Shown: in pieces, positions 1 to 64,000 of the stretch
Layout: each line of letters begins with the position of its first letter
Position numbering within the stretch: position 1 is the first letter of the stretch
Source of the DNA: Isoetes taiwanensis
Taxonomy: Eukaryota > Streptophyta > Lycopodiopsida > Isoetales > Isoetaceae
Assembly (NCBI GenBank): GCA_021234155.1
Contig: JAJEKV010000020.1
Location: 6,244,563 to 6,308,562, forward strand
Reading direction: 5' to 3'
Length of the DNA: 64,000 nt
The notes under the pieces: generated by a model
What the model was told of the DNA's origin: nothing
The model's database searches: none
The model's input: only the letters and a program-made list of their open reading frames with translations
Position numbers and translations under genes: made by a program

Positions 1-1
1 C

Positions 2-2311
2 AGATCCCTGGAAGAACACGTGCAACATCTAAGGAAGGTGCTCGACAAGTTAAGAAGGCACCAGTTGTACGCAAAGTTGTCGAAGTGCCACTTCGCAACG
101 GAGAGGGTGGTATACCTGGGGCATGTGATCTCATCAGAGGGGATTTCGACGGATCCTGCCAAGATTGAAGCAGTCATACAGTGGCCGGCGCCGAAGAACA
201 TCCACGAGGTCAGGAGCTTTCTTGGCCTAGCAGGGTACTACAGGAAGTTCGTGAAGAACTTTGCAAAAATAGCGGCTCCACTAACAGATTTGACGAGGGC
301 AAAAAAAGTAAAGGATTGGGCAGACCATTGGCAGAAGAAAGCCCAAGCAGGATTCGAGATGTTGAAGGAAGCTTTGACAACCGCCCCTGTCTTGACCCTG
401 CCAGACCTAGAGAAGGACAAACTTGTGGCGACAGATGCAAGTAAGATTGCCACAGGTGCAGTGTTGATGCAGGAAGAGCGAGTAGTGGCTTATGATTCTC
501 GGAAGATGAACGACGCCGAAACGCGCTACCCGATTAATGATCAAGAGTTGCTTGCAGTTGTCAGAGCACTAAGAATTTGGAGGCACTACCTGTTGGGGAG
601 GAAGTTCCAGTTGGACACGGATCATCAGAGCCTCCAATACGTGTTCACGCAACCACATCTCAACCCGAGGCAGCGAAGGTGGATGGAGTTCCTCGAAGAA
701 TATGACTTTGACATAGTCTATAAGCCGGGGGAGCTCAACGTGGTAGCAGATGCGCTTTCAAGGCATCCTCTGACAACAAGAGTGCACTACAATGCAATCT
801 CGACACTCAACAGCGACTTCGGTAAGAAGATCGAAGAAACCTTGCCGACAGATGCAGACTTCAAGGAAGTGTGGGCAAGCTTGTGCAAGGAGGCAAGAAC
901 AGATAAGGAGAGGGAGACCTTCAAGAATTTTAAAAAGGAAGGTAACCTTTTGTATCATAAGAACAAGTTGTGTGTGCCTGAATCATCAGGGGTGAGGAAG
1001 TTGATTCTCCACGACACCCACAACAGTCCAATAGCTGGCCATGCAGGATTTACGAAGACATATTTCAAAGTGTGCAGCAACTATTATTGGCCAGGGATGA
1101 AGAAGCAGGTGGCTCGCTACATCAAAGAGTGTCAGCAGACAAAGGCAGAGCAGCTTCGAATTCCAGGGGCATTGGAACCATTAGCGGTGCCGAACGCTAA
1201 GTGGGAAGTCATTAGTATGGACTTCATAATAGCACTGCCGAGAACAGTAAGAGGGAAAGATGCCTTGATGGTTGTGGTCGACAAGTTGTCGAAGATGGCA
1301 CACTTTGTGCCTTGCAGGACCACCGACACAGCTGTGGATACGGCGGCTCTCTTCACCAAGAAAATCTTCAGGCTTCATGGCATGCCGAGAGAGATCATCT
1401 CTGACAGAGACCCGAAGTTCATGAGTGCCTTCTGGCAGGATCTTTTTGCGACGATTCAGACGAAGCTGTTCATGAGCACGGCCTATCATCCTCAGACGGA
1501 TGGGCAAACAGAGCGGACCAACAGAATTTTGGAAGATATGCCACGAAACTATGTCTGGAACAAGCAGAGTATGTGGGAAGAGTATATTCACTTGGTGGAG
1601 TTCGCTTATAATAGCACCAAGCAAGAATCGTCCTGGATGTCGCCGTTCATGATCAACTATGGCTACCAATGTCTAACTCCAGACACTTGGCACAATCCTG
1701 TGTCAAAAGTAGAGGTTTCGCAGCAAATGTTGGCAGACATGCAGCAACTGGTAGAAGAGGTCCGAGGATATTTTCTTGCGGCAAGGAGTCGACAAAAGAG
1801 CGTCGCCGACAAGCATCGGATGGTCAGGGAGTTCCAGGTTGGCGACAACGTTTGGCTCAAGATCAAAGTGAAGCAGGCGAAGCTCCGCATCGGAAGTTGT
1901 AAGAAACTTGCTCCAAGGTGGGCTGGGCCTTTTAGAATAGCCAAGAGAGTAGGTAACCAATCCTACAAGTTAGAGCTGCCAGCACACCTGAAAATTCATA
2001 AAGTCTTCCACATGAGTTTGTTGAAGAAGCATACTCCAAATCCAGAAGAAGTCTTGGACAATCCAACGTTGTTGGAAATGATAGAAGAGCAGCTGGAGAT
2101 AGTTCCAAAATTGATTCTTGATAAAGCATTCAAGAAAACAAGGAGATCAGAGTTTCTCCAATATTTGGTCAAGTGGAAACACTTGCCGGTGGAAGACGCG
2201 ACATGGGTACTTAAGAAGGATCTAATAAAGCAGTACACCCAGTTTATGGAGCAATGGGACGGCAAGGTCATCTCCGAAGAAATCGGCTCAGGCATGTCCA
2301 TTTGTGCTTAG
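2..2311 (+). CDS. Ty3/gypsy chromovirus pol polyprotein, 3' part (RT end, RNase H, integrase, chromodomain)
   Basis: The frame is open from the window edge, so the protein is partial at its N end; gag, protease and the YxDD half of RT lie outside. In order: the RT C-terminal part with YLGHVIS and the [11 protein letters not shown] connection; RNase H, starting with [13 protein letters not shown] and ending [10 protein letters not shown]; integrase with an H-H-C zinc finger ([21 protein letters not shown]), the DDE core (first D in SMDFI, second in SDRDPKF, E in DGQTERTNR); a GPY/F-type module ([22 protein letters not shown]); and a C-terminal chromodomain ([16 protein letters not shown]). A chromodomain is the mark of chromoviruses and is thought to guide insertion to heterochromatin. 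The frame is uninterrupted for 770 codons, so this copy is young. The second Cys of the integrase CxxC is replaced by Thr (CQQT). Confidence 0.95.
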
Positions 2312-3134
2312 ATTAATTTCATGTGTAGTTAAGATTAATCTACGCATGCAAGCTATGCTAGGTATGGATTGCATGCATTGTTACCGATGATGGGACCACT
2401 ACGGTGATCTCTAGGACGTGGTGTAATGTCATTGTAGGCATGACCGCGGTTCTGCTTGAATGAGTTGGAAGGTAGATTAAAAAGTCTACTTCCGTCCCAC
2501 AGAAGTAGATGACCTCGAGAGATAAGAGGCCATTCAGGAATGCATTGATAGGAAAGCACCTCTAGTCAATGCCTACGGGAAGGCCGTCACCTTCACGCCC
2601 AGGGCATCTAAAGGTGTAGGCATGAGTGTCATCCTAGGCATTATAGGGCGCTGTCTCCACGACCACGATGGAAGAAGCATCCTTTTCCTATGCCGGGAGA
2701 TTAGTCATGCATCCATTTAGTTAATTAGATGGGTGGTTACCTTATAACCATCATTCTACTAATAATTAAAATGGTACTAACATAGTGTCGACCTGCAGGC
2801 CAATAGAGCACTCCGGAGGGCAAGGAGGTCGAGCTACGAAGACTTGCAACACAAATTTTTTTGGAATGTGTTGCAAGGAATGAAGAGTACCTCAAAGGAT
2901 AATTGTATATGGAATGTCGTAATAATGTTTTAAAAATCTTATGAATTGATAAGTTATTGGGATAATGTAATGTCCTAGTAATATTTTAAAAAAATATTAC
3001 CTTAGAGTAATTCTAATAATCGTGTAAGTATAATAGTAATGAAGTGTATGCATCAAGTTGGTTGCAGGACAAGAAGATCCCAAGGTGGAGAGACCCACGA
3101 TGCTGCGGACAGCATCATTTCAAGGTGGGGAGAA
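2312..3134 (+). other. Ty3/gypsy 3' internal untranslated region and polypurine tract
   Basis: No long ORF. This 820-bp spacer lies between the pol stop codon and the LTR and ends in a purine-rich tract (AAGGTGGGGAGAA, 3122-3134) directly before the LTR, as expected of a PPT. Related sequence recurs at 38795-39340 and 61160-61610, showing it is a family feature, not host DNA. The shared parts include the track around AGCACCTCTAG, the GGACGC..CCACGATGGA..AAGCATCCT block and the TTAGTTAATTA..GGGTGGTT block. Confidence 0.8.
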
Positions 3135-3268
3135 TGTGACGTTCCAGCACAGTATACGGTCCCAGGACGTATACTGTACTGCCTCGTCACGCATACACGC
3201 CATCCCGATTGACGTGTACGCCGACGTGTAGCCAAGCAGGTAGCACCCTAGGGGGCAACTTGCAAGGT

Positions 3269-3356
3269 GTGTACATTTATTTATGTGCACATTTATTCAT
3301 GTGCACATTTATTCATGTGCACATTTATCCATGTGTACACATTTACCCATGTGGAC
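3269..3356 (+). repeat. Short tandem repeat in the LTR
   Basis: About five copies of a 16-17 bp unit (TTTATTCATGTGCACA and variants) lie in the upstream part of the LTR. The position is in the probable U3, where tandem enhancer-like repeats are common; that function is inferred. Confidence 0.7.
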
Positions 3357-3429
3357 ACTTTATGCCACTTAGTTAATAAAGGCAAGTGGGCCACACTATT
3401 TATCCCACATGCTCAAAAGGGATAATGGG

Positions 3430-3478
3430 AAACCCTAGCCCTAACCCTTAGTCTATTTAAGTATAGGAAACCCTAACT
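3430..3478 (+). promoter_or_regulatory. Putative LTR promoter: TATA-like box flanked by telo-box motifs
   Basis: AAACCCTAG at 3430 and AAACCCTAAC at 3468 are telo-box-type motifs; TATTTAAG at about 3454-3461 is a TATA-like element between them. A TATA element with telo-boxes close to the start site is known from promoters of highly expressed plant genes. Transcription start here is inferred. Confidence 0.45.
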
Positions 3479-4747
3479 TTCCATTTTCGTGCACAACCTT
3501 CTAGGGCTCTGTTTTGCTTGCTCCAAGAGCCAATCTCGCCTCCCAAAGTCTGTACTGAGTAGTCTAGTTCATCAGCTTCCCTTTCTAGCTTCATCTTCTA
3601 GCAGTTCTGCAGCATGATCGAGTTCAGAGCAGAAGGAGCAAGCCAAGGATCAGGTATTTTGTCAATTCAATAGTCTAATCCGCCTCCCAGACATAGAATA
3701 AGTAGGTTTAGCCTATTGAATTGCCCATAGCAGCCATCTAGATCTCTAGATACCAAGCCATAACTAAAGAACCTAACTCTGTGATTTAGATTAAATCTCA
3801 TTCTTTAGTTCTTCTATGATATATATGTGATGATGATCTCTGTGGACTCATCGTATTGGGAAGGGGGGTAGAGGCCTTAAAAGCCTAGTAGTATGATGCT
3901 CCTAGCCAACCCTCTTTAATGCACTATTAAATTCGGCCTGTGTACAAGAACCAAACCTGGTTGTGGGTGAAGGGGCCAGACTGGCTTACAAGGAGGTTCA
4001 TGTCCTGACTCAGGTTCATGTCCCTCTAGTAGTAAAGCCTATCGGGGATTATTGTGGACTAGACCTAATGCTCTGCCACTGCGCGCGGGCTTTTCATGGG
4101 TTCGACAACCTTGGGGTGGTGGACACCTTCCATGGAGTTCAGTCGAGTAAGGGCAGTGGCCCTCTAGTCACCTTGAGTCAGCATGCCAACCTCTGGTGGG
4201 AGTAATCCCTACCTGCCCCATCGGAACTGGGGAGATGAAACCCAGGAATAGCCCCTCTGGCTATGCATCCGGCGGGCTACAGTCAAGTCCCAACACTTTT
4301 CAACCTACTCTGCAAGGTGTGCACAGGAGGGGCAGATGGAGTGAACTACCCCAAGCCATGTTCTATTGCCAGCTAAATCCATTGCCATGAATTCTGTCTG
4401 CAAGGACTTCTGGAGGCCCAAGCCGTCAGTCATCCCTCTCGAGTCTGAGCCTTGGGTAGGAACTCCTATGTGATGTGCTGATCTTTGTCTATGCAGATAT
4501 GTGGCGAGCCATCCTTCGTGATGGACATGTGATGTTGATGTTGTATACTGACATGTATATTTACGCTTCCGCAACTAGGTAGGCCCTGAAGGGAGACAGG
4601 GTAAAATGACCCCTTCATTCTTCCCACTGGAACTCATCAAGGTTGCAGTGACACATGGAGGGCCTTGTATCAGCATGAAGCTGGTATGGGGGATGAACTC
4701 TTGTTTGTATACGGTGAGTGCACCGTATACGAGTAGGGGACGTCACA

Positions 4748-5100
4748 ACAGGTACACAAGAAATATGCATGAAAAATAGCTGCTTTATATATGGATTTCA
4801 AAATGTTCAACCCGCTTAGGTAATTGTATGTCATTCTCTTTGAATCATGCCTATTTCACATCACATCATAATCTTTTTCTCTAACTCCGAATCCCTTTGC
4901 TCTACCTAATTGCAAGGTTCTTCCACAAATCTAGCAAATCTTTATATTTTTGTATGTTTTGCATCTCTATTCATGTTGTCCTTGCTTTTTCAAGTTAGTC
5001 ATAGACTCAATGAGGAATCTCTTCTGCATTGCTTAATACAAATGCCAGTAGAATTAGCAAGAAACTATTCAAGTCAGCTCTCACATAAAAAATGATGCCC
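4748..5100. repeat. Spacer copy A of a duplicated segment (partner at about 10150-10370)
   Basis: The sequence beginning GGTACACAAGAAATATGCATGAAAAA is paralogous to that at 10158 onward, with shared blocks around CCATTCTCTTTG(A/G)ATCATG and TTGCTCTA(C/T)CTAATTGCA. No gene is seen. The gypsy LTR ends next to the shared block, so the element appears to have inserted at the edge of one copy. Confidence 0.55.
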
Positions 5101-5104
5101 ACAT

Positions 5105-5790
5105 CCTCCTTAAAATACCCCCTTTTGGAAATGGGGGATTGACGAGCAAAGGATAATTTTTTGAGAAGAAGAGGATTTTAGTTCTATGTTAGGGGTACTG
5201 AGGGAGTAAGGGGGATTTCAATTTATAACATGGGGATTTTCTATAGAAAATAAAGAATGGAGGATGAGGAGAAATGGGGTAGTCAGGGGTACTAGGGGTA
5301 ATGATGGAGTAATAAGGGGATTGCAATTTAGAACATGGGGATTCCTTCAAAAAAAAAAAAAAAAAAGGAATGGGGGATGAGGAGAAACGGGGTAGTTAGG
5401 GTTTGTAGGGGTAATGAGGGAGTAATGGGGGATTGCAATTTTAGAACATGGGGATTTTTTGTAAGAGATGAAGAATGGGGGATGCGGAGAAATGGGGTAG
5501 TCAGGCTACTGGGGGTAATGAAGGAGTAATAGGAGGATTGCAATTTAGAACATGGGGATTTCTACTAAAAAATGAAGAATGGGGGATGACGAGAAATGGG
5601 GTAGCCAGGGTTAGTAGGGGTAATGAGGGAGCAATGAAGGATTGCAATTTACAATGGGGAATTGCAATTTAGAATGGGGGATAAGGTTAGTAAGGGTAAT
5701 GAGGGCCTAATGGGGGAATTGCAATTTAGAATGGGGAGATGAGGATAATGGGGATGAGGAGAAATGGGGATTCACATGAAAAGGGAATGA
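5105..5790. repeat. G-rich minisatellite, unit about 105 bp
   Basis: The anchor AAATGGGGTAGTCAGG recurs at about 5272, 5385, 5490 and 5593, a spacing of 103-113 bp. Within each unit are GGTAATGAGGGAGTAATGGGGG and ATTGCAATTTAGAACATGGGG. The end of the array grades into shorter, imperfect units. Short ORFs across it are by-products of the repeat. Confidence 0.75.
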
Positions 5791-5843
5791 AGGAAAAGGA
5801 GGATGAGGATTATATTTAAGTTAATATTTCAGTGATTCTTGCT

Positions 5844-6732
5844 TTAGAAAGTGGGTGTTGCTTTAGATTGCCAATTTGAAAACACCACTAATGTATCATC
5901 ATATGGCACAGGGATGAACTTTTGAACTAGAGAGTTAATAAATCTGGTCTTTCCAAAGGCTATATCTAAGGAAAGGATCCATGCCTCTGTAAATGGATCT
6001 TTGTTACCTCGATAGAAGTAGTTTGCCTTGTAGTAACTCTTTAGCTCTCCAACAGATTCATGAACAAAGATTGTTGATATATTACCCTTGGGCTCTACAT
6101 GGTTTTCCTCACTTAACTCTTGCGATGACACATAGTCTCCTTCTTTATAGATAGTTCCACAAAAAAGAACCTTCTTAAACTTGTAACTTTCTTCATAAGT
6201 GTTTGATCATGTAAAGCATTCAGCTCCATCACACCAGTCAAGTCTATAATCACCCCTTTTTGCTCACTCCCGGCGGATCCTATAACTATGCCCTTCTTCG
6301 CAATGGCCTCCTTGCAGCCACAATGATTTGGAAGGTATTCTAACTTATCCATAATGCTTTTAGCTACTTCTACTGATGGCACTCGAATAATTCCTTTCCT
6401 ACGGTCTTGAATGCCAATTGGTAGCCAAATGTACTTATGTACCTCTTTCAAAGTGTACTCAGCAGGATTGCCTTCTTCGGCTTCAAGGAAAGTTGTGGTG
6501 AAAAGGTAACGCGCATGATACTCATATAGGTAAGTTCAACTTCCAAGTTGTTGGTCTTCACTTGCTTATGGATCTTCACATCTCGCTCTTGAGGGAAACA
6601 CCAAGTGCTATCATGAGGTCCATGCCTCAAAATATCATCAATGACTTCACCAACTCCTGTAGAGTGAGAATAAAAATTTAAGAATGTTATGCTACTAAGA
6701 ATAAAAAATTTGATGAAAAACCTCAGCATCAA
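5844..6732 (-). pseudogene. Decayed transposase-type gene, C-terminal part (DUF4218-like plus C-terminal module)
   Basis: Three minus-strand frames read in order from 6732 to 5844 and look like one coding region with two frame breaks, near 6460 and 6140. The first has ILRHGPHDSTWCFPQER, which resembles the HGPxxxxWxFxxER signature of DUF4218 regions of CACTA-type transposons. The middle part has EYLPNHCGCKEAIAKKG. The last contains GDYVSSQELSE and EPKGNISTIFV, similar in style to the DNA-binding or BAH-like tail seen after DUF4218. Assignment rests on remembered family features only. No terminal repeats were found. Confidence 0.4.
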
Positions 6733-6814
6733 CTACGATTAGTTAATACCTAGACTTCCTAAGGCGGGATTATATCCTGCCTACAAAGTATGCATGTAAG
6801 GCAAAAGTTTTGCC

Positions 6815-6900
6815 CAACGGATGTGTGGTGAGTTGGTATAGGCCTAGTAATGCCAAAATAAATGTGCATTTGGTCATGGGTTCAAACCTTGCCAATGTAT
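6815..6900 (+). repeat. tRNA-derived SINE-like sequence
   Basis: GTGGTGAGTTGGTATAGGCC (about 6824) looks like a Pol III A box and GGTTCAAACCT (about 6881) like a B box, 55-60 bp apart as in tRNA genes. No acceptor stem can be formed, so this is not a functional tRNA. The 3' end of the element was not defined. Confidence 0.45.
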
Positions 6901-9289
6901 GTTTATCTTTGGGAGTTGGTTACTGGGGTTATACGATGATGATCCTCGACGTGGTAGAACTTAAAAGCCTATACGTGTCCTCCACTTTGGCTGCCGCAAG
7001 GCAGTGGGATAAGCTAGCTAGTCTGTACAAGATTAGTCTAGTATGGACCTTAAACATAGTAGTCTGGACCTTGATAAGGGGTGTACGGGCAATGCAAACG
7101 CTTGGAGAGGCTCAAAGTCATGCGACCATGCAGTTTGTGACCACCTAAGGTAATTTGTGGCAAGAATTTGGCATATGAAGTATTTGCAAACACTGGCTAT
7201 GCAGCACTCAACATGAGTTGAATTCCTTTTGGATTTTTCAATTGGCATACATACCACATTAAAGGTCTACTTGTGCACTTCATGGAGGTACGTTACATTA
7301 ATTGGCTACCAACATATGTGTTAGTTTTTGATAAATTTTGACCTTTGGAAATCTGTCTACAAAAGCATAGCTTGCCATGTCTCCTGAATTTAACTCGAAC
7401 GAGTAAGAGGTTGTGGTTGCACAATTTATGGTTAACTTTGCATGCCCAATATCCTTGATAATATAATATTGCTAAATGGTCTTAAGATGTAAATAGGGGA
7501 CTTTGTTTTAAAAATTTTCGTAAAGTCTTTTGGGCCCTGAAAAATATCCAAATTAGGGCGTCGGCATTTGTTGCATCTCTGTAGACCTCATTTCGTCAAG
7601 ATGATGACCTAATTCCATGAAGATGTAGCATTGGAGATCAAGATATATGCATTGGACATATCCTATGTGGGACATTTGTTGCATCTCTGAAGACATAATT
7701 CCGGCAAGAGGAAAAGTAAATCTGAAAAAATGCTAACAAATAAAGCATTTCATGATAATGACTCAAGGGGAAAAGCTCTTATTGTACCGAATTGAGTAAT
7801 GAGTACAATCTGTTGCGTATGGGATAATATGGCCTTGAAATATTCCACTAACGTTTGTGAGTGAAAGTTTGCAATATTTACAGATATGATATTTCCATAC
7901 AAGGGCAACACCAAGCAGACATCTTAAGGTAACGGCTCAAGGGGATGATATGGAGACGTGTGCAACTCTTAATCAAGGTAATAAATTAATTAATGGAAAA
8001 AACTATGAGAATAGGGCAAAATGTTGCATTGTGTGACGGCCTGACCCTAAACCGATCACGGCTAAGGGAAAGTTGTGTCGGATCAGCTCATGACTAAGCC
8101 GGATCACTTCAACCAGCGTGCAGATAATGTTCTTAGGGTTCATGCCTTTGCCTGCGGAGGAAAATGCGACCTTATTCTGTCTGAAATTTCTTTTTGGACT
8201 TTCTAGTATTTGATTTTAAGTTTGATTGAGGGTTTTAAAAGCTTGGCCTAAGGTAGAGCAAGATATGAAATGATGTGCTGACAATATATCTATGGAACTA
8301 TGTCTAAGAACTGCCTACAAATGGTAAGGAAGTATGCAGTTTGAAAAATTGCAGCAGAATGCATTTTATGTGCTTATGGATTAGTTTATTCCTACCCAGA
8401 GGTTTCTCTTTCACTATAACCATATGGGTAACTGTGGACCTGTACTGAGGCATGGCCTACAATTTATTTAGAGGTCTTATAATTATTTGGTAAAGGGCGA
8501 TGAACCGAGTAGAGTTATAGCTTACCTGTCATTGCTGGTCTAGTTACCTTGTTTAAAGCTAACTTAGGCTTGGTTCAATGCAGGTAACCAACTTTACTCT
8601 TTCAAATATGCTCGTATTTGGTTTAGGATGAAGTCTTGGACGCTGAAGAAAATTCTTGCTACTGCAATACCTCAGAAACGTGGATTTACATTTGACATAT
8701 TCTGGTTTGCTTTATGCTTTCACGAAAAAGTGGTAAGTGTTATAGCTGAACACGTGGATAAAAATCTTACAACGCTGTCTTATTTTGTTTGCTATTAAGC
8801 ATGACATGAGTATTTGAGATATTTTTGTGGTTTTGAAAAGCGGGGTGACCTATGTTGTAAACTGCTTGCTTTTAAGCATGACATGGATATCTGAGGCATT
8901 TCTATGGATTGTTCTAGTTTGTAAATTGCTGGATATTTTTTAATAAAAGAATTTAAGCGTATTTGGGATCATTTTTAAGCATACTGCATGATTGGAGTAT
9001 GGAACATATGACTTGGGTCCTTTTTAGAAAAGCAGTTGGTTTTGCTGGTTTTGCATTTTAATGAGTAAAGCAACAAATCTGTAAATATGAGCAGAATTTG
9101 GGAAATATTTCTGTTTTGTTACAGCAGTATTGTGGAATTTAAAACGCATAAGATAAAATGTACTTTAGCATTGTACTTTGGCATTAAGAGTGAAATATTT
9201 GCATGTATTGCAAGAATCTGGAGGTTTTTATGCCTCATCTAGTGGAAAAGAACTTTCAATTTGGATTCAAAGGTTTTAAAGGCTTAAAA
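6901..9289. other. AT-rich intergenic DNA
   Basis: No coding region, RNA gene or terminal-repeat element could be supported. The longer ORFs here have no recognisable domain and read as chance. There is a loose direct repetition of TTGCTTTTAAGCATGACATG-type sequence near 8790 and 8868. Confidence 0.5.
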
Positions 9290-10020
9290 ATGTATTTGTT
9301 TAAACATAGCGGGATAAAAATGTATTTGTTGAAAAGGGTATTAACTAAGTACGGGATATTAAATACAAGGTCACAAAAAGGGGGATGGTTGAGAAGAGGG
9401 GTATGAACAGAATAAGGGGATATTAAACACAAAATCACGAAGGGGGGGTTTTTGAGAAAAGGGTATTAACATTATAGGATATTAAATTACAAGGTCACAA
9501 AAGGAGGATGATTGAGAAGAGGGGTATGAACGGAATAAGGGGATATTAAACATAAAAGGAGTATGAACGGAAAAGGAGTATACACATAAAAGGGGTATGA
9601 ACGGAATAAGGGGATATTAAACATAAGGGGATATTAAACATAAAAGGAGGATGGTTGAGAGGAGGGGTATGAACGGAATAAAGGTATATTAAACTACAAA
9701 ATCACAAAGGGGGATTGTTCCTAGAAAAGGAGGATGGTTGAGAAGAGGGGTATGAACGGAATAAGGGTATATTAAACTACAAAATCACAAAGGGGGATTG
9801 TTCCTAAAAAGGGGTATGAACATTATTTGTGAGAAAAGGGGTATGACCATTGCATATGGCAATGGGGGATATAAAAAAAATTCAAATAAGGGGATATTAA
9901 TCTACAAAATCACAACGGGGGATTGTGGCCAAATACCCCGTTTCTGAAAATCATGTCCATTCCACAAAAAGGGGGATTTTAAGGGGTTTTTTATGGGGGA
10001 TTTTAAGGAGGATATGGGCA
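9290..10020. repeat. Second G-rich minisatellite
   Basis: The anchor GGGGTATGAACGGAATAAGG recurs at about 9398, 9520, 9595, 9665 and 9746, with GGATATTAAAC and CACAAAGGGGGATTG between copies. Spacing varies from 70 to 125 bp. It differs in sequence from the array at 5.1-5.8 kb but shares its purine-rich plus strand and lies beside the other copy of the duplicated spacer. Confidence 0.7.
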
Positions 10021-12419
10021 TCGTTTTTGATGTGTCTATTGGCGGCAGAATTTTGAGAGCATTCATTTTTACAAGCATAGCACTTGAAATGCATGTATAT
10101 TCACTGTTTCAATTAGGATATGCTATATTGTATAGTTTTTTGTTATTCTGTTGTCAAAAGGTACACAAGATATTTGCCTGAAAAAAGCCTGCTTCACATA
10201 TGCATTTCAATATGTTTAATTCTTCAGATGGCTCTCTATGCATTTTAATCTGTTCAGTTTGTTCAGGTAACTCTATGCCATTCTCTTTGGATCATGTCTG
10301 TCCCCATCACGTCAATTATCTTTTTCCTCCAAATTCTTTTGCTCTATCTAATTGCATGCTTTCTCTCCTTTGGATAATGTTAACTAGCTGCAAGTATATC
10401 AGCAAATTATCAATGAAAAGCATCAGACTTGCAAGGTCGAGAATAGAAGCTTATGCAACTTGCAAGTTCAATTGAAACATCAAGCTTCTTGAGAAGTTCC
10501 TCTGACTTTCTTTCTAAAATGTCATCATCAAAACAATCCACTCTTCCTAAAGAGTTTGTTTTGTCGAAAGTTCCTCTAACATCTTGGAATGTTGTCTTCA
10601 AGACAATCTACTCTTGCTAAAGACTTTGTTTTGCCGACCTTTTTGCTTCAGGTTCTAGGGTTGTAGTGCTCCATTTAGACGGTTCTCAACCATCCACTTC
10701 ACCTGATCAATATTATTTGATCTTGACTAGCAGTTTATCTCTCCTGAAAGAAGGCATTTTAGTTCTTTGGAGTTCAGGAAAGAATGGTACTATGGGTTGC
10801 AAATTGGCTCATTAATCCATATTCGTATCTTCCAAGGTAGTTTCATATCGTTATTTTTGCGCAATTTAAATTATAGTAGGTATTGTAACTTCCCTCAATG
10901 AACTAGAAAATCAAATACACATCCAGGAGAATTTACCATGTGGATAGAATATACCACTTTATTCAAATTATGAATTTAATATTTGATTGCTTCTATTTCT
11001 TTGCAACATTGGTATAGTTATTCTAGGGAATTGCAGTCTAAGTGTGGTCTACTGAAGCTGATGTTGGTGTTCTATTGAAGTTTCATATATATATCCAGTC
11101 ATATCATATGTGAGTAGGATAATAGACTACGTTGCTACTTTTAACACTACGCATATGTCTTTTCCACCAAGTACAAAATCACGTCTTCCACATGGTTCAC
11201 TTGAGGAATGCATTTCCTTCAATATCAGCCAAATTGCTGTTGGATAGGCATATTCACCCCTTATTCCTTAATCTATACCGTACGTAAAGTTCCTCGTTTG
11301 TGGGGTATGCAAGTACAAAATTTGCTATACTGTATAACAAGATTCGCAAAATACTATAAGATTTCAAGCGGAATGCTATATGATGTTGTTTTCGTACGTG
11401 CAAAATACAATTATGAGGGCTCTCGCTGCCCTACGTCACCCCCCGTGTGAATATGCACCCAAACCAAAGGGGGTTTAAGGGGGATTTTAATTTAAATGTG
11501 TTGGACCCAATGGTTGTATTAATTAATGTCAATGGTAGTTATGTGTTGGTTGTTAATGTCAATGGTTGTTATGTGTTGGTTGTTATGTGTTGGGGGATTT
11601 AATTTTTACATGTTGGATGTTAATGGTTTGTGTTGCAAAAATTTTTTTTTGCCCCTTCGGGGCCTTAGAGACGCCCCTCCTCCCCATGTGACAAAAAAAT
11701 TTTAGAATTCAAACCAGAAAAAAACTAGAATTCATTTGAGGCTTTCATCACCTGCAGCTTTTGAATTTGATGACAATAAAACAAATAGAACATAAGTAAA
11801 AGTTACCATAAAAATAGAGCAGATTGATCCCATTATTCTGAAAGTCATAAAATTTGCAACACAAAAAAAACCCCTGTTATTATGCTACATATTGTTACTT
11901 CCGCTACAACTATTTCTCTTTCACAATGACACCATTGTTTATCAATCCATATGATTTTGAATGCTCCATCTCTAGCTTAAAGGTAATGCATGATTCACCT
12001 TATGGTTCGATTAAAGTTCCAAACCTACAATATAAATGCATTCTTGTGGCCACTATTTGACTGATCTGCGTGACATGGAAAAGGGCGTGGAATAATCCGC
12101 TACCAAGTGCATAAGAATCCGTTTGTTGATTGAAGCTAAAGGGCTGGCTGCTATGAACAATCCGCAGCCCCGGGAATATCCAAGAGTTGGAAGCAAACAG
12201 AGGGCCTAAACTTGAATCGCAAAGAAATCTTAGGAAGGAAACAAAAGGGGTTTTGCAAAGCACTACATTGTAGAATCGTAAAACCAATACCTCAAAAAAA
12301 AAAAAAAAACATTATGCTAATCAAGAAACATTAAAAATAAATACCTTTGTAAGTGTGAGCAAAAAATCCATCTCGTGGTAGTAAAATCCACTCCGGCAAT
12401 AAGAATCCAAGAGGGCAAG
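10021..12419. other. Intergenic DNA; includes spacer copy B and short GT-rich repeats
   Basis: 10150-10370 is the paralogue of 4748-4920. At 11515-11590 the phrase TGTCAATGGTTGTTATGTGTTGG is repeated in tandem with variations. No gene is supported; the short ORFs show no domain. Confidence 0.5.
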
Positions 12420-12560
12420 TACACATGCATATGCAAACATGCACACACATGCACACACATGCACATGCACTTGCACTTGCACATGCACAATACACATGCA
12501 CACACATGCACATGCATGTGCACATGCACATGCATACACATGCGTAGTGTTCATGCACAA
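12420..12560. repeat. CA/CATG-rich microsatellite
   Basis: Runs of ACACATGCACA and ACTTGCACATGCAC fill about 130 bp. The several ORFs rich in Cys, His, Met and Val across it come from the repeat and are not genes. Confidence 0.85.
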
Positions 12561-12824
12561 ACACATGCAGAGAAAGACAACAACCCTCGGATTGTTCCAA
12601 CCAACGAAAATCAACGGCCCATAAAAGGTGCACTCTAGAAATACTATTTAGTACACCTCAACGAATACAACAATGAAATCATAGAAAAACCATGTGAAAA
12701 AACGTATAAAAATCTAAAAGTAACCCCCTGTTATTATGCTACATATTCATGTACATAATGTAAATCTTGCTTCCTTTTTTATGCTAAAGGAATGCACAAA
12801 TGCATCCCAATAGGAACAATAGGA

Positions 12825-12829
12825 ACAAT
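12825..12829. repeat. Target-site duplication, left (ACAAT)
   Basis: ACAAT precedes the TG of the left LTR and matches 20247-20251 exactly, the 5-bp length normal for copia integrase. Confidence 0.9.
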
Positions 12830-13461
12830 TGTTAGATTAATGAAGAACAAATGATCTCCAATCAATTTATTAGCAGTTGCAAGATACAAAATATGTTGCA
12901 GGATGACAATTGATATTTTATCTAGCACATTAAAATAAAACCCCAATGCACCATATAACCTATGGTTTACTGTAGAAAAAGGATCGAATGCAATTGCATC
13001 CATAAACCACAAAATCCTAAGCAAAAATAGTCAGCCAGCAGATCGAAACTGATTACTCTGCTCAATATCCAACGTATATACAACCTGTACAATACTTCTT
13101 GGCTTTATAGATCAATCCGGCCGATTTGGAGTCGGTTACCACCGGTTGATCCCGTGGCACATTCAACTTAATTTTCGCTCCAATTCTTATGCCTTAACCT
13201 CCTCGTTTGAATAGTAATAACCTTTTTTTCCTTATAAGGCAATGGTTCGACTATTATAGTGCCCATGCACATGGCCCCATATACACCTTGATTAACTTAC
13301 CATTCACAACCATGTAGCCACGTTATTCAAGGTTTATATTTCATCTGGTGTTATAGCAGAGATCCCTTGAAGACTGTTTACTGCTCACTTACTCCATTGT
13401 ACCCAGCTCACAGACCTGAAGATCAATTTATGTGATGAACATATTTCTTTCTTTTCCAACA
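12830..13461 (-). repeat. Copia LTR (3' LTR of the minus-strand element, 632 bp)
   Basis: Nearly identical to 19611-20246, with a handful of substitutions and small indels such as the GGG missing near 13110. On the minus strand it is preceded by the PPT, which makes it the 3' LTR. The high LTR identity indicates recent insertion relative to most remnants in the window. Confidence 0.95.
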
Positions 13462-13476
13462 TTCCTCCTTCATCAC
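13462..13476 (-). other. Copia polypurine tract
   Basis: On the minus strand GTGATGAAGGAGGAAT directly precedes the 3' LTR start TGTTGG. The position and purine content fit the plus-strand DNA synthesis primer. Confidence 0.75.
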
Positions 13477-13480
13477 ATAA

Positions 13481-14280
13481 CTATGTCACATTAAGATCAT
13501 TTCTGAATTGTATAAACTTGCTTTCTGCCAGAGCTTTGGTAAACACATCAGAAATTTGTTCTGCAGTATTTATGTAGGCCATTTGTATGTATCCCTTACT
13601 TGCTAAGTCCCTGATGAAATGTATGTTGAGCTCAATGTGCTTTGTTCTCTCGTGGTCTACGGGATTCTTTACTATTGCAATACAACTCTGACTATCAGTC
13701 AAAATTATTGTAGGCTTAGTTTGATAGCATTGCAGCTCATCCAACAGTCTTCTTAACCATGCTACCTCTTTGGCTACTAATGAAGCTGCAGCACACTCAT
13801 CCTCTGCTGTGGACATAGCAATTGCTTTCTGCTTCTTACTCCGCCAAGCTATAGGGCCTCCACCTAAGAATATAACATATCCTGAAGTTGATTTGCGTGT
13901 ACTCAGGTCACCGCCTCAGTCAGCATCACTAAATGCATGAATTTGCAAATTTTCACTGTTATATGTGATTCCAAATTCAGCTGTCCCTTTAAGATATTCA
14001 AGACCCTTTTCCCTGCAATCCAGTGCTGCTTGCTTGGGTTATGGCATCTTCTACTCAGAATGTTCACGATATACGCTATGTCAGGTCGTGTGTTGTTTGC
14101 TAGGTAGAACAAGCAGCCACTTAATGCTCTGTATGGTATTTGTTCCATTTCAAATGATTCACTTTCTGTCCGAGTCACTTCTGCAGTAAGCTTATGGCCT
14201 GGAACTACTGGAGTTTTAACGGGATGAGCATTCATTAGATTGAACCTCTTAAGCATGTTATTAATATGCTTACTCTGCAT
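13481..14280 (-). pseudogene. Copia RNase H and RT thumb region, frame-broken
   Basis: The upstream frame (14280-13903) reads the post-RT segment with NNMLKRFNLMNAHPVKTP and LANNTRPDIAYIVNILSR. The downstream frame (13816-13481) reads the C-terminal RNase H part with AMSTAEDECAAAS, ILTDSQSCIAIVKNP, KHIELNIHFIRD and the closing DVFTKAL, all standard copia RNase H features. A frame break between 13900 and 13850 separates them; the usual SDADWGGD-type stretch is readable only in the alternative frame. Confidence 0.88.
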
Positions 14281-14285
14281 AAGTT

Positions 14286-14945
14286 TTAAAACCCTTGACT
14301 CTGCCTATCTCTCACCACTTCAATCCCTATGAATTGCTTAAGTTCACCCATGTCAGACATTTTAAACCTTGCTTTTAGTATATCTTTGCATTTCTGCAAG
14401 CAAGTTGGACTGTTTGAGACCATAATGCAGTCATCCACGTAAAGAGCTATGATGCAAAACTGTTCCCCTGATTCGTACCGGTGTAAATTTCCGTCATTCT
14501 TCAATTTCTCAAAACCCTGTTCTTGAAGGAAATTGTCCATACACATATTCCATTCTCGAGGTGATTGTTTAAGGCAGTAGACAGTTTTCTTCAATTTCCA
14601 TACTTTCCCTTCTTGTGTCTCAAATCCCGGAGGCTGTCTCATGTATACATCACCTTCTAATTTAGCATTCAAAAACGCAGTCTTTACATCCATGTGGTGA
14701 AGTTCCAGGTTCAATGCATTAGCTAAGCTGAGTAGTAATCTCAAGCTTGAAAAGGTTTCACCATAATCTTTCCCCTTTTTCTGGGTATACCGTTGTGCCA
14801 CAAGTCTGGCTTTATGCCTTTTACTTCCATCTACATTTTCCTTGATTTTGAATATCCACTTGCATCCTATGATGTTTTGACTTGCTGGGCAGTCTACAAT
14901 CTCATATGTCTGTGTGCTACTAAATGAATCTAACTCGTCTTGCAT
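14286..14945 (-). pseudogene. Copia reverse transcriptase
   Basis: A single frame of about 219 residues covers the copia RT core (RVT_2): GCKWIFKIKENVDGS, KARLVAQRYTQKKGKDYGETFS, HHMDVKTAFLNAKLEGDVYM, QPPGFETQEGKVWKL and the catalytic YVDD box (ALYVDDCIMVSN). The RT lies 5' of RNase H and 3' of integrase on the minus strand, as in Ty1/copia. The core motif is intact, but the frame is closed at both ends by frame breaks (near 14945 and 14286), so the polyprotein is not expressed as one chain. Confidence 0.93.
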
Positions 14946-15557
14946 TGCATCAATCCATTTTTATTTTTCTTCACACATTCATATGAATTTGGCAACTCAA
15001 TGTCATCCATGATTGCTAAGATCTGATCATGTGTGACTTCCAAGTTTTCTACTCTTTTGCTCCTTCCTGCTTCATTTCTTCCGTATTCCTCCAAATTTAT
15101 TTTCAGATCTTCAGCTGGCTTCTCTGCTTGATTTTTCCTCCTCCTATGTACTACAGTTTCAATGTTTTGCTGATCTAGTTCAACTTCTGTGTGGAGTCCG
15201 CTGTCTACATTTTGTTGGCTGCTCATTTGCATTGTGTCTGATTCAGTACTTTCATCATCTGTATCCACCTCAAAATGCATTTTTTTTCTCTGATTTTGTT
15301 TCCTCTTGCTTTGCTTTTGCTGGATATCTATCCTTATACAGCACATCTTCATTAAATTGAACATCACGGCTGATCACAATCTCCTTAGTTTGTGGGACAT
15401 AAATTCTAAACCCTTTTGACTCATTGTCATACCCAACAAGAAAACCAATTATGGCTTTATCATCCAGTTTTTTTCTAAGTTCCGTAGGTATGTGACTGTA
15501 CGCTAAACATCCATATGTCTTAAAACTGTCATAATGCAATGCTTCATTTGAGTTTGA
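14930..15557 (-). pseudogene. Copia integrase C-terminus and acidic linker
   Basis: The frame ending at 15270 has the integrase tail found in all copia elements: HYDSFKTYGCLAYSHIP, LRKKLDDKAIIGFLVGYD and KGFRIYVPQTKEIVISRDV. It breaks at a T/A homopolymer near 15283 and continues in another frame (to 14930) as an acidic, Ser-rich linker (DTDDESTESDTM) leading to RT. Confidence 0.8.
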
Positions 15558-16087
15558 CTATAGGTTGAGAGGTACGTTACCTTGCAGTATTGCTGATGGT
15601 AGCATGTTTTGGATGCGAATAGCTGTATGCAGTGCTTCTTCCCAAAGATGATTTGGTAGGCCGCTATGCTTTATCATGGTTCTCACTGCGTCCATAATGA
15701 TTCTGTTCTTCCTTTCTGCCACTCCGTTTTGTTGCGGACTATACCTGCAGGTTAGTTGCCGTTTTATTCCGTTTGAAATACAAAAATGCTTGAACTTTTT
15801 TGACAGATACTCCCCTCCACGATCAGACCTAATACATCTAATCTTTTTTCTTGTTTGTCTTTCTGCTTCCGCCACAAAGTGTTTTAATGCAACAATAGCT
15901 TCTGATTTTTTTCTAAGGCAGTAACAAAAACATCTTCTACTGTAGTCATCAATGAAAGAGATAAAATATCTCTTGTTGGACCTACTTCGTACATTCAGGG
16001 GGCCACATAAATCTGCGTGGATTAATTCTAGTACTTCCTTGGCCCTATATTTTGTCTTTGCAAATGGCAGCCTATATTTTGTCGAAG
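15558..16087 (-). pseudogene. Copia integrase core
   Basis: Starts with RLPFAKTKYRAKEVLELIHADLCGP and continues with FISFIDDYSRRCFCYCL (first catalytic Asp region), IRSDRGGEYLSKKF (second Asp) and SPQQNGVAERKNRIIMD (Glu), the DDE triad in a copia context. An in-frame TAG at 15558-15560 stops the frame before the integrase tail. Its N-terminal zinc part lies about 1.9 kb away at 18037 onward, beyond the LINE. Confidence 0.92.
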
Positions 16088-16088
16088 T

Positions 16089-17849
16089 TTGAAACAAGAC
16101 CTCTATATATGCTTTGTAGATTTTACTTCTGCTTTTGATACAGTACCACGCGAGCTTCTTTGGCAGCGCTTGCAGGCACTTGGGGTTCCACAAGATCTTC
16201 AAAATGCAGTTTATCGGCTCTATGAAAGGGTTTTTGCTAAATTTCCAGCATCAGGTACTCAAATCACTAGCAATATTGGAGTTCGACAGGGTTGCCCTTT
16301 ATCTCCTACACTTTTTGGCTTGTACATTGATCAATTGGAAGAATGGCTTGATAATCATGGCGGCGGAGGTCCACATTTGGCACACTATATCATTAGGCAA
16401 CTTATGTATGCTGATGATGTTTCACTTCTGGCACATACCGCTGCTAGTATGCAGCAACATTTACATGCTCTGCACAGTTTCTGTGAGAACACAGGTCTGC
16501 GTGTTAATCTGCAAAAGACCAAGCTTTTGGTAGTTCAATCTTCTCGTCACAATGTTCCCCCTATGCACTATGATAGCCGCGAAGTTGAAGTTGTAGATAG
16601 CTACAAGTATCTTGGTGTAGAATTCTGTAAGAACACACTCTGGGAACAGTGTATTACCAAGCGGGTGGCTGCTGGATGGAGAGCACTCTATGCAATGCAA
16701 AACAATTGTTTTCGCGCAGAAATTCATGATTGGCCACGGAAAGCCCACTTGTTTCGGGCTTTGGTAGAGCCTGTTTTACTGTATGGTTCTGAAGTGTGGG
16801 GGCCTGCCATTAGTGCTAGTGCTTGGGAGAGCTTGGAGCGGGTGCAAAAGTCCTTTCTCACTTACAGCCTTGGAGTTAAAAGAACGGTACAAGCTATTTC
16901 AAAGCTTTTTGGTGTTCACGGGATTAGTAGAGCGGAAGTTTTCCATTTGGCGGGACTTCTTGGGTGTGGTAGATGGTGATGGTCAGTTTGTACAGCAGTA
17001 GAGTTGCAGTTGTTGTGGAGTGTCGAGGTATCACTGTCTCTTTGGGGCAGTTCTCCTTCCTCCTCACTTGCTTTGTAACATTACCATTCTTTTAATATAT
17101 TGCTGACACAGTTCTTCAAAATTTTTTAAAAGAACGGTGCCCTATGCTATTCTTTTACAAGAGACAGGTTTTTGGCCTCTTCAACATTCTGCCATGAAGC
17201 GCCATCTCCACTATATCTGCAAGGTGCACCACATGGACGATGTTAGGTATCCTGTTCTTGCACTTGCCATGGCTGAATCTCCTCAGCGTTTGAAACGATG
17301 TTGGAAAGAGCATTGCACTACATGGTTTGCACGTTGGGTTGGGGCAACCAGAGAACCGCCTCGATGCTTGCCGATTCGATCCGAGCTTTTGCAACAATAT
17401 CTTAATGGTCGCGTTTTTCTCAAAAGATATGGGGACTTGATTATTTTGGCCCAAGTGGCCGGTCATTATCATGCACACATAAATCCCACTTTGGCACCGT
17501 GGCCCCAAGCTTATTTGCTTGCTTCATTGTCCGGGAACAAGCTTGTAGCTATTGCATCAATTATACGCGGGGTCCCATTGTGCTACTGGATTGAGAGGCA
17601 GGTAGATGGGAGCGGCCGCAATTGCCGCGAGAAGCGAGACTATGTGCCTGTTGCCAGTTACAGGTTATTGAAGATGAAAGCCATACTCTTCTGAGTTGCC
17701 CTGCTTTTGAGATAGTCCGGAATCATTTTTCGACCTTAGCATTCCATTCCACGCTTCCACAACTTCTCAGCGCACCATCTGTGCATGACTTGGCATTATA
17801 CATACTTGAGGTTCTAGATAAACGTCTGCAATTACTGAGCCCTCAGTAG
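16089..17849 (+). pseudogene. LINE reverse transcriptase and C-terminal zinc region, interrupted
   Basis: The RT reads FVDFTSAFDTVPRELLW (motif A), GVRQGCPLSPTLFGLYID, the catalytic LMYADDVSLLA, GLRVNLQKTKLL and YKYLGVEF. The domain begins at motif A, so the endonuclease and RT fingers are absent. The frame is interrupted by a 237-bp insert at 16889-17125; skipping it continues the same frame. Near 17610-17640 a frame break occurs, after which a CCHC-type motif appears (CACCQLQVIEDESHTLLSC), typical of LINE ORF2 C-termini, and the protein ends at 17849. The copy is dead: 5' truncated, interrupted and frameshifted. Confidence 0.9.
16889..17125 (+). mobile_element. 237-bp retroposed fragment inside the LINE, with 13-bp target duplication
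   Basis: TTAAAAGAACGGT occurs at 16876-16888 and again at 17126-17138, and the LINE frame is restored when the insert and one copy are removed. The insert opens with protein-like sequence (GVHGISRAEVFHLAGLLG then stop) and ends TTTTAATATATTGCTGACACAGTTCTTCAAAATTTTT. A variable-length duplication over a TTAAAA site is typical of target-primed reverse transcription, so this is probably the 3' end of another non-LTR element. It is the third level of nesting. Confidence 0.8.
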
Positions 17850-18036
17850 TCATTATCTAAGCTTGTCTAGTATCATCATTACTGCAAAGGTTTTTCCCTT
17901 GAAAACCTTTCGAGGCAGGGGTTTTTTAATCCTAGTAGTAATGATTGTACTAGCCCATTGTATGGGTCCCATGACCTATTGGTCTTCGTGGACGTTAAAA
18001 AAACTATTCTATTCTATTCTATTCCTAGCATACATC
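17850..18036 (+). repeat. LINE 3' untranslated region and (TATTC)n tail
   Basis: GGCAGGGGTTTTTTAATCCTAG.. TGGACGTTAAAAAAA then TATTC repeats. The same 3' end occurs in two other places in this window, which defines the family's 3' terminus. Confidence 0.85.
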
Positions 18037-18600
18037 CCTCACATGAGAATTTGTCCGTCTTGAGGTCATTACAACTAAGCCAATCCTTTTTAACTAGAAA
18101 CTTTATGTTATTGCTGTTTGTATGCCCCAATCTGTTATGCCACAGTTCCAACTCATTCCTAGTTACTGAACTTATGCTTAAGCAAGTGTTGCCTTTCATT
18201 TGAAACAAGTTTCCACAACGATGAGCCAAAAACTTTAATTCATCTCCCAAGAAAATTTTACATGCTTTAGAGTCAAAATTAACTCTATAACCCAAGTCAA
18301 CTAACTGACTGACAGAAATCAGATTTTTGACGATGCTTGGCACACATAGAACATTTTCAACATCAATGATATTTCCTTGCAGATCCGTAAGTTGCAGCAG
18401 ACCACTCCCTTCAACTGATTGTAAATGCCCATTTCCTACTTGTATATTTTTTGAGTTGCTTTGCTTGATGTTCTTGAGCAGGTCAGTAGATTGAACTACT
18501 GATCTCTCAGCTCCACTATCAACTACAAGTGTGTCACAAGCATTGTTAGCTCCTTCAGTTCTATTAAGAATGGCAAACTCACAATTTACCTCATTTTCGT
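18037..18600 (-). pseudogene. Copia protease and GAG-pre-integrase region
   Basis: On the minus strand, near 18525, LVVDSGAERSVV contains the DSG active-site triplet of the retroviral-type aspartic protease. Further on are VPSIVKNLISVSQLVDLGY and the GAG-pre-integrase zinc region LELWHNRLGHTNSNNIKFL..CEGCMLG. The LINE follows directly after the last Gly. The same protease sequence style appears in the copia element at 48.6-51.5 kb, showing both belong to one lineage. Confidence 0.88.
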
Positions 18601-18639
18601 CTTCAGTTTCTTTGTCTTCTTGCTCACTTTCTTGTGCAA

Positions 18640-19560
18640 GATTTACTGCTGCAGGCTTCCTTCCTCCTCGACCTCTATTAGCATAGCTCTTTCCTCCTCG
18701 GGTGTCTTTTCCTTTTCCTCTCCCTTTACCATAGTCTTTTGGAGAGGAGCATCTTGCTGCTGTATGTCCACTTCCTCCACAATTAAAACAACTGATATCA
18801 TTTTTGTTAAGCTTAGGACATTCCCTTTTGAAGTGCCCTGACTCATGACAGTAAAAGCAATTTCCTTTGCTCTTTTTTCGGCATACAATATTTCAGCAGA
18901 TTCATCTCCTCCTTTAGTTAATTTTTTCTGTTCATATTCAGTTCTAAGCACATTTTCTACTTCTTCTCTTGTTTTGCTTATGTTTCTTATAAACAAAGCT
19001 AATTGATCATTTTCTATTATTGCCCTTGAAATCTGTAGCACTTGGCTTCTTTCGAAATATGTACACCTGCACCAGACAGATCTGCTATAATATTGTCGAA
19101 ATTGTTGAAAAATTCAGAGACATCTCCATCCTCCTGCAATTTTAGGCCTCTTAACTCTTCTTCCAACAGATCAATTTGTGAGGAGGTTTTTTGTTCATAG
19201 TTCTTAAGAAGAAAACTCCACATCTCCCTAGGTGTTTTATTTCTGAGCTTGAGTCTAATTATAGGACTCACCTTGCACGTTATGATCCCTCGGGCCTCTT
19301 TAACTTTTGCATATGCAGATCTCCCTGCACATCAACCCTCACAACTGTTCTTGCAGGACCAGATTCTCTTGTGACATCATTTGCATTGTTAGTAGCTACA
19401 TTAACAGAGCTTTCAGACCTGCTTGCAATATTTAACTCAAACTGAGTTCCTTCATTCCCTGGATCTACCCGATCCCATAATTCTTCAACCTCCAAGATGT
19501 GTTTGATTGAATCCTTCCACACTTGGAAACCAGCTCCCCCCTTAAAAACTTCTACAGTAC
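18640..19560 (-). pseudogene. Copia gag with two CCHC zinc knuckles, frame-broken
   Basis: Three minus-strand frames cover gag: an N-terminal part (19522-19280) with MWKDSIKHILEVEELWDRV; a middle part with TPREMWSFLLKNYEQKTSSQIDLLEEEL (19271-19017); and a part with IENDQLALFIRNISKTREEVE (19041-18880). In another frame at about 18745-18865 two CX2CX4HX4C knuckles are read (CFYCHESGHFKREC and CFNCGGSGHTAARC). At least three single-base frame breaks make it nonfunctional. Confidence 0.88.
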
Positions 19561-19597
19561 TTAAAAGGTTCGCACCAAAATGGTTAGAGATTGTCCT

Positions 19598-19609
19598 GCT
19601 CTGATACCA
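19598..19609 (-). other. Copia primer binding site (initiator tRNA-Met type)
   Basis: The minus strand reads TGGTATCAGAGC one base inside the 5' LTR, the classic plant copia PBS complementary to the 3' end of initiator tRNA-Met. Confidence 0.92.
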
Positions 19610-19610
19610 A

Positions 19611-20246
19611 TGTTAGATTAATGAAGAACAAATGATCTCCAATCAATTTATTAGTAGTTGCAAGATACAAAATATGTTGCAGGATGACAATTGATATTTT
19701 ATCTAGCACATTAAAATAAAACCCCAATGCACCATGTAACCTATGGTTTACTGTAGAAAAAGGATCGAATGCAATTGCATCCATAAACCACAAAATCCTA
19801 AGCAAAAATAGTCAGCCAGCAGATCGAAACTGATTACTCTGCTCAATATCCAACCTATATACAACCTGTACAATACTTCTTGGCTTTATAGGGGATCAAT
19901 CCGGCCGATTTGGAGTCAGTTACCACCGGTTGATCCCGTGGCACATTCAACTTAATTTTTGCTCCAATTCTTATGCCTTAACCTCCTCGTTTGAATAGTA
20001 ATAACCTTTTTTTTCCTTATAAGGCAGTGGTTCGACTATTATAGTGCCCATGCACATGGCCCCATATACACCTTGATTAACTTACCATTCACAACCATGT
20101 AGCCACGTTATTCAAGGTTTATATTTCATCTGGTGTTATAGCAGAGATCCCTTGAAGACTATTTACTGCTCACTTACTCCACTGTACCCAGCTCACAGAC
20201 CTGAAGATCAATTTATGTGATGAACATATTTCTTTCTTTTCCAACA
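19611..20246 (-). repeat. Copia LTR (5' LTR of the minus-strand element, 636 bp)
   Basis: Partner of 12830-13461, ends TGTTAG..CCAACA, followed by the ACAAT duplication at 20247-20251. Confidence 0.95.
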
Positions 20247-20251
20247 ACAAT

Positions 20252-20994
20252 GATAGCCACGACTAGGGTGAGAGCTCTGAAGTTTTGCATCTTTGCGGTA
20301 TAAAATTAAAGGTATTTTACTGCTTTATCACATTTTAATTATAGACGATGATGGATATTTCCAGACCCATGGCACAGGTACCAATTCAAAATCTCATCTG
20401 CCTTTTTCTATAATGAAGTAACTATTTGGGAAGAGCCCAAATGGGAACCATGATTATTCAATGATGCACAAACTCCTGTTGCTAATATATAAGGATGAAC
20501 TTTACAGTGGTACCAATTTAATTTCATACCTCATAAATAGATGTATAAGTAACCAACTCTTTTGTTGTGGAGGAAAGTCTCATGCCTCTAATGGTGTCTT
20601 CATGATGCCATGTGGCCTTGCTGCTAAGGTTGTGTGGTTTCCACCATGGCATGCAGTTGTAGAAAGTTTCGTTTCTTATGTCCCCTTGACTTGCCATACA
20701 GCTAGAGGAAGTTTTTTTCCCAAACTTAAATTTGCAAAATTGTGCATAAAGTTGTTTTTGAATTTGGTGGTTCTCTGCATGACCATTTTATTCATCTTTA
20801 ATTCACAGGGATATTTGTTTGTTGCACACCTTTAACGTTTGATTCTCTCCAAAGCTGGTTTAAAGAATAAAAATTCTTCCTTTTCAGACAGGTATGTGTA
20901 ATATATTTGACTAGAGGGTCAATAACCTGTAATATGCTGGACTAGAGGGTCAAGCATCCCATTTGTTTTGTCCTTTTGATATGTATCTCCTCTC
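20252..20994. other. Intergenic DNA
   Basis: A 124-codon ORF at 20461-20835 has no recognised domain and a composition rich in Leu, Phe and Cys, so I treat it as chance. Nothing else could be supported. Confidence 0.4.
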
Positions 20995-21104
20995 AGGCAG
21001 GGGTTTTTTAATCCTAGTAGTAATGATTGTACTAGCCCATTGTATGGGTCCCATGGCCTATTGATCTCCGTGGACGTTAAAAAAATCTATTCTATTCTAT
21101 TCTC
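20995..21104 (+). repeat. LINE 3'-end fragment, severely 5' truncated
   Basis: Matches 17915-18030 of the nested LINE almost base for base (AGGCAGGGGTTTTTTAATCC.. GTGGACGTTAAAAAAA, TATTC tail). A 110-bp copy with only the 3' end is a typical abortive target-primed insertion. Confidence 0.85.
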
Positions 21105-21594
21105 TCAATTTTGTTCTCAATTTTTGTATATGCATCTTGATTCCTTTCGCAAGTAGTAGATGATTTGTTTATCACAACTTGAAATAGAGATATGCCTTAG
21201 TTAGATAGTACCCATTTCTCGATGTTGTCATGTTATTCTTATTGTTGCCACATCATTATGTTAGATAAACCACTTCCACCCCTGTTATAGCCACAGGAAA
21301 GTGAAGAAAGAGGACCCTAAATGTGCGTGCTTAACAAATATCTTGAGCCTTAAATTTTATATAAGTTTCACGAAAGATTAGCTGGATTTTTTTTCTCTAT
21401 GATTGGATTTGTTGTTATTGTTGTGGAATACTCCTCATGGTCTTATGTTTGTTGAACTTTAAAAACTGGCATGATGCATTGGCATGAACTAATTGCGATT
21501 ATGCTTCTAAATTGTTGGTTCTATGTTCTCACTGCATAAATACATGATCTTATATTAGTATATATAATTATGCACGATATAAACTATAACTAGT

Positions 21595-22291
21595 GCAATT
21601 TTTGAGTTTTCTGCATCTGATCTGCGGAGTGCAAACGGTGCAAAAACAAGAACCACTTTGCTCAACACACCACATAATCCTACTGGAAAGGTATTCAACA
21701 GAAGAGAACTGGAAATGATTGCAAGGATCTGCATGGAACATAATTTGCTGGTATTTTCTGATGAAGTGTACAATAAGCTACATTACCTGGTATGTTCTCT
21801 AGAACCATAACTATGAACTCCATTGGCAAGTCTTTCTCCCTCACAGGATGGAAGATAGGTTGGGCAATTGCTCCTACTAATATAACTCGCGCCATCAGAG
21901 TTGCCCATTGGACTCTAAACCTTCTGCACTAAGACTCCAATGCAATGGGGCGCTGTGCAAGCACTACAAGCGCCAGATTCATATTACGCAGACCTGGTAG
22001 AGCAATTTAGAATTAGAAAAGATGTTTTGGTGAGTGGCCCTCGAAAAGCAGATTTTACAGTGTATCAGCTCCCGGGTGGATGTTTTGTTATGGCAGACCA
22101 CACTTCCATTGAGCCAACTGATGGTTTAGAATTTTGCGAGGAACTTATCAAGAAGACTCGAGTGGCTGCCGTTCCTTTCCATGGTTTTTATTCAAACCCT
22201 ATTGATGGTGTTAACATTATCAGTTTGCCTTTTGCAAGGATTTTAACACTCTGAACAAAGTAGTTGACAGGTTAAACAAAGGCTTTAACTA
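21595..22291 (+). pseudogene. Processed pseudogene of a kynurenine-aminotransferase-like class I aminotransferase
   Basis: Read across frame breaks, the strand encodes the C-terminal half of a PLP-dependent fold-type I aminotransferase close to kynurenine--oxoglutarate aminotransferase. Visible pieces are LLNTPHNPTGKVFNRREL, the SDEVYNKLHY segment, TMNSIGKSFSLTGWKIGWAIAP (PLP-lysine motif SxxKxFxxTGWKIGW), TRAIRVAHW, TPMQWGAVQALQAPDSYYADL, RIRKDVLVSG and the C-terminal DFNTLNKVVDRLNKGFN before a stop at about 22291. There are no introns, a stretch is deleted before the PLP-lysine segment, and several frame breaks and stops occur. The whole N-terminal half is missing. This is a dead, probably retroposed copy. 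Confidence 0.85.
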
Positions 22292-24220
22292 ATGGAGAAT
22301 ACTCAATTTGTTACTCTTCTGGCTGAAATAACAACGTTATGAAAAAGTTGCCCATACTATATTGTATATAAAATTGCTTGAGTTTTAAACAGGGTGATTT
22401 TTCGCCCATATAAGTTTCAACAAAGAAAAGAATTTGATTTAACATCCCTTGACAATAATTCCATTATGCGGCACATCAGTATGAATTAATGATAAATACT
22501 TGGTCTGCTATGGCTCCACTATGTCACTTGGTTGTTGGGCTGAAAGCATCACGAGGTATACATTATCCTTAACTTATAGTTGGATTGCCATTGAAATTTA
22601 TCGCAGTGGTTTGGAGATGTATAGGTTGCCAAGTCAATCCATATTAGTTAATATTCTCACCTACAAATCTTCATGTTGTAGATGGGTCTATATTTCTCTG
22701 TTCTCTTTGTGATGTTTCTAAACTGTCACGATTTCATCAATTGGTATAATCCTAATGGGAGCAACAAGACTATGGACCCATACAGAATCTGCACCAAAAC
22801 TAATTCTGCACAGCTCTATGACTTGCTGCCTTGTTGTGCATGAAGTTGATGCCAACTAAATGGATGCATTTAGAGCACTCTGTAAGCTCATCATTTCAGG
22901 CACAATATAGTCATTATGCATTTACATAGTTCGTGAGTCATTCTCATTGCAACAGACATTGTGTCGCAGGTTTTATTTCTCCATGTTGCAAGAGGTTCGA
23001 TTTCTCACGTATATGAACTCTATATGCTCCAACATGAGAAATGGTTGCGGAAGCTGGGCAATGTCAAGCATCCGCAATACTTCAACCCTATATTCAATTT
23101 ATAACTATATGTTTTTAAGATAGTGGCGTTGTTTTGAAAATTGTGAGAGTTACAACTTAGAGAACTAACATAGATCACCATGCACAAATGCTTCTACGAG
23201 TATTGCAGATAAGGGAACATTTGATCGCAATCAATGTCGCAAATTTAATACAGTAAATCTAGATTGCATATTTTAAAGCCTTCACCTAAAACACTTCTCT
23301 ACACAACATATCGCAAAATAAAGCATGCCTCGAACTATTGGCAGCACCAGTAGATGTAGCTGTCACTGCTTTAGAGAATGATAATGCAAGGTCTCTACTG
23401 TATTGTGTGTAGCAAGTCCTCCATTAAGTTCAACATAACAGAAACATGAAACTTGGAAACTCGCCATGTTTAGTTTTCCAATATGTAGTTTGAGTTTCCA
23501 AATATGTAATACAAAAGCATGATTTGATTTGATATAAGCAAAGGACAATGGAAGCTCAGAACAAATATAGTTGTCTATCTTCATCTAATGCTAAGATCTT
23601 CAAAATATATTCACAAGTGCAAATATAGATTTCAGATGTTTGTGAAGTTGAATTTTTTGTCCCATTTCTTCCAAAGGCCTCCAAATCTCTCATCCACAGA
23701 TCAAATAACACATAACCAATATTGCTCTTTCCACCATGATTTTCAATAAAATGCCCTTCATTTCACTTATTCATCCCCCTTACAATTTTTGGCTCCCAAG
23801 AAGTATAAATATAAACTACATCATACAACTTTGCAAAAACAAAGCCATTAATTCTATGAATCTATAAATTCTAAATAAAAAACAAACACAACAAATTTAA
23901 GCAATTTTCTTCAGATTTAAGCAATTTTCTTCACTAAGTACTATGTTGCTATGTAATCATATCAATCTGCTTCACGCCATGTCCCAATCCAGAAATGTCT
24001 TTTTTTCCATTATGTTAGGTTATATAGTTTGAAGCCACTACATTGTGCAAGCCAACACATGCATGCATTGATTATTAAGAGTAGATAGAGTTATGTTGAA
24101 GGGCTAAATTATGGTAACCTAATGTGGAGCATCTTTGTGCATTGCTCCTTCCATTCCTTTCTTGGTTCCTTCTTCAAATATAGCTATACATTGCATATAT
24201 GTCTACATAAAATTGTATTT
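22292..24220. other. Intergenic DNA
   Basis: No gene, RNA or terminal-repeat element was recognised. Short ORFs here lack domains. Confidence 0.4.
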
Positions 24221-24221
24221 A

Positions 24222-24251
24222 TGCCCGGCAACGCCGGGCACCCGTTACTAG
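24222..24251 (+). mobile_element. Helitron 3' terminus (hairpin plus CTAG)
   Basis: A perfect 7-bp hairpin GCCCGGC-AAC-GCCGGGC (24223-24239) is followed 8 bp later by CTAG (24248-24251) and then T. A short GC-rich hairpin shortly before a terminal CTRR and insertion before T are the diagnostic 3' end of Helitrons. The 5' end and body were not delimited. The bases right after (TTCTTATCTTCTTTTTTAAA) could be the TC start of another Helitron, which is speculative. Confidence 0.7.
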
Positions 24252-24296
24252 TTCTTATCTTCTTTTTTAAAATGGAAGGGTGTTGGGTTTTGTGCC

Positions 24297-24330
24297 GGAA
24301 CGCCGCATGTAACGCCGCATGCGGCGTTCC
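24297..24330. repeat. GC-rich perfect palindrome
   Basis: AACGCCGCATGCGGCGTT (24311-24328) is a perfect palindrome in an AT-rich region, extended to GGAACG..CGTTCC if the half-copy at 24297-24308 is used. No element boundary could be tied to it. Confidence 0.6.
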
Positions 24331-25845
24331 CTGGCGTTCCCCTCCCGCTTGCGGGTGCTCTTGCGGGACGCAGCTGGCAACATTAATTGCCAGTTTTTTG
24401 AAATGGACGAGGTTTTCGATGCTCCCAGCTCTACGAATTTGCATACTCCTCTCTATCTTCTCTTTTGGCACTCCCGGCTATGGTAGACGCTCTTCTTTTT
24501 TGGCATTCCTGGCTATGGCAGAAGCTGGCGTTCATCACAGGTAAGGTTTTAGATCTGCCGTAACCATTCCGCTATGGATTGAGTTTTCATGATTTTCAAG
24601 TTCCACCTAGGCATTATACTGGCAATGGCAGTTCAGCTTTAAGCTTAGCAATGGCACAGAGGACTATTCTGGCGACTGGCAAACTAAGGCGAGCATTGGT
24701 AAAAGCATGTTTCCGCTTACTTCCCAGCTGGGGTCTTCCATTCGAAGATTTACAGAAGTGCTTATTGATATTTGAACTAAAACGGTAAAATTTATTGCGG
24801 CATTCAACATAATCCGACTTAAGTGTCTGGTTATGGGATTTATATTCTGCTAGAGCGTCCATTGCAACGGTATTGCCCAGCTGTTATATCTAAACTTGAT
24901 CGTCTTTATCAATGGAGTTACAGAGGTTGTTACGAGCAAAACAAACATCTAACGTCTTCACCATTTCCCATAAGGTAACTTCTTCATTATCGGACATGTT
25001 TAATGCTAATTTTGCACGCAGCCATGGATTTTACTGAATCTTTGTTGTTGCCATACTCCGTTTATTGCAGATATTTTGGGTTTAGGCAAGTTATTATTTC
25101 CAGGTGCATAGGCAACAACTTCGCGCTAAATCCAGGTCACAACAGTAATTTTTTTCCAAAGGATCTTTTTGCTCTTAACTTTCTTTGTATTCCTCTTTCT
25201 CCTTCATCTTCTATCCTGTACAGGAACAAATAGAAGCATTCATGTGAACATTGCAGTGTGTAATGCCATCATTTGAGGCATTGTACAAGATCGGATTTTT
25301 GGAGCTACTTTTGGCATGGGAGCTTTCAATTTTCTCCAAGTGTAAACATTGACATCTGTTTGTTCTATGGCAGTTATTCTGGTTGAGCTTCTATCAACAA
25401 GTAGCAAATGTTGTTTATCAAGGGGCCTTGCCTTCTACATTTTCCAGCAGGCTTTCATTTATTTTAGGCTATTGGTTCTTTTACATGCACCCTGTGTTTT
25501 GCTCTGATCTGAAATACTATGTGCTGCAATTTATTCTATTGTTGTTTTAATTGATGGTAAGCTATGATTTCAAGCATTTTTTAGTTGCTTAGTCATATTT
25601 TTTTTAGCTTTACCTAATAATTTCATGTTCTGCTTTCTGCAGCTACATATAACTAGGCAAGCAGGGAGGAACATCCGTCAGAAAATGTTTCTGATCAGCT
25701 TTGTTGGAGGTGGAATCTTGGCTTCATAATTTGATTGTGTTTTGGATACTTTGGCTTCGTACTACTGCATGTTTTAATTTGTTGGACTAGGAAATTTTTG
25801 CATGAAGTTGTTTGTGTTATATCATTTTCTTCCATAGTGTTACCT
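24331..25845. other. Unassigned plus-strand DNA with gene-like splice signals
   Basis: Short open stretches are followed by good donor sites, e.g. GGCGTTCATCACAG|GTAAGG near 24540, but none of the encoded peptides is recognised. The stretch directly follows a Helitron end, so it could be a captured gene fragment. I do not call a gene. Confidence 0.3.
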
Positions 25846-25849
25846 GTTT

Positions 25850-26208
25850 CATTTAATTGAGTATGTTGTCTTCTTTACGATTTGGCTCATCTTCATTGTT
25901 TGCAGGTCAGGATGATCCATTTGTTTTTCATTTGTTGCATTTGAACACGTGTTCCAACTTATTTCTCCAGGTAATGTCTTTTTCATCTACTTAAGTACAT
26001 TGCAAAACATTTTTTTGGGCATTTGTAGCATCCAGTTTCATTTAATTGAGTATGTTGTGATTTGGCTCATCTTCATTGTTTGCAGGTCAAGATGATCCAT
26101 TTGTTTTTATTTGTTGCATTCGAACATGTGTTCCAACTTATATCTCCGGGTTGTCTTTTTCATCTACTTGAGTACATTGCAAAACATTTTTTTGGGCATT
26201 TGTAGCAT
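25850..26208 (+). repeat. Tandem duplication, about 185 bp twice
   Basis: The unit from CATTTAATTGAGTATGTTGT through TTGGGCATTTGTAGCATC occurs at about 25851-26031 and again at about 26038-26207, with small indels (TCTTCTTTAC present only in the first). Confidence 0.85.
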
Positions 26209-27798
26209 CATCCCTTGCTATTGCCAATGGCATACATATGCTTTTTGTAAACATCGTGGGCGTGGATAGATTCTATTATAAGAGTCATGTAGCATCTATC
26301 TAGCAGCAAGTAGGGATCATAAATTGTATATAATAGTTGTAAGGATGCGCAAGGATCATATTGTATAGGATAGGAAGGATATTACTACAAGAATTTTGGA
26401 ATTTGTTGTAACTCTCCATTGTAAAGCTTTGGTATGTTTTCTGACATCTCATACCATAGGCATACATGGTGTCTGCTGCATTCAACATTTTATTTCATGC
26501 CTCAGAATCACATGGAATAGCTCTAAATCATGGATATTGGGAACATGGGCATAATATATTTAATATTTTGAAGTACACAACAATGAACATATATCTCTGA
26601 AGTATGGATGTACATTATTGATTCGTATTTTTGTCATCTACTCAAACACTTAGTCGATCTGAGAGAGGCATATGATCATTTGGGCCTCCACTTTGTTTAG
26701 CATACCATAGCAAGTAGAAAGAAAATCACAAATTAATTAGTTATTCTACTATTTATTAAATTGTGAAAGATGATCTAACAATATAAAGAAACAAAATTTG
26801 CACCAATTTAAGCTCCCTAGAAGAGTTTTTAGACTCCAATGACATAAACACAACTTATATAATGTCAAGTAGTGTGTTTGAATTTCAAGTTCCTTCACGT
26901 ATACTACCAGGTTTTCTTTTAGTCTATATGGAGGCAATAATCATTCTCCCTATTTGGATGGACGCTTTTATAATGGATCTATTCTGCTAATCATGGGTTT
27001 CACCTCCCTCCATTGACTATTGTGCTTATACCTGGCATCCAACATGAGAAGAAGGCAAAAAGTAGTTTTAAAGCAACAAGTGGTTAATTTGCAAATGCCA
27101 TAAGTTGCCCTAAACCCTAAATCATCATCCAAGATGTTTATTTCAACGTGTAGCTTTTGATACCTCTTAATTTTTATCATTAGAGACAAAGTAATGATAC
27201 CTATAGATTATCCCTTTTCTTGGCAATAGAATTTAATGCTATGCAAGAGGTAAGTGTAGGATTAAAGCCTACACGCTTAGATGTCCATATAGAGTATGCA
27301 TGTTTTCTTCCTCCATATGTTTTTTTCTTTCTTTTTTCTGTAAGTCCTAATGTTTTCTTCCTACTTAAATACAAGGTCCACTCTTTCATCCTTTTCCTGA
27401 ATGCCCATTCTCCATTCCAGTTAAACATTGATCATGCAAAGTACCCATCACGTCTTATACTCCATTCCACCTACATGATAAATCGTACAATATCTTATTC
27501 GTACATGCAAACTCCATTAACTCTACCGATTTAATACATCCACGATTAATGCATAGCATCGCTAGACACACATGAATCGGCCACATGGAAAGTATTAGCA
27601 AAGATGGATGAACCTTCAAAGGTCCAATTACATTTGAATCAATCCCTTTATAGATCTAATCGGAGAATTAACTATCCAAGTCAGAGGCATGATACAAATG
27701 TATTCCATTTCACACATGCATCCCAACCTATCCCATCACATCATATTCTACTCTGCACAGTCCATTATATATGCCCATTCGACATGCCCATGACTAAT
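26209..27798. other. Intergenic DNA (probable Helitron body upstream of 27827)
   Basis: No gene recognised. Since a Helitron 3' end closes this stretch at 27827, part of it is expected to be the element's body, but no Rep/helicase coding and no 5' TC end could be identified, so the element is likely non-autonomous. Confidence 0.35.
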
Positions 27799-27827
27799 GC
27801 CCGGCATCGCCGGGCACACGTTTCTAG
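27799..27827 (+). mobile_element. Helitron 3' terminus with empty-site support
   Basis: Hairpin GCCCGGC-ATC-GCCGGGC (27799-27815), then ACACGTTT and CTAG (27824-27827). The DNA that follows (TTAGTATTC..) is paralogous to 60257 onward, where the sequence is CACATTCTGATTAGTATTC without a Helitron. The junction A|TTAGTATTC in that copy is the A|T site into which Helitrons insert. Confidence 0.8.
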
Positions 27828-28578
27828 TTAGTATTCTTTTTAATGCATGAAATAAAGAAAAGACTAAGATCACGTGAAGACATGTATATGTTCATCAGAA
27901 AATGTATGTTGTACACAATTGTTCTCAAAGTAATGCATGTTATATGTTTTGAATGTAAATGTATGCTTTATGACTGAAAGATAAAATAAGAGGTTTTTTT
28001 TTTTCGAAGGACGTCAGACTTTATTAATAACACTCCAACATAGTACATAATACAATGCAAAGATAGGAATGGAAAACCCAGCGAACAATCAGATCCAACT
28101 GAGCAGGGCCACCCGTCTAAGCATGACAATATAATGCAGTTCACACTATTTTCCTCTCCTACAAAGAGAAGAATAATATATAATCATATTTTTAAAAAAG
28201 TTACTTTAACCAGGTCGAACTTCCACATCCATAGAATCATTAACAGCAACTTGATATGCTCCCTTTTGTCTCAACATTGAATCAGGGACATCCACTATAA
28301 CAATCGTACATATATTGGAGCTACAGAGTGAACCAACGCAGATTGAGGAGCCGAGCTATTTTTGCGACGTGCAAGTTTCTTCAGGCGTGGAGTAGACCAT
28401 CCTTCTTCCAATAATTCTTGCTTCTGAGCAATGTCCTGAGGACGAGAGTGTTGATCCTCATTAAGAGGGTCTACTGATATATATTGAGACAGAGGTGCAA
28501 TAGAAGAAGGCGATAGTGCAGAAATAGCTAAAGAAGGCACAGGGGTTGGTAATACTGGCGGATTAACTAGTGCAGAGG
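27828..28578. repeat. Duplicated segment (paralogue of 60258-60440) with a poly(A) retroposon inserted
   Basis: 27828-27990 and 28570 onward align with 60258-60430 and 60431 onward. The 580 bp between (27993-28575) is absent from the other copy. It begins on the plus strand with T(13) followed by TCGAAGGACGTC and TTTATTAATA, which on the minus strand is an AATAAA-bearing end with poly(A). The insert is thus a minus-strand retroposon; a minus-strand 81-codon ORF at 28295-28540 is unrecognised. Confidence 0.65.
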
Positions 28579-28834
28579 CAGATCTCAGACAAAAAGATCA
28601 TCTACCACATAAAGCAGATGGTTGGGGATATTGTTCCATCACCTACTCCAATTTCTGATTTTGACTGGTTGTTGAATAACAAACCCTACTACAAGGTCAG
28701 TATCATTTATGATTTTCTCAATTAAAATGCAAACATGTTAAATCAACATCTTACTGGAACCTTGATTTAGAGATCTCAAAATGTCTGATTGCTAGTGTGT
28801 GGAATTCCTATTCTTCTAAGAAGATTTCTTTCTT

Positions 28835-29335
28835 CATTGCAGAAGAGCATATCGGATAAGCACAGAACAGTAAGAGAGTTCCAAGTAGGGGATAACGTTT
28901 GGCTAAAAATAAAGGTCAAACAAGCGAAGCTCCACATCGACAATTGTAAGAAGCTTGCTTCAAGGTGGGTTGGACCATTTAAAATAGTCAAAAGAGAAGG
29001 TAACCAATCCGACAAATTGGACTTACCAGCAACTTGAAAATCCACAAAGTTTTCCACGTAAGTCTTCTAAAGGGGTGCACTCCTAGTCCAGAGGAAGTTT
29101 TGGACACCCCAGCATTACTGGAAATGATCGATGAACAACTTGAAATTGTTGCAAAAGTCCTTCTTGACAGATCTTACAAAAAATAAGGTGGTCACAATTT
29201 CTCCAATACCTAGTCAAATGGAAGCACTTGCCTGTCGAAGATGTGACATGGGTACTACAATCAGATCTCAAGAAGTAGTAGCTACAATAGGTGAGTGGAA
29301 GGTAGATTAAAGTCTACTCTCCGAACATGTAGCAG
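28835..29335 (+). pseudogene. Ty3/gypsy integrase tail and chromodomain remnant
   Basis: Reads [23 protein letters not shown].. SRWVGPFKIVKREGNQSDKLDLPA, then, out of frame, the IHKVFHVSLLK and chromodomain parts up to about 29280. It matches residues in the tail of the intact pol at 1800-2260. A frame break near 29030 and a stop before the chromodomain end it. The same remnant is found at 60660-61150. Confidence 0.85.
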
Positions 29336-29430
29336 GGGGTTCCATGGGGATTTGATATGGATGTAAAAATAACAATTTTTAAAACCATAGACCATATATC
29401 CCTAAAATAATTGAATGGGTTGTTATAAAA

Positions 29431-29433
<3 letters not shown>

Positions 29434-29496
<63 letters not shown>
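29434..29496. repeat. (TA)n microsatellite
   Basis: About 31 TA units in a row following an A tract. Confidence 0.95.
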
Positions 29497-29498
<2 letters not shown>

Positions 29499-29519
29499 TT
29501 CAAGATAAAAAATAATTAC

Positions 29520-29607
29520 ATTAGCTCACTGGGTATATTGGTTAAAGTAGTCTTATTAATACATTAAATTATTTTGGTAGAGGTTCGAGCCCCCGTATTT
29601 TATTTTC
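29520..29607 (+). repeat. tRNA-derived SINE-like sequence
   Basis: TAGCTCACTGGGTATATTGGTTA looks like a Pol III A-box region and GGTTCGAGCCCCC (29581) is a near-perfect B box. Spacing fits a tRNA with a variable arm, but no acceptor stem is present. It follows the TA microsatellite directly. Confidence 0.5.
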
Positions 29608-29619
29608 TAAAATCTTAGA

Positions 29620-31012
29620 CACATACTCAAATTATGAGAGCGAGGCATTGGTTTGAGGATTGATCTATACGGTTGGCAAATTATCCGATGCATAAAGTTT
29701 TGGCAATGGTGGGCCTAAAAAGAGGGGTTAGGGTTTGAATTTTTTTGTTGTTGCATGCAATCCAGTGGTTCTATGATAGAAAGTTGTGGCGTGTGTCGCC
29801 TGAGCATGGGGGTGTGACGTTTCACGTATTTATATGCTATACACACAAATACATGATATGTCACCATGAATACTTAATGGTGTATTAATTATTCATATTA
29901 TTAATTAACAAGGTAGGTTAGCTAAATATTAATTAAAAGCCAAGTATGCTAAATTATTCACAATTAGTTATTAACTATGTTAATTAATTGTTAATAATTT
30001 AGTTTAAGGGATGCCATCTGGCCCAAATCGATTGGGCAAGGTAGAGCTGGTAACTTGGGTCATCCGAATTGGGGCAAATTGGGGTGGAAGCCCAACGTTC
30101 CATGTATTTATATGCCATATGTACAAATACGTGGAACGTCACAACGGGCGGCCAGATCCGGCAGAGAAGAAAACCAATCCAGATAGGTCGGATTTGTGGC
30201 AACGGGGGTGCCTGATAGGCCGCAGGATCAATTACGAAGGTCAAGAAGCGAAGAAAGGAGAAGAACAGATTTGGGATTTCCGGAAGAACAGAGCTGGCTT
30301 TTGGTTTTTGCTGCTTGCAGCTATGCTCTAGGTTTTCCGCTGCTGCAGAGGAAATTTTCATCCGGCTTTGATCTTTCGTTCCAGAATCATCAATTCTAGA
30401 TGCGCATCTGTATTTTCTGAATGATTTTTCCTCATGGTTCATGTCTCTAGTCTTCAATCCATCGCTATGCATTATCTTGATGGCAGATACTTGATTCTCC
30501 CGTGATCTCTATTATTCGTAACTACAGATACTTGATTTTTCTATCATACCTTTGGTTCTCTGAACCAAGCATTTTTGTACAGCATTGTTGCCGTTTCCCA
30601 TCTTTGAAACTCGTCAATGCCATGCCACATTCATTATGACCAAAAACTACAATAGAATTCTATGCTTTGTTTTGCATCTCCGACAAAATGCTCCCATTTT
30701 CTAGTATCCATAGAAAATACCTACTTTTGGAGGGATCTATCAAAATTTCAAGAGCAGGTCTTATGAATTTTGTTCATGTGCTTATGTGGCACTGAAGAGG
30801 ATCTGGAGAGGCTCAGAGCTGATGAAGAGGTTCCGGAGAGGTTCAGAGGTGGACGAGCGCTTCCGATTGCAAAAATTTTTCCTCTTTTTGCAATGATTTG
30901 TGGCCTTGTATTTTCCATTTCTATATGTATTTTCATACATATATACATATGCAGGGGAGCACTCAAGTATACGTGGATGTGAGGTGTATATTTGTGGACC
31001 CTAGTGTGGCAC
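29620..31012 (+). repeat. Dispersed repeat, copy 1 (partner 32520-33240)
   Basis: Starts around ACATACTCAAATTATGAGAGCGAGGCATTGG and ends around TGTATATTTGTGGACCCTAG. The partner at 32520-33240 is in direct orientation and lacks two internal blocks: the 331-bp insert at 29813-30143 and about 300 bp at 30190-30490. Both copies share the block GAAGAGGTTCCGGAGAGGTTC. The nature of the repeat is unknown; no terminal repeats were found. Confidence 0.75.
29813..30143. mobile_element. 331-bp LTR-like insertion bounded by TGTGACGT..ACGTCACA
   Basis: The insertion splits copy 1 of the dispersed repeat; copy 2 reads GAGCATGGCGGGTGGCC at the same place. The termini equal those of the chromovirus LTR, and each end carries a subterminal hairpin around CACGTATTTATATGC / GTACAAATACGTGG. 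Best reading: a short solo LTR or TRIM. The flanks (GGGGG and ACGGG) only partly match as a 5-bp duplication. Confidence 0.6.
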
Positions 31013-31614
31013 ACGGCGTGAGTAGCCAAGTCTCTATGGCAACATTTTTCTAAGTTTTACTAAAAGTAATGCACGTAATTACTAAATAATTCTAGCTAAC
31101 CTTTTTTACTACAATGAATTTGCTTTTTGCTACTTTTGATGTACATTTGAATTTATTTTACTAGGAATAGTAAATATGATCGTGGATTCGAACACACTGA
31201 AGATGGTTTCCCAATAACAACGCAGCATGTTCTAGACAAAACATATGCATGCTATCAATAAGTGTGCAGCCTTAATCACATTTTACATATAAAAACAACT
31301 AGCCATTCCATGATACAACATAACTGGGGTAACCAAGCTACCTCATTGTGGGGACAAAATTCGGCAAAGCACTTATGTCCTGGTCCATCCCCATTTATTG
31401 AAGTCATTATTGTGATGATGGATGCCTCTCCCACCGTTTCCTTTTGTTTAAGCGAAAGGGAACGGGTGGACCGCATGAGTTTCTTGTGTTGTTACTACAT
31501 TCCTTGGACAAAACTCTAATCCATTGTAATCCTGATTTTCTATGCCAGGAACCAGTTCTAATTTTTGGAGGGTAGGGTTTTTTCCGTATCTGCATGAAAA
31601 CAGTTGGGATCAAA
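31013..31614. other. Intergenic DNA downstream of the GH5 exons
   Basis: I looked on the minus strand for the remaining GH5 exons (an NEP-type acid/base motif and the nucleophile Glu) and did not find them. No other gene is supported. Confidence 0.45.
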
Positions 31615-33971
31615 TCAAATAAATATTATATATAATACTACTACTACTAAATTGGAATGTTGATATACTAACTTTTTGATGAGAAAGTTCATTGTGTCAA
31701 GTGTCTTAGCTCGTGGACCGAAACCATGACTATATCCAAGAAAATGCATTGATCCATAAGGAGATTTTGCCCCAACAACTTTAGGATTTTCATTCCAAAA
31801 TTCTTGTCTTATTATCAAATCTAACCCATCTTCTCCATCTCGATACCCTAGACTAGCTTGAAGGCTGATAATGATTTTGATGTTGTATCGTCTACAAGGC
31901 CAAGTTGCAAGAGCATAAAAATAAAAGAAAAAGAGGAGTTTAGAATTAGATTTAAAAATGAATGATACCTTGCCCAACAGAAAGCACTTTCCAAATATTT
32001 TGAGGCTCCTTCTACAAAAGGAGCTGGAGAATCTATCATCCACCATCCTACCGGAATTTTAACTACTCTTATTTGCTTTTGAGCAAATTCCATGAAGAGC
32101 TTTTCATTGACATAAGACTCCCAATGTTCCTGGTTAATAAACAAATTACTATTGACATATCAAAGAAAGTGATAGTCTTTACATATGCAAATGCTATAGT
32201 AGAAGAGTCCAGCTATGAGTTCAAATTTCTAGTATTAAATTTGAAGTATGACTAATAAGTGATAAAAAGGAAATATTCAAAATAATTACTCTAAATGTTT
32301 TCCCAACATAGCTATTATTGTCTATATCCTACATTACCCACTGACAAGAATGTATATGTGTATCATCATTGGAATAGGTTAAAAAAATGGACTTGACTCA
32401 CATTGATGATATTATAGTCAACATAATATCAACGACCTCAAGAAAAGCAAAATTATGGGCACTTAGACCATCTTGGCAGAAACGCCTCATCCAAATAGCA
32501 ATCTATGGAGGCATGGGTGACGCTCACATACTCAAATTAAGAGAGTGAGGCATTGGCTTTAAGATTGATCACTAAGGTTGACAAATTAGCTAGGCATAAG
32601 GTTTTGGCAATGGTGGGCCTAAAAAGCGGGGTTAGGGTTTGATTTTTTTTTTTTTGTTGCACGCAATCTAGTGGTTCTATGATAGAAAGCTGTGGCATGT
32701 GTCGCCCGAGCATGGCGGGTGGCCAAATCCAGTAGAGAAGGAAACCAACCCAGGTGGGTCGGATTCGTGATGGCAGATACTTGATTTTTATGTCATACCT
32801 TTGGTTCTCTAAACCAAGCATTTTGTACAACATTGTTGCCATTTTCCATCTTTGAAACGTTTTAATGCCTTGCCACATTCACTATAACCAAAAACTACAG
32901 TAGAATTCTATGCTTTGTTTTGCATCTCCAGCAAAATGCTCCCATTTTCTAGTATCCATCGAAAATATCTACTTTATGAGGGATCTACCAAATTTTCCGG
33001 AGCAGGTCTTATGAATTTTGTTCGAGTGGCGCTTATGTAGCATTGGAGAGGATCCGAGAGGATCAGAGCTGATGAAGAGGTTCCGGAGAGGTTCAGAGGT
33101 GGACGAGCGCTTCTAATTGCAAATTTTTTTCCTCTTTTTGCAATGGTTCGCGGCCATGTATTTGTCATTCCTATACGTAATTTCATATGTATATATGAGG
33201 TGTGAGGTGTATATTTGTGGACCCTAGATGTGGCATATTTGTAGGAATATGTCAAAATCCAATGAACCTTAAAAAACAGTAAGGAGTGTGCAATAAGGAA
33301 GGAGTGGCTTTAGGATTGATATAATTAGGCTTTTTAAGTGCACGAATCATGTACTTACTAAAATAGGTACGAATTAGTTTTTGTACCTTGAGAATTTTGG
33401 ATGCTGCTTCTTGACCATAGCCGTTAACAAGCTGAAACTCCCCACCGAGTGATGATACGATGGTCATTTCGAAAAGGGCAGGATCATTGTCGGACCATAC
33501 TTCTTCTATCGACGAAGATGCTATGACAGATCCATCTTCTTGTACCTGGTGAGATACAATTGCAAAATGAGACCCAATCAAAGTAACACATGCTGATGTC
33601 TGAGTACCTGAAGAAGGCGATGATCACTCTGTGGTTTGAAATGTACTTGAAATGTGTCTGTATCAGATTGGGGATTTGGGCTTACAATGATTTCGTGGGT
33701 CTCATTTTCGAATACCCAAGGAATTTGAATTTCGGCCCTGGTCCTCGAATATGGAAAAAACCTTTCGTATGGTGGCGCCAAAGCTAGGTATACCAAAACT
33801 TGAAACCTGTGATTGGCACACATCGTGAAAAAGGCATAAACACTTGCCAATCTTACTTACCTTGAATTCCTGCGCCTGCGATCTGAGATCCTTGTCTGCC
33901 CTCAACAATTTGCCATTAACTGACAGGTACTTTTGGAGCTTGACGGACTTCAATATGAAAACAGTTCCATC
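31615..33971 (-). pseudogene. GH5 glucan 1,3-beta-glucosidase-type exons (fascin-like domain and start of the barrel), truncated
   Basis: Exon 3 (DGTVFILKSVKLQKYLSVNG) and exon 4 (LWR.., then SPNPQSDTDTFQV in a shifted frame) match the fascin-like beta-trefoil of plant GH5 proteins. Exon 5 has DPALFEMTIV and GEFQLVNGYGQEAASKIL; exon 6 has IRVVKIPVGWWMID and PAPFVEGASKYLESAFCWA; exon 7 has NIKIIISLQASLGYRDGEDG and TLDTMNFLIKK. In active enzymes the exon 7 motif is VIIDLHAAPGSQNG; here His is replaced by Gln. The frame ends soon after, before the acid/base Glu (NEP motif) and the nucleophile. The intron at 32130-33386 contains a dispersed repeat. Enzyme activity is excluded; a decoy or decay reading both fit. 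Confidence 0.75.
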
Positions 33972-36230
33972 CTGGGTTGAATTCGAAGACTTTTAGTTAA
34001 GTAACACTTAAGTTATAGGGTTATACGTAGTTAGCATAAAGCATCATTTTCCAAATTACCAGTAGTTTAGGATTTGGTATTTGCTCGAATAATTCTGGCG
34101 TTTTCTGCTTGTCCACAACAAGCCACCCCCTCGGCTCCTCCACCATTGTGTTTTGCGTTGAATCGCTTGGAGCTTCAAGCATTGCCAGTGCTGCAGATTT
34201 TATAACATCCATTTCAATCTCAGAGGTCTCCTGAAATTTATCTTCTGAGAAGGTTCCCTCAGAGTAATACTCGAAGGCTTGATCCACTTTAGGAGTGACA
34301 CCGATTAGATGTGCCTTCTTTAGCAACTCAATGACTCTGCAGATTTGTGCAAACGATGGCCGATATGTTCCCTTTTCATTAGAGCATGTGTCAAGATACT
34401 TCAAAAGAGATGTAGGAATAATATCAGAAGGGGGTTTGGGGGGAGCACTAGCCACATCCGTATTTGGAGTCTCACAATCACAAGTTGTTGCGGAAGATTT
34501 TCTGAGTATATAGAAACAGGTTTTGGCATAACTAAAGACATCAACTTTTCTACTGTAATGTTCTGGAGTTTGAACCTCTGGTGCCATGTAAGGTGGGGTA
34601 CCCCTCCATCCTGTAGGCATTGTCGTATTGTTGGTGTTGAAATGGGAACTTGCAACTCCAAAATCAGCAACTTTGACATGAAAATACTTGCATCTTGGAC
34701 TGTCACAATTAATCAGCAAGTTATCAGGCTTCAAATCACGGTGAATTATATCATTATCGTGCAAGTAACGCATGGCCCGCGCAACTTGCAGCATGATATC
34801 TAGAGAAAGAGCATATGAGGGTTTGCATTCCTCCACAAATTTTGGAAATGGCTTTAGGCACTCCATGAACATCCGTCCATCCCCCCCTGCCACGTTAGAG
34901 GAGTAAACCACTGGTATAATATTAGGATGCTTTAATTTTGCAAGTGTGCCTACCTCTTTACATTCACCTTTGAACATTTTCATTGCAAGTATAACATGTT
35001 TCCACTTAATTGCAAAAACCTTACCATAACTACCTTCTCCCAAGACAATTCCTGTCTCTATCTCTTCCGTTTGCAAGACTGGATTTCCATCTCCACATGT
35101 CTGATGATCTGAACTAAACCCCTTTGTCAGAAGTTGAACCAACCCCAATTCATGAGCCAGTGGTTTATACTGAACTAAGTCATCTAAAAACTGTAGCTTA
35201 TCCTTTTGAGCATATGAACTAAGCATGACTGGCTTACTCAACATTGATGCCCTGAATTCCTTGAGAAAGTCGTCGACTACATTTTTCGAGAATATTAGGT
35301 CAATGATCAATACACAATGGTCATCCAATTGAGTAATGATCTCTTCAAACTCCTTCTCGGCATCTGATTTAAATAGTCCTGTAAGGAGCCAGTAACGACT
35401 TGTACAGAGTTGCAGTAAGAATTTCCCTCGTTCTAAGACTCCCAATATATGCCTAACAACTTTAAAGAGTTTTTTGTTCGACAGAAAATATTTCTTTGTA
35501 ATATGTTTTAGAATGTCCTGTGCAGCTAGCATCCTTTGAACTAGAAGCAGGCACTGATAGTAGTGTATCTTAAACTGTTCACGGAATAAATGTGATCCTT
35601 CCTCAACAAGCATAGCAATTACTCCTTTTGCCACTTTTGCCCCATCCTCTCTCCCTCTGAATGCAATATAAAGAAGTTATTAGTTAAGCTTCTGCTTCAA
35701 AATTCCTATACGACGTCCCTATTTGATACTTAATACAGTCAAGGGATGAGAAAGCTATTAAAGATTTATGCTTACACGGTGAAGCTTGGCAGGTCGAATT
35801 GAGCGGAGACCTCGTTCCATCGCTCAATGATTTGTTGAGCTTGAGAATTTCCATTGGCTGCTTCCACTTTAAATTGATCAAGCCCTCTCTCATAAAAAAC
35901 TGGAACAAACCTTTTCTTCTGTGTGCTCATCAGCTTAACATACATTTCCATAAGCGCAGGTTTGTGCTCTGAGATAATTGCTAGGTGCAAGTCTGCACTT
36001 TCGCATGTTAATGATGATGATTCAGTGTTGTATTCCTTATATGTGATTGCAAAGTGCCTTTCTTCGTTGAGCCAGCGTTGGAGCCTTTCAACTGCACCGT
36101 CCTTATTGATGCAGGAGATGAAGATGTCATGTTTGTGGTGACACTGATTATGAAGCTCAGGACGAGAAGAATCGTGAGTAACAACATTCACGAGGTTCTG
36201 CCTCTGGAAAAGTAATAGTAGGTTGCTCAT
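31615..36230 (-). CDS. Fusion gene: TIR-like domain - HeLo-like domain - protein kinase - truncated GH5 glucan 1,3-beta-glucosidase-type region
   Basis: Seven exons can be placed on the minus strand: 36230-35776, 35656-34060, 33971-33861, about 33783-33608, 33545-33387, 32129-31969 and 31891 to a stop at 31615. Introns have GT..AG ends. Phases fit: exon 1/2 joins mid-codon to give TVGREDGAKVAKG; exon 2/3 is phase 0 (IPNPKLL|DGTVFILKSV). That junction rebuilds the GWLV..LFDGIPNKDLLDGT signature at the start of plant GH5 glucan 1,3-beta-glucosidase-like proteins, so the kinase exon itself encodes the GH5 N-terminus. This supports one transcript, not two neighbouring genes. Exon 4 has an apparent frameshift near 33715, so the full chain may not be made; without the splice at 34060 the kinase frame ends at 34021. 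Likely role by analogy: an immune receptor-type signalling protein. Confidence 0.7.
32520..33240 (+). repeat. Dispersed repeat, copy 2, inside a GH5 intron
   Basis: Direct-orientation relative of 29620-31012, without its 331-bp insertion and a 300-bp internal block. It enlarges the intron between GH5 exons 5 and 6. Confidence 0.75.
34060..35656 (-). CDS. Exon 2: HeLo/DUF1221-like helical domain plus protein kinase
   Basis: Numbering from the Met at 35634: residues 10-165 are helical and resemble the N-terminal region of plant MLKL-type kinases (HYYQCLLLVQRM, KKLFKVVRHILGVLERGKFLL, CTSRYWLLTGLF). Residues 195-440 are a kinase with GEGSYG (199-204), LAMKMF (Lys 219), HRDLKPDN (298-305), VADFGVA (DFG 324-326) and PYMAPEV (APE 351-353). 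All catalytic residues are present, so it should be an active Ser/Thr-type kinase. Residues 500-525 (RGWLVVDKQKTPELFEQIPNPKLL region) are GH5 N-terminal sequence. The acceptor is TTGCATTCAG|AGGGAG and the donor CTACTG|GTAATT. Confidence 0.85.
35776..36230 (-). CDS. Exon 1: TIR-like domain
   Basis: The exon encodes about 152 residues. After some 33 residues comes HDIFISCINKDGAVERLQRWL, matching TIR box 1 (DVFLSFRGxD) in position. ADLHLAIISEHKPALMEMYVKLM fits the region SxxYxxSxWCLxEL that holds the NADase Glu, although Trp-Cys is absent; KRFVPVFYE matches TIR box 2 (VIPVFYDV). The Glu of ALMEMY may be the catalytic one. It is divergent and could be a non-catalytic TIR fold. The exon ends CCGT|GTAAGC. 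The ATG at 36228-36230 is the first in the frame; the protein starts there by inference. Confidence 0.6.
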
Positions 36231-36369
36231 CTTGAAGCAATACTTAGTAGGGAATGGCTTAGCTTGCCCAGTTCTTTCTCTCTGGTTTTAGAGAACGTAA
36301 CATGAGGTAGAGCGCCATACTCTGGCGGCCATACTCTGGCAGCCGCGCGCGGGAAAAAAATTCCTTACA

Positions 36370-36626
36370 AGGACTCCTCCGTAAATGCAACTTAGGTTGC
36401 ATTCTGCCTTATCCGCCAATAATGCCATCTGGCTAAGTTTCTTTTCCGGAACTACTACTAATCTAACAGCTGCACCTGTTCTTGAAGTTACTCAACATTC
36501 TTGAAGATTTACCTTCGATTCCCACCATCTACCTCTCATTCCGGCGTTTCTACCCCTGATTCTGGAGATTTTACCTCTAATTCCAGAGCTCCAAGGTGCA
36601 GAATGCAACCCAAGTTGCATCCACGT
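36370..36626. mobile_element. MITE-like inverted-repeat element
   Basis: Imperfect inverted repeats of about 32 bp at 36373-36405 (GTAAATGCAACTTAGGTTGC) and 36591-36625 (GAATGCAACCCAAGTTGC..) bound about 250 bp without coding. It sits 130 bp upstream of the fusion gene's first ATG, so it may be part of that gene's promoter region. Confidence 0.5.
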
Positions 36627-36668
36627 TTAAGTTGCACGTAAAAGCAACTTACGTGCAATTCTGCTTCA

Positions 36669-36732
36669 TTCGTGGGCAGGATTGCACGTAAGTTGCACGT
36701 AAAAGCAACTTACGTGCAATCCTGCCCACGAA
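36669..36732. repeat. Perfect 27-bp inverted repeat (hairpin), 10-bp loop
   Basis: Arms 36669-36695 and 36706-36732 are exact reverse complements; the loop is CACGTAAAAG. A third, partial copy of the arm lies at 36633-36655. RNA from here would form a long perfect stem. Confidence 0.9.
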
Positions 36733-37015
36733 GCTAATATTGGTAACATGTGTGTACCAATATTAAATCAAAATCTAGGATCAGCCACACCCACCTACGA
36801 AGGTGAGCTAAACCAATTAGATAAGCTTAACAACTCCTCCGTATGTTGTTATATATAAAAAATATAAATGTAACATGTATGCGTGGATGTAAAGATACTA
36901 TGTCCAATTACAAATTTTATTATACTGCAATAGTTTAATTCAATTATTGTTTGCCAACTATATTCATTACATCTCCATTGCGGTAATTCCTGGCCTTCTA
37001 CCACTAAATATCAAT

Positions 37016-37571
37016 TCATTAGAGGTAATTTGAGATCTCATTTTGTCTCATTAAGGGATGCTTAAAAAGCCACATCAGCTTTTTAAACTGTCCAATAAGA
37101 GAAGAGCTCCAGTGTATTTTATTCCAGTATTATGTGGCGGCAGTAATTAATGCAGTTCTAACTAACTTTTGGAGTGTCATTTTTCTACTATAACTTTTGA
37201 TCAAAAACTCCAATTCGAACACTATTTGTGGCAATGGATTCGTCTCCTCAAGATCTTTCTAATGACAACCCATTGTTATATCTTTTGGGATGTAAATATT
37301 TAAGAAAAGAGTAAAAAACTATATTTTTAAGGTTAACACATATGGCTTTTATTGAAATACATCATAACCATATATCACTTGAAAGATCTTTTCATTCTGC
37401 ATCTAATGCAACAAACGTCGCAACATTTTCATGAGTAGATCAAAAGTTATAGGGAAAAAACGACAGCAATGAAGTTGTTAATGCTGCATTAATTGCAGTT
37501 TGATGTAGAGTACTCATTCTATTGGAGGATTCTTATGGGGACAATAGGAGATCTCAAATTACCTCTAATGA
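37016..37571. mobile_element. MITE with 24-bp perfect terminal inverted repeats (556 bp)
   Basis: The first 24 bases (TCATTAGAGGTAATTTGAGA..) and the last 24 are exact reverse complements, with similarity extending inward. No coding. The superfamily is uncertain because the exact edges, and so the target duplication (possibly TA), are ambiguous. Confidence 0.7.
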
Positions 37572-37655
37572 AAATCTAGAACTCACATCATGAAAGCTCA
37601 TTCTTAATTTATGATATCTAAGATGAGGTTTGTGTGTGTCATTGTTTTCTACATA

Positions 37656-37733
37656 TAGAATAGAATAGATTTTTTAACATCCACGGAGACCAATAGGCCA
37701 TGGGACTTATACAATGGGCTAGAACAACCCAAT
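37656..37733 (-). repeat. LINE 3'-end fragment, inverted
   Basis: Begins with the (GAATA)n complement of the LINE tail and continues through the complement of the LINE 3' UTR (ATCCACGGAGACCAATAGGCCATGGGA). Third copy of this 3' end in the window. Confidence 0.82.
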
Positions 37734-38794
37734 CACCAAACATAATGGAAACATTACAAAGCTTGGCCAAAACCCAGATGAAACTATGACTTGACCCTTA
37801 GGCCAGACAGACAATCAAGTCAAGTTTTTCGTACCATCACAAAATGCAAGAACAAATAGAAACAACATAAAGGAACATGGATTAAAAGCTAGATGTTGAA
37901 ATAAACATGTTAGAGATAGTCATTTAGGTCACATGCAACTAAACACATAAACAACTAAAGAAAGTACCTTGAGACTATAAACCATCCAATTAGATTAAGA
38001 TTATGTCTTAATTTTGGGACAAATTCTATATTGCATGGTTTTAGTAGCATATTCAATTCATGCATTTCACCTCGAAAAAATAAAAATGTTATATTGTATT
38101 ATTTGGAGTAGCACAATAACATACAAATATGATCAAGAAAATTTACATGATTATTCACGCAATAATATCATAGCCTTCTTCCTTACATCTAGAGGTATTG
38201 TAACTCTCACATTTTTACCTGCAATAGTTTTTGGAGTCCGTGAGTATAGTATACACTTTCAAAGTCTAACCAAAGATCGGGATCACTAGGATTTCTCCCT
38301 TCCTTCTTTGTCCAACAAACTAAATGTCTTTTCATATCCAACAAATATATTAATTAATTGATGCACTGGACACCACCATTCCAGGCGCACCTTATTGAAG
38401 TTCATACTACCTTCTTTTTCATATGTGTCTGAGATGATGTATCCCAATCACACTGGATAGGTCTCTAAATCTGTTGGTTTTATTATCACGAATTGGTGGC
38501 ACCAAGTCAGTAGAAGGTCATAAGGTTCCAAACCTAGATAGTTTGGCCTATCTTTCTTAGAACCAACATATTGTTTGTTAGAAGGAGGAGGAGCAAATGC
38601 CTTACGAGTGCTACTAACCGTGTCATCGACATCCTCAACGCCTGCTAAGGTTCTCCACCTACTTTTAGGCATAGAGGTTCGATATTCCCTCAAAACCTTA
38701 GGCGAAATCGTATTTCATATTTCAAAATCATAGGCGCCTCTAATCATAAATGACTATAAACAAAATGAGAGGCGCCTTCGGTCGTAGGATTGAC
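37734..38794. other. Intergenic DNA
   Basis: A minus-strand 81-codon ORF at 38448-38693 (with SRWRTLAGVEDVDDTVSSTR) is not recognised and could be a small exon or chance. Nothing else is supported. Confidence 0.35.
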
Positions 38795-39341
38795 GAATCC
38801 GACGACTGTGGTAGTCCAGGGTGCACCTCAGACAGAAGTAGACAATATGAGAGATAAGAGATCATATAGGATCATGCATGATAGGAAAGCACCTCTAGAC
38901 TATGGCCATTACGAGGAAGAAGTCATCCTCCATGCCAAGGGTAACGAAATGTGTAGGCATTAGAAATCATATCAGGCATGATAGGACGCTTGTCTCCATG
39001 GCCACGATGGAGGAAGCATCCTCTTCCTACACTGGGACATAATGCTTGCATTCATTTAGTTAATTAATTGTAATTAAATGGGTGGTTCCCTAATAACCAT
39101 CTTCACATAAAATAAATATGCCAACGCAGTGTGAACCTACAGGCCAATAGAACGACAAAACGGCAGGAGGGTTGCACTGCGAGCACTTGTAACGCATAGG
39201 CTGGCACAACATTCTACAAGCATTAGAAACTATATTAGGCATGATAGGACGCTTGTCTCCACAGCCACGATGGAAGGAACATCCTCTTCCTATGCCTGGA
39301 CACAATGCTTGCATTCATTTAGTTAAATGATTATAATTAAA
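38795..39341 (+). repeat. Ty3/gypsy 3' internal untranslated fragment with internal duplication
   Basis: Nearly identical to 61195-61605. After 39223 the sequence jumps back and repeats the block from about 38958 (ATTAGAAA..ATATTAGGCATGATAGGACGCTTG), so part of it is present twice. It is cut at 39341 by a Helitron end, after AATTAAA where the family normally continues TGGGTGGTT. Confidence 0.8.
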
Positions 39342-39370
39342 CTAGAAACGTGTGCCCGCCGATGCCGGGC
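39342..39370 (-). mobile_element. Helitron 3' terminus, minus orientation
   Basis: On the minus strand: hairpin GCCCGGC-ATC-GGCGGGC (one mismatch, 39354-39370), ACACGTTT, CTAG (39342-39345), then T. It equals the 27799-27827 end including upstream ATGACTAAT. It is inserted in gypsy sequence at an A|T site. Confidence 0.75.
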
Positions 39371-39542
39371 ATTAGTCATGGACGTATGAGGGCATTGATG
39401 TGCGTTAGTTGTGGTTGTGTAGGTGGAAATAGACACATATAGATACGGAACAAACATTACCTTTCTTAAGTGTACACATAATATGAAGTTCAAACAAAAT
39501 GTTAAACAAATATACTGGTTCTATACGCAAATGACGTCAATC

Positions 39543-39945
39543 TCAATGGATCCACATCATGAAGAACCTGTCCCAAAGAACTCTAGGAACGTCCGTCGGC
39601 TCGATGTGAAGCTCAGTTGTGAAGCCGATAGGTATAGAAGCTCCTCCCGTCGTGCCTATGGTGGCGAACATGAACGTGTAAACATGCTCTGATACCATGT
39701 CCCACACGCGCGACTCAGGTGTACTAACAACAATGTTATGCTTTGTTAGGAAGTCAGGAAGCTCGTAATCACCAACTGCGTCATGTGGAATAGATGCCCA
39801 AACCTTGAACCGTCTCCCATCACAAACACCAATGTGTGTGATGCCTCCTGGCGTGAAGCAAGTTCCCCTGCATGTATACTTGGAGGGGAACTTTTTTGAC
39901 TCCAACATAGCAACACGCCAGCGTGTGTTATCAACGATCGCATAA
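39543..39945 (-). CDS. Unrecognised ORF in the Helitron body
   Basis: The minus-strand frame is open for about 133 codons, from YAIVDNTRWRVAMLESKK at 39950 through TPGGITHIGVCDGRRFKVW and FATIGTTGGASIPIGF to a stop at 39543. Composition is protein-like and rich in probable beta-strands, unlike the chance ORFs around it. It lies just inside a Helitron 3' end, so it may be a captured fragment. I cannot name a family; a capsid-like or other beta-sandwich fold is only a guess. Confidence 0.35.
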
Positions 39946-39972
39946 CTCCCTACAATAATAAGACATCATGTA

Positions 39973-40000
39973 AACGGGTGCCCGGCGTTGCCGGGCTAAT
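39973..40000 (-). mobile_element. Second Helitron-type hairpin, minus orientation, CTAG lost
   Basis: The hairpin GCCCGGC-AAC-GCCGGGC (39980-39996) and the following ACCCGTTT match the 24222 end, but the next bases on the minus strand are ACATG instead of ACTAG. This is a decayed or displaced terminus. Confidence 0.5.
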
Positions 40001-41806
40001 GTCTTCTATGTGTTTTTACTCGGAAAACTTAAATCTTTCTACAGACATGTGTTTTTTCTACAGACTTAAATCTTCCAAGTTGAGGGGCACATTACTCAAC
40101 AAACTTAAATCTTCCAAGTTGAGGGGCAATGGTAAGCAATAGCATAGCAACTTTATATCAATCTTCTAGGATTCATATCACCATGTCAAATTTGAAGGCC
40201 ATATAGCAGTAAATAGAAGAATCTAGCACATATGTATAAGCAACTTCGACACAATAAAAGGGGGAAAAAAAGAAAGAAAAAAAAAAGAGATGCCATTACA
40301 AACATGCTAGATTACAAAATTGATGCATTACTAAGTTTGCATAATGAATTTGATAAGGTATGATGATGCCCTCAAATAGCCATTGGCATCTCTAAATACC
40401 TATTCACAACATTTTAAATGCCAACTCGATTAATTCTTTCTTCAGTGCATGGTGCTCATGGCACCTCCCAAAAAAATACCCAAGTATGCATATCCACTGT
40501 GATGACACATGAACCGTAACTCATTATAAACCCATTCTGATACTTTTGTGATGACACATGAACCGTAAGCTCATTATAAACCCTTCCAAAACTGATTTTC
40601 TCCTTTTCAACAAACCATGATGCATGATGTTGTAGAAAGAAAAAATGGATGGTGTAGCCCTTTGGAAGCTAAGAATGAAGGGCGAAACGCACACATCTCA
40701 GAGATAAGCACTCATGCACAATTTACTTGGAGCAAAGATGTGCCTATAATGTTGAGAAAATATATATAGTATTTCACTGTAATCCTTGACTTGATGTTTA
40801 AGCCTGACTTAGCACCATGAGTAATTTGTCAAAGACAACTAAATGCAAGTATCATTACTCAATTTTTTCTTAAGCCTTGGACGTGTGGCACATTTGAACA
40901 GTTAACAATATATGGTCAGAAGAAGAATATTTTGATAAATTTTCCATTCTATTCAATGCATGTAGCCATTAAATACAAACCACACAACCAAAGAATAGAC
41001 AAAAAGAAAAACTTCTCAAAGTATTCTTCTATTCTTAGCAAAGAGAACATATACACATGTAAGGCATCTCCTTATCTACTTATAAAGGATAAGAACTGGT
41101 TAGAGTAAATGTCTCTACCACTTCCAAAACTGTTTGCCAATATGCATGTACTAATTCAAACGTTGGCTTGCACAACAAACATAAGAACCACTTTGTTATA
41201 CGTCAATTACAGTCAAATCTTAGTCATTCATCTTGAATATAGGTACAAAAGACCAAAAAATCTGCTTAATATATTGCAGCAAAAGGCATGCCATAGAACT
41301 TAGAAATACCTCTAACAAACAAAAAGATTGAATTTCTACCTTTATTTTCTGAATGTGCAGCCTAAACATAATAGGTGGCTTACAATATGGACATGCAGCT
41401 ACAGAAAATACTTAGGAGTTGGATCATTGTTTACTGTATATGGTTTTGATCAGCATTGGCACAACACAACATGTCTTACCTTTAAGCACATAACTATATT
41501 TTCTTACTTGTACCTAAATCCTTGTGAGCATTAGCATCCAACTTGGCAATCACAATGTCTTCTTCTAGCTTATAAGCTGCTGCAAGCTGCTCATAAACCT
41601 GACAACAGATCATGACTTATCAATTACATGGGCATCCAACATAACACACAAAGTAATCCAAGAAATGTTCAAACCTCCCATTGATTAAATGTTATGACTA
41701 CAAAGGAGATAGGTAATTAGAAACATTCAAACTTAATTATTATGCATTACCTTTTTTCTGTAACTCGGGAGTAAGTTCACACTTTGTTCCAAAGGCAGTC
41801 TGACGG
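40001..41806. other. Intergenic DNA with small tandem duplications
   Basis: GATGACACATGAACCGTAA..CTCATTATAAACCC occurs twice (about 40500 and 40549), and ACTTAAATCTTCCAAGTTGA twice (about 40064 and 40102). No gene is supported in this AT-rich stretch. Confidence 0.45.
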
Positions 41807-43575
41807 GTGGTCTTGAGAATCGAAGGCAGAATTAGCAATCCAACAAATTGGGTAACTCTAAACGCAAAGGCACACATGCCATTCTCAAAGTGCAACACTT
41901 GCATTCAACTCAAGGATACACTTGCATCAACTGCAATAGAGAAAGAAAGAATGGCAATTAGGGAGCAATTTGCAGATCACCAAAGGGACCAAATATCATG
42001 TAGACAGTTGTATTGGCAGTGGAGAACATTTTCTGAGATGCAGCCGGACAAATTTTTGTGTATAATTCATGATAAGATGGACCAACACAAGACTTTCTTG
42101 CCAAAGCTAGATCCTTTACCCAAGCGTTGTCAAAACGCTTTTCAGATGAAAGTAAGTCTGGCGGGTGTCTTAACACATGGTCATGGAACTGGAACATATG
42201 GTCATTTTGTGCTTGATCTATGGAGGGATAATCCAAACTTCCATGTGAGCTCTATTTTCAAGTGCTTGAGAACACTAGAGAAAGGATCGATAGAAGGGAG
42301 GAGGTATTCCCATTCAGCACCCATTTTTGAGGCTTTGATGGATGATCAACCGCTTTGTTACCAAAGGCAAATAAAAAAGCTCACATCCAAGGTGTCTAGT
42401 GAATCAAGGAGGACTTGGGATGATTTCCCCTTACTTGAGAAACCACTGCCTGAGGAGCTATGTGTTCAATTGGACAATTGTTGGAAAGAAAACAAGAATA
42501 GATGGATGTTTGGGGCAATGTCATACTTGACAGCAGTGGGAGTATTCAAAGTTGTGAAAGTGGGATTCATGATGGTTGGGCATACGCATGATGATATAGA
42601 TGGATTCTTTGGAACTTTCTCCACCAAGCTCAAGAGAGAAAACGTGACTAGTCTCCCTGAACTAATGGATGTGTTTGAGAGCTGCATTGACCCCAACCCA
42701 ATGGCTTTCTTGATGGATGAGGTTGCAGATTGGAAATCATTTGTAGAGGGATACTTGCTAGATGGTAAGGACCGGTTGACCGGGACACACAAAGCCACTT
42801 CAGTTCAAGTTTTGGGTTAGGGATGGAATACCAATCATGCAATATAAGTGGAGACCAGGTGACAAGTTGTGGATGCATGTACAAGGAATCGAAGTTGTGG
42901 CAAAGGGGTCTTTCTTTGGTGAAGTTCTCATTCCTAAAGGGCAGCCAAAACCACTACCTCCCCTTCAAGACTGCCAAAGACTCTAGCCAACTAGTGAAGG
43001 GCATCAAGGATTACATAACGCGACTTTGGGATGATGTTCGAAATGGAAAGCACACCTCCACTCTTAAGAAAAATCAAATGGACTCCCTAATCAAGTACTG
43101 GGAGAAAGTTGTGACATGCTTAGAAACTGAACAACCATGTGGGAGGGAGCTAAGAGACGGGTTCTTGCCAGAGTCAAGATGGGAGGGTTCTCAAGGAGCA
43201 AGCACGTCTAAGAATGTTCACTTGGGTCCTAACAAGGGTTCCAAGTGGTTTGTGGGAAGTAAGGCCTCAAAGCCGAAGTGGTTTGATCTTCCTGAGTGGG
43301 ATCCCTTTGAGGACATCAAGGAAGGATACTTTGTGCTAGTAAGGCCTGATGATGAGGACTGTCCAATATGGTTAGGGGTGGCACTCTCTGATGTAACCAC
43401 CACTATGCCTGATGGAGAGGAGTTGTGTCCTGGATTCCAAATTCAATATTGGGAGCCCATTGGGAGACATAAGAAGGGCAACTTGAAGGAGCAATACACT
43501 GACTGCTGGGAGAAGAAGTGGAGGGCAAATCATGCTGATCCTCAAAGGAGGGAATTGGTAGAGTGTGTGGTATAG
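41807..43575 (+). pseudogene. DUF7869-domain gene with frame breaks
   Basis: The first frame (to 42820) carries the DUF7869 pattern: PFSKCNTCIQLKD, CIIHDKMDQHKTFLP, HGHGTGTYGHF, LCVQLDNCWKENKNRWMFG, VGFMMVGHTHDDIDGFFGTF. The family is found in plants and invertebrates, often in many copies; the fold resembles DDE-type nucleases and a transposon origin is suspected. After 42800 the coding passes through a second frame (FKFWVRDGIPIMQYKW) and then into the frame ending at 43575, whose C-terminus (DIKEGYFVLVRPDDEDCPIWLGVALSD) looks like a BAH-like module. At least two frame breaks mean this copy cannot give a full protein, unless the breaks are sequence errors. Confidence 0.72.
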
Positions 43576-45179
43576 TCATATCCAAGTTCTCACATTGCAA
43601 AGGACAACACACACAAGATCCCAAAAAGGGAGATGGACAAAGCCATGAGCAACCTCCATGCTATATGATTGTATGAGGGTAGATAATATTGAGAAGCTTG
43701 AAAACTTTCTCAACTAGTGGTTTGTAAAATTTATGAGGAAAACAAGTAACCCACATGCTCCCTGAATGAAAGAGCACACATTAAAACCATATACAACCAT
43801 ATATGAATGAGCACTATAGCCATATAACCATTAGAAACCATATAACCATTAAAAACCATTGAAATCTTGGCTAACATAAACCATTAAGAAGCATTAAAAC
43901 ATTATAACCTTATAACCATTAAAACATTTAACACTAACATTTAACATTAAAACATTTAACATTAACCATTAAAAAGCATTAAAACATTATAACCATTAAA
44001 ACATAGGCTTCCCCGAATTCATGTGCTGACGTGGCCCTTCGTCAGCGATATCTGACATGGCCACGTCAGCAATCCAGGTCACGGATGGCATGCCACACAC
44101 GTGACTCTAGGAGTGTCATAAATGCCACTTTTTTGAGGTTCGAGGGTGCAGCCAGAAATAACTGCACCCTCTTCCTCTTCTCCCGCGACCCCTATTCCTT
44201 CCATTCCTCTTTGTCTTCCCCTGTTCCGACTCCGGCAGCCGCCTGTTCCCCTGTTCCGCCTTGGCGCTCGATCGACTCCCGCATTTCCGAAGCAATCTTA
44301 TGACTGTAGCGTGGTCGATGGATCGCGACGCATCCAGCGACGAGGTTTTGGCTCAATTTGAGTTAGCCAGCAGAAAGTACTTCCTAAGAAGAAAGTGAGA
44401 AACCTTTTCTGTAAGTTTTTATATTCTTATACTGCTTGTTTATTGTTTTTTTGCAATTCCTTTACTACTGTGCTGCTCCTATTATTTTTTTAGAGTCTCT
44501 TTATATACCCTGATACATTTTCCAGCCCGACAAGTCCTTACTCTCGCTTTGCAAACACCTGTAGCAAAATGGAATCGAACTCTGCAGCTTCCTCCTCATC
44601 CAACAAATCTTCCAGGTATTTTTTTTTCTTAATATTTTCTCATTTGTCTGCTGTTTCAAAGCTGCTTCACTGCTTTCCTTTTGATTTGCTTTCTGTTTGT
44701 GCTTTCTTGTGTTTAGTTATTGTTTACTTGAATACCTTGTACAGGCATCAGTGTTCTTAGATGCTAATAGTAGTGGCAAGCACCCGACTTAGGAATCCTG
44801 AGAGATAGGAAGAAAAGTATTGCATAACAGTAAGAGAACTGTCTATGATTCATAAAAGAACATAACTATGCATGAAATTGCTTTACAGAAACTTAAAATA
44901 GGAATTGCCATACAGATTGAAAATTTCACTCACAGCATATCCTCCTTTGCAGGAGAGGTGCAGAAGGGAACCCGGCTTTCTCGATGATCGGGAATCCCGG
45001 AACTTGCCAACAATCCGAAAGTACGGGCCTTATTCTCGACTCAGTCGAATGTCTCGACTTCAGGGCGAGAACAGGAATGTACACGGATTGTTGGTCGGTT
45101 GAGGGATTCCCATTTCGCCCGAGAATAACGCCATTCTTGCATTCTCGACCGCGTGAGTTGAGAATGTCATACCTAGCCA
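43576..45179. other. Low-complexity and unassigned DNA
   Basis: 43770-44005 is a degenerate AT-rich repeat (ACCATTAAAA / AAACATTTAACATT). A CpG-richer stretch at 44160-44400 contains a short ORF at 44319 (MDRDASSDEVLAQFELASRK) and another at 44569 (MESNSAASSSSNKSSR followed by GTATTT). These could be first exons, but nothing confirms it. Confidence 0.4.
44024..44071. repeat. Inverted repeat, 13-bp arms
   Basis: TGCTGACGTGGCC (44024-44036) and GGCCACGTCAGCA (44059-44071) are exact reverse complements around a 22-bp spacer. ACGTGGC is also a G-box-like core. Confidence 0.75.
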
Positions 45180-46600
45180 ATGCCTCTAACCCGCCGACAA
45201 CACCCGCTAATCTCACACACGTGCGGCTCTAGTGCATTTAGTGCCTGCAGTGATCTTAGCCACTCTCCTTCAAACTATCTTGCTCGGATATTGCGAAGGG
45301 AAGTGGCTTTGACCGGGTCAGGGCCTCGGCCGCCACCAATTCTTAGCAGCCAATTCTCCGTGTATGGTCGCCGCGGCCTCTACCCGGCCGAGACCGTCTC
45401 CTTGAACCATCTTCGTCGAATATTGCGAAGGGGATGGGCTCTGACTCGGTGGAGGCCTCTACAACTAACCACAGGGAAACCACAGAGCTTGCTATCTGCA
45501 TTCTCGGCTCGCGAAATGAATGCCTTAAACCAACCCGGCCTGGAACCACCAAAGACTACATGTGTACTATCCGAGTTCACCGATGGCTAAAGCATTCTAA
45601 ACTGAATTAGGGAGAATGGGGAAGCCAACACTTGCATTCTCGACTGCGGAAATTAGATCCCATAACCCGACCAATTCTCACATTGTATGGTCGCGGTGGC
45701 CTCTACCCGGTCGAGCCACTCTCATGAACCATCTTCGTCGAATATTGCGAAGGGAGGGGCTGGGCTGGAATGGAAGAACCTCTACAACTTTCCACGAGGA
45801 AACCCATGAGGAGCTTGATAATGCATTCTGCGACTCGGTCGTGGGAATGCCTTAACCGGCCGACACTACATGTGTACTATGGGTTCTCGATGGCTAAGGC
45901 ATTCTCGACTGCGGTCGAGAATGTAGGCAGAAGCCAACACTTGCATTCTGTTCGCTTGATGTAGAATATATAACCCGACCAATTCTTCGTGTATAGTCCA
46001 TGATGGCCTCTACCGGTCGAGCCCTCTCCTTGAACCATCGTGAATATTAGAAGGGAGGGCGGGGCTCGATCGGGTGGAGGCCTCTACAACTAACCACGCA
46101 GGGAAACCGCAGAGTTTGTCATCGGCATTCTCGACTACTTGAAGCGGGGAATGCCTTAACCACCAAAGACACTACATGTGTACTATCTGGAGTTCTCGAT
46201 GGCTAAGGCATTCTCGACTTGCAAGTCGAGAATGCAGACAGGAAGCCAATACTTGCATTCTCGACTCGCAAGTCGAGAATCCCTTAGCCCGCTCCCACAT
46301 AGCAATGCCCGCTCTCGTGCATTCTCCAGGTGCCTGCAGACAGTCTGAGCCACTCTCCTTCAAACTATATTGCTCGACTATTGCGAAGGGAAGTGGCCCT
46401 GACTCTCTGCAGGCCTTTGGGTCTTAACACAGGCCTCTACAACTAAGCACTTTGTATTCTCCTGTTTTTAGTCCGAAGTGCCTCTAGCTTGTCTGAGCCA
46501 CTCTCCTTCGAACCATCTTCCTCGAATATTGCGAAGAGGAGTGGTTCCGACTGGGTGGAGGCCTCTCCGACTAACCACGGGAGGATGCATTTGTACCGCA
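45180..46600. repeat. Degenerate tandem array, unit about 300 bp, six copies
   Basis: The anchor CTCCTTGAACCATCTTCGTCGAATATTGCGAAGGG recurs with variation at about 45266, 45398, 45720, 46026, 46356 and 46503. Units also share GGAGGCCTCTACAACTAACCAC and GCATTCTCGACT. Copies are well diverged and some are partly deleted. Perfect TTCTCGAC..GTCGAGAA palindromes are embedded at 45902-45921, 46211-46232 and 46258-46279. Confidence 0.75.
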
Positions 46601-46715
46601 TCTCCAGGGCCTTAGACCTAGCCTGATCTATATACAACATTCCAAGAAAACATTCCAAGAAAAAATACACCTAAAACGGAACTGTTCACGTTTACCCCGA
46701 TCCAAAGAGCATCTC

Positions 46716-47099
46716 TCAACCCAGAGAGTAATTCATCTCTCGAAGCTGAAAAATGCTCGACAAGGAAACATTAAATCCTTCGAGCTTATGAGCAGTCCCA
46801 TGATCTAAGCACGGACGGCATGTTCTACACACAAAATAATAGGCATCTCTGAAACTCACCTCTTCACGCAGTAATTCCTTGGGCCATTGTATGACAGATC
46901 CCGCAGCCTCACCGAGAGTCTTTGCTTCTTCTGTCGGTCTCATCAAGAGTGCATTCGCATCTAATACTTGTATCAATGCGATTCTCGTGTATCCCCGTTC
47001 CATGGCGCTGCAGTGTAGAGTTCCCGTGTCTGGCAGCTCCTCTCCGCTTGCTACCTTAGCTCCGTGCTCATCGATCAAATCAACTAAAGGGGGATGCAC
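46716..47099 (-). pseudogene. DUF8039-like fragment (transposon-associated)
   Basis: A single minus-strand frame: LIDEHGAKVASGEELPDTGTLHC, then RIALIQVLDANALLMRP and TLGEAAGSVIQWPKELL. The pattern VAxG..VHg..L..V.V..v..L..P....T(I/L)xxAxGxxVxWP is the one I associate with the DUF8039 domain of CACTA-type and related plant transposons. There is no start context or terminal repeat. Confidence 0.4.
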
Positions 47100-47497
47100 T
47101 TATACATAAAGGGGGTATGGCATCTGCATTCGGAGGGTAGTAAAAAACCCCCCTTGTATACACAATTTTAAAAGGCAATTTGACCCCTATGTGTATAGAT
47201 ATTGCTCCAGATCAGTGCCTAAAAACACCCCTAACCCCTAAGTATACGTACGTAAATGGTCCAAAAAACACCCCTCCATTGAACTCTCATGGGTTATACG
47301 CTATTGAAAGGTGAATCCCCCGGGGTTTGGGCGGGCTAAAGCCGACCGTGTTGTACCCTTAGCCCGCTTTTTTTCTTAAATGATTGTATGTCCTTAAATT
47401 CAAATTTAAGAACACGCCCGACCTTTTTTACGTGCAGTCCTAAAACCTCCAAGGTGCGGAGGAGGCTTAATTTACAGAAGGGTTCGAGCAGGAAGAA
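47100..47497. promoter_or_regulatory. Probable upstream region of the methylase-like locus
   Basis: No coding. Contains C-rich short repeats (ACACCCCTAACCCCTAAG). It precedes the first ATG considered for the next gene, but no clear TATA box was identified. Confidence 0.3.
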
Positions 47498-48552
47498 GAT
47501 GCGGGGGCATACAGACATGACGACTCCGTCCAAGAAGCAGGGCGCCGGAGCGGAAGCTGGTTCTAGCGGCAGCAAGAGGAAAAAGACAGGTGCTCCAGGT
47601 GAGCTCTGAGGTTTTTCTTTGGTCGGAATACCTTTACTGATCCATCCTTTGGTCTTGCAGCATTCACCGCGGACTCACTAGTGATCACTGGCCGAACTCT
47701 GTTCTTCGTCATCGAGGGATTGGAGACAGAGCTTCTTGACACACCAGCAGATTCTTGGTGGTATGTCGAGGTATCAACAAGTGGGAAGGAGAAAGATCTG
47801 TTTCTCCACCAAAGGGATAAGGAGCTCCGGAGACAAGTACAAGAAGGTCGGTGTTGTGCTCTCCGGCTCTGCGCCAGATTCGAAGCATTTAACAATGTAT
47901 GTGGAAGACTGCCAGAAGAGTAAGTTCTACCACACGAAGAAATTATCAGTTTCAAATTATTCTCACTCTTCAATGAGCAAGTCGAAGGGCACCGACAAAA
48001 GGCCGGCGCCTTTAAACTGTCAGAACCTTGGGTGGAAGGATCTGGAAGGGATGAAGGAGGCCGGAACCCTAACATCCAGGGAGCTTGGAATGGAGATTTC
48101 CAGAGTCAGGGAAAAACTGTTCAACACAGAGAGCTTCACTTCCAGTGTGCTGAAGACTCTACAGCACTCGGAAGTTACAAGGGAAGTTGTGGTTCATAAA
48201 GAAAAATCTCTGGACAGGACCACAGATGTAGATGACATCACACGGGAGGAATCAGATGATGAAGCAGACGAAGATATGGTCGACTCCCCATTAATGGATC
48301 CAGATGAGCAGATCAGGATTTCACAGAGAGGGGCACAGAAAATGGAGCGGCTGACTCAGTATTATCCGTTGGGAATATCACACAAGCTGTTGTTGGACAT
48401 CAGACGCCTGAAGGTTTGCACGGGAGATGCCGTCTTGTTCAACCACATGGAATTTAATCCAGCACACATGCTGGAGATTCTGAACCTGATGGTGCGACAT
48501 CCTGTTGCAGATCCAATGCCTGCGGATGTCATACCTTTCAGCAGATCGACCG
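47498..48552 (+). CDS. Methylase-like locus: N-terminal exons
   Basis: Exon 1 (47498-47598) encodes MRGHTDMTTPSKKQGAGAEA and a Lys-rich end, with donor CCAG|GTGAGC. Exon 2 begins 47661 (CTTGCAG|CATTCACC), in phase, with FTADSLVITGRTLFFVIEGL and SGKEKDLFLHQRDKEL. At about 47826 the reading must shift to continue as GDKYKKVGVVLSGS, HLTMYVEDCQKSKFY, KRPAPLNCQNLGWKDLEGM, ELGMEISRVREKLFN and an acidic EESDDEADEDMVDS. It ends at GACCG|GTGAGT. I do not recognise the domain. Basic and acidic tracts suggest a nuclear protein. The shift could be an error or the first sign of decay. The intron that follows holds a copia element. Confidence 0.55.
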
Positions 48553-49233
48553 GTGAGTTGTTCATGATGAAATAATGGTTCATGTCACATATGGAAAATA
48601 AAAAGCATGATACAAAGGGAAAATAGAAGGCATGGTGAACACGTTATATGGACAGGTGCACGCATCAAGTTTATTAAACCAGTGTATAAATAGGAGGCTG
48701 TGTATCGATCAAAGTAGGAGATCCAAAACTAAGTGTCAGTACGGACAGATTAAAAGTCTTTCTGTTATTGTTGTTGCCAGATCTGCAGGGCCGAATTTCT
48801 GTTATTGTTGTTGCCGGATCTGCATAACTCAGAGCCGGATCTGCATTCTAAAATTGTCTGAGATCTCCCGAACAGATTGAAGAGGCTTTGTTAGCCGGAT
48901 TGTTGCTCAGGCTTGATTGTTGCTCTGGCCTTGTTGGCCGGATAGCTGTTGCTGCGGTGTATCACCATATGTTCTGTGCTCTGGCTTTGTTAGCCGGAAT
49001 CATTGGCTGCAGCGAATCGCTGATTCAGTGGGCAGTTGATTGACTGTGAAATTTCTCTTTATCTTCTTCTATTACAGTAACAGACATGGCTATTTGAATA
49101 GAAGAGTCTGCAAGATTGCACTTATATCAGGTTTTTTTTCCTTCTGTAAGATTTGATACAGTGTTATTTGAAGTGCTTGTTGTGAAAAGCTATTTGTATT
49201 TGTGGTTGTTTTTATACTAAGAAACTAATAGTG

Positions 49234-49246
49234 GTATCAGAGCCTA
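49234..49246 (+). other. Primer binding site of the deleted copia element
   Basis: TGGTATCAGAGCC, the initiator tRNA-Met type, lies just after the left LTR. Confidence 0.85.
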
Positions 49247-49247
49247 T

Positions 49248-50926
49248 ATGGCTAGCCGGTTTGGAGCTTCCCTGCTGAGTGCAGTGGATGTGTATAATGG
49301 TGGGTCTGGATTTCAAGTATGGAAATCCAAAATTAAGAGGATCTTGAAGACTGAAGGAGTATGGGATATTGTGAAGCCTCCGAAGGGTGCAGATGAGCTG
49401 CACAAAGCAATGGCAAAACTCGAGAAGCTGAAACTGAGTGATGAGGAAGTAAAAAAGGAGAAGAAGTCCAAGGACAAAGCTGGTGCATCTGATACATCTG
49501 CAAAAATAAACGAAGCAAAAGGTATCATTTGTAGCAAGGTTAGTCCGAGCATTTTGTTGAGATTGCAAGGATTATCACCGGGTAAAAGCATGCTAAGGTG
49601 TACCATCTAAAGTTCTTTTTAGGGAGTGCAAAACTACCCAAAAAAGTACCCAGCACTGGGTACTGGGAACTTCCATAAATGTCTCAATAAACAATAAGTT
49701 TGAGAGTTGATTCATTCATTTTAGACTCTAATAGTATTGTTATCCTCTACTACTATAGATTGACATGTTATTGACCTTCAATTCAAAATTTTTGGATTGA
49801 TTTTAATGGAAAGAAAAAACAGAAAGTACCAGTTTTAAAAATACCCAGTGTAGGTACTTTTGAGGGTTCCAAAAGTGGTACACCGTAGCATGCTTTCACC
49901 CCACCGCAAGAGATGTGGCTGTATCTTCTCAAAAATTATGAAAGTAAGTCATCTTCGCAAATTGATGTTTTGGAAAGGGAACTAAGACGTCTTAAATTTC
50001 ATGATGGTGATAATCTAGAAGTATTTTTTCAAACTTTGGATATGATAGTGTTTGATTTAAAAGCTGCTGGTGCTGTATTATCCAAAGAAGCTGAGATATT
50101 AGCTATCTCAAGAGCTTTCTCAGCATATGATGAGCAGATTGCAATGTTTCTGAGGAATGTAGCAAAGAATCGTGAACAAGCAGAAAGGATAGTCCGAACT
50201 GAAATTGAGCAAAAGAAATTAGTAAGAAACGATGATGAAGGGGCTGAAATTCTTTACACAAGAGGTCGCAAAGGTAGAGGAGGTAAAGTTGGTCCATGTT
50301 TTGCATGTAATGAGTACGGGCATATAAAAGCTAATTGTCCAAAATTAGGCAAAGAAATATCATGCTATAACTGTGGGGGGAAAGGTCATATGTCACCAAC
50401 TTGTTCTAGTCCAAAAAACAAAGGAAGAATTGCAGGTAATAGAGGAGGAGCTTCACGAGGAAGAGGTCGGCGCAGATCAAATTCCGTGAATATAGCTGTT
50501 GAATCCACTGAACAAGAAGAAGATACTGAGGTAATACCTGAGATCTGCATTGGTATTAAAGAAAATACTCGTGCTAATTCTCTTGTGATAGATAGTGGAG
50601 CTGAGCGATCCGTAGTCAGCTCTCCAGATATGCTTGTTGGATGCTCAATGTCTGGACCAAGACATATTCAGTTGGGCAATGGGAGCCTGCAACAAGTTGA
50701 AGGAGTAGGGATGCTAGAGTTGTTTGATTTGGAAGGCAAACCTGTAAGCCTGAAAGATGTTTTGTGTGTGCTGAATTTGATCAGAAACTTAATTTCTGTA
50801 AGTCAGATAGTAGACTTGGGTTATAAGGTAGTATTTGAACAAAAATATTGCAAGATATTGCGTGATAATAAAAGAGTTTTCTTAGCAAGAAGAATTGGTG
50901 ACAGGTGCATGCATCAAGTTTATTAA
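49248..50926 (+). pseudogene. Copia gag-protease, split by a MITE
   Basis: The first part (49248-49594) has GGSGFQVWKSKIKRILKTEG and KINEAKGIICSKVSPSILLRL. After the MITE the frame from 49913 gives EMWLYLLKNYESKSSSQIDV, a gag body, two zinc knuckles (CFACNEYGHIKANC, CYNCGGKGHMSPTC), a Gly/Arg-rich stretch, and the protease motif LVIDSGAERSVVSS. It ends by reading into the right LTR. Similarity to the element at 12.8-20.2 kb (KNYE..SSQID..LE.EL) shows common descent. Confidence 0.88.
49595..49886. mobile_element. hAT-like MITE with 8-bp target duplication
   Basis: AGCATGCT flanks both ends (49587-49594 and 49887-49894). The terminal inverted repeats are AAGGTGTACCA and, on the other strand, ACGGTGTACCA. 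At 292 bp, with an 8-bp duplication and no coding capacity, it fits a non-autonomous hAT element. It interrupts gag. Confidence 0.8.
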
Positions 50927-51475
50927 ACCAGTGTATAAATAGGAGGCTGTGTATCGATCAAAGCAGGAGATCCAAAACTAAGTGTCAGTACGGACAGATT
51001 AAAAGTCTTTCTGTTATTGTTGTTGCTAGATCTACAGGGCCGGATTTCTGTTATTTTTGTTGCCGGATCTGCATAACTCAGAGCCGGATTTGCATTCTAA
51101 AATCGTCTGAGATCTCCCGAACAGATTGAAGAGGCTTTGTTAGCCGGATTGTTGCTCAGGCTTGATTGTTGCTCTGGCCTTGTTGGCCGGATAGCTGTTG
51201 CTGCGGTGTATCACCATATGTTCGTGCGGCTCGCTTTGTTAGCCGGAATCATTATCGCAGCCGAATCGGCCGATTCAATGGGCGTTGATTGATTGCGGAA
51301 ATTTCTCTTTATCTTCTTCTATTACAGTAACAGACATGGCTATTTGAATAGAAGAGTCTGCAAGATTGCACTTATATCAGGTTTTTTTTTTCTTCTGTAA
51401 GATTTGATACAGTGTTATTTGAAGTGCTTGTTGTGAAAAGCTATTTGTATTTGTGGTTGTTTTTATACTAAGAAA

Positions 51476-51750
51476 CCTGAAGTCTGAGGAAGACCTGAAG
51501 TTCAGCTGGAAGTCTGAGGAAGACCTGAAGGGAAAAGACGTCCGGTTCTGTGTAGTAGATGGTTAGCATTCAGTGAGGGCAGCGCAAGTATTGCAGACGG
51601 AGAAGGAGGTGCCGCAAAGGATCAAGGAGATATGTCAAGCGAGAGTGCAGAGTTCTTTCACGAGACGCCAAAGAACTAAGTCGGCCAAAGATTAGCCAAC
51701 GCTAACACAATAGCAGCAAAGTGCCAGCTACATAAGGTAAATAACTTCGA
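51476..51750 (+). CDS. Possible internal exon of the methylase-like locus
   Basis: Directly after the copia element an open stretch reads LKSEEDLKFSWKSEEDLKGK then DVRFCVVDG, containing a tandem duplication (AAGTCTGAGGAAGACCTGAAG at about 51480 and 51512). It is charged like the neighbouring exons and could be an exon with a donor at GATG|GTTAGC. No acceptor survives because the copia element abuts it. Confidence 0.3.
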
Positions 51751-51758
51751 TTCGCAGC

Positions 51759-51986
51759 TTCTCGACTCGCGAGTCGAGAAAGCCCTAGCATCCTATCATT
51801 GACATGGGGGTTTTCGATCGCTGAAAGTCGAAAAGTTCTCGCATCCTTTGATTTTTCCGTCGAAAGCCGTGGAAACACGTAAAAATCAAAAGATGCGGAG
51901 CTTTCTCGACTCGTGAGTCGAGAAAACCCAGAGAAGTAAAAGAAAATTAAACATTCAAGGGACTTTCTCGACTCGCGAGTTGAGAA
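51759..51986. repeat. CpG palindrome copies 1-3
   Basis: The core CTCGACTCGCGAGTCGAG (perfect palindrome, 22 bp with flanks TT..AA) lies at 51759-51780. One-base variants are at 51903-51924 (TCGTGA centre) and 51965-51986 (AGTTGAG). Confidence 0.92.
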
Positions 51987-52007
51987 ACCCCGGGGCGGTA
52001 AAGAACA

Positions 52008-52535
52008 TTCGAGATTAATGGTCGACGACTGAAAGCATCGAGCCTTCCCATCCTTTTTTCCTCGGCCTCTTTGGGCAATGTCGCTTAGTTTCTATTCTAA
52101 GTTGCATCGTTCGAAGAGGCGCGGCAAGAAAGGATTTGGGAATGAGCGGTGCTTTCACTCTGGCCTTCACTCTCGCACCATGTTCTCTCCTCTCCCGAGA
52201 GAATTCTCGACTCGCGAGTCGAGAAAGTCCCTTGAATCTTCTCCTTACTTGTGCTCCTCTCACTTTCTCGACTCGCGAGTCGAGAAACCCCAGGGCAATA
52301 GAGAGAACACTGGAGATTAATGGCTGAAGAGAAAAAGCATCGAGCCTTCCCAGTCTTTCTTCGCCCGCCTCTTCGGGCAATGTCGCTTAGTTTATATCCT
52401 AAGTTGCATCGTTCGAAGAGGCGTGGAAGAAAAGACTTGGGAATGCGCGATGCTTTCTCTCTGGCATGGACTCTCCTACGTTTTCTTCTTTCCTGTGGGT
52501 ATTCTCGACTCGCGAGTCGAGAAACCCCTTGCATC
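52008..52535 (+). repeat. Tandem duplication with palindrome copies 4-6
   Basis: A unit of about 300 bp (AAAGCATCGAGCCTTCCCA.. GGGCAATGTCGCTTAGTTT.. TAAGTTGCATCGTTCGAAGAGGCG) is present at about 52032 and 52336. Palindromes at 52204-52225, 52265-52286 and 52502-52523 sit at equivalent places in the two units. This is intronic DNA of the methylase-like locus. Confidence 0.85.
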
Positions 52536-52613
52536 TTCCTATTTAGTGTTTACTTCGGGTGTTAGTGGATACTTTCATGTTCTAACATTGGGACATTTAC
52601 TGAATGCAGCCCG

Positions 52614-54218
52614 TATCCTGAATAGATCATACACGCTCGGCAACAGTGGAAAGCATTGGGTTGTCCTCAGCGTCCTAAAGGAAACAGGGCTCCCTCGGAT
52701 AAGTGGAAGACCTTTGAGAAACTCTGCAGATATGTTCTGCTGGAAGGCCAGGAAGATGATGAGGGGGAGGATGAAGAGGAGAAGAAGAGAACACCAAGAA
52801 AGGGCAGGGAGTCTCTCTCAGACCAATATGACCTCATTCTTAGCACTGAGGCGGTGTGGGAGAAATGGACTGAGATATGGGCTCAATGGACAAGAGGCAA
52901 GCTGAAGGACAGCAATGGGGAATTTCCATGCAAGCCGGACCCAAAGTTGTTCGACAGGCAATTTATGAAAAGGATACAGAGCCTGACCGACAAGGAAACG
53001 CTTGATCTACAGGGCAGAATCCTGGATGGAACAATCCTGCTAAGGAAAAGTAGAAGCTCAAAAATGCAGGACGCAAAGGATTATGCCACAGTCCTAAAGA
53101 GACGGCGTGCGTTGGAAGAAGGCATCACGGAGTTCTGCAATGTTGCTTCCAATGAATACCATGACTTTGATTATTACAAGGAAAAGGCTGCCCTTGATGA
53201 GGAAGACATGAAGGAATTGAATCGTCTATGTCAACCCTACATCAACACCGAGCTAAAGCGTAACGTCAAAACCCTTCCCTTCCCTGAACGTGCTATGGCA
53301 ATTCTGAAGAGGAAGCTTGGATTCGGGGTGGTCCCATTTAAGGCTGATGATAGCTCCTCTCCGTTCCTGGTAACATTGGGACACAAGGGATTTGGTGGTC
53401 TGGAACTGGCACCTGGGCCCGTGGCACTATTTGCCATCAATATGATCGAAGACCCCACCCTTTTTTATGACAAAGCTAACATAGAGCAGTGGTACAAGAC
53501 GTGTCTGGACATGACCGGCCTGGATACTTTTAGTTTCCTTGTCTTTTGCATGCCGGGCAATCAGACAACTACTATCTCCCAATGGGCAGCTGATATTAAC
53601 TTCACCAACAAGATCTTGTACTCCATATACGAACTTGAACACGAGTGTAGACTTGGCTTGCCGAAGGCACCAAGCTTTGCCAATATAGTTTTGGTTTTGG
53701 TTTCAAGATCGGCTGTAGACCTGGACAAGTGGTGGTCTAGCGAACATCATTATCTCGACAGGTTCATGATTTCTCAAGAGCAGATGGAACCCTGGAAGGG
53801 CGGCAGATTTATGGAGGATGTGCCATCGATGGACAAAGTCAGCATTGATGGTGCGACAGGTCCTATACATAGAATTCCTATCCGGCCAAGAGTTATCAAG
53901 TACTTCATAACCAGCTTGGTCGAGGAAGATCGAATTGTATGCGAGTGGTACATGAATGGCTTGTTCTCTCAGGGGGCTATGTTGTATGGAATGAAACCTA
54001 TATCCGTGGTTGGAAATAAGGACATGGTTGAAACCATTCGGTCATACCTAGATCTGCTTCATGAGCATTTCAAAGGGAGGAAGACAAATGGAAGCAGTAA
54101 GGACGACGATGACGAAGACAAACCTGAGAGCGAGGGAGAGAAACATGACGGAGACGAGAATGTTGAAGGTTTAGACCAGAATGCTGCGGAACAAATTCTT
54201 GAGAATCTGAGATTGAGG
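52614..54218 (+). CDS. Methylase-like locus: main exon with degenerate DNA N-methylase fold
   Basis: An uninterrupted frame of about 521 codons starts in the track at 52656. The N-terminal part is very acidic/basic (EGQEDDEGEDEEEKKRTPRK); a helical middle part follows. From about residue 225 the order resembles a Rossmann-type DNA N4/N6-methylase: IEDPTLFYDKANIEQWY (about 265) at the place of the DPPY motif, TFSFLVFCMPGNQTTTISQW like the LVFCxxEQ strand, then HRIPIRPRVIKYFITSLVEEDRIVCEWYMNGLFSQGAM (about 410-435) where active enzymes have RP..LI..F and DPFxGSGTT. Both catalytic signatures are altered, so it is probably inactive or repurposed. An acidic tail (SSKDDDDEDKPESEG) ends at GATTGAG|GTGAGT. 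The upstream acceptor is CTGAATGCAG|CCCG (52611), though a frame adjustment is then needed. The fold call is inference. Confidence 0.6.
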
Positions 54219-54276
54219 TGAGTTCACTTTGCTCTCTCGGTGTCGAGAAACCTTTCGGGACTTTAACTTTTTTCCA

Positions 54277-54298
54277 TTCTCGACTCGCGAGTCGAGAA
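54277..54298. repeat. CpG palindrome copy 7
   Basis: Perfect 22-bp copy within the 120-bp intron between the methylase-like exon and the phosphatase-like exon. Confidence 0.95.
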
Positions 54299-54335
54299 AA
54301 CTCGTTTCCTATCTGACATCTCTCATCATTTCAGG

Positions 54336-55183
54336 GAGATCGAAGTCAACGACTCCGGATCATTGACAATATCTAGTGGCGGTTCACGTCGCGAGGAGGA
54401 CACTGCACTTCCCAAAGACAATCAAGAGCAAGACATCAAGGGCAAGCAAGAAAGGACTGAAAAATAATGATCCCAAGATATGGATCCCGATGAACCGGAA
54501 ATATGGTCGAGCCAAACTCAAAGCGGGATCCGGTGGTCCCACCAAGCTTGTAATATTTGACGCCAATGGAGTATTAGCTGCGTGTATACCACGATAAAGA
54601 CGTCCCTGAGCTTAACACCTCGCAGATCCCGACGAAAACGGAGCATAAAATCGTGTATCCGAGGCCTAGAGCAAAGGAAATTGTTGAATGGTGCCTGGAA
54701 CGGGGATTCGAAGTGACTATATGGTCTTGTATGACAAAGAAAAATATTGTCAATGTTCTTGGTGTTCTCGGCCTTCCAGTTTTGAAGTTCAAGTTTGTTT
54801 GGGGAAACGAAAGGGTCGAGCATGTGTCAGACCTCGATCCAGCCATCACAAAGGGGAAGCATATTATGGTGAAAAGGCTGGACAGGGTTTATGAACAATT
54901 CCCGGACTTTGGCAAACACAACAAGCTGATCATAGACGACTCCGCCTACAAGTGCTATCATAACTCGCAAAATACAATCATTGCTAGACTTATCGACCAG
55001 AAGAGTATGAGACGGATAGGTGGTTGTCTTTCGGACTTTGTCCTGTCTTGGCGGAATCCCTCTTTGCCATTCTTGTGGCCGATGTGATTAAGGAACTATC
55101 CGAGCCTCAAGGAACCCGATCCAGAGAGCAGCGCGATCATGAAAGCTATGGACGACAAATATTTTGGTGATCAAGAAGAGTGA
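54336..55183 (+). pseudogene. FCP1/NLI-type HAD phosphatase domain exon, frame-broken
   Basis: After the acceptor CATTTCAG (54335) a linker reads IEVNDSGSLTISSGGSRREE. From about 54430 another frame gives WIPMNRKYGRAKLKAGSGGP and TKLVIFDANGVLA, the HAD motif I (plant members have DLNGxL). A one-base shift near 54580 continues as RVYHDKDVPELN, KIVYPRPRAKEIVEWCLERG, FEVTIWSCMTKKNIVNVLGV (motif II region), FKFVWGNERVEHV and HNKLIIDDSAYKCYHNSQN (motif IV DD). This is the FCP1-like/NLI-interacting phosphatase family, which dephosphorylates nuclear targets such as the RNA polymerase II tail. Motif I reads DANG, keeping the nucleophile Asp but lacking the general acid Asp. The several frame changes suggest decay. 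Confidence 0.7.
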
Positions 55184-55267
55184 CCTCTGCTTTCAGATAG
55201 TCAAATTGTGTGAATATTGTAAAGAAACGTGAAGAAATATACTATATTTTGTAATGAATATACTTGT

Positions 55268-55580
55268 ATATTGAGTTTTCGCTGGCTTTCTCGACTCGCG
55301 AGTCCAGAAAGGCATGCTTGTCCTGTTGATGAAACCATTTGTATGTTTGTTTGTGTGAATGGATGCAGCCATAATCTATTATGATAATGGTTATACATTG
55401 GGTTTCCTGGGCCTTTCTCGACTCGCGAGTCGAGAAAGGCACTGCTTATCTCGTTGACGAAACCATTTATAGGCTTCCTTGTGTGATTGGATGCAACCAT
55501 ATTCTAATGAGAATGGTTGTACTTTGACTTTTTCGGGCCTTTCTCGACTCGCGAGTCGAGAAAGACACTACTTCCCACGT
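55268..55580 (+). repeat. Three tandem units (about 126 bp) with palindrome copies 8-10
   Basis: Each unit has GCCTTTCTCGACTCGCGAG followed by the second half-site, then GAAACCATTT and TGTGAATGGATGCAGCCAT-type sequence. Palindromes: 55288-55309 (one mismatch, TCCAG), 55415-55436 (perfect) and 55541-55562 (perfect). Located in the intron before the last exon. Confidence 0.92.
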
Positions 55581-55698
55581 GATTGGATGCAGTTATATAG
55601 AATGAATGTTCTCTATTGTAATTTGATTTCACCATTCTTTTCTTCGTTTTGACTAATGGCACCGTAATTGTTAATCATAGACTCTCCTTGCTCCAGGT

Positions 55699-56121
55699 GG
55701 TTCAGGCACAGATCCGACACCAGCACAGATCCCGTTCAGGCATCACAGAGACCGCTCCAGGCGGCACAGATCCCGCTCAAGGCGGAAGAGATACCGTTCT
55801 GGCACAGATCCCGCTCACGCTACACTCTTGCCCGACCTTTGGGATAAGGTTGCTCGTGAATGCAGACGCCATGCACACCCTCGGGACAAAGAAGACGCGA
55901 AGAAATTTCATGAAGTCCACGAAGCTCAAAGCATCTTGCAAGCATTGCATAACATCCACGGAGGTTGGGGATGGAGCATATTCGATGAAAAGCTGCGGGA
56001 GGAGAGTGGAGAAGTTGGGTGGACAGGTCAGCCGGTGGCTCCAGAGGCACCTCCACGTGAGGCATTCCACACTCTTCAGGTTGCCCCCAAGGCTTACAGT
56101 CGGCGTGAAGAAGCGCCATAA
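55699..56121 (+). CDS. Methylase-like locus: last exon
   Basis: Starts after TTGCTCCAG (55698). The first 120 bp repeat GGCACAGATCCCGCTC-like units, encoding Arg/Ser/His-rich sequence; then DLWDKVARECRRHAHPRDKE, KKFHEVHEAQSILQALHNI, HGGWGWSIFDEKLREESGE and a Pro/Ala-rich end to TAA at 56119-56121. The GWGWSIFDEKLR stretch looks conserved but I do not know its family. The exon lies in the position expected for the C-terminus, with polyadenylation-like AATAAA at about 56231. Confidence 0.5.
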   Translation, partial: GSGTDPTPAQIPFRHHRDRSRRHRSRSRRKRYRSGTDPAHATLLPDLWDKVARECRRHAHPRDKEDAKKFHEVHEAQSILQALHNIHGGWGWSIFDEKLREESGEVGWTGQPVAPEAPPREAFHTLQVAPKAYSRREEAP

Positions 56122-56290
56122 GTTAATCCCCTAAGGTGGACCACCTACCACGATGATGTAACTGTAGTGACAGCAAGACTGCCATGGTCTCTGCGTCCGA
56201 TGTAAAATACATTGTACCTATTCAATTTATTAATAAAAATTCTTTTTCAACTAGAGCTTTGGTTTCAATCTTTAATGAATTTTCTTTGTT

Positions 56291-57435
56291 TTAGTTGCAT
56301 TGTTCTTGTTCTCGACTCGCTATCCAGGGAAAACTGGAAGAAAGCTTGGATGCACAATAACAGACAAAAATTCGAATTAAGGATAGTTTTCGGGTCGGGG
56401 TGCTCCTTTTCGTGTAAATTAACAGGGTTCCGAAAAAAAGTGGGAATGGAATGAGTCCCACTTTAATTAAATACGACTTGTCACATGTTGTCTTGTTTCC
56501 TTCTGCTGTACTGTCAGGATTACTTTCCACATCTGTATCTGACTCAGCAGTTAAACTTTCCTTATCCTTATATCCATACTGAGCACACTCATTTTCCACT
56601 TGTGACTCAGAAAGCTGGAGAGCTATCTTTTCAGAAATGGGACTATTTAAATGTGAAATTTCAGGAGAGGTAGGTAGAGATAAGTTAATAAGGGGAAGGC
56701 GTGGGGGCAACATGATATCATTTGAGGGAGGAGGACAAGATATGGGAGCTGTGCTAGTAGAGGGAATTGCAAGCGGAGGTCGAGAAATGTGAGCAGATCT
56801 TGGCTCTTCAGTATCTGCATAAGTCTCACAATTTGTGTCAGACAAAATTTTGAATCTATTGCTGCAGCTTACCTTATCTGTGAAGTTGACATTACTGGTT
56901 GCAAAGTTTGTGCTACTTTGATAGCCATTGTTATTTTCCTGAGCACCTATTTTTTTGAAGGTTAAATCTTCCAAAGAAGTTTCCATACTCATCTTATTTT
57001 CCATAATTAAAGACTTCTCACTCTTTCTTGATTGGGGATTAATCTGAGAAGGATTAATCTTAATCCCATGAGGAATATTATTAGGAAATTCCTTAACAAC
57101 TTTAGATGTTGCCTTATTATTAGAGACAACATTGACCTTAGAATCTGCAAGAATGTTATTCAAGGTCTTGTGCAAATCAAAATACATAGGAGATTTCCCC
57201 TTGGTCATCATTCTGTTATGATTGTCTTCAATATGGCTGTTTTCAATAAAAAATTGGCAGTTCGAGAATTTGCACATTCCACCAAAAGATAAGGGTAACT
57301 AAGCCAGTAAATTGAGTTGACAATGACACCTTTGTGAAGTTTGAGGATATGATCCCAGAGCTTGTCAATTTTGATCCCGACTTTGTCCACACATCGGCGG
57401 GTCCTTGGTCTGTTAGTTGGCCCTTTTTCAGTCAT
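56291..57435 (-). pseudogene. LINE ORF1-like remnant
   Basis: A 328-codon minus-strand frame (57277-56291) and the overlapping frame to 57435 read GPTNRPRTRRCVDKVGIKI, YLLVECANSRTANFLLKTAI, MMTKGKSPMYFDLHKTL, then a long low-complexity Ser/Pro-rich region with SNRFKILSDT and PPLAIPSTSTAPISCPPP. This is the style of plant LINE ORF1 proteins, where a nucleic-acid-binding region is followed by a SNRF(x)xL segment and a disordered tail. No RT follows. The N-terminal part is separated by the LTR fragment at 57520-57775 (see 57776-58057). Confidence 0.45.
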
Positions 57436-57519
57436 TTAGATAATTATAGGAGTTTTTCTAGCTATGCATCATACACCTCATGTGGATCCAGCTTTCTCAA
57501 GCGTAGAACACATAATGAG

Positions 57520-57775
57520 AGAGTCAGCATGCCAGCCTTTGGTGGGAGCAATCTCTACGTACCCCATCGGAACTGGGGAGATGCAACCCAGGAGTAGCCC
57601 CTCTGGCTATGCATCCGGCGGGCTACAGTCAAGTCCCAAGACCTTTCAACCTACTCTGCAAAGTGTGCACAGGAGGGGCGGATGGAGCGGACTACCCAAT
57701 TGCCATGTTCCTATGCCAGCCACTCCACTGTTATTGCACTCGGTCTGTTTGACCTCTTGAGACCCAAGCTTGTCA
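57520..57775 (+). repeat. Fragment of the Ty3/gypsy LTR
   Basis: Matches 4176-4435 of the intact LTR (GTCAGCATGCCAGCCT.. CCCCATCGGAACTGGGGAGATG.. GGCGGGCTACAGTCAAGTCCC). It separates two minus-strand ORF1-like pieces, so it may have landed inside that element. Confidence 0.8.
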
Positions 57776-58057
57776 GTATATTATAACAGCAGTAGAAGAA
57801 AGGGAGCTAATTCTTGACGCAATTAGAGGAGAATCGAGTTTAATACCTCTAAACAGTTGAACATTTGGTTGAGTTCGAATTTGCAGATTATTAAACTCTT
57901 CTGATAACTGCTGATCTGTGAGAACAGGTTGGCCTGACCTTTGAATTCCATAAGGAATGGGAACCCCTTCAGTATTGAGAACAGGAACTATGCCATTGAG
58001 ACCGGGATCTTTCGAGAGATTGTCCCAAGTTGGAACATCCGAGGAGAAATGATGCAT
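57776..58057 (-). pseudogene. Possible N-terminal piece of the same ORF1-like remnant
   Basis: A 94-codon minus-strand frame (MHHFSSDVPTWDNLSKDPGL.. SGQPVLTDQQLSEEFNNLQI) ends at the LTR fragment. The sequence is protein-like but not recognised; association with 56291-57435 is inferred from strand and position. Confidence 0.3.
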
Positions 58058-58799
58058 GCTTTGAAAACAAAGTTCAAGTCAGCAAAATCACCAAATTTAA
58101 AGACTCTAGAAGGATTTTAGTGATAAAAACTTAACTGGGAAAGAAGATCAGATCGTTCAACTGGAGGGAGGAGCATATAAAATGAGGGAAATTGTGTTTA
58201 GGTCTTTTGAAATTTTAAACAATTTGAGACATAATGAAAAAGTCCAGGATGAAACAACAGAAGGACAAAAACAGAGAAAGGAAAGCGCAAACGCAGACAA
58301 GAAAGAGAAGAGGGAAGATCCTAAGGCAAAGACATTCAAATTCAGCAAGGAAGGATTGAGAATTAAAGATTTTATCCGAAAGCATACCCATCCATAGCAA
58401 TTGCAGACACAAAGTAACAGATCTAGCCTTCGGATTCCCCCAAAAACTTCTCATTGTAGAATTTAACTGTAATTCTGTGCTCGAGGTTTTCTCTAAATAC
58501 TCTGAAGATACCTGTAGCAGCAATATCCTTATGGCCAACAAACTCTTCCAACCGCACATGTAAAGTGGAATTATAGATGGAGAATGACTTTGATTTGGAA
58601 CTTCTCGAAGCACATTGACACAAGCGCATTGCAACTTGTGCTTTCTTTAATGTGTAGCTGCTACAGGCGGTATTATTGTTTGTTTGAAGTGTAAACATAT
58701 GTTGTCGTATGTGCAAGTGTTTGTATAGAGTTTATTGTTGCTGATTGTTTTTGAGGACCACTTTGGTTCATCTGTTTGCAAAACAATATATGATATGAC
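58058..58799. other. Unassigned DNA with two competing short ORFs
   Basis: A plus-strand 71-codon Lys/Glu-rich ORF (58182-58397) and minus-strand ORFs (58634-58215, 58716-58423 with RLEEFVGHKDIAATGIFRVF) overlap. The latter could extend the ORF1-like remnant. No firm call. Confidence 0.3.
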
Positions 58800-58802
58800 T
58801 TA

Positions 58803-58988
58803 GGGTGCTTTCCTATGGGCAGAAAACCTCCAGGTTTCCTGAAGGTCTGGTCTGCTATTCCCATGTTTCCATGAGCTAAGAACGAGAGTGGCTGAGGTTA
58901 AGAACCTCATTTGAAAAGTAATCTGGACAATTACTTTTGGACTTGGGTCTGACCTCATCCAGGTCCGACCGTCCATGGGAAAGCACCC
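58803..58988. mobile_element. Harbinger-like MITE (186 bp, TTA duplication)
   Basis: Terminal inverted repeats start GGGTGCTTTCC(T/C)ATGG at both ends. TTA flanks both sides (58800-58802 and 58989-58991), the TWA target duplication of PIF/Harbinger elements. No coding. Confidence 0.82.
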
Positions 58989-58991
58989 TTA

Positions 58992-60254
58992 TATGTGATT
59001 TGTTGCATTGGTTGCAAAATCATATGATGGGCTATTTGACCCATCAAGAATTTCAATCAACGACTATTTGACAGGGAAAATAACGTTTGACCCATCACGA
59101 ATTTCAACATTTGAACTGGCAGTGGAGAGTGTGCGAGATGGAATATATTAAAGATTATTATGAAACTGGATGCCAATATTGCTTTGCTATTTGTTGTGTA
59201 TATTCTATTTAGTAACGATGTGAGATATGAGAAAATGTATTCCCTCTCTTGTGAACCCCGCAACTTGTGCATTTTCCTCTCTCTTCTTCTTCTACATAAT
59301 GCCGATGCTCAAAATTGTCCCTGAATCTATTTGGAGACCCCACAAGGCCATTGCATAAAGGTGTTGCATTCTTGCAAGGAGGTCAAAGCATAACAATTTG
59401 TTTACATGTTGCTTAAAGTCGAAGACTAAGTTTAGGAAGCAAGGAAATACATTGAAATGATATGACTACCAGCAATTATAGAAGGGGGGAGCCATGTGGC
59501 TTCTAGTTTTCATGTGGCTGGTGAAATCAGGCAAGACGTGAAGCTTGAATATATGAGCTTGCTTATAACTAAAATGAGGTAGGCAAGGCCTACCTTAGAT
59601 TTGATGCAGTCTGTGCTTTGAACGCTCAACTACATAATTTAGCCTAACACAAAGCTGTGAAATCACAGTTTACTGGCCGCACAGCCAGGTTGGTTTTAAC
59701 CATCTCGTTAACAGCCAGGTTGGTTTTAACCATCTGTTTATAGCCATTTGGCTATAAACAGCCCCTTAAGGATAACCCTGATCAACGTTGAAAGGATTGT
59801 GCAAATAGGTGATAAAGAAATTTCCAAGGCAACCTTAGTAAGTCAACTTAATGTTAATCCTTGGCTCTCAAAGGATAGGTTGACTAGGGTATGAAGTCAA
59901 ATTTATAGTGTAGAAGCGAAGAAGAAGAAGATAGATGCTTCAACTTTGTTAGGAATTTGATCTGATTGTGCTGTATATTTTGAAATTGAAGACGCAACTA
60001 AAAAGACGAAACATGTGTCATGGTATAATGAGCACAACGAACACATGGTCTTCTTATGGCTTATCAGATCTGCAATTGATTGCACTTGAATCTATCATAT
60101 CCATTGCTTGTGTAACATATCATCCAGAGGTGGTAGGTATATATTAAATAACGATGACAAATATTAGTTTGAAAAGTTTTTGATTGGCCAGCAAGAAGAT
60201 TTGTACTATGCGTCTTAATATATTTGATTATCGCGTGCATTTAATCCACACATT
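58992..60254. other. Intergenic DNA
   Basis: ACAGCCAGGTTGGTTTTAACC occurs twice in tandem (59690-59732), followed by a hairpin with 12-bp arms (CTGTTTATAGCC..GGCTATAAACAG, 59735-59762). Nothing else is recognised. Confidence 0.5.
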
Positions 60255-61605
60255 CTGATTAGTATTCCTTTTTAATGTATGAAATAAAGAAAAGACTAAG
60301 ATCACGTGAAGACATGTATAATTCCATCAGAAAGTATCTGCTGTACATAATTGTTCTCAAAGTAATACATGTTATATTTTTTGAATGGAAAATATGCTAT
60401 ATGATGGAAGGATAAAATAAGAGTTATTGTCTCGGACAAAAAGATCTTCTACCACATAAAGCAGATGGTTGGGAATATTGTGCGATCTCCTACTCCAATT
60501 TCTGATTTTGACTGGCTGCTGAATAGGTCAGTGCCATTTATGATTTTCTCAATCAACAGGCAAATTTGGCTAAATCAACATCTTATTTGGAATCTTGATT
60601 TAGAGGTCTCAAAATCTCTGAATGCTAATGTGGAATTCCTATTCTTCTAAGAAGATTCCTTCTTCATTGCAGAAGAGCATAGCGAACAAGCACAGAATAG
60701 TAAGAGAGTTCCAAGTAAGGGACAATGTTTGGCTAAAAATAAAGGTCAAACAAGCGAAGCTCAGCATCGACAATTCTAAGAAGCTTGCTCTAAGGTGGAC
60801 TGGACATTTAAAATAGTCAAAAGAGTAGGTAACCAATGCTACAAATTGGATTTACCAGCAACTTGAAAATCCACAAAGTTTTCCATATAAGTCTTCTAAA
60901 GAGGCACACTCCTAATCTAGAGGAAGTATTGGACACTCCAGCATTACTAGAAATAATTGACGAACAACTTGAAAGTGTTCCGAAAGTCTTTCTTGACAGA
61001 TCTTACAAAAAACAAGGTCACAATTTCTCCAATACCTAGTCAAATGGAAGCACTTGCATGTGGAAGATGCGATGTGGGTACTACAATCAGATCACAAGAA
61101 GCAGTAGCCACAGTATATGAAGCAAGGCAAGGGACAGCTCGTCACTGAAAAAGTTGACACCGAACCGATAGGTGAGTGGAAGATAGATTAATGTCTACTC
61201 TACGATGGGACAAAAGTAGACAAGTATGAGAGATAAGAGGTGATATAGGATCATGCATGATAGGAAAGCACCTCTAGTCTATGGCCATTATGAGGAAGAA
61301 GTCATCCTTCATGCCAATGGTGACGAAATGTGTAGGCATTAGAAATCATATCAGGCATGATAGGACGCTTGTCTCCATGGCCACGATGGAGGAAGCATCC
61401 TCTTCCTACACCGGGACATAATGCTTGCATTCATTTAGTTAATTAATTGTAATTAAATGGGTGGTTCCCTAATAACCATCTTCACATAAAATAAATATGC
61501 CAACGCAGTGTGAACCTACAGGCCAATAGAACGACAAAACGACAGGAGGGTTGCACTGCGAGCACTTGTAACGCATAGGCTGGCACAACATTCTACAAGC
61601 GAGGA
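60255..61605 (+). pseudogene. Decayed Ty3/gypsy 3' part (integrase tail, chromodomain remnant, 3' untranslated region)
   Basis: 60258-60660 parallels 27828-28830 without the Helitron and the poly(A) insert. 60660-61150 encodes [20 protein letters not shown], then out of frame IHKVFHISLLKRHTPNLEEVL and LDRSYKKQ, and a frame-broken chromodomain. 61195-61605 is the family's untranslated tail, nearly identical to 38815-39222. Together with the LTR at 61846 it is a 3' end of a second chromovirus copy whose upstream part is lost or replaced. Confidence 0.82.
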
Positions 61606-61845
61606 AGAAGCATTGAAATATTTATAAATGCTTAAACTTTAATGACATGTCTAAAGCAGGGCATTAATTGATTGCCTTGCTATAATTTTGTAAAACTTTA
61701 ATATTGAAATGATAAGAATTTAATTGTCACCTTAATATAATTCTTATATTTGCATGCATTAAACGAGTCTGGCAGGGATCATGTAGGTTTTCAAGTTGGG
61801 GAGGCTCGCGATGCTACAAATAGCATCAACTCAAGGTGGGAAAAA

Positions 61846-63355
61846 TCTGATATTCTAGCATAATATATAGTGTGAATACGTATATTATGCTACCACGTCA
61901 CTAGTACATGCCAACCCTAATGACATATACACGACAACCGTATAGGATTAGAGTACAACCAATAGAGCTATTATAGTACAGGTCCCCATTAACCCATTGC
62001 CACGTGGCACAACCTAAGTAATCTTTTAGATCCCAAACCTAAAAGCATCATGTTAAAAAGAGCCTGGAACCCTAAAAGTGTCCAGAGCTCGCATTTCCCA
62101 AGTGCAAGACCCATTCTGACCTGCCAGCGCCGCTGCCCATGAAGCTTGCTTTTCCGAGCAGATCGCCAAGACTTGACCATCTCGAACCATCCCGACAGCA
62201 TGGACGTCGTCAGAGGACTTGGAGCAAGCTAAGGATCTGGTATGTGGTTGATCTATTATGCAATGCCAGCTTTCTGACCAGCATTAAGCCGAGAGTTTGC
62301 ATCCTTTCTTAGGCTTAGAAGATCTCTAGATCCCTAGATCTCAGCCTCTAATGAATGAACCTAACTACGTATGTTTAGAGTAGATAGATTAGAACTTTAC
62401 TCTGTTATCTCAGTAAATTGGATGATATTGTATTGCTCTGTGCAAACCTCTTGTGTATTCGGAAGGGGGGTAGAGACCCAGAGCCCTTGTAGCTGATGTT
62501 CCTAGATAGCCTCATTAGTACCCAATAATTGCGGCATGTGATAGGAGCCCCCTTGGCTGTGGGTGGCAGGGTTAGACTGGCGAAGGCTTGTCTGTCTACA
62601 GTTGATCCCTCTGGTGCGTAGTGACGGCCGGGTAACGTTGTGGGCTAGGCCTAATAGCTTGTCACTGAGTGTGGGCAAGGTATAGGCTCGACACCTCCTA
62701 GGTGATGCGTCGCCTCAGTGGGGTTCAAGGCATAGATGAGCAATGGCTCTTTAGCTTGCCTATAGTTGGCATGGACCTTCTGGAGGGGAGTGATTTCCTC
62801 CTACCTCATCGGGATTGGGGAGATGCAACCCAGGAGTAGTCCCTCTGACTATGCACCCGGCAGGCTACGGTCACATCCCCAATACTTTTCAGCCTATCTG
62901 CAAAGTATATATAGGAGGGGCGGATGGAGTGGACTACCCAATGGCCATGTTCTTATGCTAGCCAAATCCATCTGCCATTAATTCTGTCTACATTGACTTC
63001 TATAGATCCAAGCCATCAGTCGATCTCCATGAGTCTAGGCCTTGGGTAGGATTTCCCTTCTCTATTGATGCTATTGATGTTGTTGTTCAGATGTTATATC
63101 ATGGTGAGCCACCCTTCGAGGTGGATATGTAGTGTATGTGATGCCATGCGCTTATGTTTTATGCGCTTCCACAGCTAGGTAGATCATGAGGGAGACGGGA
63201 CGAATGACACATCTATTCTTCTCCATAGGGTTCTTGCTCACCATCAAGAGCCCGATGATAGGTAGAGGCCTCGTGTTAGTGGGCTTGCATTGACAGGAGG
63301 GATGAACTCCAGTTTTGTACATGTGGGACATTGTATACGAGCAGAGGACGTCACA
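61846..63355 (+). repeat. Second, diverged Ty3/gypsy LTR (about 1510 bp)
   Basis: Preceded by a PPT-like CAAGGTGGGAAAAA as at 3121. The start is mutated (TCTGATATTC instead of TGTGACGTTC); the end ACGTCACA is preserved. Shared blocks with 3135-4747 include GGAAGGGGGGTAGAG, TGGGGAGATGCAACCCAGGAGTAG and CAGGAGGGATGAACTCC..GTATACGAG. No ORF. Confidence 0.85.
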
Positions 63356-63495
63356 CCTCCTGCCCCACCTACCCGCTTGTCCTGCCCGCCCCACTGCACC
63401 ACTTTTGTCTTGCCGCCCACCGCCTGCTTTGCCCTTCTTCCTTCCGTCAGTCGTGTCGTGCTTGCTTGCTGCCTGTACAAACCTCCCCATCTATG

Positions 63496-63712
<217 letters not shown>

Positions 63713-64000
63713 ATTCCTTGTTTGCCAGTGGGCTGCAACCGGGTGGGACAAACAAGGAATCCAAAGCTTACCCTGATACACTAAGGGTGCAGTTACGGAG
63801 ATTGTTCCATGCCCTTGAGGAGTGTGTTGGGGTTATGAAATGGTAAGAAGAACATTTTGTGGAAAAAGAACAGACACTTAGAGCTCATATGGACCTAGCT
63901 AGGGGCATACTTATATGAGAACTCCATAGGATCTACAACCTGCAATGAAGGCACACAAGTGCACTAAATTTCAATTGTACATATAAAATCATAATAAAAA
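63713..64000. other. Unassigned DNA at the window edge
   Basis: No gene or element recognised in the last 290 bases. Confidence 0.4.

Follow-up and report, generated by a model that had tools for sequence, protein, structure and literature searches.

Introduction

Triticeae kinase fusion proteins (Sr43, Lr9, Pm4, Yr36, and others) join a kinase to an unrelated domain, which is proposed to act as an integrated decoy while the kinase signals, and such resistance genes are described as apparently confined to the Triticeae (PMC10260397). The plant MLKL protein Pm13, which gives mildew resistance, is described as consisting of a HeLo/MLKL-type helical domain and a kinase only (PMC10951266). In NLRs with integrated domains, which PMC11218826 reports from seed-free plants as well, a host-target look-alike lies inside the immune receptor.

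Here we describe a kinase family of Isoetes taiwanensis that shares features with each of these systems as those sources portray them. Like the Triticeae proteins, it has a kinase in one frame with an unrelated domain, as seen at two loci (L010 and L016) that are open through eight exons; unlike them, it has as its added domain the front part of a GH5 enzyme, predicted to be dead, places HeLo-like and alpha/beta domains ahead of the kinase, and belongs to a distant plant. Like Pm13, it has a kinase preceded by an N-terminal helical domain, here a putative HeLo/MLKL-type one recognized only through relatives, but it carries GH5 where Pm13 has its two domains only. It also resembles NLRs with integrated domains in placing a putative host-target look-alike within a putative immune receptor; unlike in NLRs, neither NB-ARC nor LRR was found in the window exons (Pfam, E up to 1) or in L016 (E up to 10). 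The tail itself is like the plant GH5/DUF7910 glucan 1,3-beta-glucosidase-type proteins, represented in this genome by L039, in having DUF7910 and a GH5 front part with equal intron phases, and differs from them in lacking the catalytic residues and the second half. CHRK1, the tobacco chitinase-related receptor-like kinase, is a membrane receptor kinase with a chitinase-like domain outside; it likewise joins a glycoside hydrolase domain to a kinase, and its membrane/outside layout differs. A kinase-DUF7910-GH5 fusion was not described in the titles and abstracts listed by literature searches, in which subscription papers were thinly covered.

Results

A kinase exon carries the start of a GH5-type region

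The window, by which we mean the whole 64,000-nucleotide stretch of DNA analyzed, holds one member of this family, whose features are as follows.

35776..36230, minus strand: exon 1, alpha/beta N-terminal domain; ATG at 36230 (start codon assumed), open frame, donor gtaagc, phase 2
35656-34060, minus strand: exon 2, the kinase exon; in-frame 3' end GWLVVDKQKTPELFEQIPNPKLL, donor gtaatt after 34060
35077..35655, minus strand: HeLo/MLKL-like helical domain (limits approximate), encoded in the 5' part of exon 2
34339..35046, minus strand: protein kinase domain (limits of the Pfam match, PF00069, 2.7e-33)
34060..34131, minus strand: start of the GH5-type region within the kinase exon, RGWLVVDKQKTPELFEQIPNPKLL, read directly and found at the same place in relatives
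33861..33971, minus strand: exon 3, first part of DUF7910; phase-0 start after AG with DGTVFILKSVKLQKYL, both boundaries in phase 0, which is also true of L039, an ordinary GH5 gene
33608..33783, minus strand: exon 4, middle part of DUF7910; start (CTAG|CTTTGG) set by homology, 40-nt deletion near 33718 with frameshift, in-frame stop at 33684-33682
33387..33545, minus strand: exon 5, end of DUF7910; phase 0 at both ends
31969..32129, minus strand: exon 6, GH5 front part (KIPVGWW..APFVEGA), from the window reading and relatives
31673..31891, minus strand: exon 7, GH5 front part; SLQASLG in place of the DLHGAPG of ordinary GH5
31448..31589, minus strand: exon 8 and stop codon, without the acid/base motif NEP

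The sequence-only reading had placed the start of a GH5 region in the kinase exon, cut by a donor at 34060, and its phase-0 continuation at 33971. Both junctions were borne out, as GWLVVDKQKTPELFEQIPNPKLL is read in frame up to gtaatt and DGTVFILKSVKLQKYL directly follows AG. An acceptor for exon 4 just before 33806 was rejected because it gave stops, and was replaced by 33783 after comparison with relatives.

In window exon 2, the Pkinase match follows the helical domain, and all five kinase motifs are present (glycine loop, catalytic Lys, HRDLKP, DFG, and APE). The motifs are also complete in L011 and L014, and the DFG Asp is lost in L009, L010, L012, and L013. The DFG of L016, missed by the script pattern, reads GDFG in the translation.

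The fusion forms a gene family

At least 10 related loci were found in the 1.66 Gb I. taiwanensis genome; this count is a lower bound, as 81 of 1315 candidates were scored, and it comprises the 10 best-matching loci at E <= 2e-52. The kinase exon contains the GH5 start, with exon 3 behind it, at nine of these 10 loci, and the join is therefore not a product of chance. L011 is the exception, with its GH5 start displaced about 5 kb further along and the beginning of exon 3 missing. Exon 1 is present at seven loci, and eight are damaged or incomplete. The other two, L010 and L016, encode predicted proteins of 976 and 1069 aa that are 36% identical, and the intact domain order is the alpha/beta N-terminal domain, the HeLo/MLKL-like helical domain, the kinase, DUF7910, and the GH5 front part. 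On this genomic evidence, the kinase-GH5 fusion is real as a gene family; the in-frame fusion proposed earlier thus stands for the family, with L010 and L016 intact, but probably not for the window copy, whose frame is broken in exon 4.

In a tree with 20 rows of related kinases, the seven fused rows formed one clade (support 100/99), consistent with one gain. As far as tested, that is, for the seven fused rows placed in the tree, the family appears to have one origin. A homologue search with the exon 2 protein returned 4401 kinases, and among the 120 matches listed none had a GH5 or DUF7910 Pfam entry. A fused relative in other species was not found by searches of limited reach, in which two GH5-region queries returned no match at all and thus missed even ordinary GH5 proteins.

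The window copy is probably damaged

Comparison with L009, L010, L012, and L013 revealed that 40 nt are deleted from window exon 4. This deletion shifts the frame, so that translation is predicted to end after 754 aa (stop at 33684-33682) unless exon 4 is skipped. Exons 5-8 (to 31448) have open frames that could be reached in frame only by such skipping, which would give 947 aa. A frame-restoring intron of about 45 nt was considered as an alternative and, judged by hand from the sequence, rejected as too short. The sister copy L040, whose kinase is 97% identical to that of the window, does not have the 40-nt deletion; its tail is damaged by other lesions. The window copy is a damaged family member whose product now probably ends inside DUF7910, and the capacity to make the complete fusion has probably been lost.

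A captured, predicted catalytically dead tail is constrained in its GH5 exons

Within the same genome, L039, an ordinary GH5 gene, matched the fused tail (E 8e-47 and 7e-45), and the intron phases 0,0,0,0,2,2 are common to both. L039 has DUF7910 as its first domain (3e-47) and Cellulase (1e-23). By Pfam, DUF7910 was recognized in the tails of the intact relatives L016 (2e-16) and L010 (3e-15) with weak matches in exons 3 and 5 of the window copy (0.008 and 0.0025); when exon 4 was left out, the window tail fell short of the 35-bit cut-off, at 34.2 bits. From the end of exon 5 to exon 7, L016 matched exo-1,3-glucanase structures (1eqp, 3e-12), and Pfam Cellulase was not reached by the fused tails. 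These sequence comparisons showed that the GH5 front part and DUF7910 were captured from an intron-bearing GH5 gene.

In the fused tails the NEP acid/base motif is deleted, the His of DLHGAPG is replaced by Gln, the chain ends before GEW, and the second half is absent; none of three GH5 motifs was found in the DNA further downstream of exon 8. Lacking NEP and everything after it, the fused tail should be no glucanase.

Among 15 pairs run for pN/pS, all eight between-group pairs with data gave values of 0.41-0.54 for GH5 exons 6-8, with upper bootstrap bounds of 0.54-0.73. The GH5 exons are about as constrained as the kinase, and these ratios indicate that they are under purifying selection. 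For the window versus L009/L010/L012/L013, the bounds include 1 for both the helical domain (0.83-0.92) and the DUF7910 exons (0.61-0.69), so that purifying constraint on these was not demonstrated among the younger family members. Between the window and L014, dS was similar across exons (0.73-1.23), leaving out exon 4 (22 codons, 0.44). Together, the motif losses and pN/pS values showed a tail predicted to be catalytically dead, yet constrained in its GH5 exons.

The N-terminal domains

A HeLo-like domain had been proposed before the kinase, and what speaks for it comes through relatives: the helical domain matched the N-terminal region that precedes other kinases in the same genome (hhalign profile-profile, probability 95.4, E 1.9e-8, shallow alignment), and one of seven members of that related kinase set matched Pfam MLKL_N at 6.4e-6 (26.2 bits, under the cut-off of 27). 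Window exon 2 gave no direct Pfam match for a HeLo/MLKL domain, and no MLKL emerged when the related kinase set was used for a profile search of the PDB. The HeLo/MLKL-like identity is thus supported only indirectly.

The TIR domain proposed for exon 1 found no backing in any sequence profile, and exon 1 matched no family: there was no TIR among seven members in Pfam or in PADLOC, none for two exon-1 sequences in NCBIfam, and no TIR chain in PDB sequence searches. A single-sequence structure model of exon 1 was of low confidence (pLDDT 51.5), with a strand/helix order compatible with TIR.

Discussion

Our main reading, to which we give a probability of about 50%, is that this is a kinase fusion family whose dead GH5 tail serves as an integrated decoy with a kinase/HeLo-like defense output, the window copy being damaged. 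By mimicking a GH5 glucanase, the tail would act as bait for a pathogen molecule and, once the tail is disturbed, the kinase and HeLo-like domain would give a defense or cell-death output. The original suggestion, that a cell-wall-enzyme decoy is integrated into an immune receptor, fits the family in its kinase (with all motifs in the window copy, L011, and L014), HeLo-like domain, dead but constrained GH5, and many copies in all states of decay; the TIR part of that suggestion is not supported by sequence, and the window copy appears broken in its tail. Several results weigh against the main reading: the DFG Asp is lost at four loci, eight of 10 loci are damaged or incomplete, the MLKL_N match lies just under its cut-off, constraint on the helical domain and DUF7910 was not demonstrated in the window comparisons with L009/L010/L012/L013, and searches of limited reach gave no fused relative in other species.

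We considered whether two adjacent genes, or an artefact of assembly, had been mistaken for a single gene, as the window frame taken alone breaks in exon 4; with the GH5 start inside the kinase exon at nine loci and two loci open throughout with fitting phases, this is very improbable. Still less credible is a working bifunctional kinase-glucanase: GH5 homology speaks for it, but with NEP deleted, His changed to Gln, the second half absent, and Pfam Cellulase not reached, an active glucanase was rejected. For the window copy itself, we consider the GH5 tail likely to be a relic, with a product that comprises exon 1, HeLo, and kinase plus a DUF7910 stub, or that ends at 34021 in the intron. The deletion and stop in exon 4 favor this, as do the different lesions in the same tail of the nearly identical sister copy; the 947-aa frame kept if exon 4 is skipped argues against it.

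The tail could instead be a carbohydrate or ligand sensor that binds glucan fragments through DUF7910 or the GH5 remnant, and no effector bait. It derives from a glucan-acting enzyme family, DUF7910 is the sole Pfam domain recognized in it, and other kinases of the same kind bear a chitinase-type tail; however, the barrel is kept only in its front part, the His of DLHGAPG is Gln, and the cytosolic location of the protein is an assumption, and we regard a sensor as rather unlikely. An ordinary regulatory, non-immune kinase family, in which the tail is a scaffold or merely tolerated, would accord with the many damaged copies. This seems equally doubtful, since the GH5 exons are constrained about like the kinase, and the HeLo-like domain and varied C-terminal domains of related kinases resemble immune receptor families.

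If the decoy reading is true, the bait-on-a-kinase design arose outside the Triticeae too, in dead glucanase tails and in kin with other tails, and cell-wall hydrolases would be indicated as targets of pathogen molecules. More tentatively, the HeLo-kinases of I. taiwanensis might be a separate class of intracellular immune receptor that repeatedly took up baits, among them dead cell-wall hydrolases (GH5 and, in L027/L034, GH18) as well as other domains, combining sensing, kinase, and an MLKL-type executioner in one chain with no NLR. In the two related kinases L027 and L034, the GH18 chitinase-type tails are without the catalytic glutamate, and further C-terminal fusions among the related kinases include AIR9-type tails and second-kinase tails.

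Kinase-GH5 Fusion Genes Form a Family in I. taiwanensis

The sequence-only reading correctly placed the passage from the kinase into the GH5-type tail in the window gene, which is as follows.

35656-34060, minus strand: exon 2, kinase (Pfam, 2.7e-33), 3′ end GWLVVDKQKTPELFEQIPNPKLL, followed by a donor
33971-33861, minus strand: exon 3, phase 0 start with DGTVFILKSVKLQKYL

The kinase exon was searched against the genome assembly containing the window (1.66 Gb, 1110 contigs), and 81 of 1315 candidates were scored, so that all locus counts are lower bounds. The best 10 of the 81 scored matches were the window gene and nine further loci. At nine of these 10 loci, the match reached the GH5 start (residue 532), and at the tenth (L011), GH5 exon pieces occurred ~5 kb further along; the remaining 71 scored matches all ended at or before residue 470. 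Tail exons were present at the relatives with varying completeness, and an extra fragment of such a tail lay on contig C732. At two loci, L016 (1069 aa) and L010 (976 aa, exons 6-8 taken from L038), all eight exons were open, with fitting phases and GT-AG ends. The fusion is a gene family and not an isolated case. In a kinase-domain tree of 27 rows, comprising seven fused rows (without L012, L013, and L017) and 20 rows from 19 other kinase loci, the fused rows formed one clade with support of 100/99, corresponding to one gain; the architecture and clustering of the fused copies are shown. Protein searches of limited reach found no fused relative in other species.

The Window Copy and Most Relatives Are Damaged

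Eight of the 10 best loci, the window copy included, were damaged or incomplete. The stretch aligned to exon 2 contained one, seven, and six stops in L012, L013, and L015, respectively; the frame was lost close to the end of exon 5 in L009 and in exon 4 in L014, and several exons were absent from L011, L015, and L017. The window copy is itself damaged: its exon 4, the start of which was placed at 33783 by comparison with relatives, carries a 40-nt deletion relative to L009, L010, L012, and L013, and the conceptual protein stops after 754 aa. Skipping of exon 4 would give a 947-aa frame. A sister copy was found on the same contig.

G000:C1019:6347130-6357650, plus strand: inverted sister copy, ~67 kb from the window gene

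It was 97% identical to the window copy across 274 kinase residues. The exon 4 deletion was absent from its tail region (L040), which had lesions of its own, namely, a lost exon 3 start and a TAG in exon 5.

The surroundings of the window gene are repeat-rich; retrotransposon pieces and an open frame lie as follows.

2-2308, plus strand; 14289-14960, minus strand; 16032-16976, plus strand; 18017-18892, minus strand; 49889-50923, plus strand: retrotransposon pieces (reverse transcriptase, integrase, gag)
41804-42817, plus strand: open frame with a DUF7869 match (1.5e-40)

The Tail Derives from a GH5 Gene and Lacks Catalytic Segments

The tails of L016 and L010 matched DUF7910. That of L016 also matched exo-1,3-beta-glucanase structures (1eqp, 3e-12), its best-matching part being residues 54-141, with no match to Pfam Cellulase. 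L039, an ordinary GH5 gene from this genome (sequence without the first exon), matched both DUF7910 (3e-47) and Cellulase (1e-23) and was 34-35% identical to the fused tails (E 8e-47 for L016 and 7e-45 for L010). Intron phases 0,0,0,0,2,2 were common to L039 and the fused tails at matching positions, indicating that capture of the tail involved genomic DNA rather than a spliced copy.

In the alignment with L039, the enzyme's LNEPHVGV was absent from the fused tails, DLHGAPG was replaced by SLQASLG in the window copy and similarly in other fused tails, and the fused chains stopped shortly beyond this site, before GEW. NEP and GEW hold the GH5 catalytic residues. Three GH5 motifs were sought in the DNA lying downstream at five loci, and none was present. 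Catalytic segments have been lost from the fused tails.

The GH5 exons are constrained. pN/pS was determined for 15 pairs by Nei-Gojobori counts on codon pairs built on tblastn, where deep dS is close to saturation and only matching stretches were retained. For exons 6-8, the eight between-group pairs with data gave 0.41-0.54 (upper bounds, 0.54-0.73); two pairs within L009/L012/L013 gave no usable signal, and data were missing for another five. Values were 0.42 for both window-L014 (0.30-0.58) and window-L016 (0.31-0.54), and those of the kinase were 0.50 and 0.52, respectively. Weighing against constraint, the window copy compared with L009, L010, L012, and L013 gave 0.83-0.92 for the helical domain and 0.61-0.69 for the DUF7910 exons, with bounds including 1 for both. 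The window-L014 synonymous distance was similar along the gene, at 0.73-1.23 once exon 4 (22 codons, 0.44) was set aside, consistent with a single unit of a single age.

N-Terminal Domains

Exon 1 had been called TIR-like, but no TIR model matched it in Pfam (0 of 7 family members), PADLOC (0 of 7), or NCBIfam (0 of 2 exon 1 sequences), nor did any TIR among PDB sequences. A single-sequence model (pLDDT 51.5) had a strand/helix order compatible with TIR, and DIFISC, LHLAIIS, and FVPVFY appear TIR-like by eye. No exon 1-like sequence was found in the stretches around 20 other kinase loci. The helical domain, proposed to be HeLo-like, matched the N-terminal domain found in seven further kinases encoded in this genome (profile-profile, 95.4%, E 1.9e-8), one of which matched MLKL_N just below the cut-off (6.4e-6); MLKL was absent from a PDB profile search run with these seven kinases.

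A Possible Decoy Mechanism

For cereal kinase fusion proteins, an integrated-decoy model has been proposed (PMC10260397), and Pm13 is described as an MLKL-type resistance protein (PMC10951266). On the most likely reading, by analogy with both, the tail would imitate a glucanase bound or inhibited by pathogens, or else would sense glucan, and the output would come from the kinase and the HeLo-like domain.

Other C-Terminal Fusions on Related Kinases

C-terminal domains were scanned in 10 related kinases, nine of which are as follows.

L027, 2582-5185, plus strand: GH18 above cut-off (1e-20), same open frame as kinase
L034, 2162-4792, minus strand: GH18 above cut-off (1e-35), same open frame as kinase
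L021, 2568-4610, minus strand: AIR9-type immunoglobulin-like C-terminal domain, above Pfam cut-off (5e-7)
L028, 2487-4775, minus strand: AIR9-type domain, below cut-off (2e-5)
L035, 3220-5355, plus strand: AIR9-type domain, below cut-off (0.002)
L033, 3140-4870, plus strand: P-loop protein start at the kinase C terminus, below cut-offs
L036, 3163-5559, plus strand: second kinase, same open frame
L037, 3222-5972, plus strand: second kinase, same open frame
L031, 1501-4602, plus strand: second kinase, same open frame

Counting the GH5-tailed clade along with L027 and L034, two distinct groups of such kinases bear glycoside hydrolase tails. The GH18 signature of L027 and L034, FNGLVIDWQY and FNGLVIDWRY, respectively, lacks the catalytic Glu. 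The scan gave no second Pfam family for the tenth kinase, L030, which by eye resembles a further degenerate GH18 tail. In two metagenome proteins (P0003 and P0004), a kinase of the same type follows a region that appears HSP70-like by eye.
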